This document shows, in pieces, positions 1 through 43,559 of a stretch of DNA of 43,559 nucleotides. Positions within the stretch are counted from its first letter, which is position 1, and each line of letters opens with the position of its first letter. The translations under genes were made by a program, and so were the position numbers. A model generated the notes under the pieces. It saw only the letters and a list, made by a program, of their open reading frames with translations, ran no database searches and was not told the origin of the DNA. This stretch comes from Acidobacteriota bacterium (GTDB lineage Bacteria > Acidobacteriota > Holophagae > Holophagales > Holophagaceae), in contig JAKAMQ010000004.1 in the NCBI GenBank assembly GCA_021812805.1, forward strand, positions 1 through 43,559, written 5' to 3'.

Positions 1-1351
1 GCACCACCGGGAAGAACACGATGCAGATGGCCAGGGTGGCCACGATGGCGGGCACGGCGATCTGGCGGGCCCCGTCCAGGATGGCCACGGTGATGGGTTT
101 GCCCATGGCCTGGTTGCGGTGGATGTTCTCCACCTCCACCGTGGCGTCATCCACCAACATGCCGATGGCCAGGCTGAAGCCGCCGAGGGTCATGAGGTTC
201 AGGGTCTGTCCGAAGAGCTTGAGGCCCAGCAGGCCGGTGAAGATGGCTAGCGGGATGCTGGTGCAGACGATGGCTACGCTGCGCCAGGAGCCCAGGAAGA
301 GCAGGATCATCAGGGAGACCAGGATGCTGGCGGCCACGCCCTCCTGGATGACGCCCCGCACGGCGTTGCGCACGAAGCGGCTCTGGTCGAACGCCATGTT
401 CAGCTCGACGCCGTTGGGTGCCGCACCCTGGATCTCGGGAAGCATCTCTCGAGCTGCATCCACCACGGCGATGGTGGAGGCCTGGGCATTCTTCATGATG
501 GCGATGTAGGTGGCGCGCTTGCCATTGATGCGGACGATGTTGCTCTGGTCCGCATAGGCGTCCTTCACCGTGGCGATGTCCCGGATGAGCACCGGCGCGC
601 CGCCCACCACCTTCACCGGCACGTTCTCCAGATCCTCAAGGGTGGCGGTGCTGCCGTTGGTCCGCACGATCCATTCGCGGTTCCCCATGCGGGCGCTGCC
701 CGCGGGGGTGATGACGTTCATGTTGTTCAGCGCGTTCACCACGTCTGCCGGGCTGATGCCCTGGGCCGCCAGTTTCATCGGATCCACATCAATGTTCACC
801 TGACGGGTCTTGCCCCCATAGGGCGAGGGGATGGACAGGCCGGGGATGGTGAACAGGCGGATGCGCAGGGTGTTCATGGCGAAATCCCAGAGCTTCTGCT
901 CGGGAACCTGGGCGCTGCGCACTGTCACCTGCGCCACAGGCACGTTGGAGGCATTGAACTGGAGCACCAGGGGCGGATTCATCCCCGGCGGCATGAAGCG
1001 CAGCAGCATGCTGTTGCTGGCGGTGATCTGGGCGATGGCCGCGCCGATGTCTGTGCCGGGGTGGAAGTACACCCGGATAAGGCCCGAGCCCTGCAAGCTG
1101 CTGCTCTCGATGTGGGAGATACCGCCCACGGTGGTGGAGTAGTTCTGCTCCGCCTTCAGCACCACCCGCCGTTCCATCTCCTCGGAGGAGAGGCCATTGT
1201 AGTTCCACACCACCGACACCACAGGGATGTCGATGGTCGGAAGGATGTCCACCGGCATGCGCAGGGCGGCCAGGGTGCCCATCAACAGGATGAGCAGGCA
1301 GAAGACCGCCGTGGTGTAGGGGCGCCGGAGGGCGAGGCGAACAATCCACAT
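1..1351 (-). CDS. RND-family efflux pump inner-membrane subunit (3' part beyond window)
   Basis: This is the first 450 codons of a hydrophobe/metal RND exporter; the rest lies off the left edge, so no stop is seen. The start ATG at 1351 follows GGAG by six bases. An N-terminal membrane helix (about residues 8-28) leads into a large periplasmic porter region, and further helices begin near residue 350. The TM4 signature GMLVDDATVEVEN near residue 405 carries the paired Asp residues of the RND proton relay. The type, AcrB/MdtBC-like drug pump or CusA/CzcA-like metal pump, cannot be settled from this half. It lies 45 bases downstream of the exported rhodanese on the same strand, so it is probably the last visible gene of the FmdE-ArsR-thioredoxin-CcdA unit. 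No membrane-fusion or outer-membrane partner is visible here. Confidence 0.9.
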   Translation of the reverse strand, partial: MWIVRLALRRPYTTAVFCLLILLMGTLAALRMPVDILPTIDIPVVSVVWNYNGLSSEEMERRVVLKAEQNYSTTVGGISHIESSSLQGSGLIRVYFHPGTDIGAAIAQITASNSMLLRFMPPGMNPPLVLQFNASNVPVAQVTVRSAQVPEQKLWDFAMNTLRIRLFTIPGLSIPSPYGGKTRQVNIDVDPMKLAAQGISPADVVNALNNMNVITPAGSARMGNREWIVRTNGSTATLEDLENVPVKVVGGAPVLIRDIATVKDAYADQSNIVRINGKRATYIAIMKNAQASTIAVVDAAREMLPEIQGAAPNGVELNMAFDQSRFVRNAVRGVIQEGVAASILVSLMILLFLGSWRSVAIVCTSIPLAIFTGLLGLKLFGQTLNLMTLGGFSLAIGMLVDDATVEVENIHRNQAMGKPITVAILDGARQIAVPAIVATLAICIVFFPVV

Positions 1352-1396
1352 GGGGTGCTCCGAAAGGGTGGAACGTGGACTTCCCGGGCCGGGAGG

Positions 1397-3154
1397 CTAC
1401 TTCCGGTACGCTTCGTCCTCCTGGCGGATCCGGTCGGCCCGACCCTGAAAGCCGGGATGCAGGTCCACCAGGGGCCAATCCGTTTCGGCGTGATAGGTCT
1501 GAAAATGACCGGGATCGTTCACCGCTTCCGTGGGCCGGAAGACCACGTGTTCCGAGCGGTGCAGCGTGTCCCAGCGGAGTTGGCCGTTCATGGGTTCCCG
1601 GGGCCGGAGGTGCTTCTGCACATCCACCGGCGAGAAGCCCGGGCTCGTGAACCGGTGGCCATCCCACTCAAGCGGGTGGTTCTCGGCGGTGAAGATCCAG
1701 AAGGCCGGCATGGGCGCCGGGGCCTTGGGCAGGGTGAGCACGGGATCGTGGCGGACGAAGGTGCCATCGGCGGGCTCGAAGGCCGCCAGCGAGCCCCACT
1801 CCTGCCAAGAACCGTCATACATCCGGATCTGCTTGAAGCCGCAGATCTCCTGCAGGGCGTAGACGTACACCGCGGAGAGGGCGCCGGTGTTGCAGTAGAG
1901 CACCACGGGTTTCGTGCCGGCGATGCCCGCCTTGGCGAACAGGGCGAGCAGCTCCTCCCGGGACTTGAACCGGTTGTCCGGCCCGAGCAGCGACGGCAGG
2001 GTGATGTCGTAGGCGCCGGTCTTGACCAGGTGGGCGCCCCGGATGATCCCCTCGAAATCCGTGGGCTTCTGACTCAGGGGGACGGCGAGGGGAACCTCCT
2101 GGCCCGAGGCGGCGCGCAGGTGGCCGTGGGCCAGGAAGGAGTTATCCTCCGGGACCGGCGGAAGGGCCACGGGATTGAAGGCGGCTCGGACCGGGGCCCC
2201 GGGCGCCACGGTGGCGGGGCTGAAGAGCATCTCGCCGATGGAGAACCGCGCGGACTGGCCCTCGCGGGTGAAGGTGCGGTCCTCCGGGTAGAACTGGAAG
2301 CCCGACACCTGGAAGAGGTCCGGAGTGCCGTCGGCGCCGGCGGTGCCATCGGCCCGGCGGACATCCTTCAGGAAGAAGGCGACGGGAGGCTGGCGCACAT
2401 CCAGGAGGACCATGGAGCCGTTCGTGGTCTTCCCGGAATCCACCAGATCGATCATCTCCTGCAGGCTCACCCGGGCGTCCAGGCGACGCTCCGGGGGCGG
2501 CGGCAGGCGGAAGGTGGAGACCTTTACCTCGGCCTTTTGCGGGCCCCGCTCCATCGGCAGGCCCGCCATGGCCCAGGCCTTGTCGCCGCCATCCAGGAGC
2601 TTGAGGCGGTCCGCGGGAAAGCCCCAGTAGGTGAGTGTCCACCAGAGCCGGGGGCCGCACAGGGCCGGAGGAACCTGCTGGGCGCTAGCGATGACCACCA
2701 CATCCTCGAGTGTGATGCCCTGCTGGCCCAGAAGGGCCTCGATGGCCGGGCCCGTGCCTACCTCATGCTCCATGCTGCCCGGGCCCTCATCACGGTCCAT
2801 GACCTCGAGCCCGGTATGGGAGGTGTTCGCCTGGGCGCCGGGGACATGGCCGAGCAGGCCCTTCTGGTCCAGGGCCGAAATCATGCGCACTTGGGCCGAG
2901 TCCGGGCCGTACTGCCGGCCCATCAGCACTTTCAACGCCGCGGGATCTCCGGTGTACCACGCCTTCAGCTCGGCGGGGCTCGGCAAGGCGTCGAGGATGA
3001 CCACCCGCCGGCCGCTTCCGGTCCGGTAGCCGGCCTTGATCCATTGGGCCAACTGGGCGGGTTCCACCAGGGAGGACGCGGGTTCGGGCGGCGTGGCCAG
3101 GAGGCACGTCGAGGCGGCCAACAGGCTGGCGAGGAGGGAAACGGGTCGTGTCAT
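1397..3154 (-). CDS. Exported multi-domain rhodanese-like sulfurtransferase
   Basis: The 585-residue product begins with a signal peptide (Arg3, hydrophobic 5-20), so it should act outside the cytoplasm. A first rhodanese-like fold (about 30-200) lacks cysteine in its active loop (SAQQVPPA, 157-164) and ends with the family's LLDGG..AW signature. A second rhodanese domain (about 225-455) has the active-site loop YCNTGALSA with Cys421 and ends GSWQEWG; it is split by an insertion of about 100 residues. The last 120 residues match nothing I recognise. Rhodaneses move sulfane sulfur to thiols or cyanide; the real substrate is unknown. ATG 3154 was chosen because GAGG lies six bases upstream and the signal peptide follows at once; longer in-frame starts would run into ccdA. 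It is eight bases after the CcdA gene, which fits supply of reducing power to periplasmic thiols. Confidence 0.85.
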   Translation of the reverse strand: MTRPVSLLASLLAASTCLLATPPEPASSLVEPAQLAQWIKAGYRTGSGRRVVILDALPSPAELKAWYTGDPAALKVLMGRQYGPDSAQVRMISALDQKGLLGHVPGAQANTSHTGLEVMDRDEGPGSMEHEVGTGPAIEALLGQQGITLEDVVVIASAQQVPPALCGPRLWWTLTYWGFPADRLKLLDGGDKAWAMAGLPMERGPQKAEVKVSTFRLPPPPERRLDARVSLQEMIDLVDSGKTTNGSMVLLDVRQPPVAFFLKDVRRADGTAGADGTPDLFQVSGFQFYPEDRTFTREGQSARFSIGEMLFSPATVAPGAPVRAAFNPVALPPVPEDNSFLAHGHLRAASGQEVPLAVPLSQKPTDFEGIIRGAHLVKTGAYDITLPSLLGPDNRFKSREELLALFAKAGIAGTKPVVLYCNTGALSAVYVYALQEICGFKQIRMYDGSWQEWGSLAAFEPADGTFVRHDPVLTLPKAPAPMPAFWIFTAENHPLEWDGHRFTSPGFSPVDVQKHLRPREPMNGQLRWDTLHRSEHVVFRPTEAVNDPGHFQTYHAETDWPLVDLHPGFQGRADRIRQEDEAYRK

Positions 3155-3162
3155 GGGGTACC

Positions 3163-3870
3163 TCAGAGGGCGACGCGGGCCTGCCAGGCGAGGGCCAGCA
3201 CCCACAGCGCGAAGGCACTGAGGAGCAGGCCCATGGCCCTGGGGATCCAGCGACCGAGGAAGGAGGAGAAGCGGCTCTGGGCATAGCGGCTGGCCCAGCC
3301 GGAGGAGGCTCCGGCCAGGAAGAGCAGCAGGCCGTGGCCCAGGGCGTAAGCGAAGAGAAGGACGCCGCCCCACACCACGCGCTTCTGGAGCGCGACGAGG
3401 GTGAGCACGGCGGCCAGGGCGGGGGTGGCGCAGGGCGCGGAGAGGGTGCCCGTCAGGGCGCCGAGCCCCAGGGCCCCCAGGAGGCCCGCGCCCCGGAACC
3501 GCCCGGGATCATGTTTGAGGATGGGCAGGGGGTAGAGGCCCAAGAGATGCAGGCCGATGCCCAGGAGCACCAGGCCCAGCAGCAGCTTCCAGCCCCAGCC
3601 CACATCGCCCAGGAGGCTGCCGGTGAGCGCCGCCAGCAGGCCCAGCAGCGTGAAGGCCGCAGCGAGTCCCAGTACGAACACGCCGCTGAGCAGGGCCGGG
3701 TGATGGCGGCCCTCCTCGGTGCCCCCGGTGAACCCCACCACCAGCGGCGCTGCCACGAGGACGCAGGGGTTCGCCGAGGTGATGAGGCCGCCCAGGAAGA
3801 CGAGGCCGAGCTGCTGGTAGGCAGGCGCCTGGGCGACCGCATCCGCGAGCCGCTGCACCCACTCCGTCAT
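3163..3870 (-). CDS. CcdA/DsbD-type transmembrane thiol-disulfide transporter
   Basis: A 235-residue polytopic membrane protein with about six helices and the two family cysteine motifs: SANPC (Cys36) in the first helix and SAPCATP (Cys147) in the fourth. Proteins of this family carry electrons from cytoplasmic thioredoxin across the membrane to periplasmic partners. The start ATG overlaps the stop of the upstream periplasmic thioredoxin (ATGA, 3867-3870), which implies coupled translation and suggests that thioredoxin is its direct partner. The exported rhodanese follows eight bases downstream. Whether it serves cytochrome c maturation or a dedicated sulfur/metalloid pathway cannot be told from sequence; no other cytochrome-maturation genes are nearby, so the dedicated role is more likely. 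Confidence 0.92.
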   Translation of the reverse strand: MTEWVQRLADAVAQAPAYQQLGLVFLGGLITSANPCVLVAAPLVVGFTGGTEEGRHHPALLSGVFVLGLAAAFTLLGLLAALTGSLLGDVGWGWKLLLGLVLLGIGLHLLGLYPLPILKHDPGRFRGAGLLGALGLGALTGTLSAPCATPALAAVLTLVALQKRVVWGGVLLFAYALGHGLLLFLAGASSGWASRYAQSRFSSFLGRWIPRAMGLLLSAFALWVLALAWQARVAL

Positions 3871-4253
3871 TTCAGGCCCAGCTTGGCCAGGGCCGCCATG
3901 AACACGTCCTGGGGCCAGAAGCCCACGTGGCGGAACACCTCCTGGCCCTTCGGATCGAAGATGACCTGCGTGGGCATGACCATGATCTGGTGGGCGCGGG
4001 CCTCCTTGAGATGCTCCGTTACATAGAAGTTGTAGAACCGGGCACGCGGGCCGTAGTGGTGCTGGAGCTGGCCCAGGATGGGCTGCATGTGCATGCAGGG
4101 CACGCAGGTGGGGCCGCCGAACTCGACGATGGTCCAGGTGCGCGCGGTCAGGGCCCGTTGCAGTCCTGCCGGGTCGAGCGCCGGCACACGCCCCTGTGCA
4201 GCGAGCATCACGGGGGCCGCGAGGAGAAGGAGGATGGGGCGGATCCGGATCAT
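3867..4253 (-). CDS. Periplasmic thioredoxin-fold protein
   Basis: The 128-residue product has a signal peptide (hydrophobic 5-19, ending near AAQ) and a thioredoxin active site CVPC (Cys50, Cys53) within FGGPTCVPCMHMQP. The cis-proline loop reads VMPTQVIFDP. The size and signal suggest a soluble periplasmic or lipid-free thiol reductase. The start at 4253 is preceded by GGGAG; upstream in-frame extensions overlap arsR and lack a signal sequence. It is coupled by ATGA to the CcdA gene, so it is the probable acceptor of electrons from that membrane protein, and it may reduce the exported rhodanese or metalloid-damaged thiols. It follows the ArsR gene by 20 bases in the same unit. Confidence 0.9.
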   Translation of the reverse strand: MIRIRPILLLLAAPVMLAAQGRVPALDPAGLQRALTARTWTIVEFGGPTCVPCMHMQPILGQLQHHYGPRARFYNFYVTEHLKEARAHQIMVMPTQVIFDPKGQEVFRHVGFWPQDVFMAALAKLGLK

Positions 4254-4273
4254 GGGGGACTCCCGGGGATGGG

Positions 4274-4669
4274 TCAGGGGCGGGGCGAAGGCTTGCGGAG
4301 GGGCGTTTTCGTCGCTCTGGCGCAGGCGGCGGGTTTGGGGACCGGCTTGGTGTCCAGGGCCAGGGCCCGGTCCTGCTGGATCTCTGCCACCAGGCTCGCC
4401 TCGATGAGGATCCCCCGGAGCAGGGGGGGCGCTTTGCGGCGGGACACGACGGACACATAGACCCGCCGCCCGACCTTGCGCTCCTGCACGAACCCGGCCC
4501 GGCGCAGTTCCCGCAGGGCCTCGGAAACCGAGGATTGGGGGACGCCCAGCACTTCCGCGACCTGGCACACACAGAGTTCGGCCGGTTCGAGCAGCGCCAG
4601 GACGCGCATGCGAAGGGGATGGGACACCGCCTTCACCTGCTCGATGAGGGTTTCCAGGTCTCCGGACAT
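4274..4669 (-). CDS. ArsR/SmtB-family repressor
   Basis: A 131-residue winged-helix repressor. The N-terminal half holds the dimer/DNA-binding fold, including ELCVCQVAEVLG with Cys33 and Cys35, the classic ArsR metalloid-binding pair at the start of the recognition helix region, followed by PQSSVSEALRELRRAGFV. The C-terminal 30 residues are basic and proline-rich. Two close ATGs exist: 4675 is only three bases from AGGAGG, whereas 4669 is nine bases from it, so I use 4669. It sits inside an operon with an FmdE-like protein upstream and thioredoxin, CcdA, rhodanese and RND genes downstream, so it probably represses them and responds to As(III), Sb(III) or another thiol-reactive ligand. Confidence 0.9.
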   Translation of the reverse strand: MSGDLETLIEQVKAVSHPLRMRVLALLEPAELCVCQVAEVLGVPQSSVSEALRELRRAGFVQERKVGRRVYVSVVSRRKAPPLLRGILIEASLVAEIQQDRALALDTKPVPKPAACARATKTPLRKPSPRP

Positions 4670-4737
4670 GGACATCAGCCTCCTAGGGGATGCAGGGAGC
4701 GCAGCGGCTTGCGGCCGCCCCTTCCCTGGGATGACGC

Positions 4738-5349
4738 TCACCGGCTGTAGCCGGAGCAGGGAATGCAGTGGGGCTTGCCGTCCTTGAGGCGCACGTAGCG
4801 CTCGAAGACGGTCTCCCCGCAGGCGGCGCAGATCGCCTTGTTGAAGGAGCCCTTGGGCGGCATGTACTGGAACTCGGGGCGCTCGGACACCGCGTAGATT
4901 TCGTCATCCGGGAGGGTGAGGGTCCAGTCGATCACTTCCTGTGTGACGGCCGGCGGAATGCCCGAGGGTTCGATGCCGCGCTTGCGATAGGCGAAGAACT
5001 CGAAGCCGCCCATCTGGTCGAGGAAGGCGGGCTTCAGTGCATAGCGCATGGGCGTCTTGCCCGGATACCAGAAGGTGGCCGCCAGTTTGCCCCAGTACAA
5101 CTTCTCCATCAGGCCCTTGGCGAAGGTGGCGCCGGTCGCGGACTGCAGGCCATCGCCCATGCAGGTCTGCGGGTGTCCCTCCCCGATCTCGAGGAACACA
5201 TGGAGGCCGTGGTCCTGTTCGCGTTCGAGCCCCATCCGTTCAAGCGCCAGAAGCCCCATGCGGTAGCCCAGGGGCATGAACGGACAGCGATGGCCGTGGA
5301 ACGCGAAGGCCCAGTCCGGGGGAAGGAAACGATCGTGGGGGTGGCTCAT
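4738..5349 (-). CDS. FmdE-family protein with C-terminal zinc finger
   Basis: The 203-residue protein matches the formylmethanofuran dehydrogenase subunit E family. The N-terminal FHGHRCPFMPLGYRMG (His18, His20, Cys22) and GDGLQSATGATF motifs are typical. Near the C-terminus a four-cysteine zinc ribbon (CAAC ... CIPC, about 173-199) resembles the DksA/TraR finger. FmdE-like proteins occur in many non-methanogens, where their function is unsettled; a metal or molybdopterin-related role has been proposed. AGGAGG four bases before ATG 5349 supports the start. It is first in the unit that contains arsR, thioredoxin, ccdA, rhodanese and the RND pump. The assignment to family is firm, the function is not. 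Confidence 0.85.
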   Translation of the reverse strand: MSHPHDRFLPPDWAFAFHGHRCPFMPLGYRMGLLALERMGLEREQDHGLHVFLEIGEGHPQTCMGDGLQSATGATFAKGLMEKLYWGKLAATFWYPGKTPMRYALKPAFLDQMGGFEFFAYRKRGIEPSGIPPAVTQEVIDWTLTLPDDEIYAVSERPEFQYMPPKGSFNKAICAACGETVFERYVRLKDGKPHCIPCSGYSR

Positions 5350-5443
5350 AAGCCCTCCTGGGAAGATTGGTCCCTGGCCGCGTGTAAGAGACCGAGCTCA
5401 GGAGACCACGGACCATGATTGGATATATCGGAAAAGTTCGAAT

Positions 5444-5461
5444 AATCATGACATCGTGATT
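5444..5461. promoter_or_regulatory. Imperfect palindrome upstream of the FmdE-arsR unit
   Basis: AATCATGACATCGTGATT matches its own reverse complement at 14 of 18 positions. It lies in an unusually AT-rich stretch about 95-115 bases before the FmdE start. A further CATGATT at 5414-5420 is the inverted partner of AATCATG. This is the natural place for an ArsR operator controlling the unit, but no clear -35/-10 pair was found. Confidence 0.35.
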
Positions 5462-5486
5462 CGGGTCACACCGGCAACCACGCAAG

Positions 5487-5527
5487 TTCTGAAGCGCGGC
5501 CAGGCACTGCCCGGCCGCGCTTCAGAA
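5487..5527 (-). terminator. Strong hairpin ending the arsD-arsA operon
   Basis: A perfect 15-bp stem (5487-5501 with 5513-5527) and an 11-base loop begin 50 bases after the stop of the small thioredoxin-like gene. No T-run follows on the minus strand, so it may be a Rho-assisted or processing structure. It separates the arsRDA transcript from the FmdE unit. Confidence 0.65.
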
Positions 5528-5577
5528 CCCGGTCGGTACCCGGCCTTGACGCCGTTCCACCGGTCTAGAGGTCTCGG

Positions 5578-5811
5578 CTACGCCAGGAGCAGCTTTTCGA
5601 TGTTGCGGGAGGTGGGCACGTGGCCCTGGAGCTTCACCACCCCATCCACCACCAGCGCCGGCGTGCTCATGACGCCGCGGGCCAGGATGTCGGGGATCTC
5701 CTTGACATAGCTCAGTTCATAGTCGAGGCCGAGGGAGCGTGCCGCCTCGTCGGCGTGCTTGCCCAGCAGGGCGCACTTGGCGCATCCGGTGCCGAGGATT
5801 TCGATCTTCAT
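5578..5811 (-). CDS. Small thioredoxin-like redox protein (MTH895/TM0996 type)
   Basis: A 77-residue single-domain thioredoxin fold with the N-terminal active site GTGCAKC (Cys10, Cys13) and the TPALVVDG cis-proline segment. It has no signal peptide and is probably cytoplasmic. Proteins of this type are regularly encoded next to ArsP-type permeases, as here: the permease stop is only nine bases upstream. It may reduce or present a thiol-bound substrate to the permease. It is the last gene before the 5487-5527 hairpin. The exact electron donor and target are unknown. Confidence 0.9.
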   Translation of the reverse strand: MKIEILGTGCAKCALLGKHADEAARSLGLDYELSYVKEIPDILARGVMSTPALVVDGVVKLQGHVPTSRNIEKLLLA

Positions 5812-5820
5812 GGGCGGCTC

Positions 5821-6900
5821 CTACATGATGGCGTTGAACAGGTAGCCCACCAGGAGGATTCCGACGGTCACTACCGTGATGAAGACCGCGATGAGGCGGG
5901 GCTTCAGCACCTTGCGGAGGATGATGGTCTCCGGCAGAGAGAGGGCGGTGACGGCCATCATGAAGGCCAGCACGGTACCCAGGGCCGCGCCCTTGCCCAG
6001 GAGGGCCTGGACGATGGGGATCACGCCCGCCGCGTTGCTGTAGAGGGGCACGCCGATGAGCACCGCCAGGGGCACGCTCCACCAGGCGGCCTTGCCCATG
6101 ATGTGGGCCATGAGGGCCTCGGGGGCGTACCCGTGGATGAAGGCCCCCACGGCGATCCCCGCCAGCAGGTAGGGCCATACCTTGCCCACGATGTCCCGCA
6201 CGCCCTCCACCGCCAGGTCGAGCCGATCCGAGAAGGATTTCCTCGCCTCTTGGATCGTCGAGGGCTTGAAGTCGATCTGCATGACCCAGTCCTCCAAGTG
6301 CCTCTCCATGCGCAGTTTCCCGATCACCCAGCCAGAGAGGAAGGCCACGGCGAGGCCCGTGCCGGCATAGATCAAGGCGATCTTCCAGCCAAAGAGCCCC
6401 AGCAGCAGGAACAGGGCCACCTCGTTCACCATGGGGGCGGAGACCAGGAAGCTGAAGGTCACGCCCAGGGGCACGCCCACGCGCACGAAGCCGATGAAGA
6501 GCGGCACCGCCGAGCAGGAGCAGAAGGGGGTGAAGATCCCGAAGACGGAGGCCAGAAGGTTCCCCCAGATGCCTGCACGGCCCGCCAGGATATCCCGGGT
6601 GCGGTCCGGACTGATGAACGTCTGGACGAAGGTCACGCCCAGTACCACCAGAGCCAGCAGCATGACCACCTTGGGCGCGTCGTAGGCGAAGAAGGCCACG
6701 GCCGAGCCCAGACGGCTCGCAGGCGTCAGTCCCAGGCGCGTGTAGGCCAGCCAGTCCGCGAAGGGTTCCAGGAAGTGGTAGAGCACGAACCACAGGGGCA
6801 GGGCCAACAGCAGCCAGCCGCCCCGGCGCCAGAAACCGGGTTCCCGGGGCACCGGCTGGCTGCCGTCGCAACAGGCCATCTCGTTAATTGCTTCAGGCAT
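5821..6900 (-). CDS. ArsP-type predicted permease (PF03773 family)
   Basis: A 359-residue membrane protein with about eight to ten helices. The TPFCSCSAVPLFIGF motif in the first half is the conserved cysteine-rich signature of this permease family, whose characterised member ArsP exports trivalent organoarsenicals. An N-terminal cytoplasmic tail has a vicinal Cys pair (Cys10, Cys11), and SAPMVNE and GVPLYSNAAG are further family motifs. The start has AAGGAG seven bases upstream. It follows the ferredoxin gene after a 103-base gap containing a hairpin and precedes the small thioredoxin. Placement downstream of arsD and arsA raises the possibility that it is the carrier served by that operon, although ArsA normally works with ArsB or Acr3. 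Confidence 0.85.
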   Translation of the reverse strand: MPEAINEMACCDGSQPVPREPGFWRRGGWLLLALPLWFVLYHFLEPFADWLAYTRLGLTPASRLGSAVAFFAYDAPKVVMLLALVVLGVTFVQTFISPDRTRDILAGRAGIWGNLLASVFGIFTPFCSCSAVPLFIGFVRVGVPLGVTFSFLVSAPMVNEVALFLLLGLFGWKIALIYAGTGLAVAFLSGWVIGKLRMERHLEDWVMQIDFKPSTIQEARKSFSDRLDLAVEGVRDIVGKVWPYLLAGIAVGAFIHGYAPEALMAHIMGKAAWWSVPLAVLIGVPLYSNAAGVIPIVQALLGKGAALGTVLAFMMAVTALSLPETIILRKVLKPRLIAVFITVVTVGILLVGYLFNAIM

Positions 6901-6929
6901 GAAAAGTCTCCTTGAGGGATTTGCTGAAG

Positions 6930-6950
6930 GGGCCGGGGACTTCCCGGCCC
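6930..6950. other. Intercistronic hairpin before the permease gene
   Basis: GGGCCGGG (6930-6937) pairs perfectly with CCCGGCCC (6943-6950) around a five-base loop, 30 bases upstream of the permease start on the minus strand. No T-run follows. It could damp read-through or mark an mRNA processing point that sets permease levels below those of the redox genes. Confidence 0.45.
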
Positions 6951-7003
6951 TGGTGACGAGTCGATTTTCTGCGCGGGCGACGGTGGATCACCCGGTTGGT
7001 CTG

Positions 7004-7318
7004 TCAGGAAGGCTCCAGGGGAGGCCTCCTGTCCGTCGCCCGTACGGTTCGGAGGAGCTCCCGCAGCAGGGCCTTGGTCGCCTCCTTGTCGGGGAAGCGG
7101 ATGGCTTCCTGCGGGCAGTACCCTGCGCACTTGTCGCAGAGCACGACGCACTGGCCGGGATTGACCACGTCCATCTGGTTCGTCTGCTCGTTGAGCGCAT
7201 AGACGCCATTGGGGCAGACATCCAGGCAGTCCCCACAGCCGATGCAGCGCTCGGGGTCGATGCTGGGCGCCCAGGGGATCGCTTCCCGGGGGAGGCCCAT
7301 GAAAGTGCTTCCTGCCAT
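7004..7318 (-). CDS. Ferredoxin-like protein with two [4Fe-4S] clusters
   Basis: A 104-residue iron-sulfur protein. The first cluster motif is CIGCGDCLDVCP (about 26-37); the second, CVVLCDKCAGYCP, has a Cys-x3-Cys-x2-Cys-x3-Cys-Pro spacing. A Pro/Arg-rich tail follows. It should shuttle electrons in the cytoplasm. The start ATG 7318 has GGGAGG six bases upstream; longer in-frame versions overlap the preceding gene and are not protein-like. It lies 14 bases after the HdrA-like Cys-rich gene and before the permease. The partner enzyme is not visible; the neighbouring Cys-rich protein is the best guess. Confidence 0.88.
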   Translation of the reverse strand: MAGSTFMGLPREAIPWAPSIDPERCIGCGDCLDVCPNGVYALNEQTNQMDVVNPGQCVVLCDKCAGYCPQEAIRFPDKEATKALLRELLRTVRATDRRPPLEPS

Positions 7319-7332
7319 GGCAACCTCCCCGC

Positions 7333-7725
7333 CTAGGCGTTCGCAGGCGAGGCGAGGAGCGCCTTTTCGATCTTCTGGAAGACGGAGTCGGTGGTTTCCT
7401 GGGCCATGCTGATGGGGATCCAGTGGGCGGCATCCATGGGCACGCCGGCCTTCTGGAAGCCTTCCCGCAGGAGCTTCTCCTGGCGCTTCTCGGCACAGGC
7501 GGGGGTCAGGAACTGGATCTGGCGATCCACGAGGTGTCCCATGAGGCGTTCTCCGTCCTCCTCGCACAAGCGGGGATGCAAGGCCATGAATTCGACCTTG
7601 TCCCCGAACTCCAGGCGGACTCGTTCCGCGAGCCCCCAGAAATCAATCTGGGCCATGCTCGGGCAGGCGCCGGAACAGGTGCAGAAGAGGATGGCCTTGC
7701 GGGTCGAAGCTGGCTCGTGAGTCAT
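7333..7725 (-). CDS. Cys-rich protein, HdrA N-terminal-domain-like
   Basis: The 130-residue protein starts FCTCSGACPSM (Cys15, Cys17, Cys21), with further cysteines at 54 (LHPRLCEEDG) and 77 (LTPACAEK). The arrangement resembles the N-terminal segment of heterodisulfide reductase subunit A, which can bind an Fe-S cluster; the flavin domain is absent. I infer an electron-transfer role with the ferredoxin encoded 14 bases downstream. GGAGG six bases before ATG 7725 fixes the start. The gene lies 14 bases after the universal stress protein gene in the arsRDA operon. The resemblance is by motif layout only, so the function remains open. Confidence 0.7.
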   Translation of the reverse strand: MTHEPASTRKAILFCTCSGACPSMAQIDFWGLAERVRLEFGDKVEFMALHPRLCEEDGERLMGHLVDRQIQFLTPACAEKRQEKLLREGFQKAGVPMDAAHWIPISMAQETTDSVFQKIEKALLASPANA

Positions 7726-7739
7726 GATGACCCTCCTTT

Positions 7740-8609
7740 CTACCGCACGGGCGGTATGAGCAGTGTCGGGATGGGCGCGTGCCGGGAGATGTGGTGGGCG
7801 AGGCTTCCCAGCAGGATGTCCCCGAAGTAGCCACGCCCCTGGGAGCCCATGAGGATGAGGGAGTAGCCTTCCAGCCCGGCTTCCTTCAGGATCTCCCGCT
7901 TGGGGAACCCGTAGGGGAGCCGGATCCGGATATCCGATGCGCCGAGCTGTCCGAGGCGGGAAGCCAACCGCTCCAGCCGTCCCGTGTCGATGCGGTTGAA
8001 TTCCTCCAGGCGCTCGTGGAGGTGACCCCCGATCCGGCTCTCGTCCTGGACATGGATCAGCGTGATCCGGCGGCAGCCCTGCCGCACCAGCTCCTCCAGG
8101 CTGGAGAAGGCATGGTCCGCCGTATCTGAGAAGTCGGTGGTGAAGAGGACGTGCTGGAGGAAATCCTGGCACACCATCTCGCAGGCCGGCTCGGGGCCCT
8201 CCAGATGCCTCAGCCGGGCGATGAAGACCGGGATCTCGGAGCGGTGAAGGACTTCCTGGGCCACCCCTCCGAGCAGCCTGTCCGGAGCGAGGGAGGCCCC
8301 CTGGGACCCCACGACGATCATCGAGGCATCCCTTTCATGGGCCACCCGGAGGATCTCCTGGGTGGGCGCGCCGGAGGCCAGGATGGATTCCGCCTTGAAC
8401 CCCTGCGCCTCCAAGGCCTCGACCTGCCGGCGGAGGTGGGGTTCAGCCTCTTGGGCCAGCAACTTGGCCATCTCCTCGAGGTGGCGAACACCCAGCGCGT
8501 GGAGCAGGGTGATCCGGGTGACAGAGAGGGCCCGCAGCCCATGGAGGCAGGCGATCATGCGATCCGAGGCGGGAGAGAGATCCGTGGCGAGAAGGGCATG
8601 GCGGAACAT
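7740..8609 (-). CDS. Tandem universal stress protein (two UspA domains)
   Basis: A 289-residue cytoplasmic protein made of two Usp folds, about 1-140 and 150-289. Each starts with a beta strand and Asp (LLATDLS; LFTTDFS) and ends with the nucleotide-loop signature (VVGSQGASLAPDRLLGGVAQ; LMGSQGRGYFGDILLGSLAH) close to the ATP-binding G-x2-G-x9-G pattern. It is 12 bases downstream of arsA and 14 bases upstream of the HdrA-like gene, clearly co-transcribed. Usp proteins are common in stress operons; a specific role in metalloid resistance is not established. Confidence 0.92.
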   Translation of the reverse strand: MFRHALLATDLSPASDRMIACLHGLRALSVTRITLLHALGVRHLEEMAKLLAQEAEPHLRRQVEALEAQGFKAESILASGAPTQEILRVAHERDASMIVVGSQGASLAPDRLLGGVAQEVLHRSEIPVFIARLRHLEGPEPACEMVCQDFLQHVLFTTDFSDTADHAFSSLEELVRQGCRRITLIHVQDESRIGGHLHERLEEFNRIDTGRLERLASRLGQLGASDIRIRLPYGFPKREILKEAGLEGYSLILMGSQGRGYFGDILLGSLAHHISRHAPIPTLLIPPVR

Positions 8610-8621
8610 GGCGGGACTCCT

Positions 8622-10373
8622 TCAGGGGAGGGCTTCCGAAGTGGGGCTGGGCACGGGCAGGGTGAGGGAAAGGGGATGCAATGTGACCCGGGCCGCGTGA
8701 TCCGCCAGCTCGTTCAGGTAGCGGCCCTCGAGGCGGCGGCGCGCCTGGAGCAGGGGGTCGGTGACGGGGACTGGGGACAGGCACTGGTTCGCCACCCAGG
8801 CGAAGGGATGGATGCCGGCCCGGGCCAGATCCTGTTCCAGCGCCATCGCCTCGTGGAGAGGCGTGGCCTCCGGCAGGGTCACCAGGAGCATGCGCGTGAA
8901 GGAAGACTCCCTCAGGCGGGGCAGCAGGTTGCGCACGGCTTCGGGTAGGTCGCTCGCGGTGCGCAGCACCTCCCGGTGGTAGGCCTCGGCCGCATCCAGC
9001 AGCAGGAGCGTGTGGCCCGTAGGGGCCGTATCGATCACCACGATCCGGTCCTTTCCCTGGGCCACGGTCTCGGCGAAAGCCCGGAATACGGCGATCTCCT
9101 CGGTGCAGGGGGAGCGGAGGTCCTCCTCCAGCAGGGCCCGGCCCTCCGCATCGAGATCCCGCCCCGCGGTGGCCATCACCTGGGCGCGGTAGTCATCAAG
9201 GACCTGCCGGGGATCGATGCGCGTGACGTGGAGCCCCGCGTGCCCCTCCCCCACCGCCGCGGCCACATGGGCGGCGGGATCGGTAGTGGTGAGGGTGACC
9301 GGCAGGCCCCGGAGGGATAGTTCCATGGCGATCCGCGCCGCCAGGGTGGTCTTGCCGACGCCCCCCTTGCCCAGGGTCATCATCACGCCCGTGCCCCCGG
9401 CGGCCAGTTGGTCCACGAGGTCGTTCCAAGGCTCGAAACGGGACAGGTCCACCTCAATGTCTGCCGGGGAAGCGAGGCGCGTCATGCCATCCGCGCCCCC
9501 CAGGCTGCGGAGGGCCGGGAGGCCCAGCATCCCGTAGGGCAGCAGGGACAGTTCCGTTCGAGGAAGCGACCGGAGCCCTTGGGGCAGGTCGTCTGAGGCC
9601 TCGCGGCCCCGGGCCTCCAGGGCCCGGGCGAGGGGATCGGCCGGATCGCCCGCCCGGAAGAGGCCGTTGAGGATCAGATGGACGTTCTGGATGCCCAACT
9701 GCGCCAGTTCGGCGCGGGTGCGTTCGGCTTCCTGGAGGGAGGGCTGGTCGGGCCTGGCCACCAAGACGAGGGTGGTCCGCTGGCCGTCGCGCAGAACCGC
9801 CTGGGAGGCGGCATAGAGGGCCTTCTGCTCGCCGAGCCCGGACAGGGGACCCAGGCAGGAGTTCCCCCCGACGTTGGATTCGATGAAGCTGGACCAAGCC
9901 GACGGCAGCTCCAGGAGGCGGAGGGTGTGTCCCGTGGGCGCGGTATCAAAAAGCACGTGGTCGAAGGAGGCCGTGTGGGCCGGATCCCCCAGCAGGTTCG
10001 AGAACGCATCGAAGGCGGCGATTTCCGTGGTGCAGGCCCCGGAGAGTTGTTCTTCCATGCTGGCTACCACGGCTTCGGGCAGCATCCCGCGGACGGGGGC
10101 GATCATCCGCTCGCGATAGGCACCGGCCGCGGCCTCTGGATCGATGTTCAGGGCCGAAAGACCCGGAACCCCGGGCACCGGCAGGGGAGATCCGGACAAG
10201 TTGACCCCCAGGACTTCGTCCAGGTTGGAGGCGGGATCGGTGCTGACCAGCAGCACCCGCTGTCCCGCATCCGCGAGGGCGATGGCCGTGGCGCAGGCCG
10301 TGGAGGTCTTGCCGACGCCCCCCTTGCCCGTGAAGAACAGGATGGGGGTGGGATGGGGCACGAGACGTGACAT
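8622..10373 (-). CDS. arsA: ArsA arsenical pump-driving ATPase
   Basis: The 583-residue protein has the full two-half ArsA layout. P-loops are GKGGVGKTS at about 16-24 and GKGGVGKTT at about 334-342, and each half carries DTAPTGHTL. The three metalloid-binding cysteines are in place: Cys114 (SGACTTEIAAF), Cys173 (NSCLGPLSGL) and Cys422 (RSPCTEEIAVF), matching Cys113/172/422 of the E. coli plasmid enzyme. ArsA energises an arsenite carrier with ATP and receives As(III) from ArsD, whose gene ends 13 bases upstream. The start ATG 10373 has GGGGGA upstream and places the first P-loop normally. The likely carrier is Acr3 (12881-13981) or, less conventionally, the ArsP-type permease further down the operon. 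Confidence 0.97.
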   Translation of the reverse strand: MSRLVPHPTPILFFTGKGGVGKTSTACATAIALADAGQRVLLVSTDPASNLDEVLGVNLSGSPLPVPGVPGLSALNIDPEAAAGAYRERMIAPVRGMLPEAVVASMEEQLSGACTTEIAAFDAFSNLLGDPAHTASFDHVLFDTAPTGHTLRLLELPSAWSSFIESNVGGNSCLGPLSGLGEQKALYAASQAVLRDGQRTTLVLVARPDQPSLQEAERTRAELAQLGIQNVHLILNGLFRAGDPADPLARALEARGREASDDLPQGLRSLPRTELSLLPYGMLGLPALRSLGGADGMTRLASPADIEVDLSRFEPWNDLVDQLAAGGTGVMMTLGKGGVGKTTLAARIAMELSLRGLPVTLTTTDPAAHVAAAVGEGHAGLHVTRIDPRQVLDDYRAQVMATAGRDLDAEGRALLEEDLRSPCTEEIAVFRAFAETVAQGKDRIVVIDTAPTGHTLLLLDAAEAYHREVLRTASDLPEAVRNLLPRLRESSFTRMLLVTLPEATPLHEAMALEQDLARAGIHPFAWVANQCLSPVPVTDPLLQARRRLEGRYLNELADHAARVTLHPLSLTLPVPSPTSEALP

Positions 10374-10386
10374 GATGCTTCCCCCT

Positions 10387-11013
10387 TCAGCAGCAGGAGC
10401 TGCCGCCGCCGCAGCAGCCGTTGGATTCCGTGGTGGGCAGCAGTTGGAGGCCAGCATCCTCGATGCGGTCCTGGGCCGGGGGGGCGGGCTGGGTTAGGTA
10501 GCGCTCCGCCAGAGCCAGCACGGCCTTGGCCGGGGCCTCCTTCACGCCCTGGGCGGTGCGTACCGCGCGGAGCATGTCCTCCGCCGAAACCCCCAGTTTC
10601 CGGGCCTTGTCGTAGTGGAACTTGAAGCAGGGTTCGCAGTTGGAGGCGATGGCCGCGCCGATGGCCACCAGCTCCTGCACCGCCTCCGTGTAGAGGGAGG
10701 GCGAGGGCGTCCCGAGCCCCGCCCAGGCGGCCAGAACGGACCGGGCCGGGTAGGCACCCTGGCTGACGATGTGCCCGTCCACCTTGATGAGCGGCAACGC
10801 CTTGTCACCGGCGGCCTCGAGGGCGGCCCGCACACTCGGGTCCTGGGCGAAGGCCTGGGCCTGCTGGGCGAGGTTGAACCGCTCCACGGCCACCCCCTGG
10901 GTCTTCAGCCACTCGAGATCTGCGGCGAACCGGGTGAGCTTGGGGTCCACAGTGGGACCGCACACGCCCGTGGCGCAGCACATGGGGGGATCGAACACCT
11001 GGAGTCGGGCCAT
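10387..11013 (-). CDS. arsD: ArsD arsenic metallochaperone with inserted CMD/AhpD-like domain
   Basis: At 208 residues this is nearly twice the usual ArsD length (about 120). Residues 1-105 are an ordinary ArsD with Cys12, Cys13 and Cys18 exactly where the E. coli protein has them. Residues about 106-175 form a carboxymuconolactone-decarboxylase/AhpD-like helical domain with CEPCFKFH (Cys126, Cys129, His133), a possible redox or peroxidase centre. The tail then ends in Cys200-Cys201 and Cys207-Cys208, the same CC-x5-CC spacing that closes classical ArsD. The extra domain therefore sits between the core and the terminal cysteine pairs. ArsD hands As(III) to ArsA, encoded 13 bases downstream. 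AGGAGG four bases before the ATG fixes the start. The thiol domain might reduce or sense the metalloid. Confidence 0.93.
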   Translation of the reverse strand: MARLQVFDPPMCCATGVCGPTVDPKLTRFAADLEWLKTQGVAVERFNLAQQAQAFAQDPSVRAALEAAGDKALPLIKVDGHIVSQGAYPARSVLAAWAGLGTPSPSLYTEAVQELVAIGAAIASNCEPCFKFHYDKARKLGVSAEDMLRAVRTAQGVKEAPAKAVLALAERYLTQPAPPAQDRIEDAGLQLLPTTESNGCCGGGSSCC

Positions 11014-11083
11014 GAGGCCTCCTGAAAGAGATGGGTGGACAGGAATCATCCCGGAGGGATGGAGCCTGGATGAAAGCGGAACC

Positions 11084-11488
11084 TCAGGCGCGCTCGCAGG
11101 CGGCCGAGGCCAGGGGATCTTTGGATTCCTGCGCGATGACGCAGGCTCGGGGCACCTGGTTCCGGGCCTCGAGCGCGGTGCGGTGATCGGAGGCCACGGC
11201 GGGATCTTCGGAGAGCTCGGGCCAGAGGACCCCCAGCAGGGCCATGGAGAAGACATCGGGAACCAGGGCGTAGTGGACCCAGCGCCCAGCCTTGCGTTCC
11301 GCGACGAAACCGGCCTTCCGCAGGTCCGACAGATGCTGGGAGACCGTTGAAGGAGCCAGGCCCACCACATCGGTGATCTCGCAGACGCAGAGTTCCCCCT
11401 CCCGGAGCATGGCGAGGATCCGCAACCGGATGGGGTTGGCCAGGGCCTTGAGTTGATCAACGAGCATGGGAAGCGGTGGTTGGTTCAT
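11084..11488 (-). CDS. arsR: ArsR repressor of the arsD-arsA operon
   Basis: A 134-residue winged-helix repressor. ELCVCEITDVVG (Cys34, Cys36) is the classic As(III)-responsive motif and STVSQHLSDLRKAGFV is the recognition helix. The C-terminal 40 residues add Cys at ACVIAQ and ASAACERA. It begins the arsR-arsD-arsA transcript; arsD starts 70 bases downstream. The start ATG lies inside a 22-bp operator-like palindrome and only about 15 bases after the predicted transcription start, so binding would block both promoter clearance and leader synthesis, giving autorepression. A downstream Met (11467) is possible but lacks a ribosome site and would cut into the fold. Confidence 0.93.
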   Translation of the reverse strand: MNQPPLPMLVDQLKALANPIRLRILAMLREGELCVCEITDVVGLAPSTVSQHLSDLRKAGFVAERKAGRWVHYALVPDVFSMALLGVLWPELSEDPAVASDHRTALEARNQVPRACVIAQESKDPLASAACERA

Positions 11489-11507
11489 TTCGGTATTCCC
11501 CGAAATG
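11486..11507. promoter_or_regulatory. Probable ArsR operator overlapping the arsR start codon
   Basis: CATTTCGG (11486-11493) and CCGAAATG (11500-11507) are perfect 8-bp inverted arms around a 6-base spacer. The left arm contains the arsR ATG read on the minus strand. Position right after the -10 box fits a repressor site. Confidence 0.75.
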
Positions 11508-11509
11508 TA

Positions 11510-11537
11510 AATATAACCCGTTACCTCGAGAATGCAA
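11510..11537 (-). promoter_or_regulatory. Promoter of arsR-arsD-arsA
   Basis: On the minus strand, TTGCAT (11532-11537) and TATATT (11510-11515) are separated by 16 bases in a locally AT-rich segment. Transcription would begin near 11503, within the operator palindrome, about 15 bases before the arsR ATG. Confidence 0.7.
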
Positions 11538-11673
11538 CCATGAATGTCTCCTACCAACAGGTCCCTAACCTCTTGCGGTAAATCATTAACTAAACGTCGG
11601 TTGTGAGCCATGCAGCCAGTCTCGGCTCGGCTTGCAGGAGTCTCGAAGCCCTGGTGCGTTCCCAGGACCCTCT

Positions 11674-11799
11674 TCAGGGGCCGGGAGGTGACTGGAAAAG
11701 GACCGCCACCAAGGCCCCGGCCAGGATCAGGAGGACCTCCAGCCACCCGAATTGGCCATAGGGTTTCATCCAGCTCCGGAATCGCAAGGCGGAGAACAT
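11674..11799 (-). CDS. 41-residue single-pass membrane peptide
   Basis: A short ORF with a strong ribosome site: AGGAGG five bases before ATG 11799. The product has a basic N-terminus (Arg6, Arg8, Lys12), then a hydrophobic segment from about residue 17 to 35 (FGWLEVLLILAGALVAVLF), and a short QSPPGP tail, so it should sit in the inner membrane with a positive inside end. It lies between arsC and arsR, 125 bases after the arsC stop, and has its own possible regulatory repeats upstream. Nothing in it identifies a family. A membrane-associated accessory to Acr3 is conceivable but unproven. The strength of the ribosome site and clean single helix argue that it is translated. Confidence 0.6.
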   Translation of the reverse strand: MFSALRFRSWMKPYGQFGWLEVLLILAGALVAVLFQSPPGP

Positions 11800-11870
11800 G
11801 GGTTCCTCCTCGCCAGGGATGGCTTCCCGTACAAGCTGAACCACATCAAGACCGCTGCCATGACGATTCG

Positions 11871-11887
11871 GTGAACTCGTTGTGAAC
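11871..11887. promoter_or_regulatory. Direct repeat upstream of the 41-residue peptide
   Basis: GTGAAC occurs at 11871-11876 and 11882-11887, an 11-base period (GTTCAC twice on the coding strand). That spacing and sequence loosely recall PhoB half-sites (TGTCA every 11 bases), which would make sense beside arsenate reductases, but only one pair is seen. Confidence 0.3.
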
Positions 11888-11924
11888 CCGAGTCAGGATG
11901 GGCTGGCGAAGGAAGATCCGTCCT

Positions 11925-12443
11925 TCAACGCCTGGTCGCGGCTTCGTCGTCCTGCCCGATCTGGGCCAACTTCTGGTGGAGGCTGATCCGGTCGATGGAG
12001 GCCAGGGGCAGGGCCAGGAACAGGGTGATCCGGCTCTGGAGCTGGAGGAAGGCGAGGCTGAAGGCGTGGGCCACCTCCTCCGCGGTTCCGGCGACGGCGG
12101 CCGGGTCAGGGATACCCCAATGGGCTGTGATCGGATCCCCGGGCCATCCGATGGCGCAGGCCTCCTGGTGGGACTTGTCGCAAAGGGTGAACACAAAATC
12201 CATCCGGGGCGCTCCATCGCCGGTGTAGACCTCCCAGCCCTTGCTGTGCGCCGCCTCCCAAGGCAGGCCAAGGACCTTCAACTGGGCCAGGGCGAGAGGA
12301 TGGACCTCCCCCGTGGGATGGCTACCGGCGCTGAAGGCCTTGAACCGGCCCCGACCGAGATGGTTCAGGATCGCCTCCGCCAGGATGCTGCGGGCTGAAT
12401 TGCCTTCGCAGAGGAAGAGGACGTGGTAGATCGGGGTGCTCAT
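11925..12443 (-). CDS. ArsC-family (low-molecular-weight phosphatase-like) protein
   Basis: A 172-residue protein with the phosphatase/arsenate reductase loop CEGNSAR (Cys12 to Arg18) directly after the first strand, and a later FTLCDKSHQEAC segment where ArsC enzymes keep redox cysteines. The C-terminal 40 residues form a predicted helix beyond the usual 130-140-residue fold. It probably reduces arsenate to arsenite, or dephosphorylates an arsenate-related ester. It follows the shorter arsC by 24 bases. Two divergent paralogues in one operon suggest different reductants or substrates. The start has AGGAGG five bases before ATG 12443. Confidence 0.88.
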   Translation of the reverse strand: MSTPIYHVLFLCEGNSARSILAEAILNHLGRGRFKAFSAGSHPTGEVHPLALAQLKVLGLPWEAAHSKGWEVYTGDGAPRMDFVFTLCDKSHQEACAIGWPGDPITAHWGIPDPAAVAGTAEEVAHAFSLAFLQLQSRITLFLALPLASIDRISLHQKLAQIGQDDEAATRR

Positions 12444-12467
12444 GGAGCCTCCTGCCGAGTCCTGGGG

Positions 12468-12884
12468 CTAGAACCGTTCAGCCTTCAATTGCCCCAGGCG
12501 ACGCCGGATCTCGTCCCGCCCGGCGCGGAATCGGGCCCGCAGATCCTCCGGGGTGAGGGTGGGATCGTCGCTGGCAGGATCGGGAATGGGCCAGTGCAGG
12601 CGTTCGGCCTTGCCCAGGAAGAGTGGGCAGACTTCCTCGGCGCAGAGGGTGATGACCAGGTCCACGGAAGCGGGATCGATCGTCTCCACGGATTTCGAGG
12701 TGTGGCCGGTGATGTCGATCCCGGCCTCGGCCAGGATCTCGATGGCGTACGGGTTCACGCGGCTGGGGCGGCTGCCCGCGCTCTGGATGCGCAGGCCCGG
12801 GAACATCTGCCGGGCCAGGCCCTCGGCCATCTGGGAGCGGGCGCTGTTGGCCACGCAGAGAAAGAGGATGGAACGGGGCGTCAC
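12468..12884 (-). CDS. arsC: Thioredoxin-coupled arsenate reductase
   Basis: The 138-residue enzyme has the catalytic loop CVANSAR (Cys10-Arg16) and the redox pair Cys81 and Cys86 in [10 protein letters not shown], the typical disulfide-cascade residues of thioredoxin-dependent ArsC, then the HWPIPDPA segment with the general-acid Asp. It converts As(V) to As(III) for export. Its ATG overlaps the stop of acr3 (ATGA at 12881-12884), so reductase and exporter are translated together. Small thioredoxin-like proteins in the same region are possible reductants. Confidence 0.95.
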
Positions 12885-13981
12885 GGCTTCACCTCGGGTT
12901 CAGTGGTGGGGCAGCAGATGATGCCGGCGACGGATTCCGCACTTTCGGGGTACCAGCGCCCCTTGAGCCAGAGGGCCACGTTCACCAAACCGATGAGGAC
13001 CGGCACCTCCACCAGCGGCCCGATGACCGCCGCGAAGGCCGCCCCGTGGGCGATGCCGAAGGTGGCCACGGCTACGGCGATGGCCAGCTCGAAGTTGTTG
13101 GAGGCGGACGTGAAGCTCAGCGTGGCGCTCTGCGGGTAGGTGGCGCCCACCTTCTTCGACATCCAGAAGCTCACGAGGAACATCACCACGAAGTAGATGA
13201 GCAGCGGGATCGCGATGCGGAGGACATCCAAGGGCAGCTTCACGATGGCATCGCCCTTCAGGCTGAACATCACGACGATGGTGAAGAGCAGGGCGATGAG
13301 GGTGATGGGGCTGATCTTCGGCACGAACACCCGGTGGTACCAGTCCAGCCCCTTGATCCGCCCCAGGACGAAACGGGTCAGGAAGCCTGCGAGGAAGGGA
13401 ATCCCCAGGTAGATGAAGACGCTCTCGGCGATCTGCCCGATGGTGATGCTGACCACCGCGCCGTGGAGGCCGAGCTTCGCTGGCAGCACCGTGACGAAGA
13501 ACCAGGCGTACACGCTGAAGAAGAGGACCTGGAAGATGGAGTTGAAGGCCACCAGTCCCGCGCAGTATTCCGTATCGCCCTTGGCCAGGTCGTTCCACAC
13601 GATGACCATGGCGATGCAGCGGGCCAGGCCGATGAGGATGAGGCCGATCATGTACTCCGGATGGTTCCGCAGGAACAGCACGGCCAGCCCGAACATGAGC
13701 AGGGGCCCGACGATCCAGTTCTGCACCAGCGACAGCCCCAGCACCTTCTTGTTCCGGAAGACGAGGTGCAGCTCCTCGTATTTCACCTTGGCCAGGGGCG
13801 GGTACATCATCAGGATCAGGCCCACCGCCAGGGGCACGCTGGTGGTGCCCATGTTCCAGGCGTTGATGGCCCGGTTGAAGCCGGGCACCGCATAGCCGAG
13901 CAGCACGCCGAAGCCCATGGCCAGGAAGATCCAGAGCGTGAGGTAGCGGTCGAGGAAGGAGAGGCGCTTCGAAGCGGGCAT
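12881..13981 (-). CDS. acr3: Acr3-type arsenite efflux carrier
   Basis: A 366-residue inner-membrane protein with about ten helices. The functional cysteine is in [18 protein letters not shown] (Cys122), matching the essential Cys of characterised Acr3 proteins, and [11 protein letters not shown] holds the conserved Glu of the ninth helix. The short C-terminal tail adds a CC pair. It exports As(III), and may work alone on proton motive force or with the ArsA ATPase encoded downstream. The start ATG 13981 gives the normal N-terminus; the gene lies 14 bases after an arsR and is coupled to arsC by a 4-base overlap. Confidence 0.96.
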
Positions 13982-13995
13982 GGGGACTCCGTGGG

Positions 13996-14319
13996 TTACA
14001 GGCAGTGGGGATCCCGGCATCCGCTGCCGCAGCAGTCCTGCCAGAGGTACTCGGTGAGGGCCTTGAGCTGATCGAAGCGGGCGGCGTAGCGGATGGTGGT
14101 TCCCTCCCGCGAGGCCTTGAGCAGGCCCGCCTCCGAAAGCTCTGCCAGGTGATGGCTGAGAGTAGATGCGGGCATGCGGAGAAGGCTCTGGATCTGCCCC
14201 GCTGGGGTCCCTTCAACTGGACCCTGTACCACGGTCCGGATGATCGACAGGCGACCCGAATGGGCCAGGGCCTTCAATTGCCGGGTGATCCGTTCGAGGG
14301 GGGGGGTCAGGTCGATCAT
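13996..14319 (-). CDS. arsR: ArsR repressor with C-terminal cysteine cluster
   Basis: A 107-residue winged-helix repressor with no CxC in the DNA-binding region. Instead the last twelve residues carry Cys96, Cys97, Cys101 and Cys106 (DCCGSGC), close to the C-terminal As(III) site described for Acidithiobacillus ferrooxidans ArsR (Cys95, Cys96, Cys102). This is a different sensor architecture from the other two ArsR proteins here. It begins the arsR-acr3-arsC transcript; acr3 starts 14 bases later. The start is not preceded by an evident Shine-Dalgarno; the upstream bases are AT-rich (TTAATTATTC), the likely promoter/operator. Confidence 0.93.
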
Positions 14320-14765
14320 CGTTAATTATTCTTAATTTCTGGAAACATGAAATCAAGTGAAAAGGCCCGTATCCGTGTGACTTTTCTGGAACGCGCCTGT
14401 CGGAGAAAGGCCTTGGGATGGCAGAGCCCGAGCTGGGGGCCTTCATCGGCCAGAAAGTGGCAGGTGCACTTAGCCGGGGATTGCCAGCACCCGATGGGGT
14501 TTCCCTGGGGATGCCACCCTCTCTCGCCCATGCCTTAAAGATTCGCGGTCTTCCCCATTCGGAACAGGACGAAGTGCTTGCCTGGGTCAAGGCTCGTCGA
14601 GGCCAAACAGGAACGTCGTCTGACTGGCGAGTAGGCTACTCGATTCGACAAGCTCGACATGATGTTTGCCTCGTTGGTGGTCGTTGCGGTGATCGTTGAG
14701 GTGCTCAGATTGTGTTAACAGGCCCTGGGCTCTGATTTTCAAATTCGGAGCGAAGTCTACGCGCA
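14320..14765. other. 446-base gap with the arsR-acr3 promoter; otherwise no clear gene
   Basis: The first 30 bases are AT-rich and should hold the promoter of the arsR-acr3-arsC unit (TTGATT and TAAGAA on the minus strand, 16 bases apart, are candidates). The rest has weaker codon bias than its surroundings; a 93-codon plus-strand reading frame (14418-14699) and a 65-codon minus frame (14587-14784) resemble no protein I know. It may be degraded mobile-element sequence between cargo and the radC-mob module. Confidence 0.5.
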
Positions 14766-15467
14766 TCAGACTGGGTGGTCCCACCCTTCTGCCGCTCGGA
14801 AGCTGTGCCAGTGGTTGCCGCCCACAATGATGTGGTCCGCCAGGGGCACCCCCAGGCTGTCCCCAGCGCTACGCAGCCGGGCCGTCAACGCGATGTCTTC
14901 ACGAGAGGGGGTAACCTCCCCCGAAGGATGGTTGTGCCAGGCTAGAGCCGTGGTGGCTCCAAACCGGAGTGCCTCTCGGAAGAATTCGCGGGGGCTGATG
15001 AGGCAGGCGGTGGCGGTGCCGTGGGCCAGCACGCGGTCGGCGAGCAGTTCGCCTTTGGCGTTGAGGGCCAGCATCCCGAAGCGTTCCTCGGTCCAGCCCT
15101 GGACCTTGGGCAGCAGGTAGTTCCCAGCGACCCTGGGGGAAGTGATCTTCGGGCGCTCGACGCTTCGGGTGGAGCGTCGCTGCACCTCCTTGAGGACCGC
15201 GAAGCGGGCCATCTCGGCCTTCGTGAGACCCAGGGCCTGGAGTTCGGCAGGCCCCATCCCGATGAGCCGCCCCAGGCTCTCGACCTGGTGAAGGATCTCC
15301 TCGGCCCGGCCGGGCCGGACGCGGTTCAACATGGCTTCGATGATCTGCGCATCCGAGAGGGATTCAGGGCCGTAGAGGGCAACCGTCTCGGCTACGGGGA
15401 AACTCCTGGGCTTACTGGAAACAGGGGTGGTCGGCTGATCGAAGAGGGGAAGGCTGGAAGGGGTCAT
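14766..15467 (-). CDS. radC: RadC/JAB-domain protein
   Basis: A 233-residue RadC homologue. After an N-terminal helix-hairpin-helix-like region (about 30-100) comes the JAB/MPN metalloprotease-like domain with HNHPSGEVTPSREDIALT, including the His-x-His-Pro-Ser-Gly metal motif and a downstream Asp. Despite the name, a role in DNA repair is not supported for the family; RadC genes are frequent in integrative elements. The start ATG 15467 gives a normal-length protein. It stands apart from the mob operon by 250 bases and is the first gene between it and the ars cluster. Confidence 0.93.
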   Translation of the reverse strand: MTPSSLPLFDQPTTPVSSKPRSFPVAETVALYGPESLSDAQIIEAMLNRVRPGRAEEILHQVESLGRLIGMGPAELQALGLTKAEMARFAVLKEVQRRSTRSVERPKITSPRVAGNYLLPKVQGWTEERFGMLALNAKGELLADRVLAHGTATACLISPREFFREALRFGATTALAWHNHPSGEVTPSREDIALTARLRSAGDSLGVPLADHIIVGGNHWHSFRAAEGWDHPV

Positions 15468-15717
15468 GGCGTTTCTCCGTGCCCACCGGGTCGGGGCACG
15501 AAACGCCGGAGTCCCCCGCTCCCCAGGGCCGGACCGGGAACGAACCTGGCAACGCAGAGAACCGGGCAGAGAGCGGGTAGGCCCGCCGTGGCGCGGGATC
15601 AGGACAGCCGGCAGTGCCTGAACCGGAAAAGGGCACGGAAAGCCGTGGCCTCCCATGCCCCCGATTCGACCGACCTTTGACCTCTGTCATCAACCCAGAC
15701 GCTCTGCCATCAGTCGC

Positions 15718-16053
15718 CTACTGAATGCTGGGGTTACCCTCACTGCCCAGCCCGGCACTACGAAGCATCCTCAAGGATTCAGCCATCTCAACGGGAAGAT
15801 TCAGGTCAAGATCCACAAGGAAGTTGTTCATCGCGGCAGTGCCCCCAATTCTTAGGGATGCAGCCATGGTGGCGAATCCAAGCTGTTGGCAGAGGGCATA
15901 CTCCGCATGGACGGTGGAGTCGGCCTCTGCCTCCGTCCGCAGGGCCTCGACATGAGCCCAGGCCTCCAAAGCGCCCGCATGGGTGTGGGCGAGAAGGCAA
16001 ACCACCGCCCAGTAAAGGATCTCCGACCCCTTGGGGGAAAGCTCGATCTTCAT
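15718..16053 (-). CDS. Hypothetical protein, third gene of the coupling-protein operon
   Basis: A 111-residue acidic, mostly helical protein with no membrane segment or recognisable motif. Its ATG overlaps the stop of the preceding gene (ATGA, 16050-16053), so it is translationally coupled to the mobilisation operon. Its position after the coupling protein suggests an element-specific accessory or maintenance role. The codon usage matches the neighbouring mob genes. I recognise no family. Confidence 0.75.
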   Translation of the reverse strand: MKIELSPKGSEILYWAVVCLLAHTHAGALEAWAHVEALRTEAEADSTVHAEYALCQQLGFATMAASLRIGGTAAMNNFLVDLDLNLPVEMAESLRMLRSAGLGSEGNPSIQ

Positions 16054-16583
16054 GGTTGATCCTCCTCGGGCGTTACACGCCCAGCTGTGAAATCAGTACC
16101 CAAGCGCTGAGCGGCCAGCTCCCGCCGAGATCCGTCCAGATCCAACGCCGCCAATGCCTCTTCTTCGCTCGTGAAGTAGAACCCGAGCACGCCGCGCACC
16201 TCCTCGTAGTCCGCATCCTCTGGCCCATCCGTGAGGGCCAACTGCATCACAGGCCAGTGCTCTTCCCCCTCGGTGGAGGGAAGAACCGCCCGAAGCATGT
16301 CCGCAGGCGAGAGGCCCACTGCCATGAGCGCCCGCCCGACATCGGCCCAAGAGGCTCGGAGCGTGATGAGGTGGAAGATGATTTCGTCGTAGGGGTAACC
16401 GGCAGTCTTCATCTCCCGGGCTTCTGCAGTCCAGACTTCCCGATGGCGTAGCAGGGCGGCTACCTCCTCATCATTGAGGCCTGCCGCCATCAGGTCCTGA
16501 ACGATATCGGGCCAGCCGTCATCGCAGGACAGGCCTTCCTCGATCATCCCTTCGCCCAAATTCACCAAGCTCTGTCGAATCAC
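16050..16583 (-). CDS. Hypothetical protein coupled to the T4CP gene
   Basis: A 177-residue, strongly acidic soluble protein. I start it at GTG 16583, which overlaps the coupling-protein stop as GTGA and has GGAGG seven bases upstream; an internal Met at about residue 13 would be an alternative. The sequence is rich in Glu, Ala and Leu and predicted helical, with repeated short helices containing LMAAGL/LMAVGL-type motifs (VQDLMAAGLNDEEV, GRALMAVGLSPADM) that could be an internal duplication. No known domain was seen. Translational coupling to the T4CP suggests a function in the same transfer process. Confidence 0.75.
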   Translation of the reverse strand: MIRQSLVNLGEGMIEEGLSCDDGWPDIVQDLMAAGLNDEEVAALLRHREVWTAEAREMKTAGYPYDEIIFHLITLRASWADVGRALMAVGLSPADMLRAVLPSTEGEEHWPVMQLALTDGPEDADYEEVRGVLGFYFTSEEEALAALDLDGSRRELAAQRLGTDFTAGRVTPEEDQP

Positions 16584-18445
16584 AGCCAGTCCTCCCCCAC
16601 CGGGAGCACGAGAACCTCGGGCGCCTCGGCGGCAGCCTGAACGGTCTTCAGACCAGCGGGGATCGGGATCGGCTCGGGCTTCCAGTCCGGCGGCGTGACC
16701 GCCTGGACTGCGGACTTCGCCAGGGCCTCGGCCTCCTCCCAGGGATCCACAGCCACCACAGGCATTCCTAGGGGCGGGCGGGTCACGGTGAGGCTCAAGG
16801 GCAGCCAATAGGTGAACCCGTGGGACCGGGCCAGCGCCGCCCGCTCCTCGGACCACCGACCCCAGGCATCCACCGGCATCAGGTCCGCCTCCTTCTCCGT
16901 GGGCTGGGCGTTCTTGTTGACCGGGGGGATCCGGCGGGTCCACTTTCCGACGATGCGGCTCAGCTTCTCCCGAAGGTCATCCTCCAGGTTCCGGGTCAGC
17001 CAGATCCGGGTCCCGAACCCCTGCAACACCGCCTGCCAGTTCCGGGGGTAGACATCCTGGAGCAGGCCCATGTTCTGGATGCCCGCCACGATGGACACGC
17101 CCTTCGAGCGCAGGAGCACCAAGGCCCGCTCGATGTTCGGGAGACGACCGCAATCCCCGAACTCATCGAGCAGGAGGATGATCGGCGAGGCGCCCTCGGC
17201 GCGGTTCCGGAGGCGGCCGAAGATCATGCCCCAGAAGCAGTGGACCGGCACCCGCAGGGCATCGGACATCTCGCAGTTCATGACGTACCCGCCCTGGCGG
17301 ATGAAGTCGTCGATGGTGACGGTGCTGGGCCCCTCGGTGATGGCGCTGATGCGCTCGGTCTCCCAGCGACTCAGGGAGACCACCAGATCCTGGAGCACCG
17401 GCACCTGGCTCTTGGGCTCGGACATTGCATCCCGGTAGATGGGATCCAGACCATCAAGGAACGGCTCCAGGCGGCTCTCCCTCAGCGTCCGGGCGATCTC
17501 CTGGATGCTGGACCAGCGGCGGGAAGACAGAATCGCCCCAAAGACTGCCCGGGCCATATCTCGCACCCACGGATTCGCATCGTGGGGGTTGCTGGGGAAG
17601 AGGTAGTCCACCAGCAGATCCCGGTCCTCCTTCGAGCGAACCTCCTCCATGGGATTCCAGACACCCGAACGAGTCTCATGGCCCCGAACATCCAACCCCC
17701 AGAGGCAGGTGTTGGGGAAGGTGTCCCGGAAGGGCAGCTCGGCTTTCGAGTCCTGGTAGATCCAGGGGCACAGGGCCGAATGCTGGATATGCCCAAAGAC
17801 GGTCGTGGTCTTCCCCGATCCCTGGACCCCGAAGACGAAGAGATGGCGGCTGAGGGTTTCCCAGGTGAGGGAGACCAGGGTCAGGAAGCCCTTGAACCGC
17901 TGCCGCAGTACCAGAGTCCAGCGCGATGCCAGGGTGGGAGCACGGAATCCGAGCAGTTCGGCCATGGGCCTGCCGTCACCCTTCCGGCGCCCGTCCTGGA
18001 TCTCGTAGGGACCGAAGTCCTCGGGGACATCCTTGAACTGGGCCTCGGCCCTGCCTTCGCCTGAGCGAATGTACTTGGGCTTCCGGTCCCAGGTGAGCCA
18101 GACCAGGAAGGCCAGGAGCACGAGGCCCGCATGAAGGCCAAGGAACAGCGCCGCGTTCCGGAAGGCCCACAGGAGGAATTCCGTCTGCCCCAGGGCCAGG
18201 AGCATGCCCCCGCCAAGCCCCACGGCCGCCAGGCTCAGAGGAAGAGTCTTCTTCGACCGGCGGTGCTGGAGCAGCCAGCGGTTCAGCCAGTCGAAGCGGT
18301 TGTGGAGGAGGGCTAAGGGATCCTCATGCTCCACGAGGTACCACCGGGTGAAGACCCAGAGGGTCCCAAGGAGCCCGAGAGCCAGGAGCAGCATCGCCCC
18401 CCAGGCCTTCCAGGCGGAAAGGAAGTGAAAAACAAGGTCCGTCAT
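16580..18445 (-). CDS. VirD4/TraG-type coupling protein
   Basis: A 621-residue membrane-anchored ATPase. Four hydrophobic helices lie in the first 120 residues (about 13-35, 68-88, 92-106, 104-118), followed by the cytoplasmic motor: Walker A GVQGSGKTTT (206-215) and Walker B LLLDEFGD (424-431). This is the T4CP layout that links a relaxase-DNA complex to a type IV secretion channel. The start overlaps the relaxase stop (ATGA, 18442-18445) with GGAGG seven bases upstream. No VirB channel genes are in the window, so the element may be mobilised by another system's channel, or the channel genes lie elsewhere. Confidence 0.92.
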   Translation of the reverse strand: MTDLVFHFLSAWKAWGAMLLLALGLLGTLWVFTRWYLVEHEDPLALLHNRFDWLNRWLLQHRRSKKTLPLSLAAVGLGGGMLLALGQTEFLLWAFRNAALFLGLHAGLVLLAFLVWLTWDRKPKYIRSGEGRAEAQFKDVPEDFGPYEIQDGRRKGDGRPMAELLGFRAPTLASRWTLVLRQRFKGFLTLVSLTWETLSRHLFVFGVQGSGKTTTVFGHIQHSALCPWIYQDSKAELPFRDTFPNTCLWGLDVRGHETRSGVWNPMEEVRSKEDRDLLVDYLFPSNPHDANPWVRDMARAVFGAILSSRRWSSIQEIARTLRESRLEPFLDGLDPIYRDAMSEPKSQVPVLQDLVVSLSRWETERISAITEGPSTVTIDDFIRQGGYVMNCEMSDALRVPVHCFWGMIFGRLRNRAEGASPIILLLDEFGDCGRLPNIERALVLLRSKGVSIVAGIQNMGLLQDVYPRNWQAVLQGFGTRIWLTRNLEDDLREKLSRIVGKWTRRIPPVNKNAQPTEKEADLMPVDAWGRWSEERAALARSHGFTYWLPLSLTVTRPPLGMPVVAVDPWEEAEALAKSAVQAVTPPDWKPEPIPIPAGLKTVQAAAEAPEVLVLPVGEDWL

Positions 18446-19995
18446 CGGTCTACCTCCGGGCCGCGGGATGCGGCATGAGCGACGGTTTGGGTGGTTTCGG
18501 CCGCCACCTCGGCGACCTTCGAGACGCTTCCCACGACGGGAAGCCATCCGATCACTTGCAGGGCCCGGCGCACGGGCTCGGGAAGCCTGGCCGTTAGGCC
18601 AGCGCTCCGAGCCGCCGTAGCGCCCAGGTCCGTGGCCCCTCCCGCCAGGGTTCGGCCCAGGGAGAGGGGAGAAAGGGTGACGAGATCCTTGGTGGCACCA
18701 GCTGCCGTCCGGGCTGTCGTTGCGGCCATCTGGACGCCCGCCTGGACCTCCTGGGGCAGCAGCTCCCGGCCGCTTGCAGCTACGGCGCGGCCAGCCCCCT
18801 TACCCAGTTCGGCTCCGGCGCGGGTGGCCCCCTGACCCAGTTCCTTGCCAGCCTGGGCCAGATCCTGGCCTGCCTCCTTTCCAGCCAGCTTCAGCGAGGC
18901 CCCGGCGGTCGGCAAGGCCGCCGCCAGGCCCGTGGCCAGCTTCACGGAGGCCTGGCCCACGTGGACTCCGCTCCTGGCAGCGGCCTTGGCTGCCTCCAGT
19001 GAGGCCCGCAGCGTGGCCTGTGCCGCCTCCTGGGCCAGCACCAGACCCGCACGGCTCACCTTCCGCAGCGGGGCAGGGACCCCGAGTTCCTTCAGGGCCT
19101 TGTCCACGGCCATGCGCCCCACACGTCCCGCCGCCCGGGTCCCGCGCTGCACCACGCGACCACCCTGATCCACAACTCGGCTAATACGGGCCTTGGCCAC
19201 GCCAAGCTCCCGGGAGGTCTCCCGCTTCTCCAACCGACGCAGGGCCCCCGTACGGCGATGCTCCACCTGCTCCAGCTCCGCCTTGTGCCGCGGGCTGCCG
19301 AGCATCCCCCGGGACTCGTAGCGGGCCCGCAGTGCGGCCGTCTCCGTCAGGTAGCGCCGCTCGATCAGAAGCCGAGCCTTCCGTTCGAAGGGACGGGCAG
19401 CCTCGGCCTTGCGCCAGGGCTCGGCCCGCTTCACGGCCTCCCGCCGCTGGCGTTCGTTTTCCTTCTGCTCCCGGATGACCTCCTGGAGCCGGGCCTTCTC
19501 CGCCTTGAACCGCTGGTGGGCTTCCCAGTCCTGGATTCTCGGTTCGTCTCCGAACAGCTCCCGATCCCAGTGTTTCTGCATGGACCCGTGGCGTCCCAGG
19601 GCCTGCTCGGGCATGCTCCCCCGCACGGCGATGTGGAAGTGGAAGCGTCCGTCCTGCTCGTGGATGGCCAGGAGGTAGGGGCGGCCGTTGGCGTAGGCCT
19701 TGGCCAGGCGCTGGCCAGCCTCCTCTGCCGCCCTCGAAGGATCGGAGGGATTCCGTCCGAGGATCGTCCGGCACTCCGCTTCGGAGGGCGCCACGATGAT
19801 CTCGTGGTACGGCACCGCCTTGCCGCCCATGGCTTCGATGCCCTGGGTTGGGGTGAGCTCCTGCCCCTCCATGCCCAGGAGACGCGCCGAATCCCGGCCC
19901 TGCTGGGCTGCCAGGTAGTGCGCCCTCCGGCTCAGGCTGGGAGGGGAGGTCCTCCCCCGGAAGCCCGGCCTGAAGCCGGGCTTGATGATGGCCAT
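18442..19995 (-). CDS. Mobilisation relaxase
   Basis: A 517-residue protein whose first 130 residues have relaxase marks: a candidate catalytic Tyr27 (AHYLAAQQ), His64 (VPYHEIIVAPSE) and the metal triad segment IHEQDGRFHFHIAVRG (His112, His119, His121). A basic coiled region (about 150-260) follows, then an Ala/Gly-rich low-complexity stretch (about 265-480) and a short hydrophobic patch. It should nick oriT and pilot the strand. ATG 19995 was preferred over an upstream GTG because GGAGG lies six bases before it. It follows the MobC-like gene by one base. The subfamily cannot be assigned surely; MOBP/MOBQ types are closest. Confidence 0.82.
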   Translation of the reverse strand: MAIIKPGFRPGFRGRTSPPSLSRRAHYLAAQQGRDSARLLGMEGQELTPTQGIEAMGGKAVPYHEIIVAPSEAECRTILGRNPSDPSRAAEEAGQRLAKAYANGRPYLLAIHEQDGRFHFHIAVRGSMPEQALGRHGSMQKHWDRELFGDEPRIQDWEAHQRFKAEKARLQEVIREQKENERQRREAVKRAEPWRKAEAARPFERKARLLIERRYLTETAALRARYESRGMLGSPRHKAELEQVEHRRTGALRRLEKRETSRELGVAKARISRVVDQGGRVVQRGTRAAGRVGRMAVDKALKELGVPAPLRKVSRAGLVLAQEAAQATLRASLEAAKAAARSGVHVGQASVKLATGLAAALPTAGASLKLAGKEAGQDLAQAGKELGQGATRAGAELGKGAGRAVAASGRELLPQEVQAGVQMAATTARTAAGATKDLVTLSPLSLGRTLAGGATDLGATAARSAGLTARLPEPVRRALQVIGWLPVVGSVSKVAEVAAETTQTVAHAASRGPEVDR

Positions 19996-19996
19996 C

Positions 19997-20461
19997 TCAG
20001 CCCTCCCCACGGAGGGTCTGGAGCTTCGCTTTTCCCGAGGCGGTGATGTCCGCCGCCCGTGGGCTCGACTCCACCACGCCCATCAGGTAGGCGTAGGTGT
20101 GTTGTGCGAGGCTCACTACCACCGCCAGCGTCTGGAGGATCTGGGCCTCCCGCTCGGCCTGGCCCTCCTCCACCTTCCGGATGATGGCCACCAGGGCTTC
20201 GAGGCGGGTGGCATGGCGGGCCTGCTGTTCAGCCACGCCAACGAGGGTGCGCGCCAGGCCCTCCAGGCGTGGGCCAAAGGCCTGCTCCGCCATGCGCTCT
20301 CTCGCATCACTGAGCAAGTTCCTCAGCGCCTGGGTGTGGCTCACGCCTTCGCGATTCGCCAATGCCTCCAGCACTGCCCAGGATTCCGCTCCAACCCGGG
20401 CATGCACCACGTTCTTGCCATGCGTAGAACCCAGTATTGATCGGTCTTTTCGTTCGTTCAT
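19997..20461 (-). CDS. MobC-like relaxosome accessory protein
   Basis: A 154-residue protein with a short basic N-terminus, an RHH-like strand-helix-helix (HARVGAESWAVLEALANREGVSHTQALRNLL, about residues 20-50) and a long C-terminal coiled coil. This shape, together with a relaxase immediately downstream, is typical of MobC/TraJ-type proteins that bind oriT and help the relaxase. AGGAG seven bases before ATG 20461 supports the start. The gene begins the mob operon, and its promoter must lie in the gene-free stretch 20462-20957. Confidence 0.78.
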   Translation of the reverse strand: MNERKDRSILGSTHGKNVVHARVGAESWAVLEALANREGVSHTQALRNLLSDARERMAEQAFGPRLEGLARTLVGVAEQQARHATRLEALVAIIRKVEEGQAEREAQILQTLAVVVSLAQHTYAYLMGVVESSPRAADITASGKAKLQTLRGEG

Positions 20462-20954
20462 GTTGCAGCTCCTGTTGCGTTCACCACATCGCGCCACGCG
20501 AATGCACCATCCCCAACCTGTCGAATGACAGGGCTTTGCCCATCGGGCGCCACAGTCACGCGCCACGCCGAACTTGCCACCCGAAGGGTTCGATCTTCCG
20601 ATCGCACCCTCAACCAGCCTTTGCGTCAGCATCGGACGCGCTTTCAATGTCCGCCAGAGGGGGAGTGGAAGATCAGACAGACACTGTCAAAGCCATACAG
20701 CTACTGCACCTGGTTGTGATGACCTTCACTCACTCTGAGACCGTCCAAGATTGACTGGCATGGAGGGAGGGGTTCCCCCAAAAGTTCCCTCCAGTCTTTC
20801 CCAGCATGGGAACGCAACACGCTCTCTCCCATGGCCCTCTGCCACGGTTCCCAGGATTCCCGCTCTCATCCTTCTGGCATCCAGAGAGTCCTGCGGGGGG
20901 GGGCGACGAGTGGGCCTTTTTGGGTCGTCCGGGATACGGGCGGGATACGAAAGC
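20462..20954. other. Gene-free stretch; candidate oriT and mob promoter
   Basis: No convincing gene is present in these 493 bases. Near the mob genes are a perfect hairpin CCTGTC-GAAT-GACAGG (20517-20532), a second CGATC-TTCC-GATCG (20591-20604), and a 10-base direct repeat CGCGCCACGC at 20490-20499 and 20559-20568. Clustered inverted and direct repeats just upstream of a MobC-relaxase pair are what an origin of transfer looks like. The part from about 20750 to 20954 shows nothing clear. Confidence 0.45.
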
Positions 20955-20981
20955 AAAACGCCCGATCATCAGATCGGGCGT
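20955..20981 (-). terminator. Rho-independent terminator of tRNA-Ser
   Basis: ACGCCCGAT (20958-20966) pairs with ATCGGGCGT (20973-20981) around a six-base loop; on the minus strand it is followed by TTTTGCTTT. It begins four bases after the tRNA 3' end. Confidence 0.88.
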
Positions 20982-20984
20982 AAG

Positions 20985-21074
20985 TGGCGGAGAGAGAGGG
21001 ATTCGAACCCCCGTTGAGGTCACCCCCAAACCTGATTTCGAGTCAGGCGCCTTCAACCGCTCGGCCATCTCTCC
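20985..21074 (-). tRNA. tRNA-Ser (anticodon CGA)
   Basis: Read on the minus strand, a 90-nt class II tRNA with acceptor GGAGAGA/TCTCTCC, discriminator G and encoded CCA. The D arm holds GCCGAGCGGTTGAAGGC, the anticodon loop is CTCGAAA (anticodon CGA, reading UCG), a long variable arm follows, and the T loop is GGGTTCGAATCCC. The 3' end faces the mobilisation module, the usual geometry for site-specific integration into a tRNA gene. No second copy of the 3' end was seen in the window. Confidence 0.96.
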
Positions 21075-21125
21075 AGGAAGGACCAGTCTAGCAAACCGGC
21101 CGGTAGAATCCAGCGGGGGGCGCGC

Positions 21126-22211
21126 ATGGGCATCCGGTCGTCGGCCGTGGGGGTGGTGATGACGCTCGCGATGGGCGTTCCGGGTGGCGCGCAGGAGGCG
21201 GAGCTGGCGCTCTCGGAGGCCGCGGCGGGGCGGTTCGCGGGGCTGGCGCTCGGCTGCGTGGGCCGGGAGTACCCGAACAAGCTGGATCACGTGATGAACA
21301 CTGTGGAGGAGGTGAAAGGGCCGCGGTCACTGCACCCGGCCTTCTACGGCTGCTTCGATTGGCATTCGTCCGTCCATGGGCACTGGATGCTCGTGCGGCT
21401 GCTGAAGGCGCATCCGGGCCTGCCCCGGGCGGCGGAGATCCGTGCGGCGCTGGACGCGCATCTCCGGCCTGATTGCATCGCCGGGGAGGTGGCCTATTTG
21501 GACCAGCCCAACCGCCGGAGCTTCGAACGCACCTACGGGTGGGCCTGGCTGCTGAAGCTCGCCGCGGAGTTGCGCACCTGGAACGATCCCCAGGCCCGGC
21601 AGTGGTCCGCGGCCCTGCAACCCCTGGCGGACCGCCTTGCGGCGCAGTTCATGGACTTCCTGCCGAAGCAGATCTACCCCATCCGCACCGGTGTGCATCC
21701 CAACACGGCTTTCAGCCTGCACCTGGCCCTCGACTACGCCCGGGCCGCCGGGGATGCCCCGCTGGAGACGCGGCTTTCCGAGCGGGCGCGGACGTATTTC
21801 GGCAGGGATCGCAGGGGCCCGCTGGCCTGGGAGCCTGGCGGCGAGGACTTCCTCTCCCCCTGTCTGGAGGAGGCGGCGCTCATGGCGGAGGTGCTGCCCC
21901 GGGCCCGCTTTGCACGATGGCTGCGGGATTTCCTTCCAGGGCTTCCGGTGGCACTGGCACCGGCGCGGGTGACGGATCGCACGGATCCGAAACTGGTTCA
22001 TCTGGATGGCCTGAACCTGAGCCGCGCCCGGGCGCTCTACGAGATCGCCGCGGCCCTGGGCCCGAAGGATCCACGCCGGGCTGCTCTCGTCGTCGCGGGG
22101 GATCATCATGCCCAGGCCAGCCTGCCGTTCCTGGCCTCCGGCCACTATGAAGGCGAGCACTGGCTGGCCACCTTCGCGGTGCAGGCGACGGCGGCGCGCT
22201 CAGGCCTGTGA
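21126..22211 (+). CDS. DUF2891 family exported protein
   Basis: A 361-residue protein with a signal-like N-terminus (hydrophobic 7-22, GGAQ cleavage area) and the DUF2891 hallmark HPAFYGCFDWHSSVHGHWMLVRLL (about 75-98), plus ERTYGWAWLLKLA and HPNTAFSLHLALDYAR. The aromatic, helical layout resembles alpha/alpha-barrel proteins, but the function of the family is unknown. It starts 51 bases beyond the tRNA-Ser 5' end on the opposite strand, marking the core-genome side of the tRNA. A tandem palindromic repeat lies immediately downstream. Confidence 0.88.
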   Translation: MGIRSSAVGVVMTLAMGVPGGAQEAELALSEAAAGRFAGLALGCVGREYPNKLDHVMNTVEEVKGPRSLHPAFYGCFDWHSSVHGHWMLVRLLKAHPGLPRAAEIRAALDAHLRPDCIAGEVAYLDQPNRRSFERTYGWAWLLKLAAELRTWNDPQARQWSAALQPLADRLAAQFMDFLPKQIYPIRTGVHPNTAFSLHLALDYARAAGDAPLETRLSERARTYFGRDRRGPLAWEPGGEDFLSPCLEEAALMAEVLPRARFARWLRDFLPGLPVALAPARVTDRTDPKLVHLDGLNLSRARALYEIAAALGPKDPRRAALVVAGDHHAQASLPFLASGHYEGEHWLATFAVQATAARSGL

Positions 22212-22216
22212 AGCTG

Positions 22217-22414
22217 ATGGCAGACGTGGTGTCCCGGCTTGGCCGGGATGCCACGTGGGGGTGCACGAGGGGGGACATCGCGAGCCGCAGGCGAGCAGGC
22301 GGTCCCCCCTCGTTCATGGCAGACGTGGTGTCCCGGCTTGGCCGGGATGCCACGTGGGGGTGCACGAGGGGGGACATCGCGAGCCGCAGGCGAGCAGGCG
22401 GTCCCCCTCCCCGT
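22217..22414. repeat. Two tandem copies of a 99-bp palindromic unit
   Basis: Copies begin at 22217 and 22316 and are identical over about 92 bases. Each can form two hairpins: TCCCGGC-TTG-GCCGGGA extended by imperfect arms with ACGTGG/CCACGT, and a GGGGGGAC...GTCCCCC stem. They lie between two convergent genes, a typical REP/BIME position, and may act as a bidirectional terminator. A diverged inverse-oriented copy is at 36179-36306. Confidence 0.85.
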
Positions 22415-22416
22415 GT

Positions 22417-23502
22417 TCAGGTCAGGCTTTCCTGAAGGTGCGGAAAGTAGTGGCGGTCCTCGTTGATGATATGGTCCCGCACCAGGTCGCAGATGACGTA
22501 GGAGACGAGTCTTCCGGTCTCCTGGCGGCCTTCCTCGACTTCGGCGCGGAGGGTCTGGGCCTGCTGCAGCAGGCGAGCGTGCTCGCGCTGGTGGGGTTCC
22601 AGCCCGGGGTAGGCCACGGCGCGCAGGAGGTCCTCCTCGTCGCTGAAGTGGCGGGCGACATGGTCCAGGAGGGCCTTGAGGCGGTGGTCCACTTGCGCGG
22701 CGGGAAGGCCGAAGAGCAGGGCGGAAAGCAGCCTGTTGGCCAGCTCGAACAGCAGCCGATGCTGCCCATCCACGGAGGCGTTGCCACTGGCGTAGGCGGG
22801 ATCCCAGAACAGCTCGACCAGGCTGCCGGAGTCTCCATCCGTGTCTGAGGCGTGGCCCGGATGGGCCTCGACCCGATTCCGGCCCGACTCCTTGGCGTGG
22901 TAAAGGGCCTGGTCCGCCCGCTCCACCCAGGCTTCGATGGATTCCCCTTCGAGGTATTCGGCGACGCCGGCGCTGAGGGTGACCGTCCCGGCGATGGGGA
23001 AGACTTCCTCGGCCAGAGCTCTCCGGATGCGCTCGGCCAGGTTGAGGGCGCCTTTCAGGGTGGTGGCGGGGGACAGGACGATGAACTCCTCGCCCCCCCA
23101 GCGGGTGAGGGAATCCGCGGTACGAAGCGCCTGCCGGAAGACCCGCCCGGCCCCCTTGAGGACTTCATCCCCCGTGCCATGGCCGAAGGCGTCATTGACC
23201 CGTTTGAAATGATCGAGGTCCAGCAGGATGAGGGAGACGGGGGCCCGGCGGCGGGCGGCCAGGGCCATTTCAGCAGCGGCGGCCTCCTCGAACCGGCGCC
23301 GGTTCCAGGCTCCCGTCAGCCGGTCGTGGGTGGCCAGCTCCTCCATTACGGCGAGGTGGCTCTGGAGGTGGATGAGCTGGTTTTCCAGCTGGCGCGCCCG
23401 CTCCGCAAGACGCCGCCCCTGCCACGCAGCGTGCCCCCATCCCAACCCCGAGGCCAGTACGGCCATAAGGGCGAAGTAGAAAAAGCTATCCGCATCCAGC
23501 AT
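22417..23502 (-). CDS. Diguanylate cyclase fused to bacteriohemerythrin
   Basis: A 361-residue protein: one N-terminal membrane helix (about 5-24), a coiled coil (30-58), a GGDEF domain (about 60-215) with GGEEF at 136-140 and an upstream RTAD inhibitory site at 127-130, and a C-terminal hemerythrin domain (about 228-361) with the di-iron ligands in DGQH, HFSDEED, HQREH and DHIINED. It should make c-di-GMP from GTP under control of oxygen or redox state sensed by the di-iron site. The start ATG lacks an obvious ribosome site. The gene is monocistronic and convergent with the DUF2891 gene. Confidence 0.93.
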   Translation of the reverse strand: MLDADSFFYFALMAVLASGLGWGHAAWQGRRLAERARQLENQLIHLQSHLAVMEELATHDRLTGAWNRRRFEEAAAAEMALAARRRAPVSLILLDLDHFKRVNDAFGHGTGDEVLKGAGRVFRQALRTADSLTRWGGEEFIVLSPATTLKGALNLAERIRRALAEEVFPIAGTVTLSAGVAEYLEGESIEAWVERADQALYHAKESGRNRVEAHPGHASDTDGDSGSLVELFWDPAYASGNASVDGQHRLLFELANRLLSALLFGLPAAQVDHRLKALLDHVARHFSDEEDLLRAVAYPGLEPHQREHARLLQQAQTLRAEVEEGRQETGRLVSYVICDLVRDHIINEDRHYFPHLQESLT

Positions 23503-23565
23503 TAAGACCGCCTGGGGATACCCAGTTCATCGGTCCATGTACTGGGCCCTTGAGATCGGTTCGGG

Positions 23566-24021
23566 TCAGCTCCGTCGCCGCCGGAAAAAGGCCTGGAGCT
23601 GATCCCGGCATTCGGCCTCCAGAAGACCGCCTTCGAAGGCGACGCGGTGATTCAGGGGCAGGCCCTCCAGCTGGGCGGCCCAGCGGCTGACGCCCACTTT
23701 GGGATCCGGGGCGCCAAAGACGACCCGCCCCACCCGTGCGTGGACGAGGGCGCCGAAGCACATGAGGCAGGGCTCCAGCGTCACGTAGAGCGTGGCGCCG
23801 GTCAGGCGGTAGTTCCGGGCCCAGGCTCCGGCAGCCCGCAGGGCCTGCACTTCGGCGTGGGCGGTGGGATCGTTGGAGCTCACGGGGCAGTTGTGGCCGC
23901 GGCCCAGCAGAATGCCCTCCGAGACCACCACGGCCCCGATGGGAACCTCGTCCAGGCACTCGGCATCGCGGGCGGATTCCAGCGCCATGCGCATGAAGGA
24001 GATGTCGTCGCCGCTCCACAT
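23566..24021 (-). CDS. tadA: tRNA-specific adenosine deaminase TadA
   Basis: A 151-residue cytidine-deaminase-fold enzyme that converts A34 to inosine in tRNA-Arg(ACG). Zinc ligands and catalytic Glu are visible: HAEV (His55, Glu57) and EPCLMC (Cys85, Cys88). The length and C-terminal basic FFRRRRS tail are normal. Its start region (about 34 bases) is partly duplicated 132 bases upstream in the same frame, but that copy runs into a stop after 11 codons, so ATG 24021 is the working start. Confidence 0.95.
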   Translation of the reverse strand: MWSGDDISFMRMALESARDAECLDEVPIGAVVVSEGILLGRGHNCPVSSNDPTAHAEVQALRAAGAWARNYRLTGATLYVTLEPCLMCFGALVHARVGRVVFGAPDPKVGVSRWAAQLEGLPLNHRVAFEGGLLEAECRDQLQAFFRRRRS

Positions 24022-24168
24022 GGGAACAGTGTGGCTGATTTGAAAGCCCGGCCCAGCGGGAGGTGATTCCCTCCTCGCCGGGGGCCGACTCCGAACGCGC
24101 CCCCGGCGCGTCCTGTGTCACCCGGCGGTCGGGGTGTCGTCGCCGCTCCACATGCATTCCAGTGTGGC
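24003..24168. repeat. Direct duplication of the tadA start region
   Basis: The 20 bases TGTCGTCGCCGCTCCACATG occur at 24003-24022 and 24135-24154, and a following CAGTGTGGC matches with one base offset (24027 and 24160). The copies are 132 bases (44 codons) apart. Confidence 0.8.
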
Positions 24169-24349
24169 CGAATCAGCGAGGCGTATCTCAGGAACAAAGG
24201 AGCAGTATGGCGGATTTCCCTTAGAACAAAAAGGCTGATTTGGCGATTTGTGCACCGCTACACTCATCCAGGTCCCCCAAGGACCGACTCTTTTCCATGG
24301 CCCCGCGACGGCAGCGCCCTCGCGGGGTTTTTGCAGAGCCGGAGGCCCC
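24022..24349. other. Divergent tadA-carA intergenic region
   Basis: This 328-base gap holds the upstream tadA-start copy, the presumed tadA promoter, an AT-richer patch (24200-24250) likely to carry the carA promoter, a small GGTCC-CCCAA-GGACC hairpin near 24270-24285, and the terminator at 24301-24332. No protein gene was seen; an in-frame upstream extension of carA crosses the terminator and lacks family similarity. Confidence 0.6.
24301..24332 (+). terminator. Intrinsic terminator in the carA leader (attenuator candidate)
   Basis: CCCCGCGA (24301-24308) pairs with TCGCGGGG (24320-24327), followed by TTTTT (24328-24332). It ends just 17 bases before the carA ATG, so transcripts starting upstream must pass it. 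Such placement implies attenuation, plausibly by pyrimidines or arginine, though no known PyrR site was recognised. Confidence 0.8.
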
Positions 24350-25429
24350 ATGCAGGCGCACCTGATCCTGAAGGATGGAACGATCTTCCGGGGACGGGCG
24401 CCGTTGGGCTTCGGCGGGGGCGGTGAAGCGGTCTTCACCACCGCCATGGCGGGCTACCAGGAGATCCTCACGGATCCCAGCTTCGCCGGGCAGATGGTGT
24501 GCATGACCTTCCCCGAGCAGGGCATCTACGGCATCCACGCGGACCTGAACGAGGCGGCCCATCCCTGGGCCACGGGCCTGCTCTGCCGCCGCCTCACCCT
24601 CATCCCGGACCACGCGCGCGCCGAAGGCGACCTGGCGGGCTGGCTGAAGCGCCACCGCATCCCCGTGATGACCGACCTCGACACCCGGGCCCTCACCCAG
24701 CACCTTCGCGACCAGGGTGCCCAACCGGCCATCATCTGGACCGAGGCCGACGGCGGCCTGGAGGCGGGCGTGGCCCGGGCAAAGGCCCTGCCGGACATGT
24801 CCGGCCAGGCCCTCTGCGCCGAGGTGAGCTGCCGGGACCGCACCGAGCTGAACCCAGGCGGAACCCTCCGCGTGGCGGTCCTCGATGGCGGCATCAAGCG
24901 GAGCATCCTGGACCAGCTGGTGGGCGTGGGCTTGCACCTGGAGGTCTTCCCCTGGGACACCCCGGCCACGGAGCTCACGGACCGGCGGTTCCACGGCCTC
25001 TTCCTCAGCAACGGCCCCGGCGATCCCAGCGCGCTGCCGGGGATGCGGTCGGAAGTGGAGGCCTGCCTCGGGAAGCTCCCCATCTTCGGCATCTGCCTGG
25101 GTCACCAGCTGCTGGGCCAGGCCTTCGGCGGACGCACCTTCAAGCTGAAGTTCGGCCACCGCGGCGCCAACCAGCCCGTGCAGGAACTCGAGACCGGCCG
25201 CATCGAGATCACCGCCCAGAACCACGGCTTCGCCGTGGACGAGGCCAGCCTCCCGAAGGAGGTGGTGGTCACCCACCGGCACCTCAGCGACGGCACCGTC
25301 GAGGGCTTGCGCCACAGGTCGCTGCCCATCTTCAGCCTCCAGCACCACCCCGAGGCCAGCCCCGGCCCCCACGACGCCCACCCGGCATTCCAGCGCTTCG
25401 TTGAGCTGATGGAAGCCTTCCACCCATGA
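24350..25429 (+). CDS. carA: Carbamoyl-phosphate synthase small subunit
   Basis: The 359-residue glutaminase subunit hydrolyses glutamine and passes ammonia to CarB to make carbamoyl phosphate for pyrimidine and arginine synthesis. The N-terminal CPSase small-chain domain (about 1-150) has GYQEILTDPSF; the class I amidotransferase domain has SNGPGDP (220-226), nucleophile Cys249 in GICLGHQLLG, and the HHPEASPGP His/Glu pair near 340. GGAGG four bases before ATG 24350 sets the start. An intrinsic terminator in the leader suggests attenuation. carB follows after 82 bases. Confidence 0.97.
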   Translation: MQAHLILKDGTIFRGRAPLGFGGGGEAVFTTAMAGYQEILTDPSFAGQMVCMTFPEQGIYGIHADLNEAAHPWATGLLCRRLTLIPDHARAEGDLAGWLKRHRIPVMTDLDTRALTQHLRDQGAQPAIIWTEADGGLEAGVARAKALPDMSGQALCAEVSCRDRTELNPGGTLRVAVLDGGIKRSILDQLVGVGLHLEVFPWDTPATELTDRRFHGLFLSNGPGDPSALPGMRSEVEACLGKLPIFGICLGHQLLGQAFGGRTFKLKFGHRGANQPVQELETGRIEITAQNHGFAVDEASLPKEVVVTHRHLSDGTVEGLRHRSLPIFSLQHHPEASPGPHDAHPAFQRFVELMEAFHP

Positions 25430-25438
25430 CTGATGTGA

Positions 25439-25498
25439 AACCGCAGATGACGCAGATTGCGCAGATGAAAACCGCCAAATGCCCATCTGCGGTTCAAT
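25439..25498. repeat. Palindromic repeat between carA and carB
   Basis: AACCGCAGATG (25439-25449) is the exact inverse of CATCTGCGGTT (25484-25494), with further GCAGAT-type words between. The 16-base CCATCTGCGGTTCAAT recurs at 29386-29401. It belongs to a dispersed family of CGCAGA-rich inverted repeats. Confidence 0.75.
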
Positions 25499-25511
25499 TC
25501 GAGGTTTTCTG

Positions 25512-28721
<3,210 letters not shown>

Positions 28722-28727
28722 AATCCA

Positions 28728-28757
28728 CCTGGGGATAGGATGAAAAACATCCCCAGG
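28728..28757 (+). terminator. Hairpin after carB
   Basis: CCTGGGGAT (28728-28736) pairs with ATCCCCAGG (28749-28757) around a 12-base loop, seven bases after the carB stop. No T-run follows, so it may stabilise the 3' end or partly terminate before the downstream hydrolase. Confidence 0.5.
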
Positions 28758-28772
28758 CTCATGGAGGTTTGC

Positions 28773-29351
28773 ATGGCCGACCTGATGTTGGATCCCGCCC
28801 GGACCGCGATCGTCGTCATTGACCTGCAGAAGGGGATCGTCGGCCGCGCCACGCACCCCCATCCAGCCGCCACCGTGGTGGCCAACACGGTGCGGATCCT
28901 GCGGGCGGCCCGCCGGGCCGGGGCCACGCCGGTGCTCGTGCATGTCGGAGGCGCCGCCGATGGCCGAGACCGGCTGCATCCCGTGGCGGACGAAATCCTG
29001 GGCGGCCAGGCGCCCCTTCCTCCCGACTGGTCGGAGCTGATTCCTGATCTGGAACAGGCGCCCGGGGATCTCGTGATCCTCAAGCGCCAGTGGGGGGCTT
29101 TCTACGGCACCGATCTGGAGCTTCAGCTTCGCCGGCGGGGCCTCGCCACGATCGTGCTCTGCGGCATCGCCACGGAGTACGGCGTGGAGAGCACGGCCCG
29201 GGATGCCTACGAACGAGGGTTCGAGCAGATCTTCGTGGCGGACGCCATGGGCGCCCTGGGCCCCCAGTCGCAGGAGCACTGCCTGACCCGGATCTTCCCC
29301 CGCATGGGTCGTGTGCGCGACACCGAGGCCGTCCTCGCTGGGTTGGGCTGA
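28773..29351 (+). CDS. Isochorismatase-family hydrolase
   Basis: A 192-residue single-domain protein. The catalytic Asp is in AIVVIDLQKG and the Lys in LVILKRQWGAF. The third active-site strand reads LCGIATEYGVESTARDA: the residue that is Cys in nicotinamidases and cysteine hydrolases is Gly, as in several isochorismatase-like enzymes, while a different Cys lies eight residues earlier. A water-mediated or non-hydrolytic reaction is therefore likely; the substrate is unknown. GGAGG five bases before ATG 28773 fixes the start. It follows carB by 51 bases across a hairpin. Confidence 0.88.
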   Translation: MADLMLDPARTAIVVIDLQKGIVGRATHPHPAATVVANTVRILRAARRAGATPVLVHVGGAADGRDRLHPVADEILGGQAPLPPDWSELIPDLEQAPGDLVILKRQWGAFYGTDLELQLRRRGLATIVLCGIATEYGVESTARDAYERGFEQIFVADAMGALGPQSQEHCLTRIFPRMGRVRDTEAVLAGLG

Positions 29352-29385
29352 AGGCTGACATTCGGCTGCCAGTGCCATGTCGGTG

Positions 29386-29401
29386 CCATCTGCGGTTCAA
29401 T
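29386..29401. repeat. Half copy of the carA-carB palindromic repeat
   Basis: CCATCTGCGGTTCAAT is identical to 25483-25498 and again is followed within a few bases by TCGAGG. The matching left arm is not present here. Confidence 0.65.
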
Positions 29402-29434
29402 GTCCCTTCGAGGCACATTTCCCGTGGAGTTTCC

Positions 29435-29836
29435 ATGTCTGTCCAAGACCGCATCCAGTCCTTCCTGGCCTCCGGGCCCTTCGCCGTGGTCGGTGCGAGC
29501 ACGGATCGTTCGAAGTACGGCAATAAAGTCCTGCGCTGCTACCAGCAGCACGGGAAGGAGGTCTATCCCATCAACCCCAAGGCGCCGGAGGTGGAGGGGC
29601 TGAAAGCCTATCCCGCGCTGGCGGCGCTGCCGGTGAAGGTGCCGGCCATCTCGGTCATCACGCCGCCCATGGCTACGATGCAGGTGGTGCGCGAGGCCGC
29701 TGTCTCAGGGGTGAAGCACATCTGGATGCAGCCCGGCGCCGAGAGCCCCGAGGCAGTGGCCCTGGCGGAAAGCCTGGGCCTGAATGTCATCGCCGGCGGC
29801 CCGTGCCTGCTCGTGATGATGGGCTATCACGAATAG
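29435..29836 (+). CDS. CoA-binding domain protein (YccU type)
   Basis: A 133-residue Rossmann-fold protein with the CoA-binding signature FAVVGASTDRSKYGNKVLR near the N-terminus, PINPKAPEVEG, VSVITPP-like AISVITPP, and WMQPGAES near residue 90. It is a stand-alone homologue of the nucleotide-binding domain of succinyl-CoA synthetase. The cellular role of this family is poorly defined. GTGGAG precedes ATG 29435. It is the last plus-strand gene before a convergent kinase-like gene. Confidence 0.92.
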   Translation: MSVQDRIQSFLASGPFAVVGASTDRSKYGNKVLRCYQQHGKEVYPINPKAPEVEGLKAYPALAALPVKVPAISVITPPMATMQVVREAAVSGVKHIWMQPGAESPEAVALAESLGLNVIAGGPCLLVMMGYHE

Positions 29837-29845
29837 GGCCACGCC

Positions 29846-29930
29846 AAGCGGAACACGGAGGGCACAGAGAAGAGCCATGCCGTTCTCTGTGTTTTCTGTG
29901 GCGCTCAGCGTTCTCTGCGTTCCCGCTTGA
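29846..29930. repeat. CACAGAG-type inverted repeat between convergent genes
   Basis: CACAGAGAA (29863-29871) is inverted as TTCTCTGTG (29883-29891), and an outer AAGCGG near 29855 pairs with CCGCTT near 29923. It fills the gap between two convergent stops and could terminate in both directions. Related sequence is at 31021-31140. Confidence 0.7.
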
Positions 29931-29941
29931 TCGCCTTCGAT

Positions 29942-30958
29942 TCAGCCTAGGCCAGGCCCAGGTTCTCCCGCACCGTCCGCCGCTGTGCCTCGTGGGCCTG
30001 GAGCACCTTCGGCACTTCGCTCTGCCATAGCCTCGACACGTCGGCGGAGGAGATGGTCAGCCTCGAGTCGGCGCCAGGGATCGAGGGTTCGGTTGAGTCC
30101 GGCGAGAACGTCGCGCGGGTACCAGGATTCGGGGTCATGGAGTGGGTTCCTTAGGAGTGCAAGGTACGCGGTCTGGAGCTGATAGGCAACTGCGGATTCG
30201 GGCCATTCGGGCCGCGCCCGCACCTGGGCCACGGCATCGCGGTCCATGGCCAGGCTGCCGGAAGTGCCTTCGTCCACGCGGATGTAGTAGAGGCGAAGGC
30301 CTTGCCTGGTTTCCGGGGTCTGGGCCAGGAAGGTGCGGGGGGCCCGGGCGTGGGCGCGGGCCATGCGGTCCAGGGGCACGTAGCGACCCTCCCGTTCCGA
30401 CCGCTCCAGCATGGCCTTCACGGCCCCGGCCGGGTCGCGGTCCGCGTAGGCCAGGTGGATCTCGCTGGGCGTGCGGCGGATCCGCCCCAGCAGGAACGCC
30501 AGGCCATCCGGATCCGTGTGGGGCGCATCGAAGACGGCGCCGAAAGACCAGCCCAGGGCGGCGGCACCCGTGGTCTTGCTGGTCGCCTGGCCGCCCATGA
30601 GGATGAGCACGGGGCGGCCCTGTGCGCGTTCCAGCACGCGGTCGCGCAGGCGCTTCCCCAGGGCGTGGAGGTGGAGGGCCGCGCGGCCGCCGGCATCCTC
30701 CAGGGCCTCGTAGCCCTGGGTAGGGTTGCGCCGGAGGCTGGGGAGCAGGGTCGCCAGCAGGTCGGCGTTGAAGAGCTGGCCGCCCAGGGTGTCCGGCAGG
30801 GCGGCGTAGTCGTCGAGGGCCGCCTCGGCCCGGCGGGCGCAATCCGCGGCCTCCGCTTCCAGGCTCCCGCGCAGCGCCGCGCGCGTGGCCTCCTCCAACT
30901 CCCAGTAGGAGCGGCGGAGGTGCCAGGGCACCCGCTGCCAGGGAAGGGAGGTGGTCAT
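29942..30958 (-). CDS. P-loop kinase-like protein, zeta-toxin-like, with apparent 3' frameshift
   Basis: The 338-residue frame has a variant Walker A GGQATSKTT (122-130) after a hydrophobic strand, then YADRDPAGAVKAMLERSEREGRYVPLDRMARAHARAPRTF, which resembles zeta-toxin/UDP-GlcNAc kinase proteins. The last 25 codons become Gly/Ala/Pro-rich and lose third-position G/C bias, while another minus-strand frame ending at a TAG (29947-29949) continues with high bias and a helical sequence (SRLWQSEVPKVLQAHE). An indel near 30060-30090 probably separates them, either natural or a sequencing error. No antitoxin gene is adjacent. The start is uncertain because no clear ribosome site precedes ATG 30958. 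Confidence 0.65.
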   Translation of the reverse strand: MTTSLPWQRVPWHLRRSYWELEEATRAALRGSLEAEAADCARRAEAALDDYAALPDTLGGQLFNADLLATLLPSLRRNPTQGYEALEDAGGRAALHLHALGKRLRDRVLERAQGRPVLILMGGQATSKTTGAAALGWSFGAVFDAPHTDPDGLAFLLGRIRRTPSEIHLAYADRDPAGAVKAMLERSEREGRYVPLDRMARAHARAPRTFLAQTPETRQGLRLYYIRVDEGTSGSLAMDRDAVAQVRARPEWPESAVAYQLQTAYLALLRNPLHDPESWYPRDVLAGLNRTLDPWRRLEADHLLRRRVEAMAERSAEGAPGPRGTAADGAGEPGPGLG

Positions 30959-31020
30959 GGGGACACAGTACGGCATCAGGCTGTCCCGCGCCGCAGGCAT
31001 TCGTGCGCTTCGAAAAGCTG

Positions 31021-31140
31021 GGACACAGAGGACGCAGAGGGAAAAGGAGGACACAGAGGCGTACGTGAAAAAACGCAGAAGCCGGCGCTTTCCGCGGTGT
31101 CCTCTGGGGTGCTCCGCGTCCTCTGCGTGCTCCCTTTTCC
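31021..31140. repeat. CGCAGAGG-type inverted repeat in a divergent promoter gap
   Basis: Left arm words CACAGAGGACGCAGAGG and GGGAAAAGGAGG are mirrored on the right by CGCGTCCTCTGCGTG and CTCCCTTTTCC, imperfectly. It occupies most of the gap between the kinase-like gene (minus) and the FabD-like gene (plus), so it may carry or disturb their promoters. Confidence 0.7.
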
Positions 31141-31164
31141 TGAAATTGGCCGTGAAGCCGATTT

Positions 31165-32067
31165 ATGCTCTCGTCCATGGATCAGCCGTCCTGCACGCTC
31201 CTCTTTCCCGGCCAAGGCACGGAGGCCTTGGGCATGGCTGCGGGCTGGGAGGTCCATGCGCCCTGGCGGGAGACGCTGGCCGTGGCGGAGGCGCGCACGG
31301 GGGCGCCGCTGCGGCGGATCATGGCAGACGGGCCCCTGGAGGCCCTGCGGGCCCAGCGATGCGCCCCCTATGCCGTCCTGGCCCATTCCGTGGGGATCTA
31401 CCGGACCCGCCGCGCCCTGGGGATGCCGCTCCCGGCGGCCGCCACGGGCCACAGCATGGGCTTCTACGCGGCCCTGGTGGCTGCGGAGGTGGTGCCCCTG
31501 GAGGCCGCGCTGGATCTCATCACCACCGTGGAGGATCAGTGCGATGCCACGTTTGCTCCGGGCAGCATGGGCATGGCCTTCTTCATCGGGGTGTCCGAGC
31601 AGGAGCTGCGCCACCGGATGGGCGGCCTCCCGGAGGCGGTGCTCTCCAACCGCAACGGGAAAGCCCAGTTCACCGTGTCCGGCCCCGTGGCCGCCCTGGA
31701 GGAGCTGGTGGCGGCCCTCCAGCCGAAGGCGATGAAAGCGGGCCTTCTCCCCGTCCAACACCCACTGCACGGACCCCACATGGCGCCGCTCCTGCCTGCG
31801 ATCGCCCGGCGGTTGTCGGCTGTGGCCCCCGCGCCGCCGGCCTTCCCCCTCATTTCGCATTTCGATGGGCGCGTGATCACGGGTGCCGCCGCCTGGGACG
31901 AAGGACTGGCTTCCGTGGCGCTGCCCGTGGACTGGCTCCAGGTGGTTCGGCGCCTCCAGGCCCTGGGCGCGCCCCTGGCGGAATGCGGCTACGGCCGGCA
32001 GCTCGCGAGCCTCACGCGCTGGGCGGATCGCAGCCTGGAGGTGGCGTCCTTCCAGGGCGCGCTCTGA
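31165..32067 (+). CDS. FabD-like malonyl/acyl transferase
   Basis: A 300-residue acyltransferase of the malonyl-CoA:ACP transacylase fold. LLFPGQGTE opens the domain, the nucleophile Ser97 is in ATGHSMGFYAALV, and the catalytic His lies in QHPLHGPHMAPLL. It has no adjacent fatty-acid or polyketide genes, unlike housekeeping fabD, so it may be a secondary or specialised transacylase. The start codon is uncertain: ATG 31165 and ATG 31177 are both possible and neither has a strong ribosome site. Confidence 0.85.
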   Translation: MLSSMDQPSCTLLFPGQGTEALGMAAGWEVHAPWRETLAVAEARTGAPLRRIMADGPLEALRAQRCAPYAVLAHSVGIYRTRRALGMPLPAAATGHSMGFYAALVAAEVVPLEAALDLITTVEDQCDATFAPGSMGMAFFIGVSEQELRHRMGGLPEAVLSNRNGKAQFTVSGPVAALEELVAALQPKAMKAGLLPVQHPLHGPHMAPLLPAIARRLSAVAPAPPAFPLISHFDGRVITGAAAWDEGLASVALPVDWLQVVRRLQALGAPLAECGYGRQLASLTRWADRSLEVASFQGAL

Positions 32068-32218
32068 GACCGAGGATCCCTGGTCATTCCGGGGTGCCAC
32101 GTGAAGTGAGGATGGCAAAAGTCGTCTTTCCTGCGGTTCATGCCGATAGCGCGGAAATTCCCGCCTCTGCCATGATGGAACCTCTTTCCTCCCAGCTGGC
32201 CCCTTCCACAGGTTGCCC

Positions 32219-33997
32219 ATGCCAGTCTCCCCGCTCCTCCTTGGTGAAGCGCTCTCCAACCGGTGCTCTCAGGTTCTGTACCGCTGCCTGGAGGAAGTCG
32301 GCAGTACCAAAGGCGCGCTCTACCTGCGCCTGCCGGGGCAGGATGCCTTCGACCTGATCAGCTTCTTCGGGTGGCCGCGGGGCACCCGGCCGCCGCTGCA
32401 GCTCCCGGAGAGCCATCCCCTGATGGTGCGGGCCCAGCGGGAGCGCCGGGTCTTTGTGGTGAACGATGCCTCGGACGCGCCGGAACTGGCTGCCTTCGGC
32501 CAGGGCACGGACTGGCCCCGCTACCTGATCTCGCCGGTCTATGCCCGGGGCGAGTGGATGGGCCTGCTCATCCAGCGGGATCGCATCAAGGGCGGCACCT
32601 TCGACCGCGAGCGCGACGAGCCGCCCACCCTGGCCATCTGCGAGGATCTGGTGCAGGCGCTCCAGGAATTCCCTCCCTTCGGCACAGGAGCCCGGCTGGT
32701 GCCCATGGCGACCGCGCCTGGGCAGATGCCGGATGATCTCCCGACGGCCACGGATGTGCTCGAGTCCGTGGCACCTGCGCCGGAGCGTCTGCTGCCGCCG
32801 GTGGTCCAGGATGCCGGTGTCCCGGATGCCTCGGTCCCACGCATCCGTCCCGCTGAATACCCTGTGCCCGAGCAGATGTACGGCTTCCAGGCAGGGGCGG
32901 AGGGCTACAAGGCTCTGCCCTGGGAATCGGACCAGACCCTCAGCGGGTGGGTCATGCCGCCGGTAAGCCCCGACCGGAAGCCCGGAATGGTCGCACCCGA
33001 GCAGCGGGCCTACTTCTGGGAGACTGCGGGCCTGCTCTGCCAGATCCTGGCCGCCTCGGCGGTGGCCCTGTGGATCGAGGATCCCGAGGAGATCCGCCCC
33101 ATCCTGGTGTACAGCGGGCTGCCCCTGTCGCTGGAACTCCAGCAGCAGGTGCTGGCCCACGCCACGTTCCACCTGCCCGGCGTGAATGAGCAGGATCTGC
33201 GGATCATCACCCGGGTGGGGCTGCCCGAGGGGGTGAAGCTTTCCGGGGCCTTCGCCACCTACATGCCCTTCCTGCTCAACGAGACCGTCCAGGGGCATGA
33301 CCTCCTCATGGTCTTCCGCCAGGAGGACCACTCCTTCTCCCTGACCGAGATCGAGGCCATCCAGCAGCTGGGCCGGATCCTGGCGCTCTACCTGCAGGAG
33401 GCGCGGCTCCACGAGCGCTACTACCACGGGTTCCTCTCCGTCAGCCACCGCATCCTCCAGTCCAGCGAACGGCGCCTGCCGACCCTGCGCGCCCACAGCC
33501 TGGCCACCGCGCGCCTGGCCCGGGATCTGGCGCTCCGGCTGGAGCTGCCTTCGGAGGAAGTGGAAGCCATCAGCATCGCGGCCATGCTGCACGATGTGGG
33601 CACCCTGCTGCTCGATCCCACCCTGCTCGCCAAGGCCGAGCTCTCCTCCGAGGAACTGAAGCGGGTCCGCACCCATTCCGAGCTGGCGGCGCTGTTCCTG
33701 AAGGATCTGCGGTTCCCGGGCGACGTGGTGCGGATGATCCGCCACCACCACGAGCGCTGGGATGGCTACGGCTACCCTGACCGGCTGAAGGAGACGGCCA
33801 TTCCCATCGGCAGCCGGATCATCGGCCTCATCGAGGCCTACGAGGTGATGACCAGCGGCAAGGGCTACCGGAAGGCCCGGGGGTTCCGCCAGGTGCTGGA
33901 GGAACTCCAGAACGAGGCTGGCGCCCAGTTCGATCCCGGGGTGGTGGGAGCTTTTGTCGAACTCATGGCACAAAAGGGGAGCCGGGAAGCCGGGTGA
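32219..33997 (+). CDS. GAF/HD-GYP domain signalling protein
   Basis: A 592-residue soluble protein. An N-terminal GAF-like domain (about 10-150), a variable linker (160-260), a second GAF-like region (about 265-400) and a C-terminal HD-GYP domain (about 415-585) can be traced. The HD pair is AAMLHDVGTLLLD, and HHHERWDGYGYP supplies the GYP motif, so a c-di-GMP phosphodiesterase is likely. The later metal-binding segment reads LIEAYEVMTSGKGYR, where most family members have an Asp-rich VADAYDAMT. That may alter metal use or activity. ATG 32219 was preferred to the TTG six bases earlier. Confidence 0.9.
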   Translation: MPVSPLLLGEALSNRCSQVLYRCLEEVGSTKGALYLRLPGQDAFDLISFFGWPRGTRPPLQLPESHPLMVRAQRERRVFVVNDASDAPELAAFGQGTDWPRYLISPVYARGEWMGLLIQRDRIKGGTFDRERDEPPTLAICEDLVQALQEFPPFGTGARLVPMATAPGQMPDDLPTATDVLESVAPAPERLLPPVVQDAGVPDASVPRIRPAEYPVPEQMYGFQAGAEGYKALPWESDQTLSGWVMPPVSPDRKPGMVAPEQRAYFWETAGLLCQILAASAVALWIEDPEEIRPILVYSGLPLSLELQQQVLAHATFHLPGVNEQDLRIITRVGLPEGVKLSGAFATYMPFLLNETVQGHDLLMVFRQEDHSFSLTEIEAIQQLGRILALYLQEARLHERYYHGFLSVSHRILQSSERRLPTLRAHSLATARLARDLALRLELPSEEVEAISIAAMLHDVGTLLLDPTLLAKAELSSEELKRVRTHSELAALFLKDLRFPGDVVRMIRHHHERWDGYGYPDRLKETAIPIGSRIIGLIEAYEVMTSGKGYRKARGFRQVLEELQNEAGAQFDPGVVGAFVELMAQKGSREAG

Positions 33998-34019
33998 GTT
34001 ACCCTGGTGGAAGCTCTGG

Positions 34020-34613
34020 ATGTGCCCCATGCCGCTCCGCCCATCATCCACCTGCCGCCCCGTTCTTCGGGCGCGCCGGGGCCAGTCTGGCTTCACCATG
34101 GCCCTCGCCCTCGCCATGGTGGTGGTGATGGGGATCCTGCTCCTGAAGACGGGGCCCCTGCTCTCCGCGGAGGTCCAGCGGGCCAATGAAGCGGAGCTGA
34201 TCTTCCGGGGAGAGGCCATCGCGGAGTCGCTGCGGGTGTATTTCGCCCTGTACCACAAGTACCCGACGAGTCTCGACGAGGTGATGAAGGTGCGCCCCCG
34301 CATCCTCCGGCAGAAGTACACCGATCCCATGACCCCCTCGGGGGACTGGGAGTACCTCACCCAGGTCCAGCCCGGCGCCTCGGGTGATACGGAGGGCCTG
34401 CCCATCGTGGGTGTGCGCAGCCGCTGCCAGAAGGACAGCATTCACCTTTACGAGAACAAGTCGCTGGTGAGCGAATGGATCTTCTCGGCGGATCCGAACC
34501 TGATCGGGCTGGGAGGCGGAAGGCCGGGCAATCCGGCCAGTGGCGCCGGCACGGATTCCGGGAAGGGTTCGGGCGTGGATGGCGGGGCCTCGACCTCAGG
34601 TTCCAAGAAGTAG
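34020..34613 (+). CDS. Type IV pilin-like / pseudopilin protein
   Basis: A 197-residue protein with a prepilin-type N-terminus: basic leader (RARRGQSG), a Gly24-Phe25 cleavage point and a long hydrophobic helix (25-44, FTMALALAMVVVMGILLLK). The mature part is like general secretion pseudopilins, with YHKYPTSLDEVM and DPMTPSGDWEY, and ends in a Gly/Ser-rich tail. The usual Glu at mature position 5 is absent. It starts 22 bases after the HD-GYP gene and stops five bases before the PBP4 gene. No other pilus genes are nearby. Confidence 0.78.
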   Translation: MCPMPLRPSSTCRPVLRARRGQSGFTMALALAMVVVMGILLLKTGPLLSAEVQRANEAELIFRGEAIAESLRVYFALYHKYPTSLDEVMKVRPRILRQKYTDPMTPSGDWEYLTQVQPGASGDTEGLPIVGVRSRCQKDSIHLYENKSLVSEWIFSADPNLIGLGGGRPGNPASGAGTDSGKGSGVDGGASTSGSKK

Positions 34614-34618
34614 GTGCC

Positions 34619-35779
34619 ATGAAACTGCTCCGATCCTTCCTGGCGATGTCCCTGGCCGTCCTGGCCGGGGCGACCCTGCGGGCGCAGGACGCCCAGGCCT
34701 GGGCCCGGCGTCTGGAACACCGGGGGGTGTCCGTGTCCGCGGGCCTGTGGAATGCGGACACCGGCAAGACCATCGAGCGCTACAAGGACGGCCAGGCGCT
34801 GATCCCCGCCAGCACCACCAAGGTGGTGACCACCTACGCCCTGCTCAAGAGCTGGCAGCCCGAGTACACCCTCCACACGGAGGTCTGGGGCGATCTGCGG
34901 GACGGGACGGTGCAGGGGGATCTGGTCTTCAAGGGGGGCGGCGATCCCTTCCTCACGAGCGAGAAGATCTGGCTGCTGGCCCATGCCCTGCGCCGGGTGG
35001 GGGTGGACCGGGTGACGGGCGGCATCCGCCTGGACCAGAGCGCCTTCGACGCCCAGCGCCAGCCCGAGGGCTGGCAGGACACCTCCGCCGACACCCTGCC
35101 GCGGGTGGAGGCGCTGTCGGTGAACTTCAACCGGGATGAGCGCGGCCATGTCCTGACGGATCCCGATCCCTCCACCCGGGCGACCCTCCGCGAGATCCTC
35201 CAGGAGGCGGGCATCGTCTTCGAAGGCCGCCCCGCGCCTGCGGCGGCCCAGCCCCGGCAACTGCTGGACTGGCCTTCACCCCCCTTGCGCACCCTCGTCC
35301 AGGACATCAACAAGTGGTCCAACAACTTCATGGTGGAGATGCTCACGCGGACCTTCGGTGCGGGCTCCTGGCCGCGCGGGGTGCGGCGGATCCAGGATTT
35401 CTACGCCACCACCTTCGGGCTGGGCGCCGGGGAGATCCACATCACGGATGGCTCCGGCCTGAGCAAGGAGAACCGCCTGTCGGCCCGGACCCTTGCCATC
35501 GTGCTGCGCGCGGCCTACCACGATTTCGAGGCCGGGCCCGAGTTCATCTCCTCCCTGAAGATCATCGGGGGCGAGCCGTGGCGGCTGCACATCAAGGATC
35601 CCAATCTGGCCCGCCGCATCCGGGTGAAGACCGGCCACCTGGATCAGGTGGACACCGCCTGCGGGTACCTCCAGATGCCCGATGGCCAGGTGCGCATCTT
35701 TGCCATCCTGCTGAATGGCCCCGCCTCCGATGCGGATGTCTGGGATCAGGTGTCCCGCTGGGCCAATGAACCTGACTAG
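34619..35779 (+). CDS. dacB: Penicillin-binding protein 4-type D-Ala-D-Ala carboxypeptidase
   Basis: A 386-residue exported enzyme, signal peptide about 1-22 (ending LRAQ). The three active-site motifs of the family are visible: Ser65-Thr-Thr-Lys68 (PASTTK), Ser-Asn-Asn (KWSNNFMVEML) and Lys-Thr-Gly (RVKTGHLDQ). It is shorter than E. coli PBP4 (about 477), with a reduced insert domain. It trims or cross-cuts peptidoglycan stem peptides in the periplasm. It starts five bases after the pilin-like gene, suggesting co-transcription. Confidence 0.93.
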   Translation: MKLLRSFLAMSLAVLAGATLRAQDAQAWARRLEHRGVSVSAGLWNADTGKTIERYKDGQALIPASTTKVVTTYALLKSWQPEYTLHTEVWGDLRDGTVQGDLVFKGGGDPFLTSEKIWLLAHALRRVGVDRVTGGIRLDQSAFDAQRQPEGWQDTSADTLPRVEALSVNFNRDERGHVLTDPDPSTRATLREILQEAGIVFEGRPAPAAAQPRQLLDWPSPPLRTLVQDINKWSNNFMVEMLTRTFGAGSWPRGVRRIQDFYATTFGLGAGEIHITDGSGLSKENRLSARTLAIVLRAAYHDFEAGPEFISSLKIIGGEPWRLHIKDPNLARRIRVKTGHLDQVDTACGYLQMPDGQVRIFAILLNGPASDADVWDQVSRWANEPD

Positions 35780-35799
35780 GATGGAAGAGGGAGAGACCC

Positions 35800-36171
35800 A
35801 TGGCCCGGATCGCCATTGTGGATGACAGTCGCCTGGCCCGTGTGTTCGCGGCCGCGGCCCTGCGTGCCCGGGGGCACGAGGTGGTCGAGGTGGAGCCCGA
35901 ATCGCTCTTCCGGGTGCTGGCGGTGTTGCGCGAGGCTCCGGTGGATCTCCTTCTGCTGGATCTCCTGATGCCCAACTGCCCGGGCGAGAGCCTCGTCCGG
36001 GCCTGCCGTGAGGATCCCGCCCTGAATGATCTCCCGATCCTGGTCCTGTCGGCCCATCGGGATGATGAAGCCCTCCGGCGGATGCAGCAGCAGGGCCTCT
36101 CGGGCTTCCTGCTCAAGCCCCTGGATGCCGCGGCGCTGGTGGCCAAGGTCCAGGAGACGCTTGCGGGTTGA
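35800..36171 (+). CDS. Receiver-only response regulator
   Basis: A 123-residue CheY-like single receiver domain. The acidic pair is Asp8/Asp9 (VDDS), the phospho-acceptor Asp54 (LLLLDLLMP), the switch Ser near 86 (LVLSAH) and the Lys near 105 (LLKPLD). No output domain is present, so it acts through a partner. GGGAGAG lies about five bases before ATG 35800. No kinase gene is next to it; the nearest signalling gene is the HD-GYP protein upstream. Confidence 0.95.
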   Translation: MARIAIVDDSRLARVFAAAALRARGHEVVEVEPESLFRVLAVLREAPVDLLLLDLLMPNCPGESLVRACREDPALNDLPILVLSAHRDDEALRRMQQQGLSGFLLKPLDAAALVAKVQETLAG

Positions 36172-36178
36172 GGCGATT

Positions 36179-36306
36179 CCAGACGAGGGGGACCGCCCGG
36201 TCGCTGCGCGCCCTCTGCGTCCCCCTCGTGCTCCCCACGCGGTGTCCGGGCGAAGCCCTGCCTCCGCGTCTGATCCAGACGAGGGGGGCCGCCCGGCCGC
36301 TGGGGG
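36179..36306. repeat. Tandem palindromic unit (96-bp period, second copy truncated)
   Basis: CCAGACGAGGGGG starts at 36179 and again at 36275. The unit is a diverged, reverse-oriented relative of the 22217-22414 repeat, sharing GGGGGACCGCC, a GTCCCCCTCGTGC block, CCCCACG and CGTCTG in the same order. GACGAGGGGGAC and GTCCCCCTCGTG make the main stem. It overlaps the 5' end assigned to the EamA gene. Confidence 0.75.
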
Positions 36307-37171
36307 GGATCCCGCGGGAACGGCGGGGCTGCTGGCGGTGCTGGCGGGGGCTTTCCTGCTGGGCTTTGCCGCCATGCTGGTGCGCTGGGCGGAACCGGCG
36401 GAGCCGCTGGTCATCGGCTTCTACCGCATGGCCTTCGCCCTGCCCCTGGTGGCCTGGATGGGCTGGCGGGCCCACCGTCCGGGCCAGGGCACGGGCCGGG
36501 GCTGGGCCTTCCTGGCGGGTGGCTGTTTCGTGGTGGACCTGTGGATGTGGCACACCAGCCTCCTCTACACCAGTGCCGCCAATTCCACGCTGCTGATCGG
36601 GCTGGCGCCCCTTTGGGTGGCGCTCATCTCCGTGCTGTGGCTGGGGACGCGGCTGAAACGGCGGTTCCTGGCCGGCCTGGCCCTGGCCCTGGCCGGGGGC
36701 CTGGTGCTGGGGCTGGCCAAGGGCGCCCGGTGGGGTACCGGGCGGGGCGAGTTGCTCGCCTCGCTGGCCTCGGTGGCCTATGCCAGCTTCACCCTGGCCC
36801 TGGGCCGCGCCCGCCGCAGCCTCGCCGCGCCCGAAGCCCTGGCCTGGGTCATCCTCTGTTGCACCGTGGGGTTCGGCCTGCTCGGCTGGGCCCGGGGTGA
36901 CGCCTTCCACGGCTTCCCTCTGCGGGTGTGGCTGTCCCTGGCGGCCCTTGGCCTGGTAATGCAGGTGGCGGCCTGGTGGCTCATCACCTGGGGGTTGGGC
37001 CACGTCTCGGCAAACCTGGGCGCCGTGACCCTCATGGTCCAGCCCGTGGCCACCGTGGCGCTGGGCTGGCTGCTGCTCGGCGAGGCGGTGCGCCCCCTGC
37101 AGGGCGGGGGCATCCTGCTGGTGCTGGCGGGCATCGCCCTGAGCGCGCTCAACCCGCCCGCCCAGGGTTGA
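36242..37171 (+). CDS. EamA/DMT-family permease
   Basis: A membrane protein of about 280-309 residues with ten predicted helices and two EamA repeats, including YTSAANSTLLIGLAPLWVAL and LGAVTLMVQPVATVALGWLLLGE. It should export or import a small metabolite; the substrate is unknown. There is no ATG in the region where translation must begin. GTG 36242 is inside the palindromic repeat, and GTG 36338 is closer to the first helix; neither has a clear ribosome site. The repeat may have landed on the original start. The boundary is therefore uncertain while the gene itself is not. Confidence 0.82.
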   Translation: MSGRSPASASDPDEGGRPAAGGDPAGTAGLLAVLAGAFLLGFAAMLVRWAEPAEPLVIGFYRMAFALPLVAWMGWRAHRPGQGTGRGWAFLAGGCFVVDLWMWHTSLLYTSAANSTLLIGLAPLWVALISVLWLGTRLKRRFLAGLALALAGGLVLGLAKGARWGTGRGELLASLASVAYASFTLALGRARRSLAAPEALAWVILCCTVGFGLLGWARGDAFHGFPLRVWLSLAALGLVMQVAAWWLITWGLGHVSANLGAVTLMVQPVATVALGWLLLGEAVRPLQGGGILLVLAGIALSALNPPAQG

Positions 37172-37190
37172 GCCCGCTGAACCGCCCGGG

Positions 37191-37219
37191 TTGACCCTCC
37201 CTTTCGGGAAAGCTAGACT
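37191..37219 (+). promoter_or_regulatory. Promoter of the first leader ORF
   Basis: TTGACC (37191-37196) and TAGACT (37214-37219) are 17 bases apart. Transcription near 37226 would give about 20 bases before the leader ORF ATG. The spacer and start also contain an 8-bp inverted repeat (CTTTCGGG at 37201, CCCGAAAG at 37229) that could be an operator. Confidence 0.7.
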
Positions 37220-37245
37220 TGCGGGTTGCCCGAAAGGAGGTTGCG

Positions 37246-37317
37246 ATGCGCGCGAAATCCGTCACCGCTGAACCTCCGTCGAGTCCCGCCCGCCGGGGCG
37301 CGGCTTCCCGCGACTGA
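37246..37317 (+). CDS. Leader peptide 1 (Met-x7-Glu-Pro-Pro-Ser)
   Basis: A 23-residue ORF beginning MRAKSVTAEPPS, then a Ser/Pro/Arg/Ala-rich end. The ribosome site is unusually strong: AAAGGAGG five bases before ATG. It shares with leader 2 the distance of seven residues between Met and the motif, and identical Pro-Pro-Ser codons CCT CCG TCG. The ribosome site GGAGGTT is complementary to AACCTCC over the motif codons. Consecutive prolines after an acidic residue can slow or destabilise ribosomes. A regulatory leader is inferred; a free functional peptide is possible. Confidence 0.6.
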   Translation: MRAKSVTAEPPSSPARRGAASRD

Positions 37318-37492
37318 GGGAAACCCGGACCCGGCGGGCCGTGAGGCGTGCCCCGTTCTCCACCGGAGGAAGCGCGGTGCCCCGAAGGTTGCCCCCATTC
37401 CTCCCGGGGCGCCTCCCACCGTGCGTATCCGGATGTTGCCCCCGCCGTGATCCAGGTCACCTTCGGTGTTGGGTTTATTGAAGGTTTATTTG

Positions 37493-37508
37493 TTGAGACT
37501 CATTCTCC
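37493..37508. promoter_or_regulatory. Fur-like box before the porin gene
   Basis: TGAGACTCATTCTC resembles Fur/Mur-type sites such as TGAGAATCATTCTC. It overlaps a possible -10 (CATTCT at 37501, 17 bases after TTGAAG) and ends five bases before the porin ATG. This suggests metal-dependent repression. Confidence 0.45.
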
Positions 37509-37512
37509 TTTT

Positions 37513-38820
37513 ATGCGAAACCCTGGCCCCGCTCTCCTTCTCCCCCTCGCGATCCTTGTCCAGGGCCCTACCGCCCGGGCCCAGGACCTTGAAACCTGGA
37601 GCCTCCACGGCCAGGCCACCACGGTGACCCAGGGCCACGGCGCCTTCCCATCGCCCTATGCCGGCACCAACAGCCTGGAATCCCGCAAGGAGATCCGGAC
37701 CTCGTTCACCACCACGCTCTTCCTGGGGCGGCGGCTCTGGGCAGGGGGCGAGCTGTACGTGGATCCCGAGGCGGCCGCGGGGCAGGGCATCAGCCAGGTG
37801 GAGGGCCTCGCGGGCGCCCCGAACGGCGAGACCTACCGGGTGGGCAGCCCGGATCTGAAGGCCTCCCTGGCCCGGATCTTCCTGCGCCAGACCTGGGGGC
37901 TCGGCGGCGGCACGGAGGCCGTGGCGCCGGACGCCAACCAGCTGGGCGGCACCCGCCGGACGCGCCGCCTCGTGCTGACCCTGGGCCGCTTCTCGGCCGG
38001 GGATGTCTTCGACCAGAACGCCTACAGCCACGATCCCCGCAGCCAGTTCCTGAACTGGGCCCTCATGGACACGGCCACCTGGGACTATCCGGCCGATACC
38101 CGCGGCTACACCTGGGGCGCGGCCCTGGAGGCGTACTGGGACGCCTGGGCCCTGCGCGCCGGGAGCTTCCTGGAGCCGAAGGAGGCGAACGGCCTGCTCT
38201 TCGACCACCATGTCGCCCGGGCCCACGGGGATGTGGTCGAGGTCGAGCACGCCCACGCGTGGGCGGGCCTGGCCGGTCGAATCCGGCTGATGGGCTACGC
38301 CAACCACGCCCGCATGGGCGACTACCGCGAAAGCCTGGCGCTCAGCCCCGCCGCCCCCGATGTCACCGCCACGCGGCGCGAAGGGCGGCTCAAGTACGGC
38401 TGGGGCCTCAGTGCCGAGCAGGCCCTGACGGCGGACCTGGGCGCCTTCCTCCGGGCCGGGTGGAACGATGGCCGGACCGAGACCTGGGCCTACACGGAGG
38501 TGGACCGCACCGTGGCGGCGGGGCTCTCCCTGGCCGGGCCAAGCTGGGGACGCCCCGCGGATCGGCTGGGCCTGGCGGCCCTCGTCAATGCCCTGTCGCC
38601 GGACCACCGCGCCTACCTCGCGGCAGGAGGGTACGGGTTCATTGTTGGGGACGGCCGCCTGAATCCGGGCCAGGAGCGGATCGTGGAGGCCTACTACGCC
38701 CTGGCGGCGGCGCCCGGCCTCACGGTGAGCCTGGATGCCCAGCGCGTCGAGAACCCGGCCTACAACCGGGACCGGGGGCCCGTGTCCATCTTCGCCCTGC
38801 GGGTGCATGGGCAGTTCTGA
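37513..38820 (+). CDS. Outer-membrane porin (OprB-like carbohydrate porin family)
   Basis: A 435-residue exported protein with a signal peptide (cleavage near ARAQ, residue 22) and alternating amphipathic strands throughout, ending in the Phe typical of outer-membrane barrels (RVHGQF). NAYSHDPRSQFLNWALMDTATWDYPADTRGYTWG is the recognisable OprB-type core motif. Members carry sugars, but some relatives near Nramp genes supply metal ions. Its placement between two matching leader ORFs and upstream of the Nramp-like gene suggests passage of a divalent cation here. No Shine-Dalgarno precedes ATG 37513, so it may be made from a very short leader. Confidence 0.85.
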   Translation: MRNPGPALLLPLAILVQGPTARAQDLETWSLHGQATTVTQGHGAFPSPYAGTNSLESRKEIRTSFTTTLFLGRRLWAGGELYVDPEAAAGQGISQVEGLAGAPNGETYRVGSPDLKASLARIFLRQTWGLGGGTEAVAPDANQLGGTRRTRRLVLTLGRFSAGDVFDQNAYSHDPRSQFLNWALMDTATWDYPADTRGYTWGAALEAYWDAWALRAGSFLEPKEANGLLFDHHVARAHGDVVEVEHAHAWAGLAGRIRLMGYANHARMGDYRESLALSPAAPDVTATRREGRLKYGWGLSAEQALTADLGAFLRAGWNDGRTETWAYTEVDRTVAAGLSLAGPSWGRPADRLGLAALVNALSPDHRAYLAAGGYGFIVGDGRLNPGQERIVEAYYALAAAPGLTVSLDAQRVENPAYNRDRGPVSIFALRVHGQF

Positions 38821-38857
38821 GGGAATCCAGGGCACCGCCCTTTTGTCGGATTTCGCA

Positions 38858-38887
38858 TTGAATCCTCCAGGGACCCCAGGGCATTCT
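38858..38887 (+). promoter_or_regulatory. Possible promoter of the second leader ORF
   Basis: TTGAAT (38858-38863) and CATTCT (38882-38887) are 18 bases apart, placing the start about 20 bases before the AAAGGAGG ribosome site of leader 2, comparable to the leader 1 layout. Confidence 0.45.
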
Positions 38888-38916
38888 GGGTCTGGATCTG
38901 GAGAAAGGAGGCGCTG

Positions 38917-38970
38917 ATGGACAAGAGACTGGCCATTGACGAGCCTCCGTCGCGGACCGTCCTCCGCTAG
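38917..38970 (+). CDS. Leader peptide 2 (Met-x7-Glu-Pro-Pro-Ser) upstream of the Nramp-like gene
   Basis: A 17-residue ORF, MDKRLAIDEPPSRTVLR, with AAAGGAGG five bases before its ATG. It aligns without gaps to leader 1 from the ribosome site through the EPPS codons. GGAGGC at the ribosome site can pair with GCCTCC in the motif; the changed base pair relative to leader 1 (T-A to C-G) is compensatory. The same CCTCCGT is also complementary to ACGGAGG of the transporter's ribosome site about 105 bases on. Seventeen residues with acidic-Pro-Pro and a basic end recall Salmonella MgtL, which stalls or aborts by Mg level. That comparison is inference. Confidence 0.65.
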   Translation: MDKRLAIDEPPSRTVLR

Positions 38971-38985
38971 TCGCGCCCTGGCCGG

Positions 38986-39001
38986 GCTCTGGGAGCAGAG
39001 C
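38986..39001 (+). other. Hairpin in the Nramp leader
   Basis: GCTCTG (38986-38991) pairs perfectly with CAGAGC (38996-39001) around GGAG, between the leader stop and the transporter start. It could bring the leader's CCTCCGT near the transporter's ribosome site. Confidence 0.45.
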
Positions 39002-39067
39002 AGCGGGCGGGTCTTCCGAGGGCTTCCGCCTCGAACCATCCACCACCCACACGGAGGAGGTCCAACC

Positions 39068-40399
39068 GTGTATCTCGTCAGCAAGGCCTTCCACCAGATG
39101 GAGCGTTGGCGTCGCCACCTCCTGATCTTCCTGGCCGTCCTGGGGCCCGGGATCATCGTCATGGTCGCCGACAACGATGCCGGCGGCATCTCCACCTATG
39201 CCGTCACCGGCTCGAAGTACGGTTTCCACCTGCTCTGGATCTTCGCCATCCTCGTCCCGATGGCCTACTACGTGCAGGAAATGACGGTCCGGTTGGGGGC
39301 CGTCACCAAGCGCGGGCACGCGGAGGCGATCTTCGAGGGCTTCGGCCCCTTCTGGGGCTGGTTCTCCCTCGCGGATCTGGCCATCGTCAACTGGCTCACC
39401 CTCATCACCGAGTACATCGGGATGATCACTGCGGGCCAGATGTTCGGCATCCCTCCGGTCGTGACCTTCCTCGGGGTGACCCTGATCCTCTTCGCGGTGG
39501 TGCTCACCGGAAAGTACTGGACCTTCGAGAAGCTCACCCTGTTCTTCTGCGCCTTCAACCTGGTCTACATCCCCGCGGCCTTCTGGGCCATGAGGACACC
39601 CACGGCGCCGGGCTGGGGGCTCGTGGGCAAGGGGCTGCTCATCCCCAACCTGCCCGGGGGGCTGTCCGGCGATCTCCTGTTCATCCTGCTGGCCAATATC
39701 GGCACCACCATCGCCCCCTGGATGATCTTCTTCCAGCAGAGCGCCGTGGTGGACAAGGGCCTGGACATCCACGACATCAAGTTCGGCAAGATCGAGACCT
39801 TCGTGGGGGCCGTCGTGACCTGCGTGGTGGCGGCCTTCATCATCATCACCACGGCTGCGGCGTTCCATCACCATGTCCCCCCCATCATCGTGGATGACGC
39901 AGCCAAGACGGCGGATGCCCTGATGCCGCTGCTGCCGCACGGCGAGGGCGAACTGGCGCGCAAGCTCTTCGCCATCGGCCTCTTCGACGCGGGATTCCTG
40001 GGCGCCCTGTGCATCTCGCTGTCGTCGAGCTGGGCCGTGGGCGAGGTCTTCGGCTGGGCCCACAGCCTCAACAAGAGCGTGAAGGATGCGCCCTGGTTCT
40101 ATGTCATCTACCTGGTGATGCTGCTCACCTCGGGCGCGGTGGTGCTCATTCCGCACGCCCCCCTCGTGACCATCACGATGTTCGTCCAGGTCGTGGCGGT
40201 GACGCTGCTGCCGTCGGCGCTGATCTTCCTGCTCCTCATCCTGAACGACGAACAGTTCATGGGTAAGCACGTGAACACGCGCTGGGAGAACATCGCCAAC
40301 TGGTCCATCGTCATCTTCGTGTCCATCATGTCCACCCTGTTCGCGGTCTCCACGCTCTTCCCGGGGCTGCTCGAACATCTGTCCCGGAGGGCCGCATGA
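39068..40399 (+). CDS. Nramp-like divalent cation transporter with altered metal motif
   Basis: A 443-residue membrane protein with about eleven helices. The first helix reads GPGIIVMVADNDAGGISTY: where Mn/Fe Nramps have Asp-Pro-Gly-Asn, this has DNDAGG (35-40). The sixth helix reads ANIGTTIAPWMIFFQQSAVV, so the usual Met-Pro-His is also replaced. Loss of the Met ligand is a hallmark of Nramp-related proteins that accept Mg or other hard ions; Mn is still possible. The start is GTG 39068 with GGAGGAGG seven bases upstream. Its stop overlaps the next gene (ATGA), coupling it to the PRC/MgtE-N/CBS protein, a likely cytoplasmic regulator. Confidence 0.9.
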   Translation: MYLVSKAFHQMERWRRHLLIFLAVLGPGIIVMVADNDAGGISTYAVTGSKYGFHLLWIFAILVPMAYYVQEMTVRLGAVTKRGHAEAIFEGFGPFWGWFSLADLAIVNWLTLITEYIGMITAGQMFGIPPVVTFLGVTLILFAVVLTGKYWTFEKLTLFFCAFNLVYIPAAFWAMRTPTAPGWGLVGKGLLIPNLPGGLSGDLLFILLANIGTTIAPWMIFFQQSAVVDKGLDIHDIKFGKIETFVGAVVTCVVAAFIIITTAAAFHHHVPPIIVDDAAKTADALMPLLPHGEGELARKLFAIGLFDAGFLGALCISLSSSWAVGEVFGWAHSLNKSVKDAPWFYVIYLVMLLTSGAVVLIPHAPLVTITMFVQVVAVTLLPSALIFLLLILNDEQFMGKHVNTRWENIANWSIVIFVSIMSTLFAVSTLFPGLLEHLSRRAA

Positions 40400-41676
40400 C
40401 CGTGCTCCCGACCGCACAGGACGCAACGCTGACCCCGCCGCGGGCGATCTATTTCTCCCGCATCCTCAACAAGCCGGTCCGGGTGGCCGGCGAAGGGCGC
40501 AAGCTCGGACCCGCCTCCGACATCGTCTTCAAGCTGGAGGAGCCGTTCCCCCGGGCCGTGGGCCTCTTCATTGACCACGGCTGGGGCGTGCCCACCGAGT
40601 TCGTGCCCTGGGACCGGGTGGTGGACCTGTCGCACCAGGGGGTGATCGTGAGGGCGCCGGAGTCGGGACCCAGCTACCCGCCCTTCCACGACCAGGCCGG
40701 CTGGATCCTCGCGGACAAGCACCTGATGGGCCGCACCATCCTGGACATTGACGATCGCAAGACCGAGGTGGTGAATGATGTGCTGCTGCAGGGGGACGAG
40801 AGCGGCATGCGTCTCGCCGCGGTGGACACCTCCTTCAACGGATTCCTCCGCAAGTGGGGGCTGGCCCGTCTCACGAGCCTGATCCGGGAGGACCTGGTGC
40901 CCTGGAAGTTCGTCCAGCCGCTCTCCCTGGAGGACGCGACGGGCTCGGACCGGCTGCAGCTCTCCATCACGAAGGAACAGCTTCACGACCTCCCGAAGGA
41001 GGATCTCGCCGATGCCCTCGAGGCGCTGACGGGGCAGGAGCAGGAGGCCCTGTTTTCGGCCCTGGAGCCCACCAAGGCCGCGGAGGCCCTCACGGAGACG
41101 GAACCCCGGGCCCAGCGCCAGATCATCGCCAGCCTGCGGCAGGAACGGGCCCAGAACATCCTGGCCCGGCTCTCCACGCCCCAGCTGGTGGATCTGCTCA
41201 GCGTGCTGCCCCACGAGGATGCGGAGGAGATGCTGGTGCTGCTGCCGGAGGAGCGCCAGCGGCGGGTTCGCGCCCTGCTCTCCGAGCGGGAAGCCACGGC
41301 GCGCGATTTCATGTCGCCGGAATACCTCACCGTGGAAACCGCGACCACGGTGGCCCAGGCCCGCGCCCTCATCCGGCAGTCGGGGCTGGGGCACAGCGGC
41401 ATCTCGTACCTGTACGCGACCGCGCCGGACCGCCGGCTGCTCGGCGCCGTGGATGCCCGCCTCCTCCTCATTTCCGAGGATGCGGCCCGGATGGAGGATC
41501 TGATGGCCTCGCCCGCCGTGGCCGCGGAAGCCGATGACATCCGCGAGGATCTGGAGGCCCTCTTCGACAAGTACCACTTCCGGATGATCCCCGTGGTGGA
41601 CCCGGAAGACCGGATCCTGGGGGTCATCCGCTACAACGACATCATGCGGAACCCCGGCCCCCGGCCGAAGGCCTAG
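40396..41676 (+). CDS. Soluble PRC-barrel / MgtE-N / CBS protein
   Basis: A 426-residue cytoplasmic protein with no membrane helices. Residues about 15-190 contain two PRC-barrel-like beta segments (VPWDRVVDL; VPWKFVQPL). Residues about 200-305 form the MgtE N-terminal superhelix (LPKEDLADALEAL, LVDLLSVLPHEDAEEMLVLL). Residues about 308-420 are a CBS pair (DFMSPEYLTVETATTVAQA; YHFRMIPVVDPEDRILGVI). In MgtE the same N-CBS module senses Mg and gates the channel; here the channel is missing and the module is translated together with an Nramp-like carrier (4-base overlap). I infer a trans-acting Mg or nucleotide sensor for that carrier. Confidence 0.92.
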   Translation: MTVLPTAQDATLTPPRAIYFSRILNKPVRVAGEGRKLGPASDIVFKLEEPFPRAVGLFIDHGWGVPTEFVPWDRVVDLSHQGVIVRAPESGPSYPPFHDQAGWILADKHLMGRTILDIDDRKTEVVNDVLLQGDESGMRLAAVDTSFNGFLRKWGLARLTSLIREDLVPWKFVQPLSLEDATGSDRLQLSITKEQLHDLPKEDLADALEALTGQEQEALFSALEPTKAAEALTETEPRAQRQIIASLRQERAQNILARLSTPQLVDLLSVLPHEDAEEMLVLLPEERQRRVRALLSEREATARDFMSPEYLTVETATTVAQARALIRQSGLGHSGISYLYATAPDRRLLGAVDARLLLISEDAARMEDLMASPAVAAEADDIREDLEALFDKYHFRMIPVVDPEDRILGVIRYNDIMRNPGPRPKA

Positions 41677-41685
41677 GAGTCAGTC

Positions 41686-41799
41686 ATGCCGAGGGTCAAG
41701 CTCACCCCCACCACCCGCTTCGCGCTCTACTTCCTGCGCTTCTACCTGATCTTCCTGGTGCTGCTGCTGGCGTTCCGGTTCATCAAGACGTTCCACTGA
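41686..41799 (+). CDS. 37-residue single-pass membrane peptide
   Basis: A short ORF nine bases after the MgtE-N/CBS gene, with AGGAG six bases before ATG 41686. The product has a basic N-terminus (Arg3, Lys5, Arg11), one hydrophobic helix (about 12-31, including LYFLRFYLIFLVLLLAF) and a short RFIKTFH tail. Tight placement at the end of the Nramp operon and good coding bias suggest a small subunit or modulator of the transporter, in the manner of other small membrane proteins that adjust carriers. No family is known to me. Confidence 0.7.
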   Translation: MPRVKLTPTTRFALYFLRFYLIFLVLLLAFRFIKTFH

Positions 41800-41835
41800 C
41801 GGGAACGAGGGGAAGAACCCCTCATCCAGGCTCGC

Positions 41836-43119
41836 CTATTCGGGGGTGAGGATGCCGCGCTCCTCGCGGTAGGCGAAGAGTTCGCCGAACCGGCCCCACG
41901 CCACCAGGGTGTGGAAGGTCCGCTCGGGATCCTCCATGGGCAGGCGCTGGTGGAGTTCGGAGACCAGCTCCTCGCGGCTGAGCTGGCCCTCCCGCATCTC
42001 CAGGAGGTCGCTGACAACGCGGAAGAGCTTGAGCTTGAGCAGCTGCTCCTTCCAGATCCGCTTGCGCTCCTCCATGCCGGCGCGGACGAAGCGCTGGCCC
42101 AGGGGCGTGAAGAGCACCGAGCGTTTGGGCGTGTCCACGAAATCGAGCATCTCGGCGGCCTTCACGGAGGCCAGCACCAGCTCGAAGGGAACGTGGGTGT
42201 GCGACACCACCTGGAAGAGGTCGCAGGTGCCGCCCTGGGTCTCGAGGAATTCCAGCAGGCCCAGGATGTCGCCGCTCTGGGCGGAGGGGAGGGGTTCCGC
42301 CAGGTCCGCCAGCAGGCTCGGTTCCGGCGCGGACACCTCCACATCCGGCAGCTCGGTGCTGGTGATGATGTCGTGGAGCTGATCCACCAGCCGCAGGAAT
42401 TCCCCCGAGCGCGTGTCCCGGGGCCGGGGCAGGGCGTTCTCCACGATGGTGCGGACGCGGCCGGGGTTCGCCGACAGCACCACGATGCGGTCGGCCATGT
42501 AGGCCACCTCCTTGATGTCGTGGCTCACCATCAGGATGGAGGAGGGGTTCCGCTCGGCGTCATCCCAGATGTCCAGGATCTCGGCGCGGAGGCCCTCGGC
42601 GGTGAGGGCGTCCACCTGGCTGAAGGGCTCATCCATGAAGAGGATCTCGGGATCCACGCTGAGGGCCCGGGCCATGCCCACCCGCTGTTTCATGCCGCCC
42701 GACAATTCCCGGGGATAGGCCTCCTCGAAGCCCTCCAGGCCCACGAGGGTGATGGCGTGGTCGGCCCGGGAACGCACCTCGTCCTCGGGCATGCCCTTGG
42801 CGCGGAGCACCGTCCGGACGTTCTCCTCCACCGTCATCCACGGGTAGAGCGCGAAGCCCTGGAACACGATGGCGACGCCGGGATTCAGGCCATCCAGGCG
42901 CTGGCCATGATAGCGGGCCTCGCCCTTGCTGGCTCCGATGAGGCCCGCGAAGATCCGCAGGATGGTGGACTTCCCGCAGCCCGAGGGACCGATGAGGCAG
43001 AGCACCTCGTTAGGCCGGATATCGAGGTTGATGTCCTCCAGCACCCGCAGCAGGTTGCCGCCGCCGCGGTCGAAGGATTTCTGGACGCCCTTGAGTTCGC
43101 AAATCGGAGGTTCGGCCAT
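41836..43119 (-). CDS. NitT/TauT-type ABC transporter ATPase with AAA-associated C-terminal domain
   Basis: A 427-residue protein. The ATPase (about 1-260) has Walker A GPSGCGKST (44-52), signature LSGGMKQR (about 139-146), Walker B ILFMDEPF and switch His (SHDIKEVAYMADR). Residues about 285-425 form the extra winged-helix-like domain often called AAA-associated, found in ATPases related to the nitrate/sulfonate/taurine group. It powers uptake with the permease encoded three bases upstream. The substrate cannot be read from this half, and no binding protein is in the window. Confidence 0.93.
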   Translation of the reverse strand: MAEPPICELKGVQKSFDRGGGNLLRVLEDINLDIRPNEVLCLIGPSGCGKSTILRIFAGLIGASKGEARYHGQRLDGLNPGVAIVFQGFALYPWMTVEENVRTVLRAKGMPEDEVRSRADHAITLVGLEGFEEAYPRELSGGMKQRVGMARALSVDPEILFMDEPFSQVDALTAEGLRAEILDIWDDAERNPSSILMVSHDIKEVAYMADRIVVLSANPGRVRTIVENALPRPRDTRSGEFLRLVDQLHDIITSTELPDVEVSAPEPSLLADLAEPLPSAQSGDILGLLEFLETQGGTCDLFQVVSHTHVPFELVLASVKAAEMLDFVDTPKRSVLFTPLGQRFVRAGMEERKRIWKEQLLKLKLFRVVSDLLEMREGQLSREELVSELHQRLPMEDPERTFHTLVAWGRFGELFAYREERGILTPE

Positions 43120-43122
43120 GGG

Positions 43123-43559
43123 TCACTTCGTCAGAGAATAGCGGGTGGATGCGAGGTGGTAGCAGGGCCGCCAGACCAGGCGGTTGAAGGTGACCACCAG
43201 GCAGGACATGAGGATGACGCCGGCGGCGAGAAGGGGCAGATCGCGGTGGTAGGCCGCGGCGCTCACGGTGGAACCCAGGCCCCAGGTGGTGAGGACGTGG
43301 CCCTTGTAGTCCGCGTACTCGGCCACGATGCTGGCGTTCCAGGCGCCACCGGCGGCCGTCACCCAGCCCGTCACCAGGTAGGGGAAGATCGAGGGCAGGT
43401 AGAGGGCCTTCATGCGCTGCCAGCGGGACAGGTGGAAGCTCGTGGCGGCCTCGCGCAGATCGCCGGGGATGGCCATGGCCCCCGCGATGACGTTGAAGAG
43501 GATGTACCACTGGGTGCCGAGCAGCATGAGCAGGATGCAGCCGTAGTTCAGGCCCACGC
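43123..43559 (-). CDS. ABC transporter permease (5' part beyond window)
   Basis: The last 145 or so codons of a NitT/TauT-type inner-membrane permease; its start is off the right edge, and the Met at 43557 is internal. The coupling loop GDLREAATSFHLSRWQRMKALYLPSIFPYLVTG carries the EAA-motif that contacts the ATPase, and three hydrophobic helices remain (QWYILFNVIAGAMAI; PYLVTGWVTAAGGAW; LAAGVILMSCLVVTFNRLV). It ends three bases before the ATPase ATG, so the two are co-transcribed. Confidence 0.92.
   Translation of the reverse strand, partial: VGLNYGCILLMLLGTQWYILFNVIAGAMAIPGDLREAATSFHLSRWQRMKALYLPSIFPYLVTGWVTAAGGAWNASIVAEYADYKGHVLTTWGLGSTVSAAAYHRDLPLLAAGVILMSCLVVTFNRLVWRPCYHLASTRYSLTK

Follow-up and report, generated by a model that had tools for sequence, protein, structure and literature searches.

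An open reading frame in the ars operon of an Acidobacteriota bacterium (assembly GCA_021812805.1, contig JAKAMQ010000004.1) encodes an ArsD of unusual length, raising the question of what its additional residues are and what they might do in an arsenic chaperone. ArsD is a textbook metallochaperone that collects As(III) on Cys12, Cys13 and Cys18 and passes it to ArsA. Characterized ArsD proteins are about 120 amino acids long and lack a carboxymuconolactone decarboxylase (CMD) domain, unlike the product of the gene examined here, which lies at 10387..11013 on the minus strand of the window (the whole 43,559-nucleotide stretch analyzed, part of a draft genome of 242 contigs that is 88% complete and has its nearest homologues in Holophagaceae and Geothrix). 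The initial annotation, made from the sequence alone, read this product as an ArsD with a CMD/AhpD-like domain. Its 208 amino acid translation (plus a stop codon) bears out the features named there: the conserved ArsD-type As(III)-site cysteines Cys12, Cys13 and Cys18 (10960..10980, minus strand), the conserved motif CEPCFKFH at residues 126–133 (10615..10638, minus strand), which holds Cys126, Cys129 and His133 and has Glu114 upstream, and the C-terminal CC-x5-CC tail (10390..10416, minus strand).

Profile searches recognized both parts of the protein. The Pfam model PF06953 covers residues 1–106 (E 3.5e-42, 144 bits against a cut-off of 27) and the curated ArsD model NF033727 scores 121.7 bits against a cut-off of 90 (E 1.4e-35), which together mark an ArsD domain of thioredoxin-like fold at residues 1–101 (10711..11013, minus strand). 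The CMD/AhpD-like domain (10507..10689, minus strand) is covered at residues 109–169 by PF02627 (E 1.7e-9, 38 bits against a cut-off of 23) and also exceeds the cut-off of TIGR00778 (E 5.9e-7, 28.9 bits against 27.8). An AlphaFold2 model built on a 29-sequence alignment (mean pLDDT 87, pTM 0.64) predicts both domains confidently and the last 20 residues as disordered, with pLDDT below 50 at residues 189–199 and 201–208; at this pTM the relative placement of the two cysteine centres is unreliable. Solved ArsD structures match the first domain of the model (3ktb, Z 17.1; 3mwh, Z 16.0) and small CMD structures match the second over residues 107–176 (RclX 7y4r, Z 10.8; 3bey, Z 9.8). Residues 1–101 share the fold, the Cys12/13/18 triad and the adjoining arsA with R773 ArsD (3mwh/3kgk; NF033727). 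The second domain has the CMD fold in common with RclX (7y4r), MTH O27018 (3bey) and TTHA0727 (2cwq), along with the Glu, CxxC and His where these are present, but those proteins are not fused to a metal chaperone and their functions are mostly unknown or concern oxidant stress. The product of 10387..11013 is thus a full ArsD joined to a genuine CMD/AhpD-like domain, and we refer to it as ArsD::CMD.

The operon around the fusion reads, 5′ to 3′ on the minus strand, arsR, acr3, two arsC-like genes, arsR, arsD::CMD, arsA and universal stress protein. It begins with an arsR-type regulator (13996..14319; NF033788), followed by the acr3 arsenite efflux transporter (12881..13984; TIGR00832, E 1.6e-135) and two arsC-like proteins of LMW-PTP fold, one of the thioredoxin type (12468..12884; TIGR02691, E 3.4e-28) and one divergent (11925..12443; TIGR02691, E 7e-12), both under the cut-off of that model. 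Another arsR-type regulator (11084..11488; NF033788) lies directly upstream of the fusion, and arsA, the arsenical pump-driving ATPase (8622..10373; TIGR04291, E 8e-222), starts 13 bp past the fusion's stop codon. Downstream of arsA is a universal stress protein pair (7740..8609; PF00582), and such genes are also present in several related loci. At the operon end, a 130-amino acid protein with the motif CTCSGACPSM (7336-7725, minus strand), which has no match in Pfam or NCBIfam, adjoins a ferredoxin-like protein (7007-7567, minus strand); the same pair precedes arsA in locus L066 (3436-4150).

The fusion extends well beyond this assembly, as a 95%-identical Holophagaceae homologue and Geothrix isolates carry it too. 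Profile classification across all loci gave 38 distinct fused proteins, and the GTDB species genomes scanned contained fusions under the labels Acidobacteriota, Myxococcota, Nitrospirota, Planctomycetota, Pseudomonadota, Atribacterota and Verrucomicrobiota, although the Nitrospirota (L032) and Atribacterota (L041) cases each come from one short metagenome-assembled contig and could be misbinned. An assembly or chimera artefact is ruled out by the presence of the fusion in isolates and in many lineages. Among 396 genomes from the window's phylum there are 25 ArsD loci, 9 of them fused and one more with a separate CMD gene nearby; 195 genomes from the Anaeromyxobacter phylum gave 16, again with 9 fused. 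These counts are not independent events, since several genomes are close kin, and Geothrix or its near relatives account for four of the nine acidobacterial ones. ArsD::CMD is sporadic in the phyla surveyed around the Rhodospirillales, Planctomycetaceae and Verrucomicrobia loci, where the centre genome alone is fused. Most ArsD in the other phyla surveyed lack the CMD domain, so ArsD function does not depend on it. Spread on plasmids was rejected as an explanation: of the 2,121 plasmid records that matched, none reaches 80% coverage of the fusion, and PLSDB gave no CMD match at E 1e-5.

Conservation within the fusions follows the two thiol centres. Cys12, Cys13, Cys18, Glu114, Cys126, Cys129 and His133 are invariant in all 29 aligned fusions; the ArsD triad is kept in 38/38 fused and 85/85 unfused ArsD, and the AhpD-type Glu-x11-Cys-x2-Cys-x3-His in 37 of the 38 distinct fusions, L086 being the sole one without a CxxC motif. 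The AhpD-like thiol centre that the initial annotation described is therefore backed by sequence, conservation and predicted structure alike. The motif scan of these loci turned up no selenocysteine variant, and a seemingly internal TGA in L115 and L127 is the ordinary stop codon. Most sampled Geothrix genomes encode a CMD protein in which NAERAF replaces CxxC (L009-L021, L023:5543-5875, L002); these proteins end in a Cys-rich tail of 7–10 cysteines, and their genes often adjoin arsR, acr3, arsM or arsP. It is possible that they are metallothionein-like arsenic binders.

CMD genes also occur as separate genes in arsenic loci. In L058 (Chloroflexota) and L066 (an unclassified bacterium) a separate CMD gene adjoins separate arsD and arsA genes, and in L101, from another acidobacterial family, it sits between arsD and arsA. 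Stand-alone CMD genes adjoin arsN2-arsM and arsP in L079, arsR-arsC in L080 and arsC/arsP in L126, while L007, L008 and L098 show no ars gene near the CMD gene within the stretch examined. Among the fused loci, arsA is present in 24/29, some of them being truncated contigs. A core ars gene lies within ~1.5 kb in 13/13 fused loci and 5/9 stand-alone CxxC loci (the latter retrieved by similarity to the fusion, partly via its ArsD half) versus 1/30 generic CMD loci. A CMD-only model run on 189 genomes of the Anaeromyxobacter phylum returned ten strong places (eight fusions, one remnant and one near arsC/arsP), after which scores drop from 101 to 44 bits; it is important to note that most of the sequences behind this model come from arsenic loci and that it gauges subfamily specificity as opposed to an unbiased rate. 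The fused CMD is part of a recurrent arsenic-locus module.

Several of these loci have further features. ArsD in L058 (6274-7329) and L066 (6257-7297) carries a long C-terminal extension containing a stretch that resembles a membrane segment plus one more domain, and is followed in both by an integral membrane protein gene. In L101 (1023-1480) a short zinc-ribbon-like protein ending CCGGGGTGCCG is encoded between arsD and the CMD gene. L128 (1147-1851) holds an ArsD::CMD remnant without the ArsD N-terminus, in frame after a sigma-factor-like C-terminus, and in L007 (786-1755) an arsenic-type CMD gene immediately precedes a sigma-factor-like gene on the same strand.

The nearest precedent for ArsD::CMD is the ArsM::AhpD selenoprotein of NCBIfam (NF041537), which appears in the list of a 2026 review (PMC13188914). 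In both, an AhpD domain is joined to an arsenic protein, indicating that arsenic proteins recruit this domain, but the partner in the selenoprotein is a methyltransferase and its centre is CxxU (Sec) as opposed to CxxC. NF041537 matches ArsD::CMD by its AhpD part alone (22.8 bits against a cut-off of 510), the ArsM domain being absent, and the AhpD part of this selenoprotein is also the best NCBIfam match of the CMD proteins in L058, L101, L080 and L079.

How the two domains came together was given in the initial annotation as insertion of the CMD segment before the terminal cysteine pairs of ArsD. Tail CC pairs occur in 35/38 fusions, 50/85 unfused ArsD and 25/27 stand-alone CMD proteins (a figure dominated by related Geothrix sequences), and in L045 (5998-6708) a CC-rich linker of ~40 residues separates the ArsD and CMD domains. 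Since stand-alone CMD proteins have CC tails of their own and L045 has this linker, joining a CMD unit and its own tail to the ArsD C-terminus is simpler and would fit better than insertion, though neither is proven. A single clade of fused ArsD domains was rejected on the ArsD tree (AU p 1e-4), whereas a single clade of fused CMD domains was not rejected on the CMD tree (p 0.21); both trees were built on 70–100 columns and have poor resolution. The five proteobacterial fusions form one clade on the CMD tree (support 97), and one ArsD clade for them was not rejected (p 0.076). The trees would fit either a single CMD lineage that joined several ArsD lineages or a single fusion that was lost repeatedly, and domain shuffling between ArsD and CMD is suggested.

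As for what the fused protein does, we give about an even chance to its being an As(III) chaperone with a built-in accessory dithiol. From what is known of ArsD, the ArsD domain would gather As(III) on Cys12/13/18 and then give it to ArsA, and the Cys126/Cys129 dithiol most likely acts on the same thiol chemistry as this triad. It may do so as a reductase that keeps the easily oxidized triad reduced, or as a relay that passes As(III) to the triad by dithiol exchange; we consider these two variants roughly balanced. Thioredoxin, dihydrolipoamide or another cellular dithiol could supply electrons to Cys126/Cys129, and the CC tail may supply transient As(III) ligands. We favour the accessory dithiol because of both domain matches, the two-fold model, the invariant residues, the arsA and CMD neighbourhoods and the ArsM::AhpD precedent. 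Counting against it are L086 and the CMD proteins of Geothrix ars operons, which lack CxxC, and because of these the CMD fold may have a CxxC-free role. A broader proposal, which we hold only tentatively and think has the odds against it, is that the arsenic-locus CMD would be a distinct, unrecognized mobile dithiol family serving ArsD, ArsM and perhaps ArsC, stand-alone or fused, with ArsD::CMD forming a direct link from arsenate reduction, or from the capture of thiol-bound As(III), to the ArsA pump.

As(III) is bound by vicinal and CxxC dithiols, and the CMD dithiol could serve primarily to bind additional As(III), as a buffer or store without a redox role. The added cysteines in the tails and in the L045 linker would suit such a site, as would the 7–10 cysteines of Geothrix CMD tails where CxxC is lost, but the Glu and His of the AhpD centre are invariant, which a passive site would not require, and we regard this reading as quite improbable. 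The loss of CxxC with retention of the fold, in L086 and in these Cys-tailed Geothrix proteins, is also what would be expected if the CMD were mainly an oligomerization scaffold that clusters ArsD heads and CC tails, raises As(III) avidity and presents these heads and tails to ArsA, the CxxC being secondary. CMD proteins often assemble as trimers or hexameric rings (PMC3141380). However, Glu, Cys, Cys and His are kept in nearly all fusions across phyla, which goes beyond the needs of a scaffold, leaving this explanation unlikely.

The initial annotation proposed that the AhpD-like centre could couple As(III) hand-off to thiol redox or peroxide chemistry. That this thiol module is linked to arsenic handling is supported by the gene neighbourhoods and the ArsM::AhpD family, but peroxide chemistry is weakly supported at most. 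A peroxidase or peroxide-sensing centre that protects or regulates ArsD would have the AhpD-type spacing of Glu, Cys, Cys and His on its side. In M. tuberculosis AhpD the relay consists of Glu118, Cys130, His132, Cys133 and His137 (PMC3141380), and Glu118, Cys130, Cys133 and His137 correspond to residues 114, 126, 129 and 133 of ArsD::CMD. The equivalent of His132, on the other hand, is Pro128, so that four of the five relay residues are present; across the 29 aligned fusions this position holds Pro in the majority and never His, which disfavours a simple transfer of the AhpD peroxidase mechanism. ArsD::CMD also contains one CMD unit, scores 13 bits on the AhpD subfamily model TIGR00777 (cut-off 191.95), and searches not aimed at ahpC noted no ahpC-like gene in its operon. 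We consider a peroxidase role a poor prospect. Hardly credible to us is a neutral or accidental fusion, in which the order arsD-CMD-arsA was read through as one gene and the CMD is an independent enzyme. The adjacent separate genes in L101, L058 and L066 and the scattering of fused ArsD domains over more than one clade agree with this, but the fusion is kept across genomes of seven phyla with its active-site residues intact in nearly all.

We found no paper describing an ArsD-CMD fusion among open-licence papers, and the sole match there for ArsD together with carboxymuconolactone decarboxylase was a Dickeya genome paper; a mention outside these papers, such as in a list of domain architectures, is possible. 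Anaeromyxobacter sp. PSR-1 carries two ArsD::CMD fusions, and its genome announcement names the genes arsD only (PMC4432346). ArsD::CMD appears to be concealed in annotation as plain ArsD, and its recurrence over several phyla suggests a functional component of arsenic resistance that has gone unnoticed. Cultured hosts such as Geothrix terrae, paludis and fuzhouensis and Anaeromyxobacter sp. PSR-1 make experiments practical, and stand-alone CMD genes in arsenic operons gain a testable role. If a widespread form of ArsD does have a second conserved thiol centre, As(III) delivery to the pump can be equipped with a reductant or relay of its own.

Follow-up and report, generated by a model that had tools for sequence, protein, structure and literature searches.

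Layout of the locus

The window, i.e., the whole stretch of DNA analysed (43,559 nucleotides from a bacterium of the Holophagaceae, Acidobacteriota), carries three consecutive genes on the forward strand. The first (39068..40399) starts with GTG at 39068, ends with the stop codon at 40397-40399 and encodes an NRMT-type carrier of 443 residues. The second (40396..41676, ATG at 40396, TAG at 41674-41676) encodes a soluble sensor-like protein of 426 residues, and the third (41686..41799, ATG at 41686) a membrane peptide of 37 residues with a single helix. An earlier reading of the DNA, made from the sequence only, had remarked that the carrier stop overlaps the gene of the soluble protein and that the tiny membrane protein follows nine bases later. 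Both observations are confirmed: the overlap is an ATGA (40396..40399, forward strand), read directly from the sequence, and nine bases separate the sensor TAG from the peptide ATG. The three genes form a tight operon. An OprB-type porin gene lies just upstream on the same strand (37348-38820), and a convergent ABC transporter, made of an ATPase with a C-terminal AAA-associated domain and a permease, is encoded at 41836-43557.

The same reading had proposed to survey genomes for the gene pair and the small open reading frame. We sampled the best 80 loci from a species collection, 73 of which extend past the sensor gene. The trio was present in all 73, with a whole peptide in 71 and a peptide cut by the contig end in the other two (L040, L085). 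Hence, the three-gene arrangement is not a matter of chance. The sensor gene lies downstream of every close carrier for which the sequence extends that far. These close loci come from Acidobacteria, Methylomirabilota, Syntrophaceae and other deltaproteobacteria, Myxococcales, Bacteroidetes, Ignavibacteriae, Planctomycetes, Verrucomicrobia, Hydrogenedentes, Sumerlaeota, and candidate divisions. The closest named ones belong to Holophagaceae bacteria, one of them a Geothrix. Within the genus of the window the carrier is patchy, and a copy from another family is as close (84%) as the copies from the same genus (G054; L003, L026), which suggests horizontal transfer of the carrier.

The carrier belongs to the Nramp family of Pfam (E 4.8e-74). 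Its nearest solved structure is the EleNRMT of Eggerthella lenta (7qia, E 2.5e-62), the best classical Nramp scoring 4.5e-14, and 7qia is also the top Foldseek match (TM 0.81/0.89) of its AF2 model (pTM 0.83). In the tree it groups with the NRMTs (Nramp-related Mg transporters), apart from MntH, on a branch of its own beside the one containing EleNRMT; the exact position of the DDDPSG group in this tree is weakly supported. By sequence and predicted fold, the carrier is an NRMT.

The membrane peptide, separate and fused

The peptide follows the motif MPRxxxTxxxRxALxxLRxYLxxLxxLxxVRF, and M1, L17, Y20 and L27 are invariant in the alignment. Its reading frame has a dN/dS of 0.14 over 18 independent pairs, the other two frames giving pN/pS values of 1.2 and 2.1. 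It is a real gene under purifying selection. Conservation along the helix has a period of 102 degrees per residue (permutation p 0.00025), as expected for a helix packed on one side, and thus points to a single conserved face. We found no named match in Pfam, NCBIfam or PHROGs, nor any small protein tied to NRMT or Nramp in the open-licence literature of PubMed Central, although a report elsewhere is possible. The gene is easily overlooked: two plasmid records (L194, L200) have annotated genes on either side of it but leave the peptide itself without annotation.

The sequence-only reading had seen in the locus a three-part Mg (or Mn) uptake system. The three parts hold as a gene set, but the peptide tracks the carrier rather than the sensor. 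Among 396 Acidobacteriota genomes, all 16 strong peptide matches fell within the 17 genomes encoding a close carrier (hypergeometric 1.3e-27, with kinship between genomes ignored), and in the seventeenth the locus is cut at a contig edge. In a second phylum (that of G424) we found five matches in 297 genomes, all beside the operon. The peptide occurs once in each of 20 genomes, except for one genome with two operons and two copies, and none of the strong matches was an orphan away from a carrier. A weak match in genome G290 was rejected as unrelated.

Gene order varies. The window has the order carrier-sensor-peptide; a sub-branch (L154, L168, L174) and two plasmids (L194, L200) have carrier-peptide-sensor. 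The two plasmids are conjugative and of the IncHI type, from Citrobacter and Serratia (pPSV for L194), and on both the operon adjoins genes for a P-type ATPase and an ArsR/SmtB-like regulator. A longer version of the peptide (62-99 residues) comes immediately after the carrier in clades X, Y and S, for whose carriers we found no neighbouring sensor. Comparison of the X, Y and S peptide profiles with the window family gave 94.9, 92.8 and 87.0%, against 0.3% for a reversed control. The EleNRMT/Acidobacterium-type carriers (branch Z) differ in that they are only about 35% identical to the window branch, have the sensor mostly upstream and come without the peptide, which we found in none of 19 loci; a diverged copy could escape detection there.

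In clade V, carriers of 530-587 residues have a peptide-like tail fused at their C-terminus. They include actinobacterial, bacillar and proteobacterial homologues, with plasmid-borne examples in Mycolicibacterium, Rhodococcus, relatives of Streptomyces, Cellulomonas, Arthrobacter, Leifsonia, Alicyclobacillus, Mesorhizobium, Paraburkholderia, and Methylobacterium (one member of the fused set, L201, has no annotated start). Beyond helix 11, the tail adds a further helix, then a basic loop and a terminal helix bearing the LRxYL core. It was the best match of the window-clade peptide profile in 12 of 12 clade V carriers. It should be noted that these single-sequence matches are weak (0.6-16 bits, where tail-less carriers reach at most 4.7 bits). 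The stronger test is the profile-profile comparison: hhalign gave 95.7% for the tail against the peptide, at most 1.1% for carrier windows off the tail, and 0.2% for reversed tails. Three members of the clade (L207, L208, L209) have no CBS gene next door. All the carriers with a separate or a fused peptide fall together in one clade (99/98), with branch Z and its EleNRMT outside it, so that a single gain of the helix would explain the distribution of the peptide.

The fused form also bears on topology. If helix 11 ends outside, as it would in the 11-helix fold of EleNRMT, then the fused tail would start in the cytoplasm. The free peptide is the more basic at its N-terminus (+3.1 versus +2.1), which agrees with this placement. 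We infer that tail and peptide share a topology with the N-terminus in the cytoplasm. As a subunit of the carrier, the separate peptide would cross the membrane once in this orientation, pack on the carrier via the conserved face formed by L14, L17, Y20, L24 and L27, and may serve carrier folding, stability or gating.

The peptide resembles MgtS, MgtR, MgtU and AcrZ, likewise tiny one-helix proteins tied to a transporter (PMC10710835), in size and in its single helix. Since small membrane proteins already known from Mg transporters affect turnover or stability (PMC10710835), the peptide could be a regulator of the kind of MgtR, MgtU or MgtS, shielding the carrier from FtsH or handing it over to this protease. 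We consider this unlikely, although it is the strongest of the alternatives. Unlike those proteins, the peptide has its gene within the carrier operon in many phyla and, in one clade, forms a single chain with the carrier; such constant linkage and fusion fit a constitutive subunit better than a switch. The best reading of these sequence comparisons is that the peptide would be a conserved single-helix subunit, previously unnamed, of one major NRMT branch.

The metal site and the link to magnesium

That the carrier lacks the two classical Nramp motifs, DPGN and MPH, had been pointed out before. The site alignment bears this out: DNDAGG takes the place of the MntH DPGN, and TTIAPW that of VVMPH, leaving DAGG and APW at the motif positions. 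The published signature of NRMTs is DxxG-TxxA/T, and EleNRMT, which has 11 membrane segments, works without proton coupling (PMC8806188). The DNDAGG of the carrier is therefore a hallmark of NRMTs and not an oddity. The carrier has D37-A-G-G40 on helix 1 and T213-T-I-A216 on helix 6, aligned respectively with Asp55..Gly58 and Thr224..Ala227 of EleNRMT, and the signature is kept in all 35 carriers of the window branch. The helix-6 histidine of MntH, which is associated with proton coupling, is replaced by W218, and EleNRMT also has a tryptophan here. The sites of the sensor-less sister clades X and Y are altered, and these carriers may therefore have another substrate; in clade Y (L020, L021, L159), for instance, GENDGPS stands at the position of DNDAGG, and helix 6 carries GATVTPW.

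Riboswitches link the relatives of the operon to Mg. Among 37 related loci scanned, seven have an M-box aptamer upstream on the same strand (L058, L066, L069, L070, L072, L093, L111), with scores of 95-136 bits for a gathering threshold of 44. The aptamer lies 229-671 bases before the carrier match. This gap contains a short open reading frame of 58-63 codons in L066 and L070, and none of at least 50 codons in the other five. We found no M-box upstream of the window operon itself, even at a relaxed threshold. In L197, L198 and L204, the first or second gene downstream of a related carrier encodes MgtC/SapB, a further hint of Mg. Fluoride riboswitch aptamers also occur near the operon, directly downstream in L073 (8818-8880) and upstream in L070 (2321-2390).

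With the NRMT signature, EleNRMT as nearest structure and M-boxes upstream of sister operons, the Mg uptake suggested by the sequence-only reading is well supported by sequence. Its other option, Mn, would be part of a rival explanation in which Mn, Fe or some other divalent metal is the main substrate that the carrier takes up, the sensor being a relic or otherwise employed. The Pfam assignment to Nramp is compatible with such a role, EleNRMT also carries Mn in proteoliposomes (PMC8806188), and some plasmid relatives adjoin heavy-metal P-type ATPases and ArsR/SmtB regulators. Yet the NRMT site signature is present in all members of the branch, M-boxes precede relatives, and neither an MgtE channel (PF01769) nor CorA was found elsewhere in the window genome, which is 88% complete. 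We hold this explanation to be quite improbable. In the reading we favour, the carrier would admit Mg2+ in its hydrated form, probably uncoupled from protons.

The sensor-like protein and the proposed three-part system

The composition of the soluble protein given by the sequence-only reading (PRC-barrel, MgtE-N and CBS parts) was recovered with Pfam: a PRC domain (17-89), MgtE_N (201-296) and a pair of CBS stretches; the protein has no membrane segment. The AF2 model has two beta-barrels (about 16-90, the PRC domain, and 100-180), an MgtE-N superhelix and a CBS pair, and its top Foldseek match is the MgtE cytosolic domain (2yvy, E 5.5e-18). The superhelix and the CBS pair are thus common to both proteins. 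The sensor differs from MgtE in its two extra N-terminal barrels, in the lack of a plug helix and of a channel, neither of which was found in the model or by domain search (PF01769 is absent from the protein), and in keeping the Mg ligands only in part. We compared the positions of E59, D91, D95, D226, D247 and D250 (Mg4-Mg7) of the MgtE cytosolic domain, whose ligands are discussed in PMC5882242. In the alignment of the sensor branch, the E59 position is acidic in 42 of 43 proteins, that of D247 in all 43, and D95 is an aspartate in 26 of 43; D91 is replaced by P, D226 by H and D250 by K. Because of this partial retention, Mg sensing is plausible but would be changed with respect to MgtE. Alternatively, the CBS pair may sense nucleotides.

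The earlier reading had the sensor working in trans on an unrelated carrier and implied that the pairing was new. This does not stand: Shin et al. reported in 2014 that NrmT transports Mg, that most members adjoin a gene for a homologue of the MgtE cytoplasmic domain, and proposed the same feedback (PMC4072509). With NRMT/NrmT as known from that study and from EleNRMT, the window operon and its relatives share the carrier family, the site signature, the adjacent MgtE-N-like gene and, in some members, the M-box. Hence, the pair of carrier and MgtE-N protein is already described, and the peptide is the new part. When the Acidobacterium pair was co-expressed in Bacillus subtilis there was no added rescue, and NRMTs work without the MgtE-like protein (PMC4072509). 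Control of the carrier in trans is plausible. The sensor would sit on the cytoplasmic side of the carrier and, at high internal Mg2+ (or Mg-ATP), would probably reduce the uptake. Apparent fusions between carrier and sensor genes were tblastn matches running past stop codons, and none survived a strict check.

A membrane anchor for the soluble sensor is what the peptide might be from its basic N-terminus and its place directly after the sensor in the window and close relatives, but this is very improbable, given that in clades X, Y and S its place is right behind the carrier, with no sensor found alongside, that its fusion partner in clade V is the carrier, including in the three loci without an adjacent CBS gene, and that branch Z has sensors and no peptide.

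Taken together, the three genes probably encode an Mg2+ uptake system of the NRMT kind in which the sensor damps uptake and the peptide is a genuine subunit. We put somewhat better than even chances on a broader reading, in which a whole branch of SLC11/NRMT depends on an unrecognised one-helix subunit, either separate (36-99 residues, often unannotated) or as a C-terminal helix of the carrier, that would belong to the Mg transporter as a dedicated part and serve the detached MgtE sensor as a physical link or gate. Work on NRMT carriers has treated them as lone proteins, and if the micro-subunit is obligate, aspects of function or control may have gone unnoticed in carrier-only assays. For structural work, the natural fusion offers a ready single-chain construct, while the clades with and without a sensor offer a way to see how a LeuT-fold carrier is controlled by a detached MgtE module.
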